From the NCBI GenBank assembly GCA_027922465.2, contig BQMF02000201.1, positions 1 to 64,000 on the forward strand: a stretch of 64,000 nucleotides of DNA. The letters are read 5' to 3'. The translations under genes and the position numbers were made by a program. This DNA comes from Turritopsis dohrnii. Lineage: Eukaryota; Cnidaria; Hydrozoa; Anthoathecata; Oceaniidae. Under the pieces are notes generated by a model, which ran no database searches, had not been told where the DNA came from, and saw only the letters and a program-made list of their open reading frames with translations. Below are positions 1 to 64,000 of this stretch, in pieces; within the stretch, counting starts at the first letter, position 1, and every line of letters starts with the position of its first letter.

Positions 1-38
1 CTATAATTGCAAACTACATACGCTGATCAGCGAAATAC

Positions 39-216
39 ATACCATATACTAAACATCGTGGTAATCGCTAAAACCAAAGCTATTTTCTCTTCTTCATGAG
101 ATGGGAGTGAATCTGTTTGAACTTTCTTTTGTGAACTTTTATTTTTTTGTTTGTGTTGGAGAGCTAGTCACTTTGGGTGAAATATGATACTCTTGCATAA
201 CATTAATCATTTTGTT
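39..216. repeat. Distal copy (R1) of a gene-end fragment inside the left TIR
   Basis: It is nearly identical to 716-910, the 3' end of the gene 698-1864, but lacks about 20 bp and has one extra base in an A/T run, so it is frameshifted. Read on the minus strand it continues to an in-frame stop at 27-29 and preserves what looks like the older C-terminus (TMFSIWYVFR then stop). The mirror copy is 11471-11648. Confidence 0.85.
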
Positions 217-715
217 ATGTAATCAAAATAAAAACAAAATTATAGCGTTCCGAGAGACACCACAAGCAGACACTAAGGTCTAAATGAATGATATAAAACC
301 CAAGAGCGGAATAATTTGAAAATTGTGGTGAACAGGCGACAGAGTCTGCCGGAAAGGGAAGGTCTAGTGGAGCGGCTAGATTGGAACTGGATGGTGCCGT
401 CCGCTCCCGGTATTCACCACAAAATGTGCCAAAAGTTGTCGGGAAAAACAATGTGACTAGATGTAATATACTCGAACAGATCATGAACGGCCATTGCGTG
501 CGTAGTAGTCGGAGTTCGTAAGTAGTCACACACAAATAGTCTAAGATCTAGGGGTAGAGCTCAGAGCTGGTGGATTCGAGAAGCCAGGGTGGAGTGCCGG
601 TTAGATCGAAGACAATGAATTAAAAACCCTCTAGGGTATCACAACAACAACAACAACAACAAAAACCCTAGGGGGTTCTCCTAAGGGAGTTTTGTTTTCA
701 ATAATAATAATAATA
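217..715. repeat. 499-bp segment between direct repeats in the left TIR
   Basis: The segment separates two direct copies of the same gene-end fragment. Near its end (+ strand) it carries (CAA)n, short palindromes around CCCTAGGG, and an (AAT)n run just before 716. The (AAT)n tail resembles the end of a non-LTR retrotransposon or SINE, which is an inference. A 106-aa frame inside (215-535, minus) shows no protein features and is not called. The same segment is at 10972-11470. Confidence 0.6.
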
Positions 716-1864
716 ATACCATATACTAAACATCGTGGTAATCGCTAAAACCAAAGCTATTTTCTCTTCTTCATGAGATGGGAGTGAATCTGTTTGACTC
801 ACTACTCTTTTGTGAACTTCCTTTTGTGAACTTTTATTTTTTGTTTGTGTTGGAGAGCTAGTCACTTTGGGTGAAATATGATGCTCTTGCATAACATTAA
901 TCATTTTGTTTCTTCCGAGGCTCAAGTTGTCATTAGATATGAGAATTTTATTATTATAACCAGTCACTCCCGACTTGATGTTTAGATTCATGTCACTAGG
1001 TAACATGTAAATACCTTGTCCAACAGAATAATCAACTTTGCTTGAAGCGTAATTTAAAGTATCTTGATAACGTTTAATGTCATCTTGAATATCAACTCTG
1101 CGGTTAACAATGTCTTCAAAGTTGTTCATAAAAACTCTTTGAGCTGTCAAAGAGCTTGAATTATTACCTAAAATAGAAGAACGAGCTGAGGCTTGCGAAC
1201 TAAGAACAAGATAAGCATATGCTCTAACACTCTCTGAAATTTTTACAAGACCTGTTTTTGTAAAGCCTTTAGATTTTTCTATAATCCATCGTGTCATGGA
1301 GTCGTCTGTGAAATAACTCAGACCTGGCGTTGGATAGTCTCTACGTCTTTTTTGATACGAGCTGTAAAAATATTGTCCTGTGTATTTTTTAGGATCAGAA
1401 TCGACACCATATTCACTACAGATTTTTAAAAACTCTTCTTTGTTATAAGGATTATCATATTGGTTGAAACCGTTTTCAAAAGGTAGAGGTGCCTGCAGAC
1501 GCTTAATGATTCGTCTAATATGATAATAGACGTGAAAACGATATACTGCTCTAATCATAGGAGTAGAGCGACTTTCTTTCAGATGTTCAGAACTAACTCC
1601 ACAAGCACTTGAAGCACACCAAGTGACAAAATTGAGTTGGGTTTGCCATAATTTAAATGGTTGTTCCTGCCAAATTTTCATACGTTGATCATTTTCATCC
1701 ATTTTGTAATTAGTAAAAATATTTGGAAAAGTTGCGGGGAAAGAACCGCTCTCAGAGACAATAATTGTTTGTTTGTATAAATCTTTAGCATTCAATATCT
1801 GAAGGTCTTGTCCTCCATTTGGCTTATAAGCTGCGTTGGGATTATATTTAAAAATATCCTCCAT
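698..1864 (-). CDS. Left-end element protein, 388 aa, conserved-looking, function unknown
   Basis: This is a complete frame starting 42 bp from the divergent gene at 1906. No catalytic motif is recognised. The first 226 residues are unique and aromatic-rich: a W..CASSACGVSSEHL stretch, an RAVYRFHVYYHIRR segment, then PLPFENGFNQY. Residues 227-388 lie in the TIR and are repeated in the right-end gene. The C-terminus is a hydrophobic segment (ALVLAITTMFSIW) ending in six Tyr residues encoded by an (AAT)n run, apparently acquired with the 499-bp segment. I recall similar proteins beside capsid-like genes in cnidarian genomes, but this is untested. A virion or structural role is a guess from the neighbourhood. 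Confidence 0.75.
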   Translation of the reverse strand: MEDIFKYNPNAAYKPNGGQDLQILNAKDLYKQTIIVSESGSFPATFPNIFTNYKMDENDQRMKIWQEQPFKLWQTQLNFVTWCASSACGVSSEHLKESRSTPMIRAVYRFHVYYHIRRIIKRLQAPLPFENGFNQYDNPYNKEEFLKICSEYGVDSDPKKYTGQYFYSSYQKRRRDYPTPGLSYFTDDSMTRWIIEKSKGFTKTGLVKISESVRAYAYLVLSSQASARSSILGNNSSSLTAQRVFMNNFEDIVNRRVDIQDDIKRYQDTLNYASSKVDYSVGQGIYMLPSDMNLNIKSGVTGYNNKILISNDNLSLGRNKMINVMQEHHISPKVTSSPTQTKNKSSQKEVHKRVVSQTDSLPSHEEEKIALVLAITTMFSIWYYYYYY

Positions 1865-1905
1865 TATTATTTAAAAATATAATTCTCTATTCTCTAATAC
1901 AAGAA
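1865..1905. promoter_or_regulatory. 41-bp divergent promoter region
   Basis: This very AT-rich spacer lies between the start codons of 698-1864 (minus) and 1906-2466 (plus). It contains a TATTTTTAAATA-like stretch and CTCTATTCTCTA. Both genes must be driven from it or from inside each other. Confidence 0.5.
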
Positions 1906-2466
1906 ATGTATATCACGGTAAATATCGCAAAAGGAGAAAAGACCATATATCTATCTTACCCCATTCAAAACTTGGATGGCTCAAAAGAAATTGCATTGGT
2001 TGATATGTTTGCAGACAATGTTACGTATGAAATCACAGCACCGATAACATTGAAAACGTCTGACGATGGGAAAGCTGAAAAGTCGATACCAAAACGAACA
2101 TTTACGAGTAGGGGATTGAATGCCTTTTTAGCAGGTGCCTTTTTAGAAGGCGATATAGAAATTAAATCATTAGCCAAATACCCTCAAATAATCAAAACAA
2201 ATAAGCTCGCTAACGTAACCAAAATTAATTTGCATCTCTCTGAACTTGACAACACTCAAAATCTTGAGAATGGAAAGCTAAGTGATATTTTACTAACCTA
2301 TCACATGGTTGAATATAGTGACTTCACACATGTTCAGCCTAAAAACCCTCAATACAAAAAATTAAAAAATGGTGTATTTCAGTCTCTCACGTTGAAACTC
2401 ACAGATCAGCATGGCAATATGCTAAAAGAAGACCTAGGAAGAACCGTTGTTTTGCACATCCGCTAA
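1906..2466 (+). CDS. Penton/minor capsid-like protein, 186 aa
   Basis: It is a small beta-rich protein without signal peptide or membrane segment. The final third (SLTLKLTDQHGNML, then VVLHIR at the very end) has the form seen at the C-terminus of single-jelly-roll penton proteins of Polintons and virophages. The size also fits that family. It lies immediately upstream of the capsid-like gene (2514) on the same strand, separated by a hairpin, as penton and major capsid genes commonly do in such elements. The assignment rests on context and C-terminal pattern, not on catalytic residues. A structure prediction would decide. Confidence 0.6.
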   Translation: MYITVNIAKGEKTIYLSYPIQNLDGSKEIALVDMFADNVTYEITAPITLKTSDDGKAEKSIPKRTFTSRGLNAFLAGAFLEGDIEIKSLAKYPQIIKTNKLANVTKINLHLSELDNTQNLENGKLSDILLTYHMVEYSDFTHVQPKNPQYKKLKNGVFQSLTLKLTDQHGNMLKEDLGRTVVLHIR

Positions 2467-2483
2467 ACCGAGATAAAAAGTAA

Positions 2484-2510
2484 TAATTAATTATATATCA
2501 TAATTAATTA
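2484..2510 (+). terminator. Hairpin H1 between penton-like and capsid-like genes
   Basis: A perfect 11-bp inverted repeat, TAATTAATTAT with a 5-nt loop, starts 17 nt after the stop at 2466 and ends 3 nt before the next ATG. It is one of four hairpins at gene 3' ends in the element. Being pure A/T it is the weakest thermodynamically. Confidence 0.5.
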
Positions 2511-2513
2511 ATA

Positions 2514-3833
2514 ATGGAGTATGGAAAGAGGTTAATTCCAGAACGTTCACTAAGAACTGCCCGCGGTGTAAAAGGTTCTCGTCAAAAAGTAATTGTCACA
2601 CACAATCCGAGTGAGATCGATCAAAATCAGCTATTATTGGTTAGGTTTCCAAATTTAGGAAGCGATGATGTTATTATCCCAGGAACAACGAATCTAAGTT
2701 TTGATATTGAACTCGAGTCGACAGCTGACACGAAAAGCACATTGGTCAGTAACATTGGAAGAGCTATCGTTAAAAAGTTGGCTGTCAAGTTCGAAGGTAA
2801 CGAGATATTGAGTATCGACGACTTTGATCTTTTTGGGTGTTACAGAGATTTATGGTTAACCAAGTTTGAAAAGAGAAACGCGATAAGACAGGGTATCATC
2901 ATCGACGATGGGTGTACAGAAAATTGTATGAAATTGAGGATTGGTGCTTCTGATAAAAAGGACGATGATGCGGAAGACAAAGCCATTGCTGACACCTATA
3001 AAAACAAGTTTGTCATTCCACTCGACTTTGAGATGCTAGATAGTACTATTCCATATTATCAAGCGGGTTTAGGGAATAGGCTTTGCTACGAGATCACATT
3101 TAACGACTATAACCGAGTTATCTATTCTGACCCTCTAACTTCTGCCGCAGGTCAAAGAAAAACCCCAGACGGTAAATACAAAATATCTAATATCTCACTT
3201 GAATATGAGCTTGTGACACAACCCACGTTGGCTAGACAAATCGCTTCTGAATATCAAAACATGGCTTTGCTCTATGATAGGGTTTTGCGGCACAGACAAA
3301 TTAGAGTAAACAAGTCAGACACAACATGGAATTGGTCATTCAACACACCTGCCAAATCTTTGAAGGGTATTTTAGTTCTATTTGAAGAAGAAGAAAAATT
3401 CTACAAACGAGAAACCTGCAAATTCTACAATCCAAAGATCGAAAAGGTATCTGTCATCGTTGAGGGTAAGCCTAACCAACTTTTTGCTCAAGGGATGCAG
3501 CCGTTTGAACAATACAATGAGATTTGCAAGTATTTTGCTGAAGGAAAACCAAAAGATAATAGCGTCGGCGAAAACCGAAAGCGCTTGGGATTACATGATG
3601 TAAAAGTCTCTGATTACTTAACAAACAAGTATGCTCTATGGTTAGATTTCAGAACAATTGATGAGAATGCTTTGCATGGGACCGGTCGAAGGATTGAAAA
3701 TGTGAGTGAAGGTATCACTTTACAGATTGAAAAGACCGCTGAAACTGCAGGAAACTTAAACGCATATGTATATCTAATCATGGATGCTCTATTAAACATA
3801 CAAAACGGTCAATTTATGTCTGCAGTATATTAG
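2514..3833 (+). CDS. Probable major capsid protein, 439 aa
   Basis: It is the largest structural candidate of the element. The N-terminus is basic (RSLRTARGVKGSRQK), as expected for a capsid arm. It is followed by beta-rich sequence: LLLVRFPNLGSDDVIIPGTT near residues 42-61, then IGRAIVKKLAVKFEGNEIL. The second half contains FYNPKIEKVSVIVEGKPNQL and ends in VYLIMDALLNIQNGQFMSAVY-like strands. It resembles, from memory, uncharacterised animal proteins labelled F54H12.2-like that I take to be Polinton-like capsid proteins. It is shorter than the usual Polinton capsid, so a compact double jelly roll is inferred. The gene ends 4 bp before the packaging ATPase, the standard capsid/ATPase neighbourhood. 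Confidence 0.65.
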   Translation: MEYGKRLIPERSLRTARGVKGSRQKVIVTHNPSEIDQNQLLLVRFPNLGSDDVIIPGTTNLSFDIELESTADTKSTLVSNIGRAIVKKLAVKFEGNEILSIDDFDLFGCYRDLWLTKFEKRNAIRQGIIIDDGCTENCMKLRIGASDKKDDDAEDKAIADTYKNKFVIPLDFEMLDSTIPYYQAGLGNRLCYEITFNDYNRVIYSDPLTSAAGQRKTPDGKYKISNISLEYELVTQPTLARQIASEYQNMALLYDRVLRHRQIRVNKSDTTWNWSFNTPAKSLKGILVLFEEEEKFYKRETCKFYNPKIEKVSVIVEGKPNQLFAQGMQPFEQYNEICKYFAEGKPKDNSVGENRKRLGLHDVKVSDYLTNKYALWLDFRTIDENALHGTGRRIENVSEGITLQIEKTAETAGNLNAYVYLIMDALLNIQNGQFMSAVY

Positions 3834-3837
3834 TAAA

Positions 3838-4443
3838 ATGAACACACTTTACATGAAAGAACCTCACACAGCATTATTCGTCGGACCTACAGCGTGTGGC
3901 AAAACCGCCCGTGTTGTAAAACTATTAGAAAATGAATATCTCAATCACTTTGATTACATCGTGATTATATGTCCAACTTTGAGGTGGAATCAAACATACA
4001 GAGATCGGAAGTGGTTTTGGACTGACAACTATGTGATTTTAATTGAACCGCAAGGTCGCTTGTATGAATGGATTAAGGAAATGACCCTCTTTTGTGCTGG
4101 ATATAAAACCTTATTCCTCATTGACGACATAATCGCTGATGAGGAATTGGACAAAAAGAGACAGCCTTTGCTCGAGTTGGCAATTAGTGGTCGCCATCGA
4201 AACCATTCGCTATGGTTACTTACACAATCATACACGGCTATACCTAAAAATTTACGACGGCAAGCTAAAATGTTATATGTGTGGTATCCAAAAGATAGAA
4301 ACGATCTAACCACTATTCATAAAGAGAATTATATCATTGAATTGAAAGAAAATTTGAAAGAGGTCAATGAAAAGTTAAATGCGGGGAAACACACATGCCT
4401 AGTCATGAGGATGGAACACCCAAGAACGCACGTGATTTGTTAA
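3838..4443 (+). CDS. A32/FtsK-type DNA-packaging ATPase, 201 aa
   Basis: This P-loop NTPase is expected to pump the element genome into capsids. Walker A is GPTACGKT at residues 16-23 and Walker B is TLFLIDD at 91-97. SGRHRNHSLWLLTQSY at about 117-132 gives the arginine-rich and TQ sensor region typical of Polinton, virophage and NCLDV packaging ATPases. The length of about 200 aa is normal for Polintons. It starts 4 bp after the capsid-like gene, so the two are likely co-expressed. A perfect hairpin (4458-4480) follows the stop codon. Confidence 0.9.
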   Translation: MNTLYMKEPHTALFVGPTACGKTARVVKLLENEYLNHFDYIVIICPTLRWNQTYRDRKWFWTDNYVILIEPQGRLYEWIKEMTLFCAGYKTLFLIDDIIADEELDKKRQPLLELAISGRHRNHSLWLLTQSYTAIPKNLRRQAKMLYVWYPKDRNDLTTIHKENYIIELKENLKEVNEKLNAGKHTCLVMRMEHPRTHVIC

Positions 4444-4457
4444 ACAGATTGATATAT

Positions 4458-4480
4458 TTGTTACAAGACTCTTGTAACAA
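4458..4480. terminator. Hairpin H2 at a convergent gene junction
   Basis: A perfect 10-bp stem, TTGTTACAAG and its complement, with a 3-nt loop (ACT). It lies 14 nt after the ATPase stop and 14 nt from the stop of the opposing gene (4495). It could serve transcripts of both strands. Confidence 0.65.
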
Positions 4481-4494
4481 AAACTGTAAGGCTG

Positions 4495-4740
4495 TTATAA
4501 GACTACTATAAGACTACTATAAGAGAATAATTTACGTCTCAATACAGGTTCTAGAATTTTACCAATATGTTTAATCCTCGATTCAAAGCGTACTCCGTCA
4601 ACAGCAGCCTCTATCCAGTTACTTCTACGAGATTCACAAGCATAGATATAATGGACCATTACTTTATCATTAAAAGTAACCCTTTTTGTATCTTGATGGG
4701 AAAATATAATATCATCATCTGAGGATTCATCATCGAACAT
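4495..4740 (-). CDS. PPP1R15 (GADD34/CReP)-like PP1-recruiting protein, 81 aa
   Basis: After an acidic start, residues 19-32 read KRVTFNDKVMVHYI: an RVxF-type PP1-docking site (RVTF, 20-23) followed by the V-x-V-H extension found in PPP1R15 proteins. Downstream are W42, RF (51-52), RI (55-56), L63 and P65, in the order and rough spacing of the PPP1R15 eIF2alpha/actin-binding helix. Known family members bring PP1 to phosphorylated eIF2alpha and restart translation under stress, and some large DNA viruses carry versions. If real, this one would counter the host integrated stress response. It is transcribed from the tandem-repeat spacer 4741-5049 and converges on the ATPase gene. It is short, so chance resemblance must be excluded by profile search. 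Confidence 0.62.
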   Translation of the reverse strand: MFDDESSDDDIIFSHQDTKRVTFNDKVMVHYIYACESRRSNWIEAAVDGVRFESRIKHIGKILEPVLRRKLFSYSSLIVVL

Positions 4741-4805
4741 AATTGTTTAAGTAAACAATGTTTATTTATTTAACAATGTTAGAATATATTATTAAACATC
4801 ATCAT

Positions 4806-5030
4806 CCTCTTATAATTATTTTGTCTTACAAACTTATAAGAAGATAGCAAACTCTTATACAGCAAATTTCAAAATAATTATAAGAGGATAGCAAACTCTT
4901 ATACAGCAAATTTCAAAATAATTATAAGAGGATAGCAAACTCTTATACAGCAAATTTCAAAATAATTATAAGAGGATAGCAAACTCTTATACAGCAAATT
5001 TCAACAAACTTATAAGAGAGTATAAGAAAA
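4806..5030. repeat. 44-bp tandem repeats with internal dyads, in a divergent spacer
   Basis: Full units start at 4834, 4878, 4922 and 4966, and a partial fifth starts at 5010, all spaced exactly 44 bp. An inverted half-unit lies at about 4806-4824. Units 2-4 contain TATAAGAG-N9-CTCTTATA, a perfect 8-bp dyad, and the first has one change. The array fills the only long intergenic gap of the element (4741-5049). An iteron-like origin or a multi-site operator/enhancer for the divergent genes is plausible. Spacing is far too short and spacerless for CRISPR. Confidence 0.85.
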
Positions 5031-5041
5031 TTATAACAAAC
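5031..5041 (+). promoter_or_regulatory. Shared promoter motif TTATAACAAAC
   Basis: The 11-mer TTATAACAAAC lies exactly 8 nt before the ATG at 5050. The identical 11-mer with identical spacing precedes the ATG at 8067. It is a candidate late or early gene promoter/initiator of the element. Confidence 0.5.
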
Positions 5042-5049
5042 ACAACAAA

Positions 5050-5694
5050 ATGATAGAATATGTCAACTTCGTGTTATTAAGTATATTGGTGATCTTGCTA
5101 TTTTACTTTTATTTTGTGTTAAAAAAATACCTCTCTCTAATAAAAATGGCGGAAACAGCGATCGATAATTTAATCAACCAGAGTTATGATGTTCCGGGTG
5201 AATTTCCACCTTCAGATGGTAAAAGACAAAAATTACTCGAGTGTGTCTTAACCGGTAATAGCAAGCTATACTTAGGGAAAATGTACACGGAAGAGCAGAT
5301 TAACAAACTCAAAGATGAAAAGGTAGAAGAACTTTTTAGTATCTATGAAGCTAAACTATCAGGTCAATGGGGGAAATCCTTGGGGAAATCACTCATACGC
5401 ATTTATTCGAGGGGGGCTTGTACAATGTTAGGAATAGACAATCAAGAAGCGCTGAGCAATGACTTGGAAGCTGACCCCTCCTTAAACTCTGCTCTTCAAA
5501 GATTTGCATGTGGCTTATATTATAAATACGGTCCATTATTAGCACCACTCAGTGTTGGACTTATTACCGGGAAGCATTATATCAATGAAAGATATTTAAA
5601 TAAATCCGATGATAATATAAATACAGTAGATAATAAAAATGTCAGAAGAACAGACTCCCATTCAAGTGACAACGAAGAACCCAAAAAAGGTTGA
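5050..5694 (+). CDS. Membrane-anchored element protein, 214 aa, unknown function
   Basis: One strong N-terminal transmembrane segment (about residues 4-25, VNFVLLSILVILLFYFYFVL) is followed by a soluble domain with YEAKLSGQWGKSLGKSLIRI and ACTMLGIDNQEALSNDLE. The tail is polar and charged. A second Met at 5146 would remove the anchor, but the shared promoter motif 8 nt before 5050 supports the upstream start. It overlaps the next gene by 56 nt. No known fold is recognised. From memory, similar proteins occur in other Polinton-like loci of cnidarians. A role in a virion membrane or in assembly is inferred only from position. Confidence 0.7.
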   Translation: MIEYVNFVLLSILVILLFYFYFVLKKYLSLIKMAETAIDNLINQSYDVPGEFPPSDGKRQKLLECVLTGNSKLYLGKMYTEEQINKLKDEKVEELFSIYEAKLSGQWGKSLGKSLIRIYSRGACTMLGIDNQEALSNDLEADPSLNSALQRFACGLYYKYGPLLAPLSVGLITGKHYINERYLNKSDDNINTVDNKNVRRTDSHSSDNEEPKKG

Positions 5695-5983
5695 AGCGGG
5701 TAAGAAGTTGGCGGAATACAACCGTAAAAAACGAGAACAATTAAAACAAGTGTCGCCTCAAAAAGAAATGAAGAAGCCCGATGACTCTCTCACCAAACCA
5801 AATGAACAACCTATGAATTACACCTATGGTGTAGGTGGAATAATAGCTCTCGGTTTAGTTGGTGGATTTGCTTATTTTGTGTATAAAAAGAAAGAGCAAA
5901 TATTACCCCATGGGTCACCATCCACCCCCCTTCCACAAAAATCTAAAATACCAGTGAAAATCAATAAACATGAAATGGAATAA
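5639..5983 (+). CDS. Small single-pass membrane protein with basic N-terminus, 114 aa
   Basis: The first 45 residues are Lys-rich and carry KNPKKVEAGKKLAEYNRKK, a basic amphipathic stretch suited to nucleic-acid or membrane binding. A Gly-rich transmembrane helix (YGVGGIIALGLVGGFAYFVY, about residues 62-81) follows, then a basic, Pro-rich tail. The frame overlaps the end of the previous gene by 56 nt in another phase, so it needs its own start or leaky scanning. The overlap and tight packing are virus-like. Function is unknown, with a DNA-binding virion protein one possibility. Confidence 0.65.
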   Translation: MSEEQTPIQVTTKNPKKVEAGKKLAEYNRKKREQLKQVSPQKEMKKPDDSLTKPNEQPMNYTYGVGGIIALGLVGGFAYFVYKKKEQILPHGSPSTPLPQKSKIPVKINKHEME

Positions 5984-6007
5984 AAAGAAAAAAATGTATA
6001 TAATAAC

Positions 6008-6235
6008 ATGGACAAGAAAAGTATCATCAACGATTTATATCATGCATCAGTCGTCTGCGTTTTCGCTATCGGCTACTCTATGCTAGGAAAAAAGGTGTTA
6101 AAAATGACACCACCCTCTATTCAAAAGTTCGACTTGGAAGATACGGGAAAACTAGTTGCCATTATCGCCGCTAGTGAAGTGACAAAGGACTACTTAATCA
6201 AACAAAAGATTTTACCTGAAAATATCAATATCTAA
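6008..6235 (+). CDS. Small hydrophobic protein, 75 aa
   Basis: It begins MDKKSIINDLYHASVVCVFA, giving a hydrophobic helix around residues 11-28, then a basic LGKKVLKM patch. A second weakly hydrophobic helix (KLVAIIAASEVTKDYLI, about 48-64) follows. The gene stops 2 bp before the next start, in the same strand block as the other small membrane proteins. Function is unknown. The size and pairing suggest a minor membrane component of the particle or a pore-forming helper. Confidence 0.6.
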   Translation: MDKKSIINDLYHASVVCVFAIGYSMLGKKVLKMTPPSIQKFDLEDTGKLVAIIAASEVTKDYLIKQKILPENINI

Positions 6236-6237
6236 AT

Positions 6238-6660
6238 ATGGCATCTATCGCAATGATGTTGGGTGGAGCTTTGGCTAACGCTTTGGCTTTCACAGGATCA
6301 AGCTATCTGTTTTCAAGTTTATCCAAAGACAGAATCGATAAGGAAAGAAAACGTCATGATTTGGCCATAGAAAAATTACAAAAAGCACAGATTGAATGGC
6401 AGCAAAAACGACAGGAAAGAATCGATTTCATCAATAAACAACTATTGCTCGAAAAGAAGGCTGATTCAAAATTCGTAGAACTAAATGATGCAATGAGAGA
6501 GTACAATAGTGTATTTAGTAATCATCTTGAACCGCTACCACGAGAGCCTGTATTGAGCGACTTTTATACACCGAGTCATGATCAACATGAAAGAGAATTG
6601 GTTTTTATAGCTCTGAGTATGCTCGGTATTGGTGGAATTGTGTGGTATTTTGAAAGATAA
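6238..6660 (+). CDS. Membrane/coiled-coil protein, 140 aa
   Basis: The N-terminal hydrophobic helix (MASIAMMLGGALANALAF) is followed by a highly charged helical stretch at about residues 30-75 (KERKRHDLAIEKLQKAQIEW) that reads as a coiled coil. Then comes a conserved-looking LSDFYTPSHDQHE motif and a C-terminal hydrophobic helix (VFIALSMLGIGGIVWYF). Both ends could be membrane-embedded. It ends 71 bp before the stop of the opposing 426-aa gene, with hairpin H3 between. Unrecognised family; it resembles proteins I recall from other cnidarian Polinton-like loci. Confidence 0.68.
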   Translation: MASIAMMLGGALANALAFTGSSYLFSSLSKDRIDKERKRHDLAIEKLQKAQIEWQQKRQERIDFINKQLLLEKKADSKFVELNDAMREYNSVFSNHLEPLPREPVLSDFYTPSHDQHERELVFIALSMLGIGGIVWYFER

Positions 6661-6688
6661 AATGTATATTCAATTTGAGTACAAAAAT

Positions 6689-6713
6689 TATGTTACACGA
6701 TACGTGTAACATA
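6689..6713. terminator. Hairpin H3 at a convergent gene junction
   Basis: A perfect 11-bp stem, TATGTTACACG and its complement, with a 3-nt loop (ATA). It lies 28 nt after the stop at 6660 and 17 nt from the opposing stop codon at 6731. It is the most stable of the four hairpins. Confidence 0.7.
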
Positions 6714-6730
6714 TATACACACTCAGATGG

Positions 6731-8011
6731 TTATCGTCTAGTCACGAGGTACGTATAGATTATCCATCCAACCCCTACAATCAGAGCCCATAAATTTTGA
6801 CTCAACCAACCTACAACTTCTTTTGCTCTAGTGAGTATCCACGATATGATAGACCCAATTATTCCTGGTAAAGCCTCCGCCGCTTTAGATGCTAATCTAC
6901 CTATAAGTGATGCTAACGCTTTTAGTTTATTTTTTATCCATTCCTTTGCACCGTCCTTTTTATCACCACCTTTGTCAGGATTTTGTGAAGAGTTTCCAGT
7001 TGCTGATGGTAACAAAGCTTCCACAAGGACACTGATAGCCATACCAAACGCTGTCAGAATGCTAACGATTGTTATACCTTGTTCGCGGAATAGTGTTTGT
7101 ATCCTTTCACCTAATGAGGTATCTTTGTCGAGGACTTTAGCAATGGTTTCTTTGATGCTCGTAACTTGACTGTTTAATTTACCTTTGAGAATATCAATGT
7201 TCTCTTTCCTAGCTTTCAACTCTTCACGTAATCCATCCATTCTCTCTTCAACCTCTTTTCGTTGTTCGTCCGTGTATGTTGCATCATTTTCCATCTCCTC
7301 CAACTTGTGTTTCTCTCGATCGATATGCTGTTCTATTCGAACCTTTTTCGCAACCTCTTCCTGAAGACCTCCTCGTATGTTTCTCAGCGCTTTATCCAAT
7401 CCTAACAGCTCACGTACAGGATATTCAAATAGATCACCGGTCTGAGTCATTTCATGATCGACCGATTGTTGTCTAAGCGTTGAAATTAAATCTTCCGTGC
7501 TGTTTGCAATGTCTCCCGTAATTTCCTCAAGCTCTACATCACTCGATTTTGTGATTTTAGATGTCGAGGGAAGCTCTTCTTGTATTTTGTTAAGTGCAAC
7601 TGCTTGTCGTGCTGTTATTTTACCCTTAGGTATATCAAACCCTAAACTACGTAACCCCTTCTTACCCAATATTCGAGCTATCTCTCCGGTAGCCTTTAGT
7701 ATTTTTTCGCTCGTCAATGGTTTGGTATTGTCTTTGTAGTATAATTCACCATCTCTAATTTCAAACTGATCGGTATATAACACCTTAGGGTATTGCTGGA
7801 GCCTTTCAGATAATCTTTTGTATATATCACCAACAAAATTTTTCAAAAGTTCAATTTTCTGATCTCCACCACCAAATGAGGTTTCACCCGTCGCTCCGCG
7901 TGTATCTATTTGTTCACCACCCGAAGTTGGTATGAGAGGAAACGTTTCATCGGTTGTTTCATCTGTCGTCATCCCATGTTCTCCAAAGGGGTCAATATCA
8001 ATGTCTGCCAT
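6731..8011 (-). CDS. Coiled-coil protein with C-terminal membrane region, 426 aa
   Basis: The acidic, Thr-rich N-terminus is followed by a mixed domain with FDIPKGKITARQAVALNKIQ and ELLGLDKALRNIRG. A long heptad-like coiled coil spans about residues 215-290 and is rich in E, K and R. Next is a hydrophobic segment, TIVSILTAFGMAISVLVEAL, at about 316-335. The C-terminus has amphipathic and hydrophobic helices (SLIGRLASKAAEALPGIIGS, then SQNLWALIVGVGWIIYTYLV). The layout recalls membrane-penetrating or membrane-shaping virion proteins, but no known family is recognised. Its promoter region is the 55-bp spacer 8012-8066, shared with 8067-8663. Confidence 0.72.
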   Translation of the reverse strand: MADIDIDPFGEHGMTTDETTDETFPLIPTSGGEQIDTRGATGETSFGGGDQKIELLKNFVGDIYKRLSERLQQYPKVLYTDQFEIRDGELYYKDNTKPLTSEKILKATGEIARILGKKGLRSLGFDIPKGKITARQAVALNKIQEELPSTSKITKSSDVELEEITGDIANSTEDLISTLRQQSVDHEMTQTGDLFEYPVRELLGLDKALRNIRGGLQEEVAKKVRIEQHIDREKHKLEEMENDATYTDEQRKEVEERMDGLREELKARKENIDILKGKLNSQVTSIKETIAKVLDKDTSLGERIQTLFREQGITIVSILTAFGMAISVLVEALLPSATGNSSQNPDKGGDKKDGAKEWIKNKLKALASLIGRLASKAAEALPGIIGSIISWILTRAKEVVGWLSQNLWALIVGVGWIIYTYLVTRR

Positions 8012-8066
8012 TTTATTTATTTAGAGGATAATTTATTATTAATTATGTTATAACAAACCTCTAAAT
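8012..8066. promoter_or_regulatory. 55-bp divergent promoter with TTATAACAAAC
   Basis: The spacer separates the ATGs of 6731-8011 (minus) and 8067-8663 (plus). TTATAACAAAC occupies 8048-8058, 8 nt before the ATG, matching 5031-5041 in sequence and distance. The rest is AT-rich. Confidence 0.55.
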
Positions 8067-8663
8067 ATGAATGTTAAAATTTATCCAAAACTACCCACTG
8101 CTCCTGAGGATTTGAATGTGCAGGAAAAGTTTAACGCAAGCGTAATAAATTCAGAATTTGAAGAGTTGATAAAACTTAAGAACAAGTTTAGCATCAAGCT
8201 CAAGAGATACAACAAGGCGATAGAACGATCGATGCTACTAAATGCTAGCTCAAGCGCTATAACCACCGGCTCTGGCATCGGTTCAATTGCAACAGGGGCT
8301 ACTATTATCGGAATACCTATTTCTGCAGGATTAGGTGGCGTAGCCTTAGCCGGCTCTATCTGTACCGGACTTACCACAGCTGTCATCAAAAAATATCAAA
8401 AGAAAGTAGAAAAAGTGATAAAATTATATGATATTGTTACATCCTCAATTTCTGTCTTCGAAACAAGTATCTCACAGGCGCTGACCGATGGAAGGATCAA
8501 TTACAAAGAATTCCAGGTTTTGCAGGGAACATATTACAAAGCTTTAGAAGGACTCAGTTCTACAGATAGAAAGATGGGTACCGAAGCTCAAAATCAATTT
8601 CAAAAAAGTTTGATGGTAGAACTTCAAAACTTGAAAAAGTCAATAACCGAAAATGGTTACTAG
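8067..8663 (+). CDS. Helical protein with Gly/Ala-rich hydrophobic hairpin, 198 aa
   Basis: A basic helical N-terminal half (residues about 32-55) leads into a long Gly/Ala/Ile-rich segment with SSAITTGSGIGSIATGATII and PISAGLGGVALAGSICTGL (about 61-103). It reads as a hydrophobic hairpin able to insert in membranes. The C-terminal half is helical and charged, ending LQNLKKSITENGY. The arrangement of a helical bundle around a Gly-rich hairpin resembles pore-forming or fusion-hairpin proteins in general form only. No family is recognised and no activity is claimed. It is divergent from the 426-aa membrane protein. Confidence 0.7.
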   Translation: MNVKIYPKLPTAPEDLNVQEKFNASVINSEFEELIKLKNKFSIKLKRYNKAIERSMLLNASSSAITTGSGIGSIATGATIIGIPISAGLGGVALAGSICTGLTTAVIKKYQKKVEKVIKLYDIVTSSISVFETSISQALTDGRINYKEFQVLQGTYYKALEGLSSTDRKMGTEAQNQFQKSLMVELQNLKKSITENGY

Positions 8664-8754
8664 GATGTGTGGTTATGTGTTCCTCAATTTGAAAAGTGAT
8701 AAAGTGATAAATGAAACTGATATAAAGAGATATGATCACAAGTATATATAGACA

Positions 8755-9075
8755 ATGGAATTCCCAACAGTTGATACATTCGAACAAACAATCAAAAAGC
8801 AAAACAATGAACAAATGGCAGAGATCATAAAGTGGCGAGAGCTACCTGAAAACGTGATTTATCATGTTAAATTTTTTTCTACAAAAGCTATGTATGCAGA
8901 GTTGAAAGACGGAGCAGGAAATATATATAAGGTGTGGTTGCCTGAAAGACTTTTCATTGAATTAAATGATTATGGTTGGAGCTCTAGAGAGGCCTTTGTC
9001 AGACCGAAAGGTCTCAAACAATCTCAAAAGAATCCAGAAAGACAATTCTTTGATTATGACATTATATGGCGCTAG
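8755..9075 (+). CDS. Small soluble protein, 106 aa, possible OB-like fold
   Basis: There is no signal or membrane segment. After a short helix, the pattern W-ELPENVIYHVKFFSTKAMY, then AELKDGAGNIYKVWLPERL, looks like a compact beta-barrel with a KVW-P-RL edge. The C-terminus is basic (RPKGLKQSQKNPERQFFDYD). A small single-strand nucleic-acid-binding protein would fit, but this is only a guess from strand pattern and charge. It converges with the integrase gene, with hairpin H4 in the 56-bp gap. The start follows TATATATAG by a few bases. Confidence 0.62.
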   Translation: MEFPTVDTFEQTIKKQNNEQMAEIIKWRELPENVIYHVKFFSTKAMYAELKDGAGNIYKVWLPERLFIELNDYGWSSREAFVRPKGLKQSQKNPERQFFDYDIIWR

Positions 9076-9093
9076 ATAAAATCTCGTCGACTC

Positions 9094-9118
9094 ATCTTTA
9101 CTTGTTTCTAGTAAAGAT
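9094..9118. terminator. Hairpin H4 at a convergent gene junction
   Basis: A perfect 9-bp stem, ATCTTTACT and its complement, with a 7-nt loop. It lies 18 nt after the stop at 9075 and 13 nt from the integrase stop at 9132. With H2 and H3, every convergent junction of the element has one. Confidence 0.62.
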
Positions 9119-9131
9119 ACTTTTGTACGAT

Positions 9132-10115
9132 TCACCAACCTTGCACATAATCAGGAGGTAGCTCTGTATCTTCAGGTATTAATATTAACTCTTCTTTCAC
9201 AAAAGCTCGTTCAGGTCCATCTTGAAGGTAATACATTACACGGTTACCAGGTTGATCTATTACCTCACTCAATCTATAAGTCTTCTTTGACCATATCCTA
9301 TCTGTTGCTCTTTTTCGATGGTCATCGTGCTCTTCACCCGGTTGCAATAGATATCTATACAAACCATCTTGAGGTAATTTTTCTTCAGGCGGATAGCTCT
9401 CTCGTTTAGCGAGAGGCACCTCTTTCAATTTAATAGCATCTTTCGGTTTCATATCGATCATCCGAGTCTTCGTATCGTTTAATCTATCCACAAGTTTATA
9501 CAAATATTTGACCCACGTAAATGATACCTTTTCCGAATCGTTCAGTTCTTGAGCATCTTGTATTTTGAATAAATTTTCGGCAAGTATCTTGTTCAACGCC
9601 TCGACAAACGCTGTATGGGTATGCTTATATTTAGTAGTTACTCTTTTAATTTCGACGTTATTCTTCCCCAACAATTTTGTCACATCCGCTTTGAATTCTG
9701 AACCGTTATCACATTGAAATACTTTTGGATAGTTTAAGGGTCCAACTCTATAGATATCTCTTATCATATCGGCAACCTCTTTGGCTTTCTTAGTCTTCAA
9801 AGGTCGGGCTACTTTGTAACGTGAAGCAACATCGATAGCAGATAAGATGTACTTGTATTTATTACCATATAGCATATCACTAGGCATATACAATATATCA
9901 AATTGATGAATCTCATTCGGTTTAGTTACCTCATAATGTGAACGTTCAACATGTTTCGGTGCTGGTAAATGTACTTGCCACAAAGCTTGTTTTGATAGCC
10001 ACTTCTTAATTACCTTCGGTTTGAAGTCGAATCCTCTTAGATTGCGAACAGCCTTTTGTCCTTTCCATAAGTTTTGAGGTTGATAATAAATCTCTTGAAG
10101 TTTAATGTCTGACAT
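9132..10115 (-). CDS. Retrovirus-like DDE integrase, 327 aa
   Basis: The catalytic triad is D73 (HQFDILYMP), D136 (FQCDNGSEF) and E172 (HTAFVEALNKIL), with 35 residues between the last two, the D,D-35-E spacing of retroviral and Polinton integrases. The C-terminal third (about 225-327) contains PPEEKLPQDG and a beta-rich stretch ending VKEELILIP, as in the small C-terminal domain of this class. The N-terminal region lacks an obvious HHCC zinc site; it starts directly with a basic segment, as in many Polinton integrases. It should insert the element into host DNA. The frame is uninterrupted. Confidence 0.93.
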   Translation of the reverse strand: MSDIKLQEIYYQPQNLWKGQKAVRNLRGFDFKPKVIKKWLSKQALWQVHLPAPKHVERSHYEVTKPNEIHQFDILYMPSDMLYGNKYKYILSAIDVASRYKVARPLKTKKAKEVADMIRDIYRVGPLNYPKVFQCDNGSEFKADVTKLLGKNNVEIKRVTTKYKHTHTAFVEALNKILAENLFKIQDAQELNDSEKVSFTWVKYLYKLVDRLNDTKTRMIDMKPKDAIKLKEVPLAKRESYPPEEKLPQDGLYRYLLQPGEEHDDHRKRATDRIWSKKTYRLSEVIDQPGNRVMYYLQDGPERAFVKEELILIPEDTELPPDYVQGW

Positions 10116-10215
10116 TTTTTATTTATAAACAACGTTTTATTTTAGCTCATTTTGTTAAAAAAAATGACATCAAAGTGGCTTAAAAGTTTTTATTATCTTT
10201 ATATAAAGAATAAAC
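10116..10215. promoter_or_regulatory. 100-bp divergent promoter region
   Basis: The AT-rich spacer lies between the integrase start (10115, minus) and the SAP-type gene (10216, plus). TATAAAG at 10202-10208 is close upstream of the plus-strand ATG, and TTTATAAATA-like sequence precedes the integrase ATG on the minus strand. Confidence 0.5.
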
Positions 10216-10989
10216 ATGACCGACAAAATAGAATCAGATTACCAATCAATGGGTTTTAGTGCGTTACGAGCATTATGTGCGTCACGAAAAATAAAATATG
10301 TTAACCAAATGAACAAAGCTAAATTGCTTGAGGTACTTGAGAAAAATGATAAGGATCCATCTTATACTCTCGATCCTGATACGAAACAAGCATTTTATAC
10401 ACGCTATTCAAACTGGATAAATAACAACGAAGAAAAATATCTCAGATATCGAGAGCATAATAATGAGCAGAAAAAGATGGTTCGGAAACAAAAAAAATTG
10501 GCTCGTTCTTCTATTTTAGGTAATAATTCAAGCTCTTTGACAGCTCAAAGAGTTTTTATGAACAACTTTGAAGACATTGTTAACCGCAGAGTTGATATTC
10601 AAGATGACATTAAACGTTATCAAGATACTTTAAATTACGCTTCAAGCAAAGTTGATTATTCTGTTGGACAAGGTATTTACATGTTACCTAGTGACATGAA
10701 TCTAAACATCAAGTCGGGAGTGACTGGTTATAATAATAAAATTCTCATATCTAATGACAACTTGAGCCTCGGAAGAAACAAAATGATTAATGTTATGCAA
10801 GAGCATCATATTTCACCCAAAGTGACTAGCTCTCCAACACAAACAAAAAATAAAAGTTCACAAAAGGAAGTTCACAAAAGAGTAGTGAGTCAAACAGATT
10901 CACTCCCATCTCATGAAGAAGAGAAAATAGCTTTGGTTTTAGCGATTACCACGATGTTTAGTATATGGTATTATTATTATTATTATTGA
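10216..10989 (+). CDS. SAP-type N-terminus fused to TIR-borne C-terminus, 257 aa
   Basis: Residues 12-45 (MGFSALRALCASRKIKYVNQ, then KAKLLEVLEK) fit a SAP-type helix-extended-helix DNA-binding module. A very basic stretch (KKMVRKQKKL) ends at residue 95. From codon 96 (position 10501) the protein is the same as residues 227-388 of the left-end protein, because the right TIR begins exactly there. The fusion stays in frame for 162 codons and ends in the same six-Tyr tail. It is likely a chimera made when the TIR spread inwards, so the original C-terminus of the SAP protein is lost or replaced. Confidence 0.75.
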   Translation: MTDKIESDYQSMGFSALRALCASRKIKYVNQMNKAKLLEVLEKNDKDPSYTLDPDTKQAFYTRYSNWINNNEEKYLRYREHNNEQKKMVRKQKKLARSSILGNNSSSLTAQRVFMNNFEDIVNRRVDIQDDIKRYQDTLNYASSKVDYSVGQGIYMLPSDMNLNIKSGVTGYNNKILISNDNLSLGRNKMINVMQEHHISPKVTSSPTQTKNKSSQKEVHKRVVSQTDSLPSHEEEKIALVLAITTMFSIWYYYYYY

Positions 10990-11686
10990 AAACAAAACTC
11001 CCTTAGGAGAACCCCCTAGGGTTTTTGTTGTTGTTGTTGTTGTTGTGATACCCTAGAGGGTTTTTAATTCATTGTCTTCGATCTAACCGGCACTCCACCC
11101 TGGCTTCTCGAATCCACCAGCTCTGAGCTCTACCCCTAGATCTTAGACTATTTGTGTGTGACTACTTACGAACTCCGACTACTACGCACGCAATGGCCGT
11201 TCATGATCTGTTCGAGTATATTACATCTAGTCACATTGTTTTTCCCGACAACTTTTGGCACATTTTGTGGTGAATACCGGGAGCGGACGGCACCATCCAG
11301 TTCCAATCTAGCCGCTCCACTAGACCTTCCCTTTCCGGCAGACTCTGTCGCCTGTTCACCACAATTTTCAAATTATTCCGCTCTTGGGTTTTATATCATT
11401 CATTTAGACCTTAGTGTCTGCTTGTGGTGTCTCTCGGAACGCTATAATTTTGTTTTTATTTTGATTACATAACAAAATGATTAATGTTATGCAAGAGTAT
11501 CATATTTCACCCAAAGTGACTAGCTCTCCAACACAAACAAAAAAATAAAAGTTCACAAAAGAAAGTTCAAACAGATTCACTCCCATCTCATGAAGAAGAG
11601 AAAATAGCTTTGGTTTTAGCGATTACCACGATGTTTAGTATATGGTATGTATTTCGCTGATCAGCGTATGTAGTTTGCAATTATAG
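10501..11686. repeat. Right terminal inverted repeat
   Basis: This is the inverted copy of 1-1186. Its inner edge at 10501 is the first base of codon 96 of the gene 10216-10989, so the repeat supplies the whole C-terminal part of that protein. Homology at the outer side runs to 11686, the limit set by the window edge. Confidence 0.93.
10972..11648. repeat. Mirror of the R1 plus 499-bp segment in the right TIR
   Basis: 10972-11470 mirrors 217-715 and 11471-11648 mirrors R1 (39-216). The presence of the same insertion-like structure in both TIRs means the two ends were homogenised, by replication or gene conversion, after it formed. Confidence 0.85.
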
Positions 11687-11933
11687 CCGGCATTGTGGAT
11701 ACATGCTAACACTTCTAAGCCCTGGCGTTTGTTGAATTTCGATCGAAATGACGGTAACCTGAATGTCTCTATGGACCAGAGAAACCTGACAGTGATAAAT
11801 CACCCAGACACAATGCTAACCATTCCGCGATATATTCAACACAACTGCGGGGAAGTGCGCACTCATGCAAGTTTTACAACCAGAACATGAGAGATCTACA
11901 ACCGCCGAAGTATATATACTTCCTCTCAGACGA
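11687..11933 (-). repeat. Probable body of a tRNA-derived SINE
   Basis: Read on the minus strand this continues from a tRNA-like head at 11934-12005 and runs up to the edge of the element TIR. No coding potential is seen. The 65-aa frame 11693-11890 has no protein features. Whether the element inserted in the SINE tail cannot be told without the left flank. Confidence 0.35.
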
Positions 11934-12005
11934 ACTGCGTGGGGTTCGAACACACGACCTTGTTGTTACAAGTTAGCGTTCTTATCCACTAGACTACGCT
12001 GATCT
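11934..12005 (-). repeat. tRNA-like SINE head (Thr-UGU-like)
   Basis: On the minus strand there is an A-box-like GTAGTCTAGTGGATAAGAAC, an anticodon loop CTTGTAA (UGU) and a B-box-like GTGTTCGAACCCC. The anticodon stem does not pair well and no discriminator/acceptor stem closes, so this is a tRNA-derived repeat and not a working tRNA gene. Confidence 0.55.
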
Positions 12006-12360
12006 GTATGTTATATGTATTGTTAGCTCATTTATGTTATAAAAATGAAACTACTACAAACTGCTTTTTACTACATTTTTATGAGATATTTAATTGTTTA
12101 CATTTATGAGTAATTTGTGGTTATAATAATAATAGAAACTGTTATGTAATCAAAATAACACGTTTCATAACTCGTATCGCGTTATGAAAACAAAGATGAT
12201 AATAGGGAAATTCCTGAAATCATATGATTTTGGGCCAACATCCGCACTTTCCTATCTCTGAGGTTGTGACTTCGAATCTGCTTCTGGTTGAACACAAGTT
12301 GCACGAGCCGTTTAAGGAAATTTGACGTTTATTGATACAGTGATACAGAGCAGGTGGACA
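12006..12360. other. Non-coding stretch, Helitron-like 3' part
   Basis: No gene is seen. The last part leads into the GC-rich hairpin at 12363 and is presumably the body of the Helitron-like element that ends at 12392. Confidence 0.4.
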
Positions 12361-12392
12361 TGGGCGGCGAGCGACGCCGCCTTGGCGGCTAG
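12361..12392 (+). mobile_element. Helitron-like 3' terminus (hairpin plus CTAG)
   Basis: In AT-rich surroundings, GGCGGCGAGCGACGCCGCC forms a 7-bp hairpin with a 5-nt loop and is followed within a few bases by CTAG (12389-12392). Helitrons end in a short hairpin then CTRR. A second overlapping hairpin, GCCGCC-TT-GGCGGC, abuts CTAG. Confidence 0.55.
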
Positions 12393-13161
12393 TCTATGTA
12401 TTAATAGCCGATTCTCTGTCTGTTTGTTTGTTTGTTTGTAAGTCACGCAAAATGGTAGATTGAGTTGTGAGCGAAATTATTTCTTTATTTGTGTGCGACG
12501 TGAGTTCGAAGCAAATACATTGCAACCCCAATCGAACGTGACATTTTTTGGCTGATGAACTAATAGGAATAGCGTTTTGTTTTTATCATTATTGTTAGTT
12601 TTATATTCCACGTTTACTTGGCTTTGAAAACAGTACATCAACTAAATACAAAGAAACTTACTGATTAAACATTTTGGACAAAAAGCAGCAGTGGCAGAAC
12701 GTGGCAGCATGTTCGGTTTGCCACTAACTGTTGCCTGACTGTCTGAGACGGGTGAACTTTTTTTTTGAGCAATCAAAATGTTTAAAAACCGATAGGTAAA
12801 GAAAGAGTATCATAAAGCAAAATGTTTTTTTTTTTTTTGCTTTTCTTTTAATAATTTAATTTCTTCTTTCAATTGTTAAGCGTTCTGATCGAACGTTTTT
12901 TTATTCTAATTATTCATTTAGCACGTGATTTTTTTCTCTCCTCCCGTGTGAACTTTTTAAGAAGAGAAACCATTTTCCCCCTGTTTGATAGTACCCATGT
13001 TAGAGCGCGTAACGTTTTTGAAACAAAAGCTAATAAAAAAGTTGAAGTTTTTTCTCCCTACGTTTTGAGTGTATTGTTGTACTGATCAACGATTGTTTTA
13101 AAAAATAAATAAGTAACACATCATGAAATTTAGGTGCACATAGGCGGCGAGCGACGGCTAG
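12393..13161 (+). mobile_element. Non-autonomous Helitron-like element, 769 bp
   Basis: It starts TCTATGTATTAATAGCCG followed by (TTTG)n and ends with a decayed GGCGGCGAGCGACGG hairpin and CTAG at 13158-13161. Termini fit Helitron rules (5' TC, 3' hairpin plus CTRR). A second copy of its body is at 37477-38500. No Rep/helicase is encoded, and the 70-aa frame at 12873-13085 is not convincing. Its TC directly follows the CTAG of the preceding element. Confidence 0.55.
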
Positions 13162-14090
13162 ATTTTCTTATTCCCATAAAGTCAAACTTTTTTCTACTCA
13201 ACCAAATCAGAAGACTGGTACACCAAACATACTTAACAGATCCTTCTAATCAAAAATAAAAAAAGATATCTGTCATATTTATTCAATCTGGAAATATTTC
13301 TTGTGAAACACGGTACTTTTTTAACTCACCCGGTAGTTCATTTAACAATTTGAAAGCACCAAAACTTCATGGTGTAAACTTGTAAAATTTGTTTAACTAG
13401 TGAGGGCTGGGTTCAGGCAATGCCTCGTTCTTTCAGATTATATTAAGAAGCCTTACCCGAGAAGTTTGATGCTTTCAAACTCCTACTACTCCGGCTGTAA
13501 TGACAGTTAGCCTACGCTTTACAGTATGCGAAAGGGTCCCTTCCGAAACTGCATCAATTCCAACGAAAGGGCGGAGGCTAATAATTTTAAGAACTATAAA
13601 AACCTCCTTCATGAAGTTATCTAGTATTGGTGATATTTTGAATTAAGCAATTCTGTTGGATGGAATTTGATTCTTTGAGAAGCTTTTAAAACTGACTGGT
13701 GTATAATAAGTGAAAACTGTTAAAATTGTGTGAAACATAACCAGTTAGACTTTAAATTAAGCCTTTAATATTAGCACTTGCCTAACTACCGTAACAGTTC
13801 TGTTGGATGGAATAGATAGAATTTATACAATGAAACTTTTTGATAATCAGTCAAATTCCACCTCGAATAACAAACAACTGCAAAAAATTAGTTCATCATG
13901 CCTAAATTGGATCTCTTTAGAGCATTATCTTGCCAAAATTATCTATATTGAATATTTATTGGAACAACAATCTAAGACTAAGATTGGTATAATATCTTTT
14001 GGACGGAATCTGTTGGACGGAGCGAATGCAACAAATATTCAAGTAAACATATTCAATATTACAATATTATATTCAATATTATATTCAATA
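13162..14090. other. Non-coding, with scattered short direct repeats
   Basis: TTCTGTTGGATGGAAT occurs at about 13651 and 13799, with a related form near 14005. A 128-aa frame at 13803-14189 runs through simple ATATTC repeats and into the next repeat and is not called. No gene is seen. Confidence 0.4.
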
Positions 14091-14640
14091 GCACCCAGTG
14101 GGCACACGACGTCTTTGAGACGTCTCATTTTAATCGTAAAATTGTCGTTTGGTTTTGACATCGTTTTGCGACGTCGTAGGGACGTCTGAAAATGGGACGT
14201 CGCAATTGGGAACCTTTTACGATCAATTTGCGATCTGATAAAAATTTTCCAATTTCATTCTGCAGTCAGTAAACAGTATACTTTGAGTAACAACAACATA
14301 CTCCATATGGAATTTACATTCGTAACGATTCTTTTTCTTGGTCGTGTGAGAGATGCTTTCATGAGGTTTTTGGGACGTCTCTACACAGATTAAATTACGA
14401 CCTTCGAAAGAATTATAATTTTTCAAAAGCGATTAGTTAAGAAAGATTCATCGAATATGTTTTACTACAGTTGCATGATTTGGGATGTCTTGGAAAGACG
14501 TCTCTACGACGACTTTACGAAGATAAACGAGTAAATTTCATAATCCTGCGACGTCGTCACGATGTCGTTAGGATGTCATCAAGACGTCTCAGTGAAGATG
14601 TGATTGGGACGTCTTTAGCTGAGATGGATGTAATTCGCGC
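14091..14640. repeat. GACGTC-rich dispersed repeat
   Basis: More than ten GACGTC/GATGTC words are packed into about 550 bp, often in pairs such as GACGTCTTTGAGACGTCTC. The block opens with a CACCCAGTGGGCACA boundary-like motif. CpG-rich words in an AT-rich background suggest a MITE or satellite-derived element. Frames inside it (14471-14776) are repeat-encoded and rejected. Confidence 0.5.
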
Positions 14641-15644
14641 CCGGTATTTCTCCTTTTTCCATGTTTTTACGGATCTTGAGCAAGAATATGGCCGCTGCAA
14701 ATTCTGTGTTTCGTTTTGTTTTGAATCTGAACTTGAAAGTGATTTGTTTACAAAGACATTTCTCAAAGATTTATGAACACGCTGGTAGATGTTTTGCTAA
14801 TGTTAGTTTGTCAATGTTCTTTAAGCAATTGATGATTGGGAACGTGTTTCTCCTTTGATTAAATTGGATGTGCTTGATGATTAATAATTTTCAAGAATTG
14901 TTTCGTGATGGTAACGATTTCAATTTTAGCAAGATTTATAGCTAAATCGACAAGGACAATGTTATAATTAGTGTTCCATTAGCATATTGCATAAGTTTGA
15001 TGTGATTTCGAAATGCAGGTCTTAGATGTATGGCTGTTTCGGCGAAACGAGAATGTTTTCGGAAGATAATATCTTTTTAACGTCTTTCATTTAGTTTAAC
15101 TTCGTCGGAATCGTTGCTAAATTTGATGTTCAATATAAACTCGTTCATATTGTTTTCGAATTCAACAATACATATGTAAAGAGATAAATATACATATATA
15201 CTATATACTTATAAAAGGATGAAAAGGAGAAAACTATTTTTCTACTTTACCTACTTTAACTTTCTTCCTTCACAGATTCATTAGCTAACTCAGTAATATT
15301 GCTCCTGATTGTCGAGCACTTTTAGAGAAGAGATAATAATCTACATGCTATACACTATACACATATAGTGTGCTTTTTCATAAGGATCCTTAATTTGGGT
15401 CATGGTGTTTCTAGTTATTTAAGAGGGTATCAGCCTGTAAATGAATTCCTTTATTTTTCTTTCCGACAATTTATTATTTTGACACTTTCGGATTGTTTGT
15501 TTTTGAAAATACGATAATTTTAAGTATGATAATATTTACATGCTTTATTTTGTATTAACTCTATAGAAAAGCTACTGTTACAGCAAAACATTTTATGAAC
15601 AAGAGGACGTAAGAAAAGTGAAGAAAAGCAAATAAAAAGACACA
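14641..15644. other. Non-coding upstream region of the class A GPCR
   Basis: AT-rich sequence without a convincing frame. It should hold the 5' untranslated region and promoter of the gene at 15645, but no single site can be named with confidence. Confidence 0.35.
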
Positions 15645-16517
15645 ATGGACAGACTAGACGAATCCGAAATCTTTCATTTAGGACAAATCCAAATCTGTCT
15701 TACTTTGGTATTTCTTTTAACATCAATCGCAATGGATTTTTGTATTGGTTCTTTGATATGTTTCAAACGCAGACTGCACACATGTAGAATGTATGGAATT
15801 GGATATCTATGTGCGGTAGATATTGTCATGAATATTATTGGAATATTATTGGCATTCTGTTTTTCTCGCACAATAGAATATTATCGAAATGTTAGAGCTT
15901 GTCTTCATACTTTGATTACAACTTCTATCTTCACAACACTGGTCCTCATTATTGAAAGATGTATCAGCATTGAATATCCATTGAAGTATTGGTTGATTGT
16001 AACGAAAAGAAGATTCCAGTTTAGTTTTGTTTTTCCATGGTTACCTGCTATTCTCATGCTGATTGTACATTACTTAGGAAACAGTGTCGATGAGCGCACA
16101 TATGCAATATCAGTTGGTTCATTGTGGATGGTGTACTCCGTCCTTTATTCAATTACAGTCATCTATATTGGAAGGCGTATACAAATGGTTAAAGAAAGAC
16201 ATAAAAAAGAAATCGAATCGCAAAATCGAGCTTTTGGTTGCAAAAAAGAACAAATGGACCTAAGAACAAAATGTATAAAGACGGTTAAAGGAATGCTGCA
16301 ATTGGGTTACTTGACAATGGCGATTGTCACAACAATGTGTTTAAGTCTTTTCGTTTTCTCATTAACTCACAATAAAAATGCACTGATAGCTATCGGAATT
16401 TTTTTTAATATTTATGTTATTTGCAACCCATTTTTATTATTCGCTACACAGCCAGAACTTGTAGAAGAATTAAGGAGAACATTACGCCGACATTGGAATA
16501 TAATTAATGTACTTTAG
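15645..16517 (+). CDS. Class A (rhodopsin-like) G-protein-coupled receptor, 290 aa
   Basis: Seven hydrophobic segments lie at about residues 14-38, 50-72, 85-107, 123-145, 153-176, 213-240 and 245-268. TM3 ends ERCISIEYPLKY, a DRY-type motif with E-R-C. TM7 has NPFLLF in place of NPxxY. The third intracellular loop is long and basic (about 178-212). The extracellular N-terminus is short, as in orphan amine- or peptide-type receptors of cnidarians. The coding region is one exon, normal for many such expanded receptor families. Ligand unknown. A candidate polyadenylation signal follows at 17114. Confidence 0.88.
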   Translation: MDRLDESEIFHLGQIQICLTLVFLLTSIAMDFCIGSLICFKRRLHTCRMYGIGYLCAVDIVMNIIGILLAFCFSRTIEYYRNVRACLHTLITTSIFTTLVLIIERCISIEYPLKYWLIVTKRRFQFSFVFPWLPAILMLIVHYLGNSVDERTYAISVGSLWMVYSVLYSITVIYIGRRIQMVKERHKKEIESQNRAFGCKKEQMDLRTKCIKTVKGMLQLGYLTMAIVTTMCLSLFVFSLTHNKNALIAIGIFFNIYVICNPFLLFATQPELVEELRRTLRRHWNIINVL

Positions 16518-17299
16518 ACTGTTGCTAACTCACTATGATTTGTTACGTAATCTGATGACAAACTGGGCCAATCGTTTTCATTTAGTAACGCTTCATGCTG
16601 CTCCCAATCTGTTTTTTTTATTGGATAGCACAAAAACTCAGCCAAATTGTAAAGGCAATTGCTACTTCGAGATGGTTGATACTAGGTTATGTAGAATATT
16701 TGTACAAGTGAAGAGAGATGGGGTAAAGGTTTGTGTATTTATCAAAATGTATGTCGTGTGCTGAAGCGGGAGCCACGTGTAGGGAAGCCGAATATTTTGG
16801 GGTCGCTGACATGAGGGATGGAGTAAAATGTTTTAAAATTGTAGCGAACTGAGTCTTGATGTTTTTTATTGTAGTGATAATATTTTTTTTTAGCTGTTAT
16901 GAGTATGGTATATACAGTACTAAAAATATTTAAGAAGGATTTTTTTAGCTTGGTGTGGGAATGTACAACACAGCTGTGCTTACCTAGTATCCATTTATTC
17001 TCTGTGAAACGCGACTTTTACCTTATGATGTTTGTTAAGAGCTGTCGAATCTTCATTTTTATATATTTAGCTAAAGGGTATTTCCTCTGTGATCGAAACC
17101 TTTTGAGAACTGAAATAAAGAAAAATAAAAAATGAGTTTGGTGGCTTACAAATTGCGACGAAATGGATTACAAAATGCGACAAGAATTAGAAATTGCCAA
17201 GGGATTATAAAGTAAGACATGGCAATAACAATAGGAACTAAATAAATATATTTCGTTTGTTTTTACATCTTTATTGACTTTAGGACACGGTGATGAAGT
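16518..17299 (+). other. Downstream region of the GPCR with candidate poly(A) signal
   Basis: AATAAA at 17114-17119, followed by AAAATAAAAAATG, is a plausible transcript end, about 600 nt after the stop codon. Frames at 16507-16764 and 16899-17135 have no recognisable features and are not called. Confidence 0.4.
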
Positions 17300-17610
17300 A
17301 AAGTATTTAAAATACCCGTGGTTTCTCTTCCTTCAACTCCTTCTACCTCTACTCCAAGTTAGGAGTGATTTTATGCAACGTTTACATGATATCGTTGAAA
17401 AATTCGCAATTACGGCCAAATTAGGACTTTCTGTTCACCAAATTTCATAAGAATTTGCACTAAGCACAACTTGAAGGTGCTTATTCCGAATATGACAATT
17501 ATTTTGTTTAGGTTTCACTAAAATTAGGCAATTTAGACCAAATTTGGATCAAATTTCGAAACTTTTCCGATTTTCATAAAAATTTGCACGAAGAACAATT
17601 GGAAGATGCT
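17300..17610 (-). repeat. Copy of the 128-bp-unit repeat family, inverted
   Basis: It carries the reverse complement of the ACTCCACCACGGG/GGAGGA end and of one to two AAATTTGGTCCAAATTTGGC-type units that are tandemly repeated at 27780-28500 and 36530-37060. Confidence 0.55.
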
Positions 17611-18845
17611 GATGTTATTATTGTTATTGTTATTGCCAACTTATTTATAGTTGGTCACTAAAAAGCTAAAACTAAACTGTTAAACTAAACAAAAACCAAC
17701 TTAAACGTTACAGTGTTTAAGAATTAAAGTAAACAAGAGGCCCCTGGGGCCTGAAGGTCAGCGCTCTCGAAAAACCTGAAAAATAATGGACTGCAAAGCG
17801 AAATCAAAATACATTTTTACTCCGGGAAGGTCGAAATAGGAATTTCTGAGATTACCTAGAGTGACAATGGTTAAAGGAATAAACCATTTTGGTTAAAAAC
17901 AATCTAAAACAGATATTGAATTCATAAAGCAATATCATTGCAAATTTAATTCAATACAATACATCAGAGACATTAAATATACAAAAAATTTATTCAAATG
18001 CCTCACATTTACCTGTACACAAATAAAACAAATTTTAAGCAGATAAGACTTTCATGTATATTTATCTACAAGAAGTCATATCCAATTGAATTGGATTGAA
18101 TGGAACGCAAATCTGATTTCGAGTAAATAAAATATATATTATAAATATGATCAAATTCAAAAAGAAGTTACTAACTCTATATTTCACAAAATTCAGAGGA
18201 AGGTGTGGTTCTCACTATCACCAAGTTCAAAAGCAAACTTCTCTCCCACATAATTTATAAAAAGGAATTGCTACAGATTGAAAATAAGTGACAATGTTAT
18301 GGTTGTATGTTTGGCACAGTGCACTAACTTATATATTTTCGCCTTTCTTCAGATTGAAAATAAGAAAACGTAAGCAAATGCGGATTATTTGATTAAGGAA
18401 ATTATGAAAGAAACTCACGGTCATGCAGACACAGAGTATTGACAATACAAAAGTGACAATCTTACAAATAAGCCAGTTCGGAAATTACAATTAGTTCTAA
18501 CAGCGTTCAATAAGTTTTACAGTAATAATTATCCAACTTCTGATAACTCATAAGCCCAATAAACCTGTAGCTACGTCTCTGACTCTGCTAACTCAGAGTC
18601 CGATATAACAACATCGCCAACAATTTTCTTAACATAATGTGAAAGGTGACATTGAAGTGTTAATTGATGAATTTAATATTAAATTTCTATAGAAAAGTTT
18701 TAAAATTTTCGCCACCTTGGTTGATCAACATTGCTTTATATTTTGTGTAGCAAACCAATATCTTTATAAAATATTTACCCTTTGTGTATAATGGAACTTA
18801 CAAAAAGTTTCTTTCACATGTACAATGTATTTATATTCGTTCATT
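17611..18845. other. Non-coding, with a dispersed GGCCTGAAGGTCAGC repeat
   Basis: AAGAGGCCCCTGGGGCCTGA at about 17738 starts a repeat that recurs at 27395, 28675 and 39810, followed each time by a diverged CAGC...GGACTG(C/T)AAAGC stretch. Nothing coding is seen up to the foldback element. Confidence 0.45.
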
Positions 18846-19896
18846 ATAAAACATGAACCGACCAGAACCCAGCAGGAACCTACCAAGAACCGACCAGAAC
18901 CCAGGAGAGACATAACAATACGTACCCTGCAAACGGGACCCAGGAGCATAAAATCAAAGGTGGGACCCGCGACCCGTGACCCTAAAATCAAGGGTGGAAC
19001 CGGGGATCTTAACATCAAAGGTGGGACCCAGGACTCTCAAATCAAAAGTCAGACCCGGGATCCAGATGCTGAAAGTGTGCACAAAAATTCTTTAAACAAA
19101 CAATTCTCTTGAAAAGATATATACCAATTAATTAACACACAGTAATTAACAGTAATTAACAGTAATTAACAGTAATTAACACACAGTAGTTGTGTCGTTT
19201 TGCGTAATAATAATATATTGCAATGTAGTTTTTCAGCTTTGCAAAGTGGATTTATTTGAAAGTGCAGTAATTTCCTAGTAATTTCCTGGTGCAGAGTAAA
19301 CAAGTGATATTGTGAAGTATTAAAATTTATTTGTGCACTACTTACTTAAACAATCGTGCGGGTGATTTTTTGTAACGTGGTAAAAGGCCTATCGAAAAAG
19401 TGGGATCCAGGAATCGGGACTCCAAACCCTACATACAACAGGTGGGATCCAAGACCAGGGAGTCTATAGGTGATAGGTGGGATTCAGATCCTTTCCCTTA
19501 TACAATTGTAGCTCGGAGAACTGTGAATTCTTTCTTGTTAACTTCAAAACCGGAGCCACGTGTGATAATGTAAATGTTAATCAATATATACTTCTTTTAA
19601 CAAAAAGTGTCAAATCATTTTCTCATTAAAAATAAAAGGCTGTGTGTTATTATATATTTTTTCAAAAGAATTGTTTGTTTAGAGAATTTTTGTGCACACT
19701 TTCGGCACCCAGATCCTGGGTCTGACTTTTGAATTGATGTTAGGATCCTGGGTTTTGGGTCCTACCTTTGATTTTTAGGGTCTCAGGTCCCGTTTGCAGG
19801 GTCTGTATTGATGGGTCTCTGCTCTGGGTTCTGGTCGGTTCTTGCTTGGTGGGTTCCTGCTGGGTTCTGGTCGATTCTGATCGGTTCATGTTTTAT
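18846..19896. mobile_element. Foldback element with about 250-bp inverted arms
   Basis: Left arm 18846-19110 begins ATAAAACATGAACCGACCAG. The right arm, about 19660-19896, ends with the inverted form (CGGTTCATGTTTTAT). Both arms are built from degenerate GGGACCC/AACCCAG words and share a GTGTGCACAAAAATTCT block near the inner edge. A middle of about 550 bp has no open frame of note. The 95-aa and 84-aa frames over the left arm are products of the repeat words. Confidence 0.75.
19141..19180. repeat. 10-bp tandem repeat, four units
   Basis: AGTAATTAAC is repeated exactly four times inside the middle of the foldback element. Confidence 0.9.
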
Positions 19897-20929
19897 CAAG
19901 TACGATTTATATTTACTAGGAATGGTTTTGTAATTATTCAAAGTTTCGGCGGTATGTTGATCAATAATTACACAAACACAAAAAAATCAAATTCCTATGT
20001 TGGTAAAATGGGTTTATTTTATTCTACCGCATTGAAATATTGGTTAATTTCTTTCCCCTGAAAGAGTCACCAATTGTATCTCTCAGTAAACCCTTGCTTT
20101 GATGATGGACAGGAAAAGGAGAAATAAACATGAAAATGATTTTTTTATCAGTGAGTGTAGCAGCACCCAGTCACATACAAAATACTTCAGCCATGGCATC
20201 ATCAATGGGGAAAATGTGTTAAAAATTTTCTTACTTCTTGAGTGTGTTTTTGGAGATTGCAGTCATATCCGCTTTGTTTGGGCTGTGTGGGATCAAAGCA
20301 TACCAATATGTATAAATGTAATGGAGATGTATCGACAGCAGCAAAAAGAATCATTTTGCATAAACAATTCTCTTCTAACCATAGAAATTTCTATTGCTAT
20401 TTTTATGTTCTAACTGACTAGTAAAATAATATTTGACTCTACACTGAATAGGTAGCATCATAGCGAAGTTTTGAGAAACTCCACGCAGTGATTTCATGAT
20501 TTGCTGTTTTCATGGCCACACTCACAATAAGAAAACGTTTTAAAATATCTTCTTTTAACCTATTCATGCAACAACCATAGTTGGAAAATAGCCTCTGATT
20601 CAGCCTACACAGACTTCAGCCTACAATCGAGGACACAAAATCGTGGAATTACGGACGGACGGACGGACGTACAAACGCTAATGAAAGATAAGCTGCTATC
20701 GCGCTGACCAATAAAGTAGATAAAACACGTATTGAAATTTAGAATTGGCAACAGACATAACGAATTTACCGGTCATTTTGTCAGATTTGAACAAAATTGG
20801 GCAGTTCGGTAATGTTTTATTGTTGAACAGTCTTGTAACGAAGCGGCTTCTTGTTTTTATAACTACTATGGTCGTTGACAAAAAAGTTTGATAAAGGAAT
20901 TGCACTTTGCTTTTTAGGGGCTTGACTAA
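19897..20929. other. Non-coding, includes a GACG-tailed repeat
   Basis: Around 20580-20705 lies a repeat with (GACG)n followed by a TAATGAAAGAT(A/C)AGCTGCT and GCGCTGACCAA end. Relatives are at 33930-34085, 43180-43265 and, inverted, 24620-24710. The 104-aa frame at 20099-20413 has no protein features. Confidence 0.45.
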
Positions 20930-21190
20930 CATTTTCCCCGACCAAGTTTTCCCCCGATTTTTCTGCACCTGACTAAAAACTGTTTTTCCCCCGATAAGGT
21001 ATACAATAACTCAGACGTTATTGTAATATCTTGATTATTTTCTTCTCATATAGAAAATAATTAGTCAGAGAAAAGTGACTATTTTCAAAAATTGGTCGGG
21101 GAAAAGTGACTAAAACTTTTCCCGACTAAAATTGTCCCCAACTAAATATTTTTACCGACTTTTTATTCCCTGATAAGGTATACAAAATAA
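20930..21190. repeat. Dispersed repeat with GGTCGGGGAAAAGTGACTAA
   Basis: It shares a block of roughly 200 bp with 56415-56640: TTTTCCCCG(A/G)CCAA words, a TTATTTTCTTCT stretch, GGTCGGGGAAAAGTGACTAA and a terminal CCTG(AT)AAGGTAT. Alternating sense and inverted words suggest a small foldback/MITE. Confidence 0.55.
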
Positions 21191-21690
21191 CTTTTCCAAA
21201 TCATACCAATCTTGCGAAAAAATTCAATCTTGAAGAAAAAAATAAAAATGGATCAATATGTTAATAGACGAGCATTTGTAACATTATCCTTGTCGATATA
21301 ATAAATCGTGCTTAGTCAGCAATTGGTACCTCCAAGAAACAATTCTTGAGATACATCAATTGTATCATCAAGCACATCAAAATAAATCATAGGAGAGACA
21401 AACTTCAAAGCACTTTATATAATTCAAAGCAAATTCAAATTCACTGCAGCGATTTCACGAATTCAAATGTAATGTAAAGTGAATAAAATTTTTCTATAAT
21501 AAAGAAAAATGGAAGTCATTGCTTTTATTATAGAATAAAAGGGAACCAATCAAGATACGAATGATTCAGGGGAAGTTTATAGTCGAATAATTCAAGAACA
21601 AGGTGTGAACAAGGTCACAGTGGATGTATCTGAAGGTAGTACAGGGAACCTGCGTCTCATAAAATTTATATTCACAAATCTGCCCTACCT
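21191..21690. other. Non-coding, nothing recognised
   Basis: AT-rich sequence without frames, tandem repeats or terminal inverted repeats that I can see. Confidence 0.4.
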
Positions 21691-22012
21691 TTTGCGTCAG
21701 GACGTGTAACAATTACACATCAACTCTCAACAATAATAAAACATTCTCAAAATACAACAATGCCGAAGTGCCCAATTTTGGTCAAACCTGACAAAATAAG
21801 CGTCCAATACGAAATCTTCCTATTATGCAAAAAGGATTTTTTATGAAATTAGTGAACTTTGAAAATTTGGCCGAAATTGCGATTTGGCAACGATTTCATG
21901 CAAAAATTGCGCTAAATCGCTCATAACTTGGTGTAGTAGTAAGAGGAGGAGGAAGATGAGAAAATTTGGTAATTTTAAAGACTTTACTCCACCATGAGTG
22001 CCCTAATAAATA
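21691..22012 (+). repeat. Degenerate copy of the 128-bp-unit repeat family
   Basis: It contains AATACAACAATGCCGAA, one CCCAATTTTGGTCAAACCTG unit, the GGCAACGATTTCATGCA element, a GGAGGAGG run and the ACTCCACCATGAGTG end, in the same order as 27700-28660 and 36490-37205. Confidence 0.6.
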
Positions 22013-22084
22013 AAACGAAACAGTAAAATACAATGGTGCGCTTAAAATAGTGAAAGCAAATGCGATTATTAACAAGGATATTCG

Positions 22085-22215
22085 CATTATGCAAACGCGA
22101 AGTTATCAAATTTCTTGAAAAATTGCTGCAAAAGAGTGTATTTCTATGAAAGCATATACACAATTTTGATAAAACTGGTCTTTGTTGCAATGACTTTTTT
22201 TGGCGATTTTATGCA
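22085..22215. mobile_element. Short palindromic MITE-like repeat
   Basis: This diverged member of a family of roughly 120 bp is built around TTGAAAAAT(C)(A)CTGC and its inverse. Other members are at 23470-23590, 59101-59215 and 61206-61340. Confidence 0.4.
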
Positions 22216-22264
22216 GGGGGAGGGGAGTACGAAATTGTTCTATAGATTTGATATTGTAATTATT

Positions 22265-23098
22265 TTAGAAGGTACATTTGCCTCTCTCAATCACAGTGCC
22301 TTCGCATATATATTCCCCAAAATTGATGCTCTTTACAAAAGCGTTCTTTTTACGATATAACTGACGATCTATTCTTGCCATAAATTCAAACTTAAATTGT
22401 TTGTCCGCTTTCCTTTGCTTGCCATTGTGACGCCAATTCTCAATTTCGAATTTCTTGCGATGCGTCTTTCGATTACTGTCAATATGACCACTTGGTGTGT
22501 CGAATACCATAAGTGGCACGGGAAATGCTATGTCCACTTTCCACTTGTTGATATTTTCCAGGATCGGAAGTAGAGCCACTGCCCGGTACGCATCTGGTGC
22601 ACTATTATCCAACATGCAAATATGACATTTTGGATTTTCCGGTTTTTTGAGGGGAATGGGACACTGAAATAATCCGAATGCAATGGACGTTATTCCGATT
22701 TTGCCTGTCAATGCTCTGTCATATTTGAAGAAGATTTCTAAGCGATACTTCTCACCGCCATCTTTTTGTTCCAGTTTTCTTCGATAAACATCTTTAATGA
22801 AAATTGTATAACTTTTTCTATCGCTGCTAGTCAGTCGCTTTCCACGATCTCCTTCAGCTATGTCAAGGTTTTGTAAGGCTTGACTGAATGTGATGTTAAC
22901 ATCGCCGTATTCAAATATCGGTGGTAAAGGTGTCATGTCTTGCATGACAGGTAACACAAGATAGCCTTTCCTTCCATCATCCTGTGTTTGTCTGACATCA
23001 AAATACGCGTTGCAAGGATATGTTTTATGGTTCCCAAACGGCCATGGAATACATGAGCTAATCAACCCAAATATCACAAATTGAATAAATAAAAACAT
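22265..23098 (-). CDS. Orphan secreted protein, 277 aa
   Basis: A clear signal peptide (MFLFIQFVIFGLISSCIPW, cleavage near residue 16-20) precedes a mature region of about 255 aa with no membrane segment. It has eight cysteines outside the signal core, including PKCHICML in the middle and a pair near the end (YICEG and GKCTF), so disulfides are likely. The second half is basic, with SNRKTHRKKFEIENW and RKADKQFKFEF. No family is recognised. The coding region is one exon, with a TATA-like box about 73 bp upstream of the ATG. The long open frame with a credible leader and promoter in an otherwise stop-rich region supports a real gene. Confidence 0.7.
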   Translation of the reverse strand: MFLFIQFVIFGLISSCIPWPFGNHKTYPCNAYFDVRQTQDDGRKGYLVLPVMQDMTPLPPIFEYGDVNITFSQALQNLDIAEGDRGKRLTSSDRKSYTIFIKDVYRRKLEQKDGGEKYRLEIFFKYDRALTGKIGITSIAFGLFQCPIPLKKPENPKCHICMLDNSAPDAYRAVALLPILENINKWKVDIAFPVPLMVFDTPSGHIDSNRKTHRKKFEIENWRHNGKQRKADKQFKFEFMARIDRQLYRKKNAFVKSINFGEYICEGTVIERGKCTF

Positions 23099-23170
23099 AT
23101 TTAACGACGCTCTTACGACTTGAATTCAATTTAACATATAAAACTATGTGAGTGAATCTTTGTGTTTCTT

Positions 23171-23178
23171 ATTTTATA
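23171..23178 (-). promoter_or_regulatory. TATA-like box of the secreted-protein gene
   Basis: TATAAAAT on the minus strand, 73 bp before the start codon at 23098, is a usual distance for a short 5' untranslated region. Confidence 0.45.
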
Positions 23179-23469
23179 CCCCGTTTACACCAATGTCAAA
23201 ACATGTTCCAAGTGGAGTTTGAATTTCAGAACAACTGTTCACCTAAAATAAAAATGCATTTAAATTTAACGTGATTTGCTGGTGTGAATGCAGTATTAAT
23301 TTTTGTTGAGCTTCCATTTTATTTGCTTTGATATCTATTAATATTAGCATTTACTAAAAAGATGTATAACCTCATCGAGAAATATTGAAATGTGTTTAAA
23401 TCTGGTGAATAGATGCATGCAATACCAGCTTTATTCATTACAAGCATTACAATATGCTTTTTTGTTTGA

Positions 23470-23590
23470 ATACCCCCCACTGGGCAAATTAGTTGAAAAA
23501 ATCACTGCGAAAGAGCGCGTTTCTACAGAGATAATACACACTACTTCTATAAAAATAATCTTCATCGCAGTGATTTTTTGAGCCGCTCAT
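23470..23590. mobile_element. Short palindromic MITE-like repeat
   Basis: CCCCACTGGGCAAAT start, then GAAAAAATCACTGCGA and, about 70 bp on, its inverse TCGCAGTGATTTTTT. Same family as 59101-59215 and 61206-61340. Confidence 0.55.
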
Positions 23591-23770
23591 TGATCTACTT
23601 AGTACACTGCTGTCATAATTGATCTTAATCATTATTGAAGGAGCTTTGATAAAGGAGGGTATTTATTTATTACCAAAGTTGCACAATCGCTGTAAAAATG
23701 AATTACATAAACGAGGTTCGATGTATTAGGTAGCTTATAAAACAGTGTTTAAAACCGAAATTCGGGAAGA

Positions 23771-24470
23771 GCGTTTAATGCCCAGCCGGCACAAAACGTT
23801 TTTAAAACCTCTTTTTTTTAGTGTCTTTATGGTTTTGCAAAAAACTGCTTTTTCAAGTGGTGTCAAAAACGCATTTAAAACTGATTTTCAAAGCCGTGTT
23901 TATAAAAACAATCGGTTTTATTTTTGTATCGATAACACTGCAATGTCTTCAGGTTTTCTCTGGGAGTTTTAAAGAGGTTTTTTATAGGTTTTCTTAAAGA
24001 GGTATTAGTGAGCTTAAGCAACTACAACGGCAACGTGGACCACGACGTGAGCAAAACAACCAAAATAATAAAAGTACTTGTGAATAGTATTTTGAAGAAC
24101 TTCCTTTTATTGGAGAACTCATTCCATTGATAAACTTATAACGACTAGAAAGTTATCGAGCTTCTATAAAACCTACATAAGAGAAAAATGCTTTCTCTAT
24201 AATCACGTCTCCGTTGTCAGTACGACTTCAAATCATGACTTGTCACGTTGTGCATAGAACGTGCAAATATGTAAATGATATAATTATCTTATAAAATTTT
24301 CCCAATGGTCTCATAAGTAGTAGACTTCCTTTCAAAACAAATTCCACATAGAAAACAAAGCTTTTGTTTTAAACACGTCGCCGTCTTCGTTGCCGTTGCG
24401 ATTGCTTAAGCTCCCTATTTTAAAGACCTCTTTAACACTAAAAGAAAACCGTTTGCTTTAAGGGGGTTAA
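23771..24470. mobile_element. Repeat with CCCAGCCGGCA terminus and TTTTAAA-AGG words
   Basis: It opens GCCCAGCCGGCACAAAACG and is rich in TTTTAAA(A)CC/AGAGGTTTT words. A similar block ending TGCCGGCTGGG (inverted) lies at 37207-37330, and 61331 has the same terminal motif. No clear far end is found. The 75-aa frame inside is not called. Confidence 0.4.
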
Positions 24471-24609
24471 CAAAAATACTTAACGCATTATAGTCAACAC
24501 TATGATTAGTTTTTTTGTTAAAATATGTATTGGAATATCTATGTCATTGTTATTTCTATGTAAAATTTTTAATTATAAATAGAAGATTGCATTATTGTTT
24601 TTTGTTTTT

Positions 24610-25100
24610 TTTGTTATCATTTTTGGTCAGCACCGCAAGGTAGCTGATCTTTCATTTCTCCGTGTCTGTCAGTCAGTCAGTCCGTCCGTGTGTGTGTAAT
24701 GTTGCAGTTCTATACGCCCCACTTATACGCCCTAATTTTAAATTTTTTCAGTTCAAAATCAGAAAGTTTAAAGCACAACGTTGATTTTTGGAAAATATAT
24801 CACTTGTGCGTGACGAATAAATGTATTACAATACAAAAAGAGTTCTTTTCATTCGAATGAATAAGTAAATTATTTGTTTGAATGCGTCCTCCCTCCACCC
24901 TTTTATTTTAACGTAGTGCATTTTGGGAGCGAAACGCTGATCAAACTTATCAAGAAGAACCAAAATGTATACATTATGGTTCCTCTAACAGTAGAATTAG
25001 TTTAACAGATGCAAATATATATCAACAGTATAAACTTATATTGAAGTGTATTGAATCAAAACAATAGTTACCACGTATCCTAATTATTGGATGGGATAAC
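24610..25100 (-). repeat. Dispersed repeat, inverted relative to 42780-43265
   Basis: About 480 bp matches the reverse complement of 42780-43265, including GATCAGCTACC(TT)GCGG, the AAAGCACAACG(T/C)TGATTTTTGG block, ACGTAGTGCATT(T/C)TGG and ACTTGAAGTG-type tracts. Its end carries (GTCA)n/(GTCC)n runs. Confidence 0.7.
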
Positions 25101-27390
25101 AAGAGGAAGAAAAATGTGAGGCAAGTTGCATAGATTACCTATTTATCTCTTGTCACTCGAATTATGTTTTCTTTTTCTTCAAGACATTATAAGAGAAGAC
25201 CTTACCTTAAGGGAATTCAAGTTGATTTTTACTGAATTATTTATTTTATTGTGTTCTTGTACTGTTAAACACTTCAATTTTGTGTAGCTTGAAATTTTGA
25301 ATAAACAAAAAGTTTCCATACCGCAAAACCAGATCAGAAAATATGGGTTTGAAATTGAAAAGTAAAGTTACTTTTTATGATAATTATGCAAGAATCATAT
25401 ATTATAAGAAATCCTGTTACTACGTACGGTTGTTTCTCCACAGAGATCTAAAATTTCTTGATATTTCAAGAAAAACACCGAATTCCCTTGTCATATTTGA
25501 TCAAATCATAAGATGAAACTTTCTTGGTAAATAAAGTTTCTTTTAAAAAAAGTCCAGTTTCTTATAAAAATAACTGAAGTTTATTTTTTAAAAAATATGT
25601 ATTATTTATTATTACTGTCTCAGTAAGAGTAGGCATAATAGAACATTGGTATAGTGTGTTTTCGTTTATATACCTAACGATTTTTCGAGAGGTAAATATT
25701 CGAACCTGGTCAAATCAATTTTGTTTTTACTAGAAAATTAGGATAGCGACCACAAAAGAGTCATAGACAAGGATATTTTGATATTTTGGATGGTCAGATT
25801 TCGATTTCCGCCTGATACCTATCTAATTAGGTCGTAGTTGTCACGTGACACGGTTGACGTGTCATGGTTTTGGACATGCTGAAAAATGAAAAAAAATCAA
25901 AGTGCAAAAAATCTTATACCATTCGAAAGAGTATGAAAAATAGATCAAATCAAACAAAGTATTAGAAGAAGCAGAAAGTGAGGAACAATTGTTTTTCTGA
26001 AATGTACTTTCAGGTGCCGAGTTCGCGACCAATTTGACGTAATTAGGTCAAGTTTTTCTCATTTTTTCTTCTATTCCTTCTAGGGAAATAAAAAGGTGTA
26101 AAGCACACATGTTCTATGTGTTCATTACTCATCTTTTGCTAACATTTTGTTAAGCATTTCTTACTGTTGATTTTGGCTAGTTAAACATGTCTTGATTGTT
26201 TTGTTATACTCAAATTTGTTGTTTAATTAAAATTGTATACCCTAGAAGCAATTTTTCAAATTTTTGGAAATTCCAATCCCCCCCCCTCCCCCCCCCCGCT
26301 TGTTAGGACCCCCCACCCTCGTTTATTAAAATTTTGGAAGTTTTCTTACACTGTAAGAAATTGGGATTTCCGGTATTCTGCCCTTTTCTTTAAACCGTCT
26401 GGAAAAATAACTGATGCGCATGAATTATACAGCCAATTTGCAGACGTAATTGAATAAAATTATGGAACATATAAATAAATTAAACAAAAATTTCCCGTTT
26501 CTGTATGATCTGGTTTTGCAGTATGGAAACTTCCAACAACCGAACAAAAAGTTACCAAAAGACCTTAATGGCACAAGTGTAACATATTTTAGAAGTTACA
26601 GAAATTGTTATTAATCACAGTAACACTATCAGTCCATAAGAAGACAAAGATGAAGAAAATTAAAAAAACACAAACAAAAACAATTATACAATATACCTTA
26701 TTCGTACTCTTAAAAATGCTGGAGAATTTCTTGCAGTAATTGCCGTAGTTGTTTTTGTAATTTTGAGTTGCATAAGTTTGTCCCGCAAATTCCGAATATT
26801 TTTGAAGTTCAATTCGCAAACATTTGTCACATAGTTAATTTAAAATTCAGACAAAATTCAACACAAATCATTTCAAAAAAATATATATATGAATTTTCAT
26901 GAACTGAATTTACTTTTTCGGAATGAAAAATTTATTTTTCTGCGTTTTGTTGATCAATATTAACTCAACTGCAGTGCCTGAGACAATCATAAATTGGTTC
27001 GGGCCACCAAAATTTTTGAAAACCAGTGTCGTGGTGGCCCGACTGGACAGGCAAAAAAAGTATAAGTATAATTTGGAAATATGATTTTTGGGTTTTATAA
27101 TGTTTGTCTTTGCAATTTCAGCTCATTTTTCAATTTTTTAAGCATTTCTAAGCGTGTCCAAATGAAATTGAAAAGTGCTATTGAATTTCGGGCCGTTAAA
27201 ATTTCCTTCGGGCCACAAAAAAAAAACCAATGATGTCAATGGCCCGGCATAAAACCCAGATAAAATCTTAATCTGACCTGCCACCACTAAATTGAGAAAT
27301 TCAGTAACTATTTTCCCTTCAGGCATAACATTAGAATTAAACTTATGATTCTGTAATTGAAGTTTCTGAATTTTGTTAAATGGAATAAAT
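25101..27390. other. Non-coding, low-complexity tracts
   Basis: A poly-C/CCCT tract lies at about 26277-26300. GGGCC(A)CCA words recur near 27000 and 27190. The frames at 26233-26457, 26589-26819 and 27138-27326 show no protein features. No gene is seen. Confidence 0.45.
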
Positions 27391-27779
27391 TAGAACAAGA
27401 GGCCCTGAGGCCTGAAGGTCAGCCCTTTCAGGAAAGTTGAAGAGTGATGGACCGTAAAACAAAATCGAAAACCTTTCTGCTCACCAGAAAGCTCGAAATA
27501 GAATTTTTGAGATACAACTAGTGTGACAGTGAAGAAAACCCCAGTTCAAATGTGAAACAGATATTGAGTTCTAAAGCAATATATATATCATTGTAGTAAA
27601 ATTTAATTCAAAACAATCAAAGATATCAAATATACAACACACTCACTCAAATACTTATGAATGCACCATTAATGTCTACACATAAAACTAATAGAAACAA
27701 GAAGCCGCTTGGCTTGAAGACTTCAGGACGTAACACAACGATGCATATTTAGTCTCAAAATACAACGTTGCCGAATTCC
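27391..27779 (+). repeat. Head of a composite repeat
   Basis: CAAGAGGCCCTGAGGCCTGA at about 27395 begins a dispersed repeat. Near 27699 ACAAGAAGCCGCTTGGC starts the module that carries the 128-bp units and recurs at 36489. Confidence 0.55.
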
Positions 27780-28500
27780 CAAATTATGTTCAAATGTAAT
27801 AAAATGTCTGGCAAATTCAAAATCAGCAACTTCTAATTGTGAGTTGTAGAAATTTTTATGAATATTGCGGAAATTTCAAAGTTTCCTAAATTGCCCAATT
27901 TTAGTCAAACTTGACAAAATCATTGTCAAATTTGAAATCAGCACCTTTCAATTGTGATTCGTGCAAAATTTCATGAAAATTGAAGAACTTTCGAAATTTG
28001 GTCCAAATTTGGCCTAAATTGGCCAATTTTAGTCAAACCTGGCAATATCATTGTCAAATTCGAAATCAGAACCTTTCAAATGTGATCCGTGCAAATTTTT
28101 GTAAAAATTGAAGAACTTTCGAAATTTGGTCCAAATTTGGCCTAAATTGCCCAATTTTAGTCAAACCTGGCAATATCATTGTCAAATTCGAAATCAGCAC
28201 CTTTCAAATGTGATCCGTGCAAATTTTTGTGAAAATTGAAGAATTTACGAAATTTGGTCCAAATTTGGCCTAAATTGCCCAATTTTAGTCAAACCTGACA
28301 AAATCATTGTCAAATTTGAAATCAGCACCTTTCAATTGTGATCCGTGCAAAATTTCATGAAAATTGAAGAATTTTTGAAATTTGGTCCAAATTTGGCCTA
28401 AATTGCCCAATTTTAGTCAAACCTGGCAATATCATTGTCAAATTTGAAATCAGCACCTTTCAATTGTGCTCTGTGCAAATTTTCATGAAATTTGGTCAAC
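27780..28500 (+). repeat. 128-bp tandem array, about six units
   Basis: CCTGGCAAT/CCTGACAAA landmarks fall at 28038, 28166, 28294 and 28422, each exactly 128 bp apart, with an earlier one at 27910. Each unit holds AAATTTGGTCCAAATTTGGC, CCCAATTTTAGTCAAACCTG and ATCAGCACCTTTCAATTGTG. The array ends in a (GGA)n run at 28590-28610. Confidence 0.9.
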
Positions 28501-28928
28501 TGGAAGTCCTAATTTGACCAAATTTGCGAATTCGGCAACGATGTCATGTAAACGCTGCACGAAAACGTTCATAACTGGAGGAGTAGTAGTAGGAGGAGGA
28601 GGAGGAGGAGGAGAAACCACGGGTATTTTAAATATTTTACTCCACCACGGGTGTCCTAAAGTCAACAACAGGACATGAGGCCTGAAAGTTTAGTGATTTC
28701 AGCAAAGTTGAAAAATGTTGGACTGTGAAGCAAAATTGAAAAACACTTTTGCAGCAGGAAGGTCAAAATAGTGGCAGAGAATAACACATTCCAGAAAATA
28801 ACACATTCCAGTTGAAAAAGCAGACAGGTACCCTCTCAAAATTGATTGCATATACCAGCATCATTACAACAAAACTTAATTCAATAAAATCTTTATCAAA
28901 GAAATTAAAGATACGAAGCATTCACTCA
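28501..28928 (+). repeat. Tail of the composite repeat and second GGCCTGAA copy
   Basis: It contains the GGCAACGATGTCATGTAAAC and ACTCCACCACGGGTGTCCTA end module shared with 37080-37205, then another GAGGCCTGAAAGTTTAG repeat start near 28675. Frames over the GGA run are repeat artefacts. Confidence 0.55.
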
Positions 28929-30564
28929 AGGTGGGTGTCAGGTGAAAAAAGCTGCAATTTTGACAAAAATGTCATTTTTTTTATTTTGTTACTGTCGGAC
29001 GCAGAATTTTATGTAGATTTCAAAAATAATAGGTTTATATATATTTTCTTACTTCAACTTCATGAAAATGAAGGATTTTTGAAGTTGGTTGAAAAAAAAT
29101 CCTTAGCAACGGCCCTAGCAACCGTTTATTTACCTTAGAAATTCCCCTTATTTTCCCTATATTTTCGCGTTCCATGGGGCGGGGGCGTTTTATGTGTACT
29201 TCTAGGTTGCTTTCCCGTATCTAAATTCCATAATTTTGAAACTCAAAGTCATAATGTTTACAAATTACAGTGAAATGTTGAGTGTACTTACTTTGACATC
29301 TAATGAACAAATTACTTGCATTTCTCAGTTGCTTATGTCTATTTCTCTTTTTTGATGGTAAATCAACACACTTTAAAGAAGAGACGAACTAATAGTGATA
29401 ATGGTGTTGAAAACATCAGAAAAGAAGAAAGTGAACTTCAAGAGACCACTGGAGAAAGCTCAGAGACACCTATCGTTACCAGTCATTCGAGAAGCTCTGC
29501 TAAGCTTGATGAATCCATTCAAAAAGTATTTGAAGAGGACAATGATATGTGGATGAATTTTTTTTTTGTCATGAATTTTAAAATCATGAAGAATGTCATC
29601 GAAATATGTATGCCTTGTCCTGAGTGTAAAAATGACAATGTTGTATTGACTCACATTTGAGCAATATCAAAAATGGATATGCTCTTTGCTTCCAAATGGA
29701 ATTCAAGGATTGTTTATGGGAAAACAAAATGTTTTCCTGTCCAAAGGATGTCTTTGTCTCAAAAGAGGTATTGGAAATTGGTACCTATTCGGCAGTTGTC
29801 AATTACAATGAGGGAGTTAATATGGACTAGATGCAGTGTTTGCCAAATTGAACTTATCGTTTGGAAAGTTTTCTCGTGAAGGCGCTGTTCAAATGGACAC
29901 ATGGAGAGTGAAGGAATTGGACATTAAAGAAACTGAAAAATTTAAGAAAGCTAGAAAAAGAAATAGAGCAATCAGAAAAGGTTTTATTGACAGAGAAAAA
30001 GAGAGTGAGGGTGGTGATTCTTATTCAAGTGGAAACTTCTAACTTCTTAAAGGTTTTTCTCAAAATGCAGTTTTTCGACATAGCAAATGAAAAAAATGAT
30101 ATCTTGTGATCTACTGGTGATAATTCTATGAAATTTTCAGAGATTATTCAATACATATGCAGAAAGTGCCTGAACCACAGAATAACAAATATAATCAATA
30201 TTTTCGACTTTATGGCTGTTTAAAGCCAACCAAAGCGTACTTGGATTTTACCGTAAAATTCAAAATGGCGCTATTATGGATTTTTAAAACATTGAAAAAA
30301 TCTGGTGGGTCAGGCACTTTCTGTACCTTTGGTGATTAACTCTTCCAAATTTGAGATCAATACCATTTATAGAACAAGAGTTGTGGCTTTTTTAGAATTT
30401 CACATTTTTTACTGATTTTTTGCTGACTAAGCATTCATTTTTGGTATTTTTTGAAAAAAAAAATTTTTTTTGTCTTTTTCTTTATTGTACCTTACTATAT
30501 AAAGTCGAACTAACTCAATAACATCAAAATTAAGGACGTTTGATTTTTCACCTGACACCCACCT
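28929..30564. mobile_element. DNA transposon remnant, 1.64 kb, with 21-bp TIRs
   Basis: AGGTGGGTGTCAGGTGAAA at the left end is matched by its exact inverse at 30544-30564. No convincing target duplication is seen next to the ends. Inside are broken coding pieces (29316-30042). The superfamily is undetermined. Confidence 0.65.
29316..30042 (+). pseudogene. Broken transposon-encoded protein
   Basis: Two main open pieces, 29316-29660 and 29836-30042, are separated by stops and frame changes. The first has an acidic low-complexity start and a CPECKNDNV cysteine pair like a zinc knuckle. The second is Lys/Arg-rich (KKARKRNRAIRKGFIDREKE) and ends YSSGNF. They lie within the TIR-bounded element and are probably its former transposase or accessory protein. 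I recall similar basic tails ending AG-F in repeat-encoded proteins of cnidarians, without a firm superfamily. Confidence 0.45.
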
Positions 30565-31419
30565 AAATAATATTTATGTCTTATTTGTATATACCTGAAT
30601 ATGTAAAATTATGTTTATATAAAAAAGACTTTCATGTAGGGGTTTTCTCTAAAGTAACTTATAAGAGATCTTCCAAACAAAATATGATTTTTTCTCAATT
30701 GAAGTGAATACAAATCTGATTTCGATTGTGTTATATGATCACAAAAAGTTCAAAGATAAACTTCTCCCTATGCAGATGATTCTGAAAAGGAATGACTATA
30801 GATCATTAAAAATTTATGACAATATTAAAAAATACTGTGTTCATATACGTGACAATGTGTCATTCACACATTTTTGTTGTACTTCGTTGAAAATAAAAAA
30901 GTAAGCAAAACAACTGCTTATTATTTGAGAGTAAGAAAATAAGAGATTGCTGGCCAAGCAGAGAAACAGAATAAAACATAAACAAGATTCGCAAAAATGC
31001 GACTATATATCTCCCCAAAGTTGCGAAATTTTTGTCAATAATATCAATAAACATTGATAACCATGAGAAAAATGTGTGATAAAATAATTACAGTTGAACT
31101 ACCATCAACCTGATACTCAGATAAAAACGCTGTCCTTACTAAAATACGTTTCAAGTGAACTTGCACAGTTTTTATAAATGCTTGGCAAATTTGAAGGTTA
31201 TGAGATATTTCAAAAATTCTTTTTGCGCTGTGTCGAGCTTAAGCACTTTTTCATGATAAAATTTGGAAGGATAATGAAAATGGAAGAAGAAAAACGAAGA
31301 TGAAAAAAAAGAGCTTTTTATAGAAAAGAGCAAAAGAGCTCAGGATTTTGTGAGTCAAACTTTGATCTTTGATCGTTCAAAAGGCAAAATAAATTTACAA
31401 AAAAGTAAAATATAATCCC
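30565..31419. other. Non-coding, nothing recognised
   Basis: AT-rich, with no frame above background and no repeat structure noticed. Confidence 0.4.
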
Positions 31420-32126
31420 TTAAAGTCACTTAGGGGCGGATTACATGATCCCAGTTAGCCGGGACGAAATTTCATCCCTCCTTGCCGAAGTCTTGCCATC
31501 CTTGTCAAATCATCATAAATTTCCCATCGCGATTACATGATAAAATTTTCATGAAATTTTCCCATGTAATCGCTTCATCCCGATCAACCGGACAAGTTTG
31601 AGGTTTGAGCATGCGTAGTTTGTCAAAAGTATCGTTTCCTCTTTTAAAGACAGGTTTGGCTTTGTCCCGTCCAGCCTAAATGAGATGAAAATTTTGCATT
31701 ATAACACTGAGTTGAAATTCATCTCGGCAAGGCGGGATGAAAGTTCTTCCCGGCTAACCGGGATCATGTAATCAGCTTCTTAGGTCGCACATTTTAACAT
31801 ATTCACTCTGTTATGATTTCATTAATTTTCTGGGGGTAAGCAATGATCTTTCCACTAAACGGCTCTATTCAACAGAATAATTATACAATTAAACTCCCCG
31901 TGCATAAATCATAAATTTTTGTATTAACCCCAAAGGGATACTTTTACAGTACAAATGAATGCAATAACATACAAAGTTAAATGCTCGCTTAGTCATTATG
32001 TCTAACGTATTCCCAATTATATTAAATGTTAATTACCTTCGTAGTTGCAAAAACTATCACCCCCGGTTTTCATCAAATCCTTACAAGCTTGTAAACACGA
32101 GAAACATGTGACCTAAGTGACTTTAA
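31420..32126. mobile_element. TTAA-flanked small transposon, interrupted by another
   Basis: TTAA at 31420-31423 and 32123-32126 flank TIRs AGTCACTTAGGTC(G/A)CA, the left one split by an insertion at 31433-31779. Target TTAA points to the piggyBac or Kolobok type. Without the insertion it is about 350 bp and non-coding. Confidence 0.65.
31433..31779. mobile_element. Harbinger-like MITE nested in the TTAA element, 347 bp
   Basis: The left end, GGGGCGGATTACATGATCCC, pairs with the inverse of the right end with three mismatches in the first 15 bp. TTA is duplicated at 31430-31432 and 31780-31782. The intact right TIR of the host element shows the empty site. A 3-bp TWA target duplication and a GGGGCGGATT-like end fit PIF/Harbinger. 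Confidence 0.75.
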
Positions 32127-33929
32127 AAGATTTAGATGTTCATCGACTTATTTCCTTTTTCATTTTCTAATGGTTTTGTTAAGACGAGATGCTGTTTAGG
32201 GTTCAGTTATATGCAAACCAAAGTGAAAGATCAATTCCTTATAGATGAAACATTTCAAAAACTTATGTTCGTTGTTCGTAAAAGGAAAATTGACAGTCAT
32301 ATATTTAATTTTGCAAAATAAAATATGATATACAGCATCAAATGTATACTGATGCATGACCATATATATACTTCACAGTAAACTATGTTTTTGTTCTTGA
32401 TCCAGAGAAGCACACTCGACCAGCATTCTTTCAATTTCAAGATTTGTCTCAATCCTCTGTGTATTAAAACATTATATATACGTAATTGGTTTTCTGAACT
32501 TCTTCTTGGATATACGACATCATATATTTACTTGCTGTTTTTGTATTTACTCTTTGAATTAAATGGTTGAACTGGTTGTTCTCCACATGAAAAGGGTTTC
32601 CTTTTAGGGTGTATTATCATCACATCGTGCTTTCAGTTCAGTTGGGCTACATAAATAAATCTTCACCCTGGCTATTGATAATGAATTTTCACCTTTGCAC
32701 TGAAATCACAGCTTCAATGGTTTGTTGTTCCAAGCATTTAACTACCAATCATCATAAATAACACATTATTGTTTTCAACAAAAACAAAACATCATCAATA
32801 TCAGATGTTTTTCTGTTTTTTACACGTGCATTCAAAAGTTTTACAAAACTTTTTAAGAAATAAAACGATTTATTTCCATCATTTAACGTTTTATCTATTG
32901 AATCATTTTAAAAGTTTGCAGAAAAAAGCAAAGTCTTCCAAAGCCCATCTGCACTGACTGAAAAAAAATGGCGTACTACTTCACGGTACACTAGCCTCTA
33001 TTCTTATCTACTATGGGTAGCCGAAAATTCAATACTGAACCGCGGCTATAAAAGTGAACGAAAAGGAGAAGGAGAAGAAAATGCCGGTTTTAACATATAT
33101 TTCGCCCTATGGGGAAATATATAAAAATAACAACAAATTCGCAAAAGCTTTCGATTTAAAAAAATGAAAAAATTTATCTATGTTGAATAATAATTTTTTA
33201 CATACATGAAAACATAAAAGATTATACGAAACATGAGTGACAAGACAAGACTATGAAAGAAACAAAAAATAGACTTATAATGATTTCATCATAGGGAATT
33301 TGTTCATTAAAATATTGAATTAAAATATAGACATTCCAGATTTCAAGTGATAATTAGAGTTTGTAGACATTTTGCGTCCATTGCTTTACATTACAACTAA
33401 CACAAAATATTGCTGATTAATTCAATTTTAAATAGCACACACAAATGCACCTTCACAGAGGTAATTATAAAATGTCTTATATACACTTTAGAGATGTTGT
33501 CTGTTTGAGTGACTATAGATTTCTACACACACACACACATCGAAAACTCTTCTAAGTTGACGGATGTAACTATATAACAGATTACAAAAAATAAGATCAA
33601 CATTATGTGAATGGAATGCATAAATGCATCACCATAACATAGGCCCTTGCTTGGCTTGGAGGTAGCAGAGCTCTCATATCTCCTGACCAATTTAATAACA
33701 CAAAACACAAAATCAGCAGTAGCTAGCAAGGAAACTCAGCAGTATATAATCACAGTATCACTTATAACGATCATAATATTGAGAATTGCATTGCTTCCCT
33801 GATAAGCATTATAAATCTGTGATTCCAGAAACGTAAACTCCTCTTTAGTTTTTATGGAGGCCGCACTCACCCTGATAAAGTAGTTGTAATGATCAATCAA
33901 TAAACAATTCTAATTAAGCCATAATCAAC
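32127..33929. other. Non-coding
   Basis: Several short frames (for example 32136-32321, 32769-32957) show no protein character. A (CA)n microsatellite lies near 33523-33539. A CG-containing TTCAATACTGAACCGCGGC word near 33030 is isolated. Confidence 0.4.
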
Positions 33930-34389
33930 AAATAGCCTCTATTCCAGCCTTAAAATTAAGGCTTTTGTTTTTAGTGGTATCAGCCTACAAATGGGGACAA
34001 AAATTTATGGACGGATAGACGGACGGACGGACAAACACGAATGCTAATGAAAGATCAGCTGCTGCCGCGCTGACCAATTAATTGGTGCGTTGTGCAGTTA
34101 TACATAACCTTTTACACTTTCATTTTTAGTAATCAGCAACTGCTTGGCATCGGATCTTCATGTACCCTCATGTGAGGACCACTTAATTGGTAGAAACGAA
34201 AGTTCACTAGCGTGATTAACCAAACACATAGTTTCTGTAATAACGTAAAGCTGCAAGCTGGAACTTGTAAAACTGAAATTTGAAGCTTAAATAAAACCGA
34301 ATGAAGTCACGGAGTTGTTGTAATTGTAATGCCCATACGATTTCTGTTGATGCGTATCGTATTGCCGTGTGTAGTTTATATGCTGTCAT
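33930..34389. repeat. GACG-tailed repeat plus a copy of 40310-40500
   Basis: 33930-34085 carries (GACG)n and the AGATCAGCTGCTGCCGCGCT end shared with 20580-20705. 34090-34290 is homologous to the reverse complement of about 40310-40500 (GGTAGAAACGAAAGTTCAC and CGTGATTAAC words). Confidence 0.55.
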
Positions 34390-34391
34390 TA

Positions 34392-35055
34392 GGGAGATTC
34401 GTAAAACCGACGAGACTGTTACACGAACAAAATCAATTACTTGTGAGAATTAAAATAATCTCCAGAAATTCAAAGCCTTTTCTTGTATCAAAAGAAACAT
34501 CATTACTTTGCATGCTTATTTTAAGTGTTGATGTGAAGTTTCTAATGACTTTGTAGGAAAAAATTCACGAACAACTCTACTAAAGCTTCGGGGACACGGG
34601 CAACATTTTTCATGCAATTGAAAGAAAATATTTTTTGTTGTAGTCGCACGTAGTGTCGCCTATGTTGAATTTCTTGCAACAAAATGCTGCGTGCTCTCGT
34701 CGGAAGCCATGTTGTTATGATTACCGAAGCAAATTTGTTTTGACATGTCAGCAAAGATAAACGAATATCATTGGATTAAAACAAAATTTTTGTGTAAAAG
34801 CATGTTGCAAATGTGGGGACACTAGCAACATTTTACAAAACGCATTTGCAATATGAAAAATCTGTTGCAGCAACAAACAAATATACTATGGGGACATGAG
34901 CAACAAATGTCTTGCGATTGCAACAAAACAGATTTTTGTTGCAAAGGCACGAAAAATGTTGCTCGTGTCCCCTTAGCTTAAGTTGTAAATAATTCCCTAC
35001 AAATCTATAGAAAAATAGTTTCGTGTAAACGAAACATGATAATTCCTTATCCCGC
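34392..35055. mobile_element. TA-flanked MITE, interrupted, second copy at 37700
   Basis: TA at 34390-34391 and 35056-35057 flank GGGAGATTCGTAAA...TTATCCCGC. The same non-coding body lies uninterrupted at 37700-37985. TA duplication fits a Tc1/mariner-type MITE. It contains the nested insertion 34584-34978. Confidence 0.65.
34584..34978. mobile_element. Harbinger-like MITE with TAA duplication, 395 bp
   Basis: Ends AGCTTCGGGGACACGGGCAA and the inverse of AGCTAAGGGGACACGAGCAA form 27-bp TIRs with few mismatches. TAA is duplicated at 34581-34583 and 34979-34981. The copy at 37700-37985 shows the empty site CTACTAAGTTG. Internal GGGGACA(C/T)(T/G)AGCAAC words repeat. No coding sequence. Confidence 0.8.
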
Positions 35056-35699
35056 TAATAGAAACTTTTTAACTAATGAAGAAAAGGATTGTTGTGGAAA
35101 TGCAAAGTTTTCTTTTATAACAGTTGCCTTTATATTTAGTTAAAGCGACTTCCGTTAGAAAAAAATAATCATGTAGTACGTTATTCGGCTCATAGAACTT
35201 TGCGTTTTTGGTCTCGATGAGATATATATGTAGATAGGATGTTAAGTCAGAGGTAGTAACTGTACACAATGTCAGGGCCCCTTTTTATCATGGGAGGTTT
35301 TTAATGTATCTTTTTTGGGCATTTCATTTTTGAGCAGTTCACATATATATGTGTACGGAAGAGAGGATGTTTTTGTTTTGCTTTTATGGATTCAAGTTTA
35401 GCAAATGTCGAGTAACTTAACCTTAATGAATTCTTCTAAAATGTGGTCATAACGTTTGAATCCCAGAATCGAAGTAATACTGTTGGTTTTTAAAATCATA
35501 ATATTCCAAAAGTAAGATGAAAACGACATTTTGTTTTTACAAATCCAAACTGATTTTGATTACTTTTTTTTTCCCTCTAATTTTTTTACGAATTGATAAA
35601 CGTATCTCCTACCAAGTAATAAGAGATAGTGTATTGCAAATTTGAAAAGAATTGCTAAGAACTTCTTTAATGGTTTTTCTTTGTTTTAGGAGATAAGAA
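35056..35699. other. Non-coding, nothing recognised
   Basis: AT-rich sequence with an ATATATATG palindrome near 35345. No frame is supported. Confidence 0.4.
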
Positions 35700-36101
35700 C
35701 ATGCAAAGACGTTATAGCTTCTTATCTAAAGAATGTGGAAAGAAAACACCATCAAAGGAAAACATCAAAATTTACCTTGATTTGGAATTTATTGCAAGAC
35801 AAGTGGATTTTAACATTACTAATATATTATCGTTTGGTACAAATAATGTAATAAACAGTTCTCAGTTTTTATTTTTGCATTTAAATATTGTATCTTTTAC
35901 CTGGGAAGAGGTTATGTAATGTTTATTTTATTTTTAGATTGTGGATGAGGTAAAAGAATAACTAAGCTAGATCAACTCCCTTTTTTGCAGTGGATGAATT
36001 AAAAAAGGAGATTAATAACCTGGTCTATCAATTTCACAAGTCTATCAAAAAATTGAAAACAATCTTTCCTGTTGATCCCAAATTCAAAGTTAAATTTTAA
36101 T
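35700..36101 (+). other. Two weak exon candidates, unidentified
   Basis: TTTGTTTTAG precedes a frame beginning at 35701 (MQRRYSFLSKECGKKTPSKE). CCTTTTTTGCAG near 35990 precedes a short coding-like stretch (DELKKEINNLVYQFHKSIKK) that ends in TAA at about 36100. Lysine-rich, no known domain. I could not find a donor that joins them in phase, so they may belong to different transcripts or be chance. Confidence 0.2.
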
Positions 36102-36480
36102 CTTGCTCCAACCAAGAAATTATTTCTTACATTAAGAAATTCTGTTCTTACCTAGATTTTTCTATGTTAGAAAAAACGTCTTATTAAGACTTTTTTATTG
36201 ATATTCTGAAAAGACTATAATTTCTTGAATCTAACTGTTTTTTGTTCTTAAACTAAGAAATGGAAAATTTGCAGTAAAGAATGAGATATATTATGATGTT
36301 ATAAGATGTATGTTAAAAAGTTAATTTTATTTATTAATCTATTTATGATATTTATGGTCTGTTGATGAAATAATTGTAAAAGTATTTTGAAAAGAGTTTT
36401 AGAAAGAATGCAAAAATATCGATTAAAGACGTTTTTAAGATCTGAAAGAAAGACGTTTTTAAAAGGTTTTTGAAAGAGGT
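36102..36480. other. Non-coding, AAGAC/TTTTTAAA words
   Basis: GACGTTTTTAA(A/G)A words near 36425-36480 belong to the TTTTAAAAGG-rich repeat also seen at 23771-24470 and 37207-37330. Confidence 0.4.
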
Positions 36481-37207
36481 TTTTAAAAGGAACAAGAAGC
36501 CGCTTGGCTGGGTGACTTCAGAACGTAACACAACGATACATATATGGTTTCAAAAATACAAACTTGGCGAATTGCCAAATTACGGTCAAATCTAACAAAA
36601 TGACTGGCAAATTCAAAATCAACATCTTCCATTGGCTCTTTGTACAAATTTTTGTGAATATTAAAGAACTTTCGAAATTTGGTACAAATTTGGCCCAAAT
36701 TGTCCATTTTTGGTCAAACCAGACAAGAAATGACTGTTAAATTCGAAATCAGCACCTTTCAATTGTGACCCGCGCAAAATTTCATGAAAATTGTAGAATT
36801 TTCTAAATTTAGTCCAAATTTGGCCTAAATTGGCCAATTTTACTCAAACCTGGCAAAATCATTGGGAAATTCGAAATCAGCACTTTTCAATTGTGACCCG
36901 TGCAAAATTTCAAGAAAATTGAAGAATTTTCTAAATTTGGTCCAAATTTGGCCTAAATTGGCCAAATTTAGTGAAACCTGGCAAAATCATCGTCAAATCG
37001 AAATCAGCACCTTTCAATTGTGCTCTGTGCAAAATTTCATGAAAATTAACCTACTGGAAGTCCGAATTTGACTAAATTTGCGAATTCTGCAACGATGTCA
37101 TGTAAACGCTGCACAAAAGCGTTCATAACTTGGAGTAGGAGTAGTAGGAGGAGGAGAAACCACGGGTATTTTAAAGACTTTACTCTACCACGGGTGTCCT
37201 AAAGTCA
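36481..37207 (+). repeat. 128-bp-unit repeat, second array
   Basis: It starts ACAAGAAGCCGCTTGGCTGG and has about four units with landmarks at 36719, 36849 and 36977 (steps of 130 and 128 bp). It ends with the (GGA)n and CCACGGGTGTCCTAAAGTC module. It seems to have inserted into the TTTTAAAAGG-rich repeat, which resumes at 37207. Confidence 0.85.
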
Positions 37208-37476
37208 ATTTAGGAAGAGGTTTTAAAGAAGTTTCTCAAAAGAGGTTTCGAAAGCGGACATTTGAGACATAAAAAAAACCCTCTTAAAACTGCTTCGAAA
37301 ACCACTTTAAAACCACTGTTTGCCGGCTGGGTGGTACCGTTCCAACATTAGTCATCTCTGCTACGGGCGGCAAAGGTCTTGAAACTTTTCATCGTTCTTT
37401 GACTGGCAAAAAATCTTAAAAGTTTAATAAGAGATATGATTGTATAATTTGCATAATTATTTCTGATATTTTAATA
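37208..37476. repeat. End of a TTTTAAAA-rich repeat with TGCCGGCTGGG
   Basis: AAGAGGTTTT words continue to GTTTGCCGGCTGGGTGG near 37318, the inverse of the terminus at 23778. The remainder shows nothing recognisable. Confidence 0.4.
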
Positions 37477-38500
37477 TCTATATATTAATAGCCGATTCTC
37501 TGTCTGTCTGTCTGTCTGTTTGTTTGTTTGTTTGTTTGTTTGTTTGTAAGTCACGCAAAATGGTAGATTGAGTTGTGAGCGAAATTATTTCTTTTTTTGT
37601 GTGCGACGTGAGTTCAAAGCAAATACATTGCAACCCCAATCGAACGTGACTTTTTTTGGCTGATGAACTAATAGGACCAACGTTTTGTTTTTATTATTAG
37701 GAAAATTCGTAAACTCAACGAGCCTGTTACACGAAAAAAATCAATTACTTGTGAGAATTTTTTTGAAACTGTTCTACTAAAACGGTACTTCAGAGATTGA
37801 AAGCCTTTTGTTGTATCAAAAGAAACATCATTACTTTGCACACTTACTTCAAGTGTTGATGTGAAGTTTCTAATGACTTTTTAGTGAAAAATTCACGAAC
37901 AACTCTACTAAGTTGTATACAATTCCCTACAAATCTATAGAAAAATAGTTTCGTGTAAACGAAACATGATTTTTCCGAATTCCGCTAATTATTGTTAGTT
38001 TTATATTCCAAGGACTACGTTGACTACGGTGGCTTTGAAAACAATACATCAACTAAACACAAAGAAACTAACTGATTAAACAGTTTCGACAAAAAGCAGC
38101 AGTGGCAGAATGTGGCAGCATGTTTGCCAGTGTATCTTAATGTATCCTTGCCTGACTGTCTGAGACGGGTAAACTTTTTTTCGAGCAATCAAAATGTTTG
38201 AAACCGATAGGTAAAAAAAGAATATCATGGAACAAAATATTTTTTTGCTTTTCTTTTAATAATTCAATTTCTTTTTTTAATTGTTATGCGCTTCAGATCG
38301 AACGTTTTTTTTTATTCACTTTATTCATTTAACACGTGCCTTTTTTTCTCTCCTCCCGTGTGATCTTTTTAAGAAGAGAAACCATTTTACCCTTTACGCT
38401 TGATGTTAGAGCGCGTAACTTTTTTAAAACAAAAGCTAATAAAAAGTTGAAGTTTTCTCTCTCTACGTTTTGAGTGTATTGTTACACTGATAAAAGATTG
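37477..38500 (+). mobile_element. Helitron-like copy, 3' truncated, with MITE inside
   Basis: It starts A|TCTATATATTAATAGCC and follows 12393-13090 closely ((TCTG)n/(TTTG)n, AAGTCACGCAAAATGGTAG, CCCAATCGAACGTGAC) but loses homology near 38500 before the hairpin/CTAG end. It is interrupted at 37700-37985. Confidence 0.6.
37700..37985. mobile_element. TA-flanked MITE, 286 bp, uninterrupted copy
   Basis: TA at 37698-37699 and 37986-37987 flank the insert. The homologous Helitron copy at 12580 lacks it. Same family as 34392-35055. Confidence 0.65.
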
Positions 38501-40309
38501 GTTTTACCAGAGGTTGAGACTTATTTGAATGGATATGTATTTGGGAACATATATCAATGAATCTGTTTCAAGAAAGTTTTATGATATCATTACATGTTTT
38601 CTCGAGCGCAAACTGGTTGACGTTCATGATTAAAATGGATTTTCCTAATATATTTTTACTGCTGTTTACAACAAGGAAATCACTTGGTGAAAGATTCCTA
38701 CATCGTTGACTTATTTCTAAAATAAGAACCAGAGATGACCATGTTATGAAGAAAGAACCTTCAATGAATTTACTTGTAAATTTGCTCATGCTGTACATTT
38801 GCACAAGAACCTTTTCTTTCAGGAAATCTGGGAAAACTAGAACAAAATTGTTGCGGACTTATATAGAAAAGAAATCATTGAACTTGGATATTCAAGGACA
38901 CTGAAGCAGCCTCTGAAAACAGCTATTTTTATAGCTACACATCAAAGAAGCATTAATTTGGCACACTTTATGTAAGACTCTGTGTTTCATTGTTCTCATC
39001 CCCTACCCCCCTCAAAAGTCTGTTTTAGTGGTTAAAGTAAACCTAGGTCTCAACCTATGTGCCATATGACTGAGAGATGGCTGAGATAAAAGTTTCTCTA
39101 GGCAAAAGTATTCCCAAAATGCTTTTTGACGTAATTATCTCCATCATGACTAGCTTGTCAAAACCAAAACATTCCAAAAAAATTAAATAATTGCATCTAC
39201 ATAGACACAGCAGTTTGGATTCCAGCCTTGCTATCAATAAAGTTCCTTGTGAACAGAACAATTAATGGATTTAAGGTATTTATTTGCCTAGGGTATTTCA
39301 ATTAGTTTCTGATGAAGATAGGGAAGGAAAGAAAATATACTTTTTTACACTCGCTGACTCTTATAACCCAAAGTAAATTTCAAGTGTGTTGAGTCCTGCA
39401 AATCGTCACCTACTATTGTACCCTTTCCCACCTATTATTCAATTTCCGCGCCTTTTTGCTTCGTTTACACATTTGATCTATCTGTTTATCTGTGACACAG
39501 TTTTTTTCCGTTTTCGGAAAGTTTCGGATTGTTTGTTTATTCAGAATAGTTAATGCCAGATCCAAAACTCTATGCTAAGTGTAATACAAAATAATACACT
39601 CTCAATATTAATTTATAAACAAGAAACGCTATGCATTTGAACAAATCGCTTAAAAATTTTATAAATAATATTTAAAAACCATTCAATCCCTTCTGCACAT
39701 GCGCAAGCAAAAAAGCAGCCAAAGAATGATTTCGATCAAAATTATGTTAATTTTGTTTGGAAGAATGAGATGTCAAATTTTCTTTAATAACCCACAGACA
39801 AATAAAAAACAAGAGGCCCTGAGGCCTTTAGGTCAGCGCTACCAGCTAAGTTGAAGACGAAGGACTGTGAAGCAAAACCAAAAACATGTTTGCTTCAGAA
39901 AGGTCAAAACAGCAATTTCTGAGTTGTAACTAGGGTGGTTAAGGGAATAAAACATTATATGTATCCATGGTTACAGCTCATGAAGTATATTTCTTTTGTT
40001 GCAATTTCAACTGTTGTTTATCAGCTTCATTTACACTTACAAATAATTTTAAAACACGAAATGGGGCCAGTGCAACTCAGGCTAAAAAAAATTAAAGCTC
40101 TATTTCGGATGTAGTTTATTCATACCGGTAGTTTATTCATACCGGTATAGTGTTATAACGCTGCTACCGTTTCGCACCGTATGGTTTTTGTTACCTTCTC
40201 CATATTGGTCGGGAGATTTTCGTGGCAGCATAAACTGCACACAGTAAAACAATATACATCAACAGAAACCATATGGGCATTACAATACTACAACAACTCC
40301 TTCGATACT
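38501..40309. other. Non-coding, includes a GGCCTGA repeat at 39810
   Basis: CAAGAGGCCCTGAGGCCTTT near 39810 is the fourth copy of the family at 17738, 27395 and 28675. Frames at 38568-38804 and 39055-39261 have no protein features. A duplicated TAGTTTATTCATACCGG lies near 40110-40145. Confidence 0.45.
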
Positions 40310-40500
40310 TTAATCGGTTTTATTTGCTTCAAATTCCAGTTTTACAAGTTGGACTTTCCAGCTTTACGTTCTAACAGGCTTACGTGTTTAGTTAATCACG
40401 CAGGTGAACTTTCGTTTCTACCACTTAAGTCGTCCGCAGATAAGGTTACATGAAGATCGAATCCCTGGCAGTTGCTGATAACTAAAAATAAAAGTATAAA
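40310..40500 (-). repeat. Dispersed repeat, inverse of 34090-34290
   Basis: GTGAACTTTCGTTTCTACCA and neighbouring words are the reverse complement of the segment near 34190-34210. The 90-aa frame across it is rejected. Confidence 0.5.
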
Positions 40501-41896
40501 AAGTTCTAATTAATTCCATTTAACAAAATTCAGACCTTATAGAAACTTGAATTACAGCATCATCATTTTAACTCTCAGTTTATACCTGAAGCGAAAATAG
40601 TTACTAATTCTTTCAATTTCGTAGCGACTGGTGAGTCAATATTGGCCAATAAAACTTTAAATTTATCATACCGAAGAAAGTAAAATTCAGTTCATGGAAA
40701 TTCATATAAATTTTTCTTTTTCTCCAGTTACAAAAGAAATCTGAAATAATTTGTATTGAACTTTGTTTGACTTTCAAATATTTTTCATAATGGCATACAA
40801 TTGTAGAAAATGACAACGGCTAAATATTTGCTTTTGATATTTGTCAATTTTTCCTAATTCTGAACACAAATCAAATCCAACTGTTGTAAATTAAAAACAC
40901 TGCATATCACATACTGTTAATCAAATGAAAAGACATTTCTACAAATGAGCATGGATACATCGGCTTATTGACCAAAATCTTTCCGGATTCCAAATTGCGA
41001 AAATTGATGGTCATACTTGGTCATCAGGCATCATCACTGCCTGAATGACTTTTTTTAAATGAGCCTGAATCCAATTTACCAACAAAAGACCAACACTTAC
41101 AGTATCTCTGGTAGCAAGTTCACTAAATCGCAAGACTTTGGTCAGAGGCATCCATAAGTATACAAACAATTCCAGCTTGTCACACGAAAGTTTTCACAGT
41201 ACGTAAATGATCCCTGAAATAAAATTCCACAAGGCAGAATAAAGCAATCTGTCTTTATGAGAGAGACTCCTATATGGGGAAGCAATTTGTCACAAGGGAT
41301 GGAAATTTTCCTTGTGGATACTTCTTTCCATACTGATAATGAAAATATCAATATTAATGTTTATCTTTATTTAAAAAGGCAAAATATAAAATATGTTACC
41401 TTATTGTTTGCAGGAGAATTAATTACATGACAAATTTTTGCAAATTTAAACCCAAAAAAACGGATTTGCGGGATTTATTTTTGCGAATTTGCTAAAAATC
41501 TCGGAATTTGTGGGACAAACTTGTAAAAATAAAATTTATATATCCTTTTATCCCTTACTCATCATCATTTCCATTATCGAGAATATCAAAATTATTCCTA
41601 TTTGTACTATTTTAAGAATCTCCCTCAATGTTACCTGTACAATCAAGAAAAAAAAAGTTCTGAATACTAATAATAATGATGTAATAGAGATAGATTGAAA
41701 AGTAAAATATTATGTCTTCTTGTTTCGGAGTCCATTATTTCCATATATTTATCATTCTATGGTCTGCAGATACAATTTCCTTCCTCTTTACGTGTATAAT
41801 TTGGGAAAACATTTACTCTAAAAATGAGAGAAAGCTTATTTAATTGCAAGGGAAATTTTTGCGATTTCATGGCAAAATTACAAAAATATATTCCGC
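40501..41896. other. Non-coding, nothing recognised
   Basis: AT-rich; the small frames (40613-40816, 41142-41351, 41489-41698) show no domain, signal or conserved motif. Confidence 0.4.
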
Positions 41897-42104
41897 AATA
41901 GACCTTTTTGGAAATTACGTCACGGCAGATCTTGCCTCGTTTCTAAGGTTTTTGATTACTTAAGTAATTAAGAATCATAAAAAAATTTCGTGTAAGGTTC
42001 CCTCTCGGTTATCATTTCTTTTCAAAAACAACACAAATGCCACTTTTATTTGGGTTGAAAGCGAGGCAAGATCTGCTCTGACGTATTTTCCGAAAAGGTC
42101 TATT
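41897..42104. mobile_element. MITE with long imperfect TIRs, 208 bp
   Basis: AATAGACCTTTTTGGAAATT at the left end pairs with the inverse of the right end (AATAGACCTTTTCGGAAAAT). The match continues through GCAGATCTTGCCTCG, about 45 bp per arm. No target duplication is obvious. Confidence 0.75.
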
Positions 42105-42779
42105 AATAGTGCTGCAAGAAATTCTCCTAGCATTCATAAGTACGAATAAGGTAGTATAATTTTGTGTTCTTTTCTTCATTTTTGTCTTCTTATGAGCTAT
42201 TGTAACTATGTTTACATTTACCTTAAATTTACATTTACCTTATATACATATTTTTTTTAACACTTTCTCTAATTAATAACTTCCAACATATTTAACCTTT
42301 GTAATATTTTTACTATAAATTAATTTCTTGTTATACAGTGTGATTCAAAAATAAGGCTACCCAAAAAATTATTCACTGTAGCGTTTGACATAATTGTGGG
42401 ATTAAGAAAAGTTTTATACCAAAAGAAAGAGAAAGAAAAGGGCTATCCGCTGACATTAAAATCACATTGAAATGTTAAATATTCAAAAAGTTATAAGGGA
42501 TTTTATTTTATGATCAATTAACACTTCGATGTAATAGCAATTAAGTCGTAAAAAATCTAAAAACACTATTAAAAACACAAGTATCTTTTTTGTTTTCCTG
42601 CACGTGCTGTACACAACACAGCTCTTCTCCTCTGCTTTAGCTACTGCATACGCCTTAAGTGCAGAAATAATTTTCTCATACGGGAGTTTGTTAATTAACT
42701 TTGCACTAAATTACAAATAAAGTTGTAAATTTATTTGCATTGTAATCACAACAGTAAATGTAATTGCTATTATATCAAA
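42105..42779. other. Non-coding, nothing recognised
   Basis: AT-rich. ACAGTGTGATTCAAAAATAA near 42338 resembles a transposon terminus, but no partner end was found. Confidence 0.35.
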
Positions 42780-43265
42780 ATTTTTATCCCATCCAATTAG
42801 GATACATGGTTGTTAATGTCTTGATTCAATACACTTCAATGTAAGTTTATACTGTTGTATTATCGCATCTGTAAAACCTAATTCGACTGATAGAGGAACC
42901 AAGATAAGGTACTTCTTTGATTCTTGTTGATAACTTTTAGCGGCGTTTCGCTTCCAGAATGCACTACGTTAAAATGAAGGGTGGGGGGAGAGGGCGCATT
43001 AAAACAAATAGTTTATTCATTCGAATGAAGAGAACTCTTTTTGTACTGTAAATATATTTATTTCGTCAGACACAAATGATGTATTTTCCAAAAATCAGCG
43101 TTGTGCTTTAAACTTTCTGATTTTGAACTGAAGCATTTACAGTTAGTAACAACGGGCGTACAACTGGGCGTGAAGAACAACGATCTTACACACACACGGA
43201 CGGACAGAAGGACTGACGGACACGGGGAAATGAAAGATCAGCTACCTTGCGGCGCTGACCAATTA
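42780..43265 (+). repeat. Dispersed repeat, inverse of 24610-25100
   Basis: It ends with GACGGAC-type runs then AAATGAAAGATCAGCTACC and GGCGCTGACCAATTA, the same end module as the GACG-tailed repeats at 20650 and 34050. The 60-aa frame is rejected. Confidence 0.7.
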
Positions 43266-44722
43266 TTGATCAATTTGGAATGATGGAACACCTACAGGCA
43301 AAAAAACCCCAAAAATGAAACATGTATCACAGATCACAAAGTCAGTGCCAAATGAAAACTTTGTTCTTCAAACCAGAAGTTAATCTGCAAATATTGAGAT
43401 AGATATTGCAAAAATAAGCAAAATATAAGGTGAAAACAACCTCAATCACCTAAAGTTAATAAAACTGAAGACTAGTTCAAATAGAAAGTGTCTTATACGA
43501 CGGTCAAGAATTTATTGTGCAACGTGAAAAAACTTTGTGTTCCCCTCCAGAGATGATAAAAGAAGATTTAAGAATTACAATTTAAGAAGAAGTGGATTTT
43601 CATAACCAACATAACTTCCAAGATATAGGTCTTCATTATTACGTACATTCAAAAATAACTTTATATATGTATATACATTTGAATATAACATATAGCATAT
43701 GTTCTTATGAGGTAATCTCCACGAAAGGACCAATCAATTTACTTTGTTTGAGCGCTTTGTTAATAACAAACAGCTGCTCCGTTCCCAGACCATTTCTCAA
43801 TTGTTCAATTTCTACTGACATCAGCATAGTGCAACCCTCGGCTCCACATATAGTAGTTCATTATCTTTAATTGTTTTCTGAACAGAAGTGCATTGATTAA
43901 ATGCAAACTACGCGGGGATACAAGCTTGGAAAAATTACTTGAAAAATTAATACAGGCACGGTAGTGTGAATATGTGTATATAACATTCTTTATTTTTTTG
44001 GTACGAAATATGTAATATTAAGGATATCTGATGATGACAGATATGACATTATACATTTTTAGCCATGTATCGTCAATGTTCCTAATTACGGACACAAAAC
44101 AAAACATATTCCAACTGTCAGTTAATTAAAAACACGGCACATCTCGTACTATCAACCAAACTATAATAAACAAACCTCTAAATCAGAGATAAGCATATTT
44201 ATTTCAACGCAATAACATTACCAATATGCAGTTAGAATTTATTTTTTCAAATTTTAAAGATTTCTTTTACAACAGTTTCTTCTAAAATTGCTTGTTTTCT
44301 TGAGACCCACACACTTTTTCGTGAGCTCTGTGTACAATGGTAGCCATATTTACAGAAAACAAATAATAATGGCCACATGAAATATTGGTAATATCATCGC
44401 AAGAAACAGAGGGCTAAAAGTCACAAACAAAAGGTTAATCAATCAAAAATATACATACATGAATTGGGGGTGGGGGCAGCTAAATGGCAGCATACATTTG
44501 AATATTTATTTATTGTACGTTCGAATGACACCGTATTGATTTCATGTGAAGTTATGTACGAAGCATAAAATCTTTGGACACACGACGACGACGAAGCTTT
44601 GCATTTCAAACACCTCGCGTATCGTGATTTGAAAAATATTAACTTTTTTATACCCTTGAAATACTTTTAGAAGTTATTTTAGTTGTTTTATGTTGATAAC
44701 TTCCCAATTCAATCTTTAACAG
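43266..44722. other. Non-coding, nothing recognised
   Basis: The 92-aa frame at 43592-43870 has no recognisable features. GAGGTAATCTCCACGA(A/G)AG near 43710 recurs near 59935, so part of this is repetitive. Confidence 0.4.
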
Positions 44723-44984
44723 TTTTATCATCAAGTCTGTAAAATATGCACACAAAGCAGGTGAAACGTTTTCCAACCGATTTCGTTTATGTTTTGAGGA
44801 GGAAGCTGTAGAAAGTAGCATCGTAGAAGATTTGAAGAAGAATTTTTCAAGACTTCTAATATTGCAATCGGAATATTATCATGAGAATATTCCTTATAGA
44901 AAAAATATTGATGTTTTGCTGACTCTGAGAAAAATTCTTGAAAAAGAAGATGAAGGTTTGATAATAAACAAAACTGTGCTGTAA
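44723..44984 (+). other. Candidate terminal exon, unidentified
   Basis: A good acceptor (CTTTAACAG) is followed by about 86 open codons to TAA. The sequence is helical and charged: GETFSNRFRLCFEEEAVESS, EYYHENIPYRKNIDVLL, then LRKILEKEDEGLI. Composition looks coding, but no family is recognised and no upstream exon was found. It could be an old gene copy or a repeat-encoded fragment. Confidence 0.3.
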
Positions 44985-45635
44985 AAAACTTCTAATATCA
45001 CAGCAGAAATGTATGTAGTATCAACAATCCTGGTCAATACGTCTTATCAATAAATGCATGAAACATGTTTATTTCATTTAATTAATATTACACTGAAAGT
45101 TGAAGATATTGAAAAAGGTAAACAAATGAAATTGTCATAGAAAGTACAAATTACTTCACTTGTGAATGAATTGCCCAAACTAACTGTCTAACGTTCTGAA
45201 TGTATGAACACCATAAACAAGATATTAGCGAACAATTTTTCTAATAAAACTGTTTTTCTGGCTTCGAAACGTCATAGTGAAGTGAGAAGTGGTTGGGATT
45301 AAGATTAATAAGAAAGGAGTAATTTGTGGGGAATTACAGAGTGTATCAATTTATAAGTCACTGTACGATACTCGGTCAAGTTATCACTATGCGGGACAGA
45401 TTAGTGTTCACATTGGAAAAGATGACATTGTTCAAAATAATCAAGATTTTTTTCCACAGCAAGCCACTCAATGGAGGCACAATGATTATGTTAGGGATAT
45501 ATATATATATATATATAATGTCAGGAAAACAAACTTTTAATGATGATCAGAATTCAACCAATTATATACATACAATGAGATCACTAAAGCCCTGTGAAAC
45601 TTTGGAGTGCAATAACGAACATTGCAATACAGATC
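44985..45635. other. Non-coding, (TA)n microsatellite
   Basis: (AT)n at about 45499-45518. The overlapping frames 45289-45540 and 45326-45673 run through it and are rejected. Confidence 0.45.
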
Positions 45636-45736
45636 CTAACAAAGTTTTCTGTCGTCTTTTGTCTTTTTGTTAAAAGAGATGTAATGTTTGATGACACGAT
45701 CTATACCAGCACAGCACATTCGACATTTATCCCCTC
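45636..45736 (-). pseudogene. Out-of-frame second half of a RING finger
   Basis: Directly after the stop of the gene 45737-47947, a different frame reads VSCAFSLQIRGDKC, then a CRMC and IDRVIKHYIS pattern to a stop at 45636-45638. This is the typical end of a C-terminal RING (C-x2-C, then I-R-I). It is the coding remainder lost to a frameshift or small deletion in the same exon. Confidence 0.65.
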
Positions 45737-47947
45737 TTATTTGGAGACTAAATGCACATGACACGCAACAACAATCGTAGCACTTCTTCGTTTGGACAAA
45801 CCAACGATACATCTTTGTGAACCATCAACACTTTCCATTGATACATCTTCATCTTCCATCAATTCTAAAATCAGAGAAGTAACTTTCTATTAGAAGAGTG
45901 TTACTGAAAAAGCAATATCATTCTTCTCAATAGAGATATCCACATCAAAACAACAACAACAAAAAAGTTTCAGGTTTATGGACTTTGAAGTTTTATGGAC
46001 TGGTACTGTCATATTAGTGGAATTGATTATTGCTATGTGACCCTAACACTTTAATACTTCAGTTGTTCGGCAAAAAGACCAACTCTTGATTTGAAATAAA
46101 CAAAAACCAGTTGTTTATTGTGTCAAGTTTGATAAGAAGAAATCATCCATCAGCCGTACTAGGTTAGTAGTTTTGTCATGAATCAGAACTGATTCTTGGA
46201 ACTGATCTTTAACTGTTGATTTCAAAAGTTTTCTCCTGTCAAAAACCAATTAAAGGGAAACTAAAATAATAGGTGCAAACAATTGGTTAGTCATGTTCTA
46301 GACCCCTCAGCCATGAAACACACACCTTTTGTTTGAGTGTTGTATGACTACCACTGCCCAACAAAATGTCTGTATGGAGAGTCACACGTATGTTTGGGAA
46401 AAGTATTTATAGTTAGTTATAATTATAAAAATAGTACTTTAAAATGGATTGAATGAGCATACCTGTTGAAAGTTAACGAAGAAAAAAAGAATGATCATGA
46501 TGAAAGAATGGCCATTGTATCACAGCTTTCTGTCATTTTCCTTGGCATACTGGAGACAAATGTAATAATTACTTTTATAAGATTTTATTACCTATTGGTG
46601 GTTCATGTTTTGGGTTAGGTGTTAGACGAGCTTGTAGATTATGAGCAGATGGAGGTGGACCAGCTTCATCAATCCCTATATAACAAACAAATCATTATAA
46701 AAAACAGTATCAAAATATCATTGAAATAACTACCCAAGGGTGATACTTACCAATATGGTCCCCTTGAAGTCTGCAAGGAAGATCTAAAAAGTTATAGAGA
46801 AATGACTTTGGATAAGTAAGAAACAAATTATTAGACGTATAGACGTATTTTTAAAAATTGTATTTATTAAAATTTAAATACGATTCGTGAAATTATTATG
46901 GCAAGTTATAACCTTAAATATCAATTTATATGAAATGTTCCAGCAACACTTTGCAACCATTTTTCCAGTTCAGAAAACCTTCAAAATATAATTCAAAAGG
47001 GCAATCGTCTTTATAGTGCCTAACAGCCACGAACAGTGACACCTATACATGACTATTTATTTCCTCTGGAAGTGTTTTTATTTCAATTTAACTTCTAGCT
47101 TTCATGACTAAAGCAGATTGTAGAGTTTTATTACATCACACTACAACTTACCAACACAATTTGGACATGCATCAAATTCGCAAGTGAAGCAATGAAAAGG
47201 TTTGGGACTATCACTTCCCATAAGTTGTGGATTATAATCACAACTGCATAAATCACAGCGCCAACAACCATTAAAATCAGGATATGCAAAATATGAATCT
47301 GTTATTTTCAAAGGATGAGGGTGTTGATCAATAGTTACGTTCTTCAAACATCGGTTGCAACAATCAAAGTCGCATTCAGAACAATGCAAGGAGAATTGTC
47401 TAAAGTGAAGAGAAGGATGATCGTATTACCAGTACATGTTTTATATTAATTATACAGATGCCCTCTTTACAGGGCGTTTTTAAAATTGTGAAGAAAAAAA
47501 TATCTTTTATTATTTTGTGGATAGCTTGCATGTTTTCTTGACAATGAAAAATTACATAAGATGATCCTTCCTCATATTTAAGCATGGAAATATTACATAC
47601 GTTCCAATATCAGTACCATTACGTTTGCAAATATCGCAGCTCCAAAGGCCAGGTGAGTTGCCATAAACTTGTACAGCATCTGCAGGAACCAAGGGATGGC
47701 GATGAATGGGTAATGACCAGCCCTTAAAACAATCTTTACACAGGTTAAAATTATCAATATAGCAGTGATAAGCCATGGATTCAAGTGGTGGGCCTTTCAA
47801 GGAGTGACAAGCATTACACTTCCAATCTCCATAGTGCTGTCGATCAATATTGTCCATTTTTGAAAGATAAAGATCATGACTGTGTCTTGGGTGTTTTTTG
47901 GGATCAGTTAGATGTACAGGATGGTTATGTAGTGGATGATTAGCCAT
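45737..47947 (-). CDS. DC1/C1-like zinc-binding protein with truncated RING, 279 aa, five coding exons
   Basis: Exons (minus): 47601-47947, 47152-47399, 46751-46783, 46592-46675, 45737-45864. All junctions have GT/AG and keep phase, giving 840 nt. An acceptor also lies just before the ATG, so a 5' untranslated exon is likely. Residues about 1-75, 76-134 and 135-199 are three Cys/His modules of the pattern HPL...W.C..C...HC..C...C..C, like plant DC1 or ZZ domains, e.g. WRCDLCSC and FHCFTCEFDACPNC. A Pro-rich linker leads to the first part of a RING (RCIV, then ATIVVACHVH), with C-x2-G where C-x2-C is expected, and stops at 45737. The intact relative would be an E3 ligase; this copy may have lost that activity. 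Confidence 0.72.
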
Positions 47948-48199
47948 TGTGACTGTTTTCTAATACTACAAAAGAAAGAGAATTGTTTACAGTGCCTTGA
48001 GAAAAGAAGATGTAAATGTCAACAGGGACATCAGTAATTCAAGAATATTTAGAGGCAGTCAGCAGAGCACGTTCGCTTCATACGTTTCTTTGTAACGCCT
48101 GAAGAGGCACTTCAAACTGCCGAAAGTATTTGCAGGTTAAAAATGATATTCCCAACGTTTCAACTATATTATATCGGCACATACGCAATCACTAGCCAT
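47948..48199. other. Upstream region of the DC1-like gene
   Basis: A splice acceptor (TAGTATTAG, minus strand) sits about 14 bp upstream of the start codon. The promoter and first untranslated exon should lie further out but are not identifiable. Confidence 0.35.
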
Positions 48200-48640
48200 T
48201 TCATCTATATATATACTAGCATCCCGGGTAAAGCCAAGTTTAACTTCGAAAACGATGTGTCAATCCCGCCTTTTCTATGTGAGTACCCTATGACCAAGTT
48301 AATAGGTTCAAATTTTTGGTCAGCCCTTAGCCTGTGTCGGGGACCTCAAAAAATGTCAGTCGTCCCTATTGGTTACCGAGATATGTCTCCCCCAAAACGT
48401 CGCGTTCGATTGGGGATGTAATGCAATCGTTCCTCGTGATACGATAAAAAAAACTGACGTCACGCCGCGTGCTTTTATACTTATCGTGAAAAAGTGTCTC
48501 TCACCTCTGTAAGGTTTTACGTGCAACTAAGAAGGACCTGACCGTAAAATTTAATTAAATATATCACTCTCTTAAATAAAAGTGGGATGCATGTGAGATA
48601 ACAAGACATAGGACAAAAGCTCCTTATACAAGTGCTCACA
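48200..48640 (-). repeat. Helitron-superfamily-like repeat, inverse of part of 51370-52045
   Basis: CCCAAAACGTCGCGTTCGAT, TGACGTCACGCCGCGTGC and the CACTCTCTTAAATAAAAGTG end are reverse complements of tracts at 51390-51620. CCCAATCGAACG(C/T)GAC is shared with 12530 and 37640. Confidence 0.55.
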
Positions 48641-51164
48641 TGAATATAGGTTTTATGTGAATGTAGAGCATGGAACTGAATAAGGTATCAATATTATACA
48701 AAACTCGTACAAAATAGAAACCTTACATAGAGAAGCTCATGAGAAGCTCCTAATTAGCCGTGATATTAACCTATATTTACACAGAACTCCCATCACTGGT
48801 CCCAATGCCTATATTCACGTGGAGCTGGTACTATACTTGGCATCTATATTCACTTTACTTTTTCAGTATACCTGACCATTACCTATTAATAAATTCCTAA
48901 TAGCAAACAAACCTCTCTTCTAAGAAAAGAGGTTGAGAGGGTAGACTAAAACAAAAAAGGAAGGGGGAGATGAAAAATGGCATATTAATTCAATATACAA
49001 TAAAAATTCTTCATTTTGCATCTATGAACCGTCAAATAGCAACAGTTTTATCAGAACCCCCTGACCTAGACACCTCTGTACTACTAGTGTAACATAGTAA
49101 TAATATAGTCTTGTGAAACCTCCCACCTAATGCATTGTATACATACTATTAACCCAGGTAAAAATTTCTACCACATCTGGTGAAAAATATAATCAAGGTG
49201 TGCAAAGGATGCAATGCAATGGTTCCCCCATGACGATAAAAATACTTGCACGTGCTATCTATATATACTAATTCGCGATTGTGCATCCGGTTTTTATTTT
49301 AGAGAGTGATATATTTGTTTTTTTTCACGGTCAAATCCTTCTTATTTTTTCCCTTTTTGTCGTAAAACCACGTAGAGGCAAGAACACTTTTTTTGATTTT
49401 CCGCGATTAGTATATGCTCCTCCGTTTTGTTATTTTTGGTTTGCGCAGTGGAAATCAGCCGAAAAACGTCTTTAAATTTGATTGTTTTAGGCAGCAAATC
49501 GACGAAAGAACTGACGAAGAAACACAGGTTTGTATGCACGAAGGTACTGTTATTATTATTATAAAACGTTTTATTATCGGGTAGCACGTGTAAGTGAGTT
49601 AGTTGTTTGTTTACAATGTTTGTTTAGATATACAGAAGAAGTGCAGTGAAGTTTTTAAAAATTAGCTGCAGAAAGATCGAACGAACAAAAGGTATTATTA
49701 TAAAGGTTTTATTTTATTTTCATAAAAGAACAAGTTAGGTATATGCATTTGTATTTAAATGTATTTAAATGTTTGTTTACGTTTTAGTTATCAAATATCG
49801 CTATACAGAAGAAAGTGTAGTGAAGAAATGCAGAACAAAATGATGTTTATTTACACAGTAAGGAATGGTTTTAATTTAGTTTTGAAAGATTAAATACTAT
49901 AGCTTTGAATAGATATCTTACTATATGAGTTCTTTCGTTTAGTCGAATCGAAGACGAGAGTAATTTGTTTTGGTAACGCGCGCTATTATTATTTTTATAG
50001 TTAGCAAAGAAGATTTGATTTGATTTATTTATTTACAGATCAATTAAAAATGGTCCCACAGCTATGACTGTTTTCCTTTCTCATGGCTGTGGAAGTAGGG
50101 AACGTGTTATGCTGTAAAATTGTATCTATTGACGATGTTTGATGCTTTGTCTGCATGCCTTTCTGCCAGCCATTTATGCCTTTTGTTTTGGTTTGCTTAA
50201 ATATGGTTGCAGTAGTAGTAAGTATTGTAGCTGTTCTTTACTGAAATCTTTTTCTTTTAGGTCAGAAAAGAAAAAGTGTAGCTATTTATAAACGAAATTT
50301 ATAAATGTATAAATGAAACACATGGTATGTTGAGAAGGTTATTTAAGAGAAGAATGGATTATGTATTTCATTGCGATTGTACTACAAAAAAGAAGCATTG
50401 CTGGGGTATATTTTTCTTCATTATTTTGTGTTATGTTAACTGCTACATACATACTTGCTAGGTATATAAGTTTAGCATTATGTTTTTATTTGTTGCTTTT
50501 AATATCTTCTGGGTATTCAATTATGGTTTTGGTCAAAGTAGGGCATTTTGTTGTTTCAATTATTTTTATTAATTTGATGTTTGGTTGTGTATGCCAGGTA
50601 AAAGTCTTTATTCTGTTCAGCTCCAGTGTTGAGTGAACCCGTATTGACTCACAGTATCGGTTGACTTTATAGACCAAATTTTGTTTTTAATTGTTATCTT
50701 TAGGATAAATGCGTACTTGAATTTTCTTTTTGTTTTTTCTTTCTTTTTGTTTTATTTTTTATTTCAATATTGTTATAGCATGATAAGGTTTTCGGTATTA
50801 CAATTCAAGTATTAATTTTTTAGGTAATAATAAAAAAAGCATAAAGAAATGAAACTCATGGTTTTAATCATGACGTTGATGGTTTTGGGAAGAACAGACT
50901 ACATATCATTTCAAAAATTTATTAATGGTTGCAGTCGAGTAGTAACTTTGGAACAAAAGAAAAAGTTGGAAGGTATCAATTTGTTTTGAATAAACATTTT
51001 GTAATGTTTGGTTTCGTATGTCTGGCTAAACAGTTCTGTGTTATATATTGCCATTTTTTTTACATTAAAGTTACTTCTCTTCTGCGTATAGATATATTAT
51101 TCTGAGCCATGTTGCTATTTGTTTCTGTTTTTAATCTTCTGAATGTAAGAAATGAATTAAAAAA
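48641..51164. other. Mostly non-coding, one repeat fragment
   Basis: 49262-49380 is a fragment of the 51370 arm (ATTCGCGATTGTGCATCC, TTTTAGAGAGTGATA). Frames at 49281-49587 and 50361-50677 have no supported features. A bland Leu/Ile/Val-rich 91-aa frame at 50361 could mimic membrane helices but is A/T-run derived. Confidence 0.4.
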
Positions 51165-51369
51165 TTAATGCCTGTAGAAACTTTTACACGAGTTAAATTT
51201 CACAACATAACGCATACTGAACATGGGTGGCGAGCGACGCCGCCTGGGATGTTTTTGAGTTGCGATTCTATGATTTATTTTTTCGTCACGGGGTACGTAC
51301 ACGGAAATGGTGGATTTGACCTAATGTTTTCGAAGTTAAGTTCGGTAAAAAGTTTTTACCCGGTATACT
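51165..51369. repeat. Helitron-type hairpin fragment
   Basis: GGTGGCGAGCGACGCCGCC near 51226 matches the hairpin at 12363 with one change, but CTRR does not follow. A TATACTAGTCTA stretch before 51375 resembles Helitron ends. Confidence 0.4.
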
Positions 51370-52045
51370 AGTCTACTTATACTAATTCGCAATCGTGCAT
51401 CCCACTTTTATTTTAGAGAGTGTTGTGTTTTTTTCTAAATTTACGGTCAAAATCTTCTTAATCGTGGTCATTTTTTCGTTAGACCATTGATAATTGACGA
51501 TTAGTATAATAGCACGCGGCGTGACGTCAGTTTTTTTACCTTATCACGGGGGATTCATTGCATTGCATCCCCAATCGAACGCGACGTTTTTGGGGAAATA
51601 TCTCGAGAACCAATAGGAATAACTGACGTTTTTTGGGTTCCGCGATACGGGTGACGGGGTGACGCAACATTTGGGCCTAAATTTTATTTGGTACTGCGGA
51701 TATGACGTCATTAAAATCTTTGATCTACGATATCTCTGCAACGGTTGATCCTAGCGAAACGATCCTATACACTTTTTTGATCAGCTTTTCGAGCTCTACA
51801 ACATGGGAACACTTTCCAGTCACGATTTTGTGATTTAATTTTTCGTCACCTATTTTCGACACATCCTTTTCGAAATTATAGCCGTAAAAAACTTTTACGC
51901 CAGTTACTATATAATAATATAATAATCGTAAAAAAGCGCATGGCCTCACGAAGAATATGACCACGATTAAGAAGATTTTAACCGTAAAATTCAACAAAAT
52001 TTATCACTCTCTATAATAAAAGTGGTATGCACACTCATCGCTATT
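51370..52045. mobile_element. Repeat with about 100-bp inverted arms
   Basis: The left arm (CACTTTTATTTTAGAGAGTG, ACGGTCAAAATCTTCTTAAT, CGTGGTCAT) is inverted at 51955-52035 (ATGACCACGATTAAGAAGAT, TTATCACTCTCTATAATAAA). The middle carries TGACGTCA and CCCAATCGAACGCGAC. The 90-aa and 65-aa minus frames over it are not called. Confidence 0.6.
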
Positions 52046-55000
52046 ATACATAAGATTTATACTTTAAAAATTACCATCACTGTGTATATAGGATAAGCCG
52101 GAGTAAAATGGGACAAAATCAAAAGTCAGATCCGCTGCGAATGCACAGACTTCATCCTGGCAAGAATATTATTATACAGGTTTAGGCAAAATTTATTATT
52201 TAATCTTTATTATTAAATACATTAAACCAATTAAACCAATAACTCCGATTGTTTTGTTAATAACTTCTTTAATATTAGGGGTATCATACCGAAACTTGTG
52301 ACTTTTCCTAACTTTCTATTTGAAAATCTTCATAAAAATTTTTGGAAAAATTTTCTCATCTTTAGCATTTGGGTCATTGTTTAAAACTGGCAGTATCAAA
52401 CAAGTAGCATTTTTTTTCTTTTGAAGGCAAATCATGTGATACATTATTGCAAGCATATTTTCATGCTGAATTGATTTATGCAGCTTATTTACTTGTAAAC
52501 CTATGTATTCCATCCACTGAAAATTCACCAATATCACAAATAAATTCAATAATTACATACCCAATGTTCCTAATGACGTCATAACGTAGAACAATAGGCC
52601 ATCTGTTCATAAAAATTAGGTCAAAATTTACAAATAGATCAAGGTCCAACTGAAGCTCCCCTCACCCCATTATCGTATAGGACAATTTGCATGCATGAAC
52701 ATTTTTTTAACAAAGATTGACAAATACCTATATTATGTATTTCTTGTTGCAACAATTTTCTTGTGATTCTTCATGCTTGTTTAGGATCTAAAATATAACT
52801 TGAAATTCTTCAAACATGTTATTGACTAGATTCTTGTGTGATGATTTTTATTTGCAATACTTTTCCAAATATAATGAGTGTCAGAAAGTTATGAATCTGT
52901 GCTTAGGGAAGTTTCGTAAACCATTTTCTTTTACCCTGGTAATAAATAGTGATTAAAAAATTATAAAAATTTATGTTTAAAAGATGTAAGAAGGGTTGTC
53001 CTGTCTTGTAACAATGCTTTACACTCGTTGCATTAATGTTTCAAGAAAACTATAAAAAATATCAGATACTCCGTCCGTCTATGTGCATGGACATTCAGTT
53101 ACAACGTGAAAACTCTCTCGAGCTAAAATAAGTTTAAATGAAAATCCAGCTTTCACACATTCTATTATTTTCACACGGTTAATTACACCCTCTTATGCCT
53201 GAGTTACCCTACTGCATATACCTTTTTAAAATAGATTCGCAAATGTAAATTAGGCTTCACTAGGAAAGCACCAAAAACTATTTGCTATAAACAAAATAAA
53301 TATGCATATAATGTGTGAACTATAACCATGGATACATATTTTATACCAAAACTTTATTATTTTAAAAGTCAAAAGAAAAAAAAGAAACAAAAAACACAAC
53401 AAAATTTTTCAAAAAAAACAAAGTAAAATGAAAGCGAGAAAACCATCAGAAATACCGCGTTTTAAGCTTTGATTCAAAACAAAAAGGTATACAAAATGTT
53501 CACATAACAAACTAGAAGAAAAACGATAATGTATCTTATATTATTATCTGGAGAGCTTCGAAGTACGAAGAGACGACATTACACCCCCATCCATAACTTC
53601 ATTTCAAAATCAAGTGATGCTTCCAAAATTTGATGTAATTGAATCCCCCTTTCCATTTAAAAAAAGGTTGATTGTTTCGGAAATTAATGGTCAAGGACCG
53701 AAAGTACTTATATTATGAATATTTGGATAGGTTTTTAAAATTACTAGCTTCCACTTTTCACTGTAATTTACAGTTTTCAAGAGAATTTTTCGCGAATTGT
53801 AAAGCGTAGGATAACTAAACGTCTACTTAGTTGTTTCATTACAATATTTGCTTTCACACTGCTGCTGTAGTAAAAAAGTCAAGGAACTGTTACTCCAGAG
53901 AGTCAGCAGAGCTAAGGTTTCACTTTTCATTATTCATGATGCATATATATAATGCGGAACGAAAACTATACCAAATACGTTTTGTACGAATCAGCCGAAA
54001 ATGTTTCACCAAGAAATCAGCCGAGTTGTAGAGGAATTAGCCAGCACCTCGCGCTATTTGCGTACTTCTGCATGGCCATCTTGTTTTGTAAAATTCAACT
54101 CGCGAAAAGGAGGCTATTCTAATATTTCTGCCGTGACGTAGTAGTTTGCTTTCAACATCATAACAATAAGCGAATGAGGTGAGGAGGAAGAGCGATTTCG
54201 AAACTTTATCTCTTTCAATGCTTTCGACTTTTCAGCGGTTTATTTCCTGGAAAATGTACGAGCCCCCGTCTTCTCGAGTTACGAAAGTAGAAGCAATAAT
54301 ACTGAATGTGAAACAAATGCTTTTGAATTAAAGTACCGCCTCCAAAATCTTCGAGAACCTCTTTCTTTTTCTCTTTTTCGTTATGTGAAATTTATTGCGA
54401 CATTTTCTTGTAAAGATTTTCTTGATGAGAATTCTTTTCAATTAACGTGTCTCCAACTGTGTGAGAAACCGACTGGTAACGAACTTTATGTAACGGTATA
54501 ACTCCGAAACGCAGTCTTAGAGGTATATTTTTTAATAGGTGCGTTAGCAAAGACACTCGTAGTGCCTTCTTGGCGCGCTATAATTGCGCCAGAAAATTTA
54601 AAAATCTGTTTGTATAAAGACGCACGTATATCAAAACTTGTATTATGTGATACGTCGTTTGTATCGATAGGGAACCAAAAATGTTCTCCAGACATTTCAT
54701 TATAAAACATATCGCTGAAGATAAAAATTATTTGACAAGCGATTGTTCGCTAGTGCTAAAGAGAAAGACCTTCTTTACTAAAGTAATTTTGAGATTTCCT
54801 TCGTTATACAAATTCATTTGTTCACCTGACGAAAGGATATGAAAACATCAGTCGTACCAGCAGGACTCGTTTTCGTGTTATTCAATAACATTAAAGAGTA
54901 TCTTAGTTTCCAACTCTTTTTACAATAAAAAGAATAGGAGTTATGCCTGTTGGGAAAAAACCTAAAATCAGATATTCAGGTGAGCGAAAAGAAGCGCTCC

Positions 55001-55089
55001 ATAGTCGTTCTAGGAGCGTATAGAGATGCGCGAGTGGGATAGCGCGCCCTCATTTTTCTTGTGCGCACCCGAGTGAACCAAGATATCTA
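52046..55089. other. Non-coding, nothing firmly recognised
   Basis: Frames at 52316-52549, 53831-54031 and 54486-54710 show no domain. GTGACGTA near 54133 and GC-bearing tracts near 55020 are isolated. Confidence 0.4.
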
Positions 55090-55436
55090 ATTGTCTAACT
55101 GTGCAGCGTTTAATTGTGCAAATAAGAGCACAAAACCTGAATGTAAAGAGAAAACATTTTTTAAGTTGCCAACTGATCCAAAATTAAGACAAGCGTGGAT
55201 CACTGCGATAAAAAGAACGAACTCAGTGAAGACAACTTTTTTTATGTTCGGATCATTTTGAAGAAAACTGTCTTGACTCAAGTTGGAGTTTACAAAACCA
55301 ATTATACTACACTTCGCGCCCAGTTAAACGTAAACTGTTGCCGCCTGGCTCAGTTCCTACCTTGTTTTCCACCAATCCGTTATTGTTTTTTTCCTCACGT
55401 GAGTCAGTTGACGGCAGAAGCAACAACGCTCCGTTA
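55090..55436 (+). pseudogene. THAP zinc-finger remnant
   Basis: One frame gives NCAAFNCANKSTKPECKEKT, then FFKLPTDPKLRQAWITAI, the C-x(2-4)-C and F-x-P-W part of a THAP domain. A change of frame near 55240 gives SDHFEENCLDSSW and later PPGSVPTLF, the closing part of the same domain. No starting Met is present (Leu codon), and the frame break is within the domain. THAP domains occur in host regulators and in P-element-type transposases. A transposon-derived relic is likelier here given the surroundings. Confidence 0.6.
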
Positions 55437-56391
55437 ACAAAAAGATGAGTTCCAGTCACTTCTGCGGCAAGAGATCTCTCGGGCTCAAATTGAAATCGTT
55501 TCACTCCCTGTTTCATTGGCGTATCATTTTTATATGTTTTTTTTTCCAAAAACAATTTTTTTTTCAATCACTTAATTTCAAAAATATATTTAAAGGTCTT
55601 AAGCTGCTTTTACACGATCATATTTTATATGACATATGATATATGATCATATGAAATACCTGCTCATCATATACACTGAACGGTCATATGTATTTCTCAT
55701 TTTTTGACCAACACTGTTTTATGATCAACATGTACGATGAATAACTTGATACGTTCTTCGTAAAAGAAAGTCAAACAGAAAAAGAAGAAAGTATTGAGTA
55801 AAGCCATGACTTGCACGGAGACCCTACACTCGAGGATCTACGAAATGTTTATATATTTCAAAACGCGTTATACGCGAGGTGTTTAAAATGCAAAGCCTTC
55901 GTGTAGACATTTTTTTAGCCTGGAAGTTCCATGATTAAAAATCACAGCCTTGACTTGTGCGCTCTCATTCTCAGACGCAAACGTGGAGGTGTAGTGTGTA
56001 GTTGTTTATGTTATGTTCCTTCGCCTTTGCTTTTTCTCCTATAAACTCAGAATTTCCCAGCAACATTATTCAGCACAATTCGTCACTGTTCATTATTTTA
56101 CATTATTTCTCTAATGCTATAACTGTTGTCCCTGATATAACTTGTGTTTGTTTTGATTTTTCAGCTGGCGTGTCTGCTTAGCTTTTATTTTACTTTTTAT
56201 AGCTCACTTTGGTTATCAGTTCAATTGCTTATAAGACTTTAAGAAGAGCAGTTGTTCTCTGGCACTTAGTGAAGTTCTTTTTTGATTAGGCACCTCAGAG
56301 TTACATTTGGATTAACATTTGACTTTTGTATTTAATATATACACCATATGTATATGTTTGTGGCTGTATTAAAACTTGATACATAGTCAAC
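55437..56391. other. Non-coding
   Basis: ATATGAT(C)ATATG palindromes lie near 55620-55690. CGCGAGGTGTTTAAAATGC near 55875 is the inverse of a tract near 44605, so it is dispersed. No gene is seen. Confidence 0.4.
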
Positions 56392-56414
56392 TCTCGACAT
56401 CTCGAATACTCGAT

Positions 56415-56640
56415 ACCTTATCGGGGAAAAAAAAGTTGGGGAAATTTGACCAATGTTTTTTGGTAGGTGACTAAAGTTTTCCCCGGCCAAATTGATTATT
56501 TTCTTCTTAAATTGAAAAAAATAATCAGTGAAAAGTGACTAATTTCAAAAATTGGTCGGGGAAAAGTGACTAAAATTTCCTTAGGTGACTAAAATTTTCC
56601 CCAACTTAATTTTTTACGGACTGTTTTTTCCCTGTAAGGT
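56415..56640. repeat. Repeat shared with 20930-21190
   Basis: GGTCGGGGAAAAGTGACTAA and flanking TTTTCCCC words are common to both. Here it lies within the pogo-type element near its left end. Confidence 0.55.
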
Positions 56641-56927
56641 ATCTCGAACTTTTCGGTATCTCTAACTTTTTTCCCTGTCCCTTCGATACTACGCACTTGC
56701 TTGGGTCAAAATCCTCTCAATATCTCGAACCTCGATATCACGAACTTTTCCTCAGGCTGATTTTCTCACGTTTTCTCGAACTTTCCCCAAAACTTTCAGA
56801 AATTCGGGGCGTGATTTAATGTTTTGATAAAATTCCATTTTTCTAAATTCCAATTTTTCTCAAAAGTATATAAATCTAGTTTTTATTGAAAGATTACTTG
56901 ATTGTCTCTACTAAAGGCGAAAACATG

Positions 56928-57180
56928 AAACTCGTTAAGCAAAGGCTTACAAACAAATCTGTTGTAGAAAAATGTGAAGCATTGAAAGACTTGCAGAACA
57001 GGATGTCTAAAAAAAGAGTTAGCCCAAAGATATGCCGTCCCAAAGAACACAATATCAACCTGGGTTAAAAATAAAAACAAATTATTGGCCTTGCTGGAAA
57101 CAAATGGCACAAAATCTTCGAAAACTCTTCCTACCCCTTTCTCGATATCTCGAACATTTCTCTCTCGATCCCCTGAGAGT
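56928..57180 (+). pseudogene. Frameshifted CENP-B/pogo helix-turn-helix
   Basis: RLTNKSVVEKCEALKDL in one frame and ELAQRYAVPKNTISTWVKNK in the next frame together form the N-terminal HTH of pogo/CENP-B transposases. The frames part at a run of A residues near 57010 (AAAAAAAG). No DDE core follows. Confidence 0.75.
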
Positions 57181-57194
57181 TAGAGAGTCGACTG

Positions 57195-58424
57195 TATGTC
57201 AATAGACAACTTCCAATTCACGTTCTGCTGATTACTTAGGACCACGAAAACTTTGTGAATTTCGTTGGCTTAGAATGGCAAAAACTGTAAAAAAAAAAAC
57301 ACTAAAGCGATAAAATTATTGGAGCTATAGCACCATTAGCCACCCTGCTCCACGGTCCCTGGAAAGACTATATGACAATTTAGTATTTTCGATTCCACGA
57401 AATTAAACCACTGTATCTAAGGGCCCTCTGTATGGCGAAACATTAGCCCGACAAAACTGGGTGGCTTGTTTCACCGGGCCTGTGAAAAAATGTCAAATAT
57501 CAACTATCATTGCTCTATCGGAATATTAGGTGAAAAAGCAACCCTGTTAACCCGACTGGAGTGCTCACATGGGAAAATAATTCTTTAGCCCGTCTTGTCG
57601 AGTTCCCGCTTTTATGAACAGAAATCTTGGCGAGACGAGGTGATACATTGTGAACATGAGTTGATTTTTCTGAGGCTCCGATAAGAAAAAATTAGACCTC
57701 GCCAAATCCGATCATACCATATTGTTACAAGGTGCACAATTTATATTGATGTGAAAATAATATTATAGATCGAATCAAAAAATCTTTTGACAACAAACAT
57801 CAATTATTCATCCAGAGTCGCTTGGTCGTTCATGAATAATTCAACGAAAGATTCAACTAACGAATCGTGTTTATTGCAGAACTCGTTATGTTTCATCTTG
57901 TCTAGTAATTTAATTATTTGAACGTACTATCTTTTATTATTTATTCAAGATTTCTTCTTTTTCTTCGATTTGTTGACTTTTGTGTGTTTTTATATTAGAC
58001 AGGTGCAATATTTATTCAAAGTTTTTTTTTTCCATCTATAGATTACATACAAGAATGTGATTTTATTTTATTCCTTTCAAGATATAGATGTGTCGAGGGA
58101 TATTTTCAAATGGTTTTAAAGCTGTTTTTAGGAAAGCCTCAACTTCACGTTTGTCAATATTAGCTCATGATTATCGTAAGGAGTTTTAAGGTTTGTTGTT
58201 TTTATTTCTCTTTGTTTCTTGTTTATATATATATAAATATATTTTTTACAGACTTGGTGTTGCTATGATGTAAAGCATTTAAAGTAGCCTAGACACTTTG
58301 TAAATTGAAAATGCAGCTATGAAAACCCTTATAATGCTAAACAAAAAAGAAACTGTTCAATGACTAATCCAAGGTTTTTCGATTTAAATTTGACAATGCA
58401 AAAGTTCTGCTGCATGCCTTAGAG
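57195..58424. other. Non-coding, nothing recognised
   Basis: No frame above background. AGCCCGACAAAACTGGGTGG near 57445 and CGAGACGAGG near 57630 are isolated GC-bearing words. Confidence 0.4.
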
Positions 58425-58566
58425 GTACTTTATACGGTCGAACTTTCGCCTCGTCTAATGAAAATCATTGTCAATACTTTTACTTAAGAAATGTAAGAGT
58501 TTTCATAAGTACAGGTCAATAGATTTACGTTAGACAAGGCAACAGTTCGCCCGTATAAACTACACT
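58425..58566. mobile_element. Palindromic MITE-like repeat, about 140 bp
   Basis: TTTATACGGTCGAACTTTCG and, 100 bp on, the inverse of TTTATACGGGCGAACTGTTG form arms that continue through CCT(C/T)GTCTAA. Confidence 0.6.
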
Positions 58567-59100
58567 TTAGAATTAAAAGCTTTACTGACCGTTATGTTTA
58601 TATTTGAAGTGCCAATTTAGCAGATTTTTTATTTGAACGTTGAAGTTTATTAAACTTTCAAGTGTCAGTTTCGAACCGCTTTTTTGATTAGAAAATCAAA
58701 TTATGTCAAAAGAGAAAACAAACACAGAAATATTTCACTATTTCTGGTTTTTTGTCATGCAAACAAGAAATTGATTAATTATTTGCTCAATATCTTTTAT
58801 TCGGCAGATTCTGTATTTGTTTTGTATTTTCTGTTTACTTCCATCTGCTTCAAATTAGCAGAAAAAGATTCAACAAAAGAGAAAACATTTCTAACCTCAG
58901 AATTGATGAATAATTTTCATATTTATTTATTTATTTCATTTTATATTGTTATTAAAAGGCAAAAAAGGAAATTTATTTTCCTTACGAAATGCGTGGTAGG
59001 CTACAATTCACTTGATAATGAAAGCAAAAATTCTATGATCTAGTTAAAATGAAAGTTCTTACATGAATGCAATAACAAAGAGTGCAAAAACATCGTATAT
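58567..59100. other. Non-coding
   Basis: A 119-aa frame (58684-59043) is Lys/Phe/Ile-rich, matches nothing and lacks a clear leader. It is not called. Confidence 0.35.
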
Positions 59101-59215
59101 TCCCAGTGGGGGAAATTTGTCGAAAATCACTGTGATGGAGCACATTTCTGTAGTACACATACTATTTCAATGGAAATGTTCTTCATCTCAGTGACGTTTC
59201 GACGTAGTGTTTTTT
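59101..59215. mobile_element. Short palindromic MITE-like repeat
   Basis: CCCAGTGGGGGAAATTTGTC start with AAAATCACTGTGATGGAG and the inverse CTCAGTGACGTTT. Same family as 23470-23590 and 61206-61340. Confidence 0.5.
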
Positions 59216-61205
59216 TGTTCAGGTTAAAATCCATATTTTATACCAAATCAGGCATTGATGACTTACATTTTTAAAGCAAGAACATATTTAAAATGTCCGC
59301 AGATTGTTTGTAAAGCAAAGTTCTGTTTTAGAAAGTACATCTCGTCCTGCAATGCTATGAACGTTACGGGATTTTTTTGTTTTCGAAATATTCATAGCCT
59401 TTTTGCTGTAAAAAAGAGCAATTACCGAACTATTTTCGGTCAATGCTCACGGTACAGTGTTTACGATACCACCCACTGTCCGATAACCAGTGTTACGTTA
59501 CGAACAAAAGGAATTCATTGTTCTGAGAAAACTGTTTTAAACTTCGTTACGTTCGTTACGTTTGAGTATCTAATTTCCTACATTTACTCTTCCAATGACA
59601 AGTGGTTTTTTCTTCTTTGAGTGGGCCAGAGAAACGTTTAACATTCCCTTTTCCTCAAAATATGACTTTCAACAAAAAACATCATAGAATATATGTTGAA
59701 GGGAGATAAAGAAAAAAAAGATAAATTTTGTCAATTATCCAACCTCGAACCCAGGGTCTCTTGCCTTTTACATATCCGGATGGTTAAATTCGCACACGTT
59801 CTTAAAATATTTAACATGTGAATTATATAATATTGACGGAAAAAGCTTTTTTTAAAGAAAAATCTAATTTCTAAGGACTCTAAAGATAATGAACTATCAT
59901 AAGGTGGAGCAAAAATGTGTCAGCAGTTTTCTTGTGAGATAATCTCCACGAGAGAGCCAATCATTTTTTTACTTAGTTTGAACGCTTTGTTAATAATAAA
60001 CAGCTTCAAATGTCAAAAAATCTATATTAAAATAGCTTAGAGCAAATTCTGAAGTACAAACAGGATATTTTTTATAATACAGTGATCAATACCATCGATA
60101 ATATTGTTACATAAATCATATATCAGCTGAAACATTTGTTGGTCACAGATTGATCAATATTTCCAGTGTTTAAATATCACAAAATAATTTCTGTTTTGCT
60201 TTAAATTAAAATTCGATGGCTTTAGGCAAATCAAAATACATCTAACATCACAATGTTTTTTGAGTTATTGTTCAATATATATGGGTTCATACACAAAGCA
60301 TGACCTTTAATACATAGAATCAAAATATTTGGTTTGGCAAAGTGGACTTACATAAGATGAAAAAAATGAAATTTCATTTTTGTTATTATTTGTTTCATTA
60401 AACGACATAGGAACTCCAAATCTTTAGCTTTATATATCTTTCAGCAAAATATCTCTTGTTTCCTATCATCTATTATGTGACCTCGAAACTAACACAATAA
60501 TTTCATAACGTGTAAGGGGAAAACTTATCTACTGATGTCAATGTTTGTTACAAATTCGTTTCAATGCTCTAGTCCAACTTGAATTTTCTGGTCATTTTAA
60601 ATTTGTTCACTTTACACACTCTTTTCTGATCTACATAAACTCTGAAATAAACAGCAATAGCATTGATACAAACGTAAAATCACAACACCAGCAGACAGTA
60701 CTTTTATTTTTGGAGATATGCACTGTAGTAACCATGAAAAATCTTGTAAACTTTATAATTTATTGTCTAGATTATGATACCTTGCAATCTTGATAAGTCA
60801 AATTAATGAACTGGAAACGCCTCACTTCTTTCTAGATTGTTGTCTATAAAATTTGTTCAAAAATATGTGCTGAGTTCGAGTTGTAACCATGCTCGGTCCC
60901 TCCATTAGTCTCTCCAAATACACAAGTTTTGTGTACAATTTTTGTGTGACCGTGTTCGTTTGGGTTTATTTGAACACCGTTCGTATATCAATAAAAGCAG
61001 AGACCCTGGGTTCAAGGTTGATCATTAACCATGTCATGCCAAAATCCTTTCGATTCAATTAACGAAAATACATTGGAACTCGCTATTAATGTTTCATTGA
61101 AAGGCCTCCTTCCACTTATACCTTGTATTGAATGCAATAATTTATGAGATGATTGTGTGCAATTGCGTACAATAACTTGCAATCTTTGTCAATATTGCTC
61201 AATTC
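59216..61205. other. Non-coding, with two tRNA-like repeat fragments
   Basis: CAACCTCGAACCCAGGGTCT at about 59741 (minus) and GAGACCCTGGGTTCAAGGTT at about 61000 (plus) are inverted copies around a B-box-like GGTTCGA, probably SINE pieces. ATAATCTCCACGAGAGAG near 59938 matches a tract at 43712. The 121-aa frame 59255-59620 and others are not supported. Confidence 0.4.
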
Positions 61206-61340
61206 AGTAGCTACATCCCAGTTGGCAAAATCGTTAAAAAGTCACTGTGGTGGAGAGCATTTTTATTGAAATTGTGTCTAAACTTCTATAGAAATGAACT
61301 CCTTTTCAGAGATTTTTCAACAAATGTGCCGGCTGGGATG
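61206..61340. mobile_element. Short MITE-like repeat with CCCAG/CTGGG ends
   Basis: TCCCAGTTGGCAAAATCG at the left and TGTGCCGGCTGGGATGA at the right, with AAAAAGTCACTGTGG inside. It is the best-delimited member of the family. Confidence 0.55.
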
Positions 61341-61698
61341 ATAGTATTTAACATTAACTTTTCACGCATTAATGATTCTATTGTAGCTATTAGCTAATTG
61401 AAATGGAATATCGGAAAACAATTTCTATTGATGATGAGAAACATTTGTATATACTTATAAGCAAATAAAATAAAATGACGATAAGAAAAGTAAGAAGAAT
61501 AAAAATTTCCACTGTATATATGCAATATATTATCACATAGATTCGTTTCAAAAGCATGTCGGTGAGGTTTAATTTAGCAAATATCGGACAATGTTCGTTC
61601 TAGTCCATTATCATTATTAAAAAGCAGATTACAATAATTGGAAGTATGCATAAATTTTGTATTTGTTTACTGATTATATTCTAGGCCAAACCGTGAAG
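61341..61698 (+). other. Probable intron end before the class C GPCR exon
   Basis: AT-rich sequence ending in TTACTGATTATATTCTAG, a good splice acceptor at 61683-61684, 14 bp before the ATG at 61699. An upstream non-coding exon is implied. Confidence 0.5.
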
Positions 61699-64000
61699 AT
61701 GATGTCATGGCCGCAATTTTTGTTAATGCTGCTGGCATTAATCGTAAACAGTAGTGACGGAGAAGGTACCTGCAAAGGTATATCTTCATACAGCAAAACT
61801 AGCAATAACAAACACCGCTTTACTACCATAGCAAATGGAAATTATACAATACAAGCCTTAGTCACCTTCACCGGTGGAAGTAAGTGTGACAAAGTTACAA
61901 AAGATGGTTTGGTGAAAACATATGCCATTAAGTATGCACTTGATAAAATCAACAACGGTACAATCAAGAAATATGGCAGCATAGGTCTACAGCTAGACGA
62001 TGTTTGTCGAAGTTTGCCCGTTACCATGGCCAGAGGTATTGAAGTCGTCTCTTTGCATCGTCCTGATTCTGTATGTCGCTCAGATTTTCTTAAATGTGAT
62101 AAAAGCGGTATGATTAAAGAGTTTGACGTAAAGCAGGCAACTGCCGTAATCGGCACGCAAATGAGTTTTACAACGATACCCTTAGCAAGTTTAATGTCGT
62201 TGTATTACATCCCTCAAGTTAGCTATGCTGCGTCGAGTCGACTGTTAAGTAAAAGAGAACTGTATAAGTCATTTTTCCGTACTATTCCATCTGACACAAA
62301 GCAAATTTCAGTTATGCTTGACATCTTCAAGAGGTTTAATTGGAACTACATATTTGCTGTCGGTTCCGACGATGATTATGGTAAACTTGGTGTTTCTGAT
62401 TTGAAACGTGACGCATTAAAACGGAATGTTTGTATCTCTAACGACGAGTACATACCTTACCAGTCCACCAAAACGTTAGACCGAGTGAAGGAAGTGGTAC
62501 GAAAGATCAAACAAGAACCAAAAGCCAAAGTTGTTGTCTTATTTTGTTACGTGCAAGGTCTAGGCGATTACATATTGGAAGAAGCCAAAAAACAAGGCGT
62601 CGAACGAGTTTGGTTGACCAGCGAGGCTTGGAACCCACTTGCATTGACCCTTAAAACATCCTTACGCAACCAAACTGAAGGTCTGTTAGCTGTTTCATTG
62701 AAATCATACAATATGACCTTTTTTAAAGACTACATGCGCGATCAGGTTGAAAATGACTGGAACTGTAGTATGTGGTTAAAACAATATATGGCTTCTAATC
62801 ATAACTGTTCCTCAAGACCTACTAGTTATAGTAAAGAAACTAAAGTCTTTACTTGTGAGAACGGTGTAAATGTTGCGCTTGACAAAATTATGGAGAAGTT
62901 GTACTTGCTGCCAGGTAAAACGGACAATCTAATCGATTCAGCAACGTCCGTTGGCCTTGCTATTACCAAAGTTCTGGAAAATGAATGTGGTGATGATACA
63001 GCATGTTATATTGAAAAACTGCAAACAAGAAAGGTGACAGAACAAATGCTCAACGTTTCGTTCGTGAATGAACAAGGACGTGAAGTGTCTTTTGACGCTA
63101 CTGGTGATCCAAAGTCTGCATTTTACACAATTGAAAATTTGCAGATAGTTAACGGAAAGCATGTTTTCGTTCCAGTTGGGAACTGGACCCAACTGGATAG
63201 CGGGGAAGGTTATCTCGAGTTGGATGAAAAGTCTATAGTATGGCCAAACTGGTGGGATAAAACAGTTAACAAAGAACAAAATCACCCATTCTCAAGGTGT
63301 TCAAAGGAATGTGTACCCGGCGAGGCTGTTATTGGTAGAACAGGCTGTTGTTGGGCATGCACAAAATGCTCTGGAAACAACATGTCTTCCGTCAAAATGG
63401 CAGAATCGTGTACAGACTGTGGAAACTACTCACATACGCTAGACAACACTAAATGCATAAAAACACCAATATTGTGGTTGGAGATTACAGATCCAGCTGG
63501 AATGTCCATAACAGTAATTAGTGCTCTTGGGATGGTTGCAATGATCATTACATCTTCCATATTGATCAAATTGAGAGCATTTGTTACACCAAACGATCCT
63601 GCGCCAAATTTGGTAACATTTTCGTGCATTCTTTTGATCCTTACCTTCATATATGGGCCGCTTCATATCACAGAACCAACTGCATTGTTATGTCAAACTC
63701 GAAACTCTATATTTTTCATGCTATTGATGATGTATGCAGCCATCTTGTTGATAAAATCGAAATTCATGACCAAATATCTGACAAAACATGCTGAAAAGTC
63801 GTTTCGCGGAAATCTGCTAATCGCACAAATTGTGTTTGTGCTATTGTTGATGTTGCTGGAGTTGGTTTCAGTTATTGCTTGGTTGTATATTGACGATGTT
63901 CTCTTGGATGAGTTCAGACAAGAAGGTGTTCACGAGATTTGGAGGCAATGTGAAGTATCTTTTACTGCTGCTCGATTGGTTTCCACTTTCATCCCTTGTA
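61699..64000 (+). CDS. Class C GPCR (metabotropic glutamate/calcium-sensing type), partial at window end
   Basis: It is open from ATG to the window edge (767 codons). A signal peptide (MMSWPQFLLMLLALIVNSS) is followed by a Venus-flytrap ligand-binding domain to about residue 525, with the family pattern IPQVSYAASS, then FRTIPSDTKQ and FKRFNWNYIFAVGSDDDYG. Next is a cysteine-rich domain (about 532-588: CSKECVPGE, GCCWACTKC, CTDCG). TM1 begins near 598 (MSITVISALGMVAMIITSSI), and TM2 to TM5 run to the window end. The extracellular part is encoded in one exon. The ligand pocket differs from glutamate receptors at some positions, so the ligand is open. Two adjacent Met codons make either a possible start. 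Confidence 0.92.
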   Translation, partial: MMSWPQFLLMLLALIVNSSDGEGTCKGISSYSKTSNNKHRFTTIANGNYTIQALVTFTGGSKCDKVTKDGLVKTYAIKYALDKINNGTIKKYGSIGLQLDDVCRSLPVTMARGIEVVSLHRPDSVCRSDFLKCDKSGMIKEFDVKQATAVIGTQMSFTTIPLASLMSLYYIPQVSYAASSRLLSKRELYKSFFRTIPSDTKQISVMLDIFKRFNWNYIFAVGSDDDYGKLGVSDLKRDALKRNVCISNDEYIPYQSTKTLDRVKEVVRKIKQEPKAKVVVLFCYVQGLGDYILEEAKKQGVERVWLTSEAWNPLALTLKTSLRNQTEGLLAVSLKSYNMTFFKDYMRDQVENDWNCSMWLKQYMASNHNCSSRPTSYSKETKVFTCENGVNVALDKIMEKLYLLPGKTDNLIDSATSVGLAITKVLENECGDDTACYIEKLQTRKVTEQMLNVSFVNEQGREVSFDATGDPKSAFYTIENLQIVNGKHVFVPVGNWTQLDSGEGYLELDEKSIVWPNWWDKTVNKEQNHPFSRCSKECVPGEAVIGRTGCCWACTKCSGNNMSSVKMAESCTDCGNYSHTLDNTKCIKTPILWLEITDPAGMSITVISALGMVAMIITSSILIKLRAFVTPNDPAPNLVTFSCILLILTFIYGPLHITEPTALLCQTRNSIFFMLLMMYAAILLIKSKFMTKYLTKHAEKSFRGNLLIAQIVFVLLLMLLELVSVIAWLYIDDVLLDEFRQEGVHEIWRQCEVSFTAARLVSTFIPC

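Follow-up and report, generated by a model that had tools for sequence, protein, structure and literature searches.

Passages of the literature describe the PPP1R15 proteins in some detail. The mammalian proteins are longer than 600 amino acids (PMC8500838), and a conserved core of about 70 residues is reported in a passage of PMC4394352 to be sufficient for ISR attenuation in cells. According to the same source, the RVxF crevices are filled by V641 and F643 of PPP1R15B, the phi-phi site by Y650 and I652, and R658 sits in the Arg pocket; the actin-stimulated reaction is weakened when R658, W662, F672 or I676 is altered (PMC4394352). In PPP1R15A, F592 and R595 contact actin (passage of PMC8500838), and His565 is found at the site equivalent to Y650 (passage of PMC10743859). 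An eIF2-alpha-binding motif, Rx[Gnl]x1-2Wxxx[Arlv]x[Dn][Rg]xRFxx[Rlvk][Ivc], was given by Rojas et al. (2015), as quoted in a passage of PMC5346070, where the two leucines of the LSAVL motif of DP71L are also said to weigh most for function. PPP1R15-type genes are borne by viruses as well, and passages of PMC10807198, PMC8301327 and PMC4394352 mention HSV-1 gamma-34.5, canarypox 231 and the insect-virus gene coGV-gp036.

The window analyzed here is a stretch of 64,000 nucleotides, in which an 81-amino-acid frame, named R15, had been read as a PPP1R15-like gene inside a Polinton-like element. The residues on which this original prediction was based are in place, both the proximal ones (R20-V21-T22-F23, V27, V29, H30, Y31, I32 and W42) and the distal ones (R51-F52, R55-I56, L63 and P65). 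R15 matched the Pfam family PF10488 (PP1c_bdg) with 30.1 bits against a curated cut-off of 26.1 (E 5e-7), its residues 13-59 corresponding to positions 164-210 of the 230-long profile. A phmmer search of the PDB sequences with the single R15 sequence found PPP1R15B (E 3.6e-6) and DP71L (E 0.003). With a profile made from eight R15 alleles, the E-values were 7e-8 for PPP1R15B, 3.8e-7 for ASFV DP71L and 0.016 for PPP1R15A, the scores slightly favouring PPP1R15B over DP71L (35.3 vs. 32.9 bits). The profile searches proposed along with the original prediction therefore show that the likeness to PPP1R15 extends far past the RVxF tetrapeptide, and, at the level of sequence, R15 is confirmed as encoding a real PPP1R15-type core.

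Residues 14-58 of R15 align with human PPP1R15B without gaps, and the residues that contact PP1, actin and the substrate are in register. V21, F23, H30, I32, R38, W42, F52 and I56 of R15 correspond to V641, F643, Y650, I652, R658, W662, F672 and I676 of PPP1R15B, R55 corresponds to R595 of PPP1R15A, and H30 is a histidine as is His565 of PPP1R15A. The R15 of the window agrees with the eIF2-alpha-binding motif at all set positions but S40, where the preferred glycine is found in 19 of 62 copies; W42, R51, F52, R55 and I56 are invariant in all 62. R15 thus has the RVxF, phi-phi, Arg, Trp and RF..RI elements of PPP1R15A/GADD34 and PPP1R15B/CReP with the spacing of PPP1R15B and is little more than the approximately 70-residue core, but unlike those proteins it lacks a long N-terminal region and the RARA string, and it resides on a mobile element. 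It is similar in size to the short form of ASFV DP71L (70-72 amino acids), which is likewise a stand-alone core and to which the match extends through the LSAVL motif. DP71L differs in that the alignment needs a one-residue gap before the Trp and in that its carrier is a large cytoplasmic virus. HSV-1 gamma-34.5, canarypox 231 and coGV-gp036 come from free large DNA viruses and are likened to R15 by description only; going by its name, we take coGV-gp036 to be a granulovirus gene.

Judged from its sequence, R15 most likely recruits host PP1, together with G-actin, to dephosphorylate eIF2-alpha. Alternatively, R15 could bind PP1 for another end, steering it to some other host or element protein or soaking it up, given that spinophilin and PNUTS, among other partners of PP1, also have the RVxF, phi-phi and Arg motifs, according to passages of PMC8500838 and PMC4394352. 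We consider this rather unlikely, since the region after the Trp, which a passage of PMC4394352 describes as not conserved in other PP1 regulators, is kept in R15 (A46, D48, R51-F52 and R55-I56).

The second part of the original prediction, that the gene lies inside a Polinton-like element, was borne out (Table 1). Polintons/Mavericks, which are characterized by a jelly-roll MCP, a protein-primed PolB and a target-site duplication of 6 bp, share with this element a capsid-like gene, an A32-type ATPase, an rve integrase and long TIRs. Between the TIRs, the gene order is probable minor capsid, putative MCP, ATPase, R15 (which is transcribed in the other direction), ORF5050, further ORFs and rve integrase. 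The window starts at the start of the contig, inside the left TIR, and the left end of the element lies beyond it; the element would measure about 12.8 kb if the incomplete left TIR mirrors the right one. Whereas vertebrate Mavericks have repeated AGT ends (passage of PMC8097293), the ends of this element read AGAGATAGG... The TIRs are coding: the ORFs at 698-1864(-) and 10216-10989(+) differ N-terminally but share their C-terminal part, since each of them extends into the TIR.

Table 1. Features of the element and of R15 in the window
Feature	Position	Strand	Basis or counterpart
Left TIR, truncated by contig start	1..1186		100% complementary to 10501-11686
Probable minor capsid (penton) protein, 186 aa	1906..2466	(+)	Position only; no Pfam match
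Putative major capsid protein (MCP), 439 aa	2514..3833	(+)	Weak Pfam Capsid_N, E 0.034, below its cut-off
Packaging ATPase (Pox_A32)	3838..4443	(+)	Pfam E 7.5e-8, 32.6 bits vs. 22.8
PPP1R15-like ORF R15, 81 aa	4495..4740	(-)	ATG start; ORF list, Pfam, phmmer, allele profile
11-nt tandem TATAAGACTAC repeat across R15 3' end	4496..4524	(+)
LEPVL (63-67)	4540..4554	(-)	Aligned to DP71L LSAVL; role of LSAVL from a passage of PMC5346070
R51-F52-E-S-R55-I56, putative actin/eIF2-alpha helix	4573..4590	(-)	PPP1R15B F672, I676; PPP1R15A F592, R595
W42, invariant Trp	4615..4617	(-)	PPP1R15B W662, PPP1R15A W582
R38, Arg-pocket residue	4627..4629	(-)	PPP1R15B R658
H30-Y31-I32, phi-phi docking	4645..4653	(-)	PPP1R15B Y650, I652
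RVTF (R20-F23), PP1 RVxF docking motif	4672..4683	(-)	Aligned to PPP1R15B K640-F643 (numbering of PMC4394352)
44-nt tandem repeats separating R15 from divergent ORF5050; TATAAG on both strands	4834..5018
ORF5050, divergent neighbour of R15	5050..5694	(+)	Hydrophobic start by eye
rve integrase	9132..10115	(-)	Pfam E 1.5e-11, 44.8 bits vs. 32.6
Right TIR, outer element end ~12259	10501..12259		Junctions of other copies

The size of the putative MCP, the gene order and its neighbours point to its identity; a comparison with the PDB sequences gave no credible match. Of 8000 candidates scored in the protein database, 3157 are relatives of it at E <= 0.01, so the element family is widespread. A search of viral contigs with the MCP, the ATPase and the MCP alignment returned no relatives. 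In two other copies of the element, C98 and C345, both of which also carry R15, the integrase adjoins a large ORF. In C345 (L015:239-4114(-)) this is a 1291-amino-acid ORF with a Rho_N-type start, an endonuclease VII domain and the strings DANNLYG and YMDTDS, which we take to be PolB motifs; in C98, 746 amino acids of it run to the end of the stretch examined, preceded by a 167-amino-acid frame. The large ORF gave no polymerase match in Pfam or among the PDB sequences. The copy in the window is without it and looks like a derivative that lost the PolB-like part. The 44-nt repeats next to R15 are a candidate two-way promoter. Counting both strands, the element has 15 TATAAGA sites, 14 of which lie around R15 (window 4490-5060), and the number of TATAAGA-type repeats varies among copies. 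A full-text literature search, covering few subscription papers, found no report of a PPP1R15 gene in Polintons; as far as we could find, therefore, such a gene is new for this class of element, its kind being known from large viruses such as ASFV.

The 436-Mb host genome carries R15 at 257 or more distinct sites, a figure that is the union of two scans (the best 150 of 450 and the best 150 of 413 candidates). The idea that R15 is confined to one copy was thus rejected. In the PF10488 scan of the 436 Mb, each of the 150 best-scored of the 413 candidates exceeded the cut-off, and all 20 of these that were inspected, picked as top-scoring or of odd length, proved to be R15 copies adjoining the ATPase, the MCP and ORF5050.

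The count was also made from the side of the element, by ranking MCP copies with the relative P0108 and taking the best 97 of 1096 candidates. R15 was present in 86 of these 97 and absent with both flanks present in 10, and one copy is cut. The proposed search for the gene in related elements was thus positive within this genome and, with the similarity past the RVxF, supports the reading of a PPP1R15-like gene in a Polinton-like element. An R15 match lay 654-1254 bp away in the genome scans for 55 of the 97 copies; a search with the human PPP1R15B core added 5. The rest of the 86 came from two sets of spacers, in which 16 of 20 and then 10 of 17 contained R15. Two of the 86, L073 and L086, have the R15 match split over two frames. 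In L064, the copy breaks off behind the ATPase, where sequence resembling an end of the element itself follows.

The ten copies without R15 (L061, L066, L067, L082, L085, L087, L088, L089, L091 and L093) have the ATPase end and the ORF5050 start within 1 kb. Their spacers contain TATAAGA-type repeats and showed no R15 remnant, the best chance match having an E-value of 0.30. Those of L088 and L089 are identical, so that the absence in these two may be one event. On a tree of 52 ORF5050 starts, from which L064 and also L074, L077, L080, L084 and L095 (ORF5050 piece too short) were omitted, the state without R15 needs three changes, and with midpoint rooting 8 of the 10 R15-less copies form one cluster inside the carriers. 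Because this cluster is nested in carriers, a recent gain of R15 is no more likely than its loss or exchange.

We also analyzed how R15 varies among copies. The whole motif is in one frame at 64 of the 70 R15-bearing loci examined; of the other six, two have a frame shift and four carry a change at one of the motif positions. In 62 copies, the dN/dS of R15 was 0.96 (0.41-2.80) with a dS of 0.036, compared with a dN/dS of 0.19 and a dS of 0.21 for the ATPase (27 copies). ORF6238 gave a dN/dS of 0.135 (21 copies), ORF5050 0.30, ORF5639 0.50 and ORF6008 0.40, and in smaller sets R15 gave 0.83, the MCP 0.16 (9 copies) and the integrase 0.17 (5 copies). Copies under 80% coverage were dropped from these sets, and the 62-copy set was also without the duplicate loci L041 and L042; a first estimate, which excluded the odd frames L030, L034, L040, L053 and L054, had been 0.84 for the whole R15 frame and 1.16 for its core. 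Thus, several other genes of the element are under clear purifying selection, whereas with values of 0.8-1.0 purifying selection on R15 is not demonstrated. The low silent divergence of R15 fits a cassette that spread or was exchanged recently.

Nine residues of R15 were treated as contacts and compared with the remaining 72. Amino-acid variants seen in at least one copy affected 1 of the 9 and 33 of the 72 (p 0.046); when a variant had to occur in two or more copies the counts were 0 and 23 (one-sided p 0.041), and with three or more copies 0 and 17 (p 0.106), the p-values being uncorrected for multiple tests. These counts are weak evidence for fixed contacts combined with fast or free change elsewhere in R15. 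The R15 alleles of L030 and L074 have the acidic N-terminal stretch DESSDDDIIF lengthened or repeated. Compared with 20 other copies, the ATPase of the window (3838-4443) is up to about 21% different over 100 nt (4301-4400), unlike its R15, which differs from other copies by about 4%, indicating that the copies are mosaic.

It is possible, with a likelihood we judge equally small as that of another role in PP1 binding, that R15 is a fragment of a captured gene which has ceased to matter and travels with the element as it transposes. The dN/dS near 1, the silent divergence of 0.036 against 0.21 in the ATPase, the 10 of 97 MCP copies without R15 and the truncated or frame-shifted copies all agree with such a passenger; that the motif stays in one frame at 64 of 70 loci, that the contact residues hardly vary and that 86 of 97 MCP copies keep R15 argue against it. 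A chance likeness, in a spurious ORF running antiparallel to the capsid genes, was refuted, for though the ORF is short and the DNA low in GC, the E-values from Pfam, phmmer and the allele profile, the genome-wide copies and the gap-free register with PPP1R15B leave it practically no probability.

The host genome gave one eIF2-alpha match, in which the Ser51 loop with MILLSELSRRRIRS is intact. No host PPP1R15 exon was seen among the matches listed for the Pfam profile, the human PPP1R15B core and one WE..ARDR.RF pattern; since these matches are, by frame length, apparent copies of the element, a weak or split exon may be missed. No relatives of R15 were found in the protein database with the single sequence or the eight alleles, a search in which small ORFs may be missing and whose reach is limited by a word filter, nor in viral contigs with the R15 alignment and two N-terminal patterns only, and there was no match in PHROGs. 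A contig bearing an R15 copy also holds a COX1 fragment in two overlapping frames (C880:5673-7012). It has TGA in frame and, with AGA/AGG read as Arg, its best PDB match has Arg at 4 of 5 such sites of the aligned part and Lys at the fifth; it is perhaps a nuclear copy of mitochondrial DNA. This usage agrees with the mitochondrial code of cnidarians and sponges and points to a non-bilaterian host.

We therefore favour, with a probability of about 0.7, the reading that R15 is a stand-alone functional core of PPP1R15 on a Polinton-like element, a PP1/actin adaptor countering eIF2-alpha kinases. When expressed, R15 would wrap host PP1 via RVTF, H30/I32 and R38, its helix after W42 would bind G-actin, and Ser51-phosphorylated eIF2-alpha would be held against the catalytic centre. 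The resulting dephosphorylation would lift the translation arrest imposed by the host eIF2-alpha kinases, so that the capsid and replication proteins of the element could be made, to its benefit. In the simplest view, R15 would be a minimal PPP1R15 mimic acting like DP71L. The dN/dS near 1, the weak depletion of variants at contact sites, the ten R15-less copies and the lack of relatives in the searches count against this mimicry.

Polintons may still be viruses, as their capsid genes hint. A gene of a kind known for sustaining translation in stressed or defended cells would be a hint of another sort, which lends itself to testing in vitro. We suggest, tentatively and at somewhat less than even odds, that these elements are working viruses facing an eIF2-alpha kinase defence that R15 overcomes, that the cassette is exchangeable, being gained or lost via the flanking TATAAGA repeats, and that its exposed residues change fast while the contacts are fixed. 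A PPP1R15 mimic in such an element would also widen the range of this viral strategy, known from large DNA viruses, to include integrating elements only about 13 kb long.
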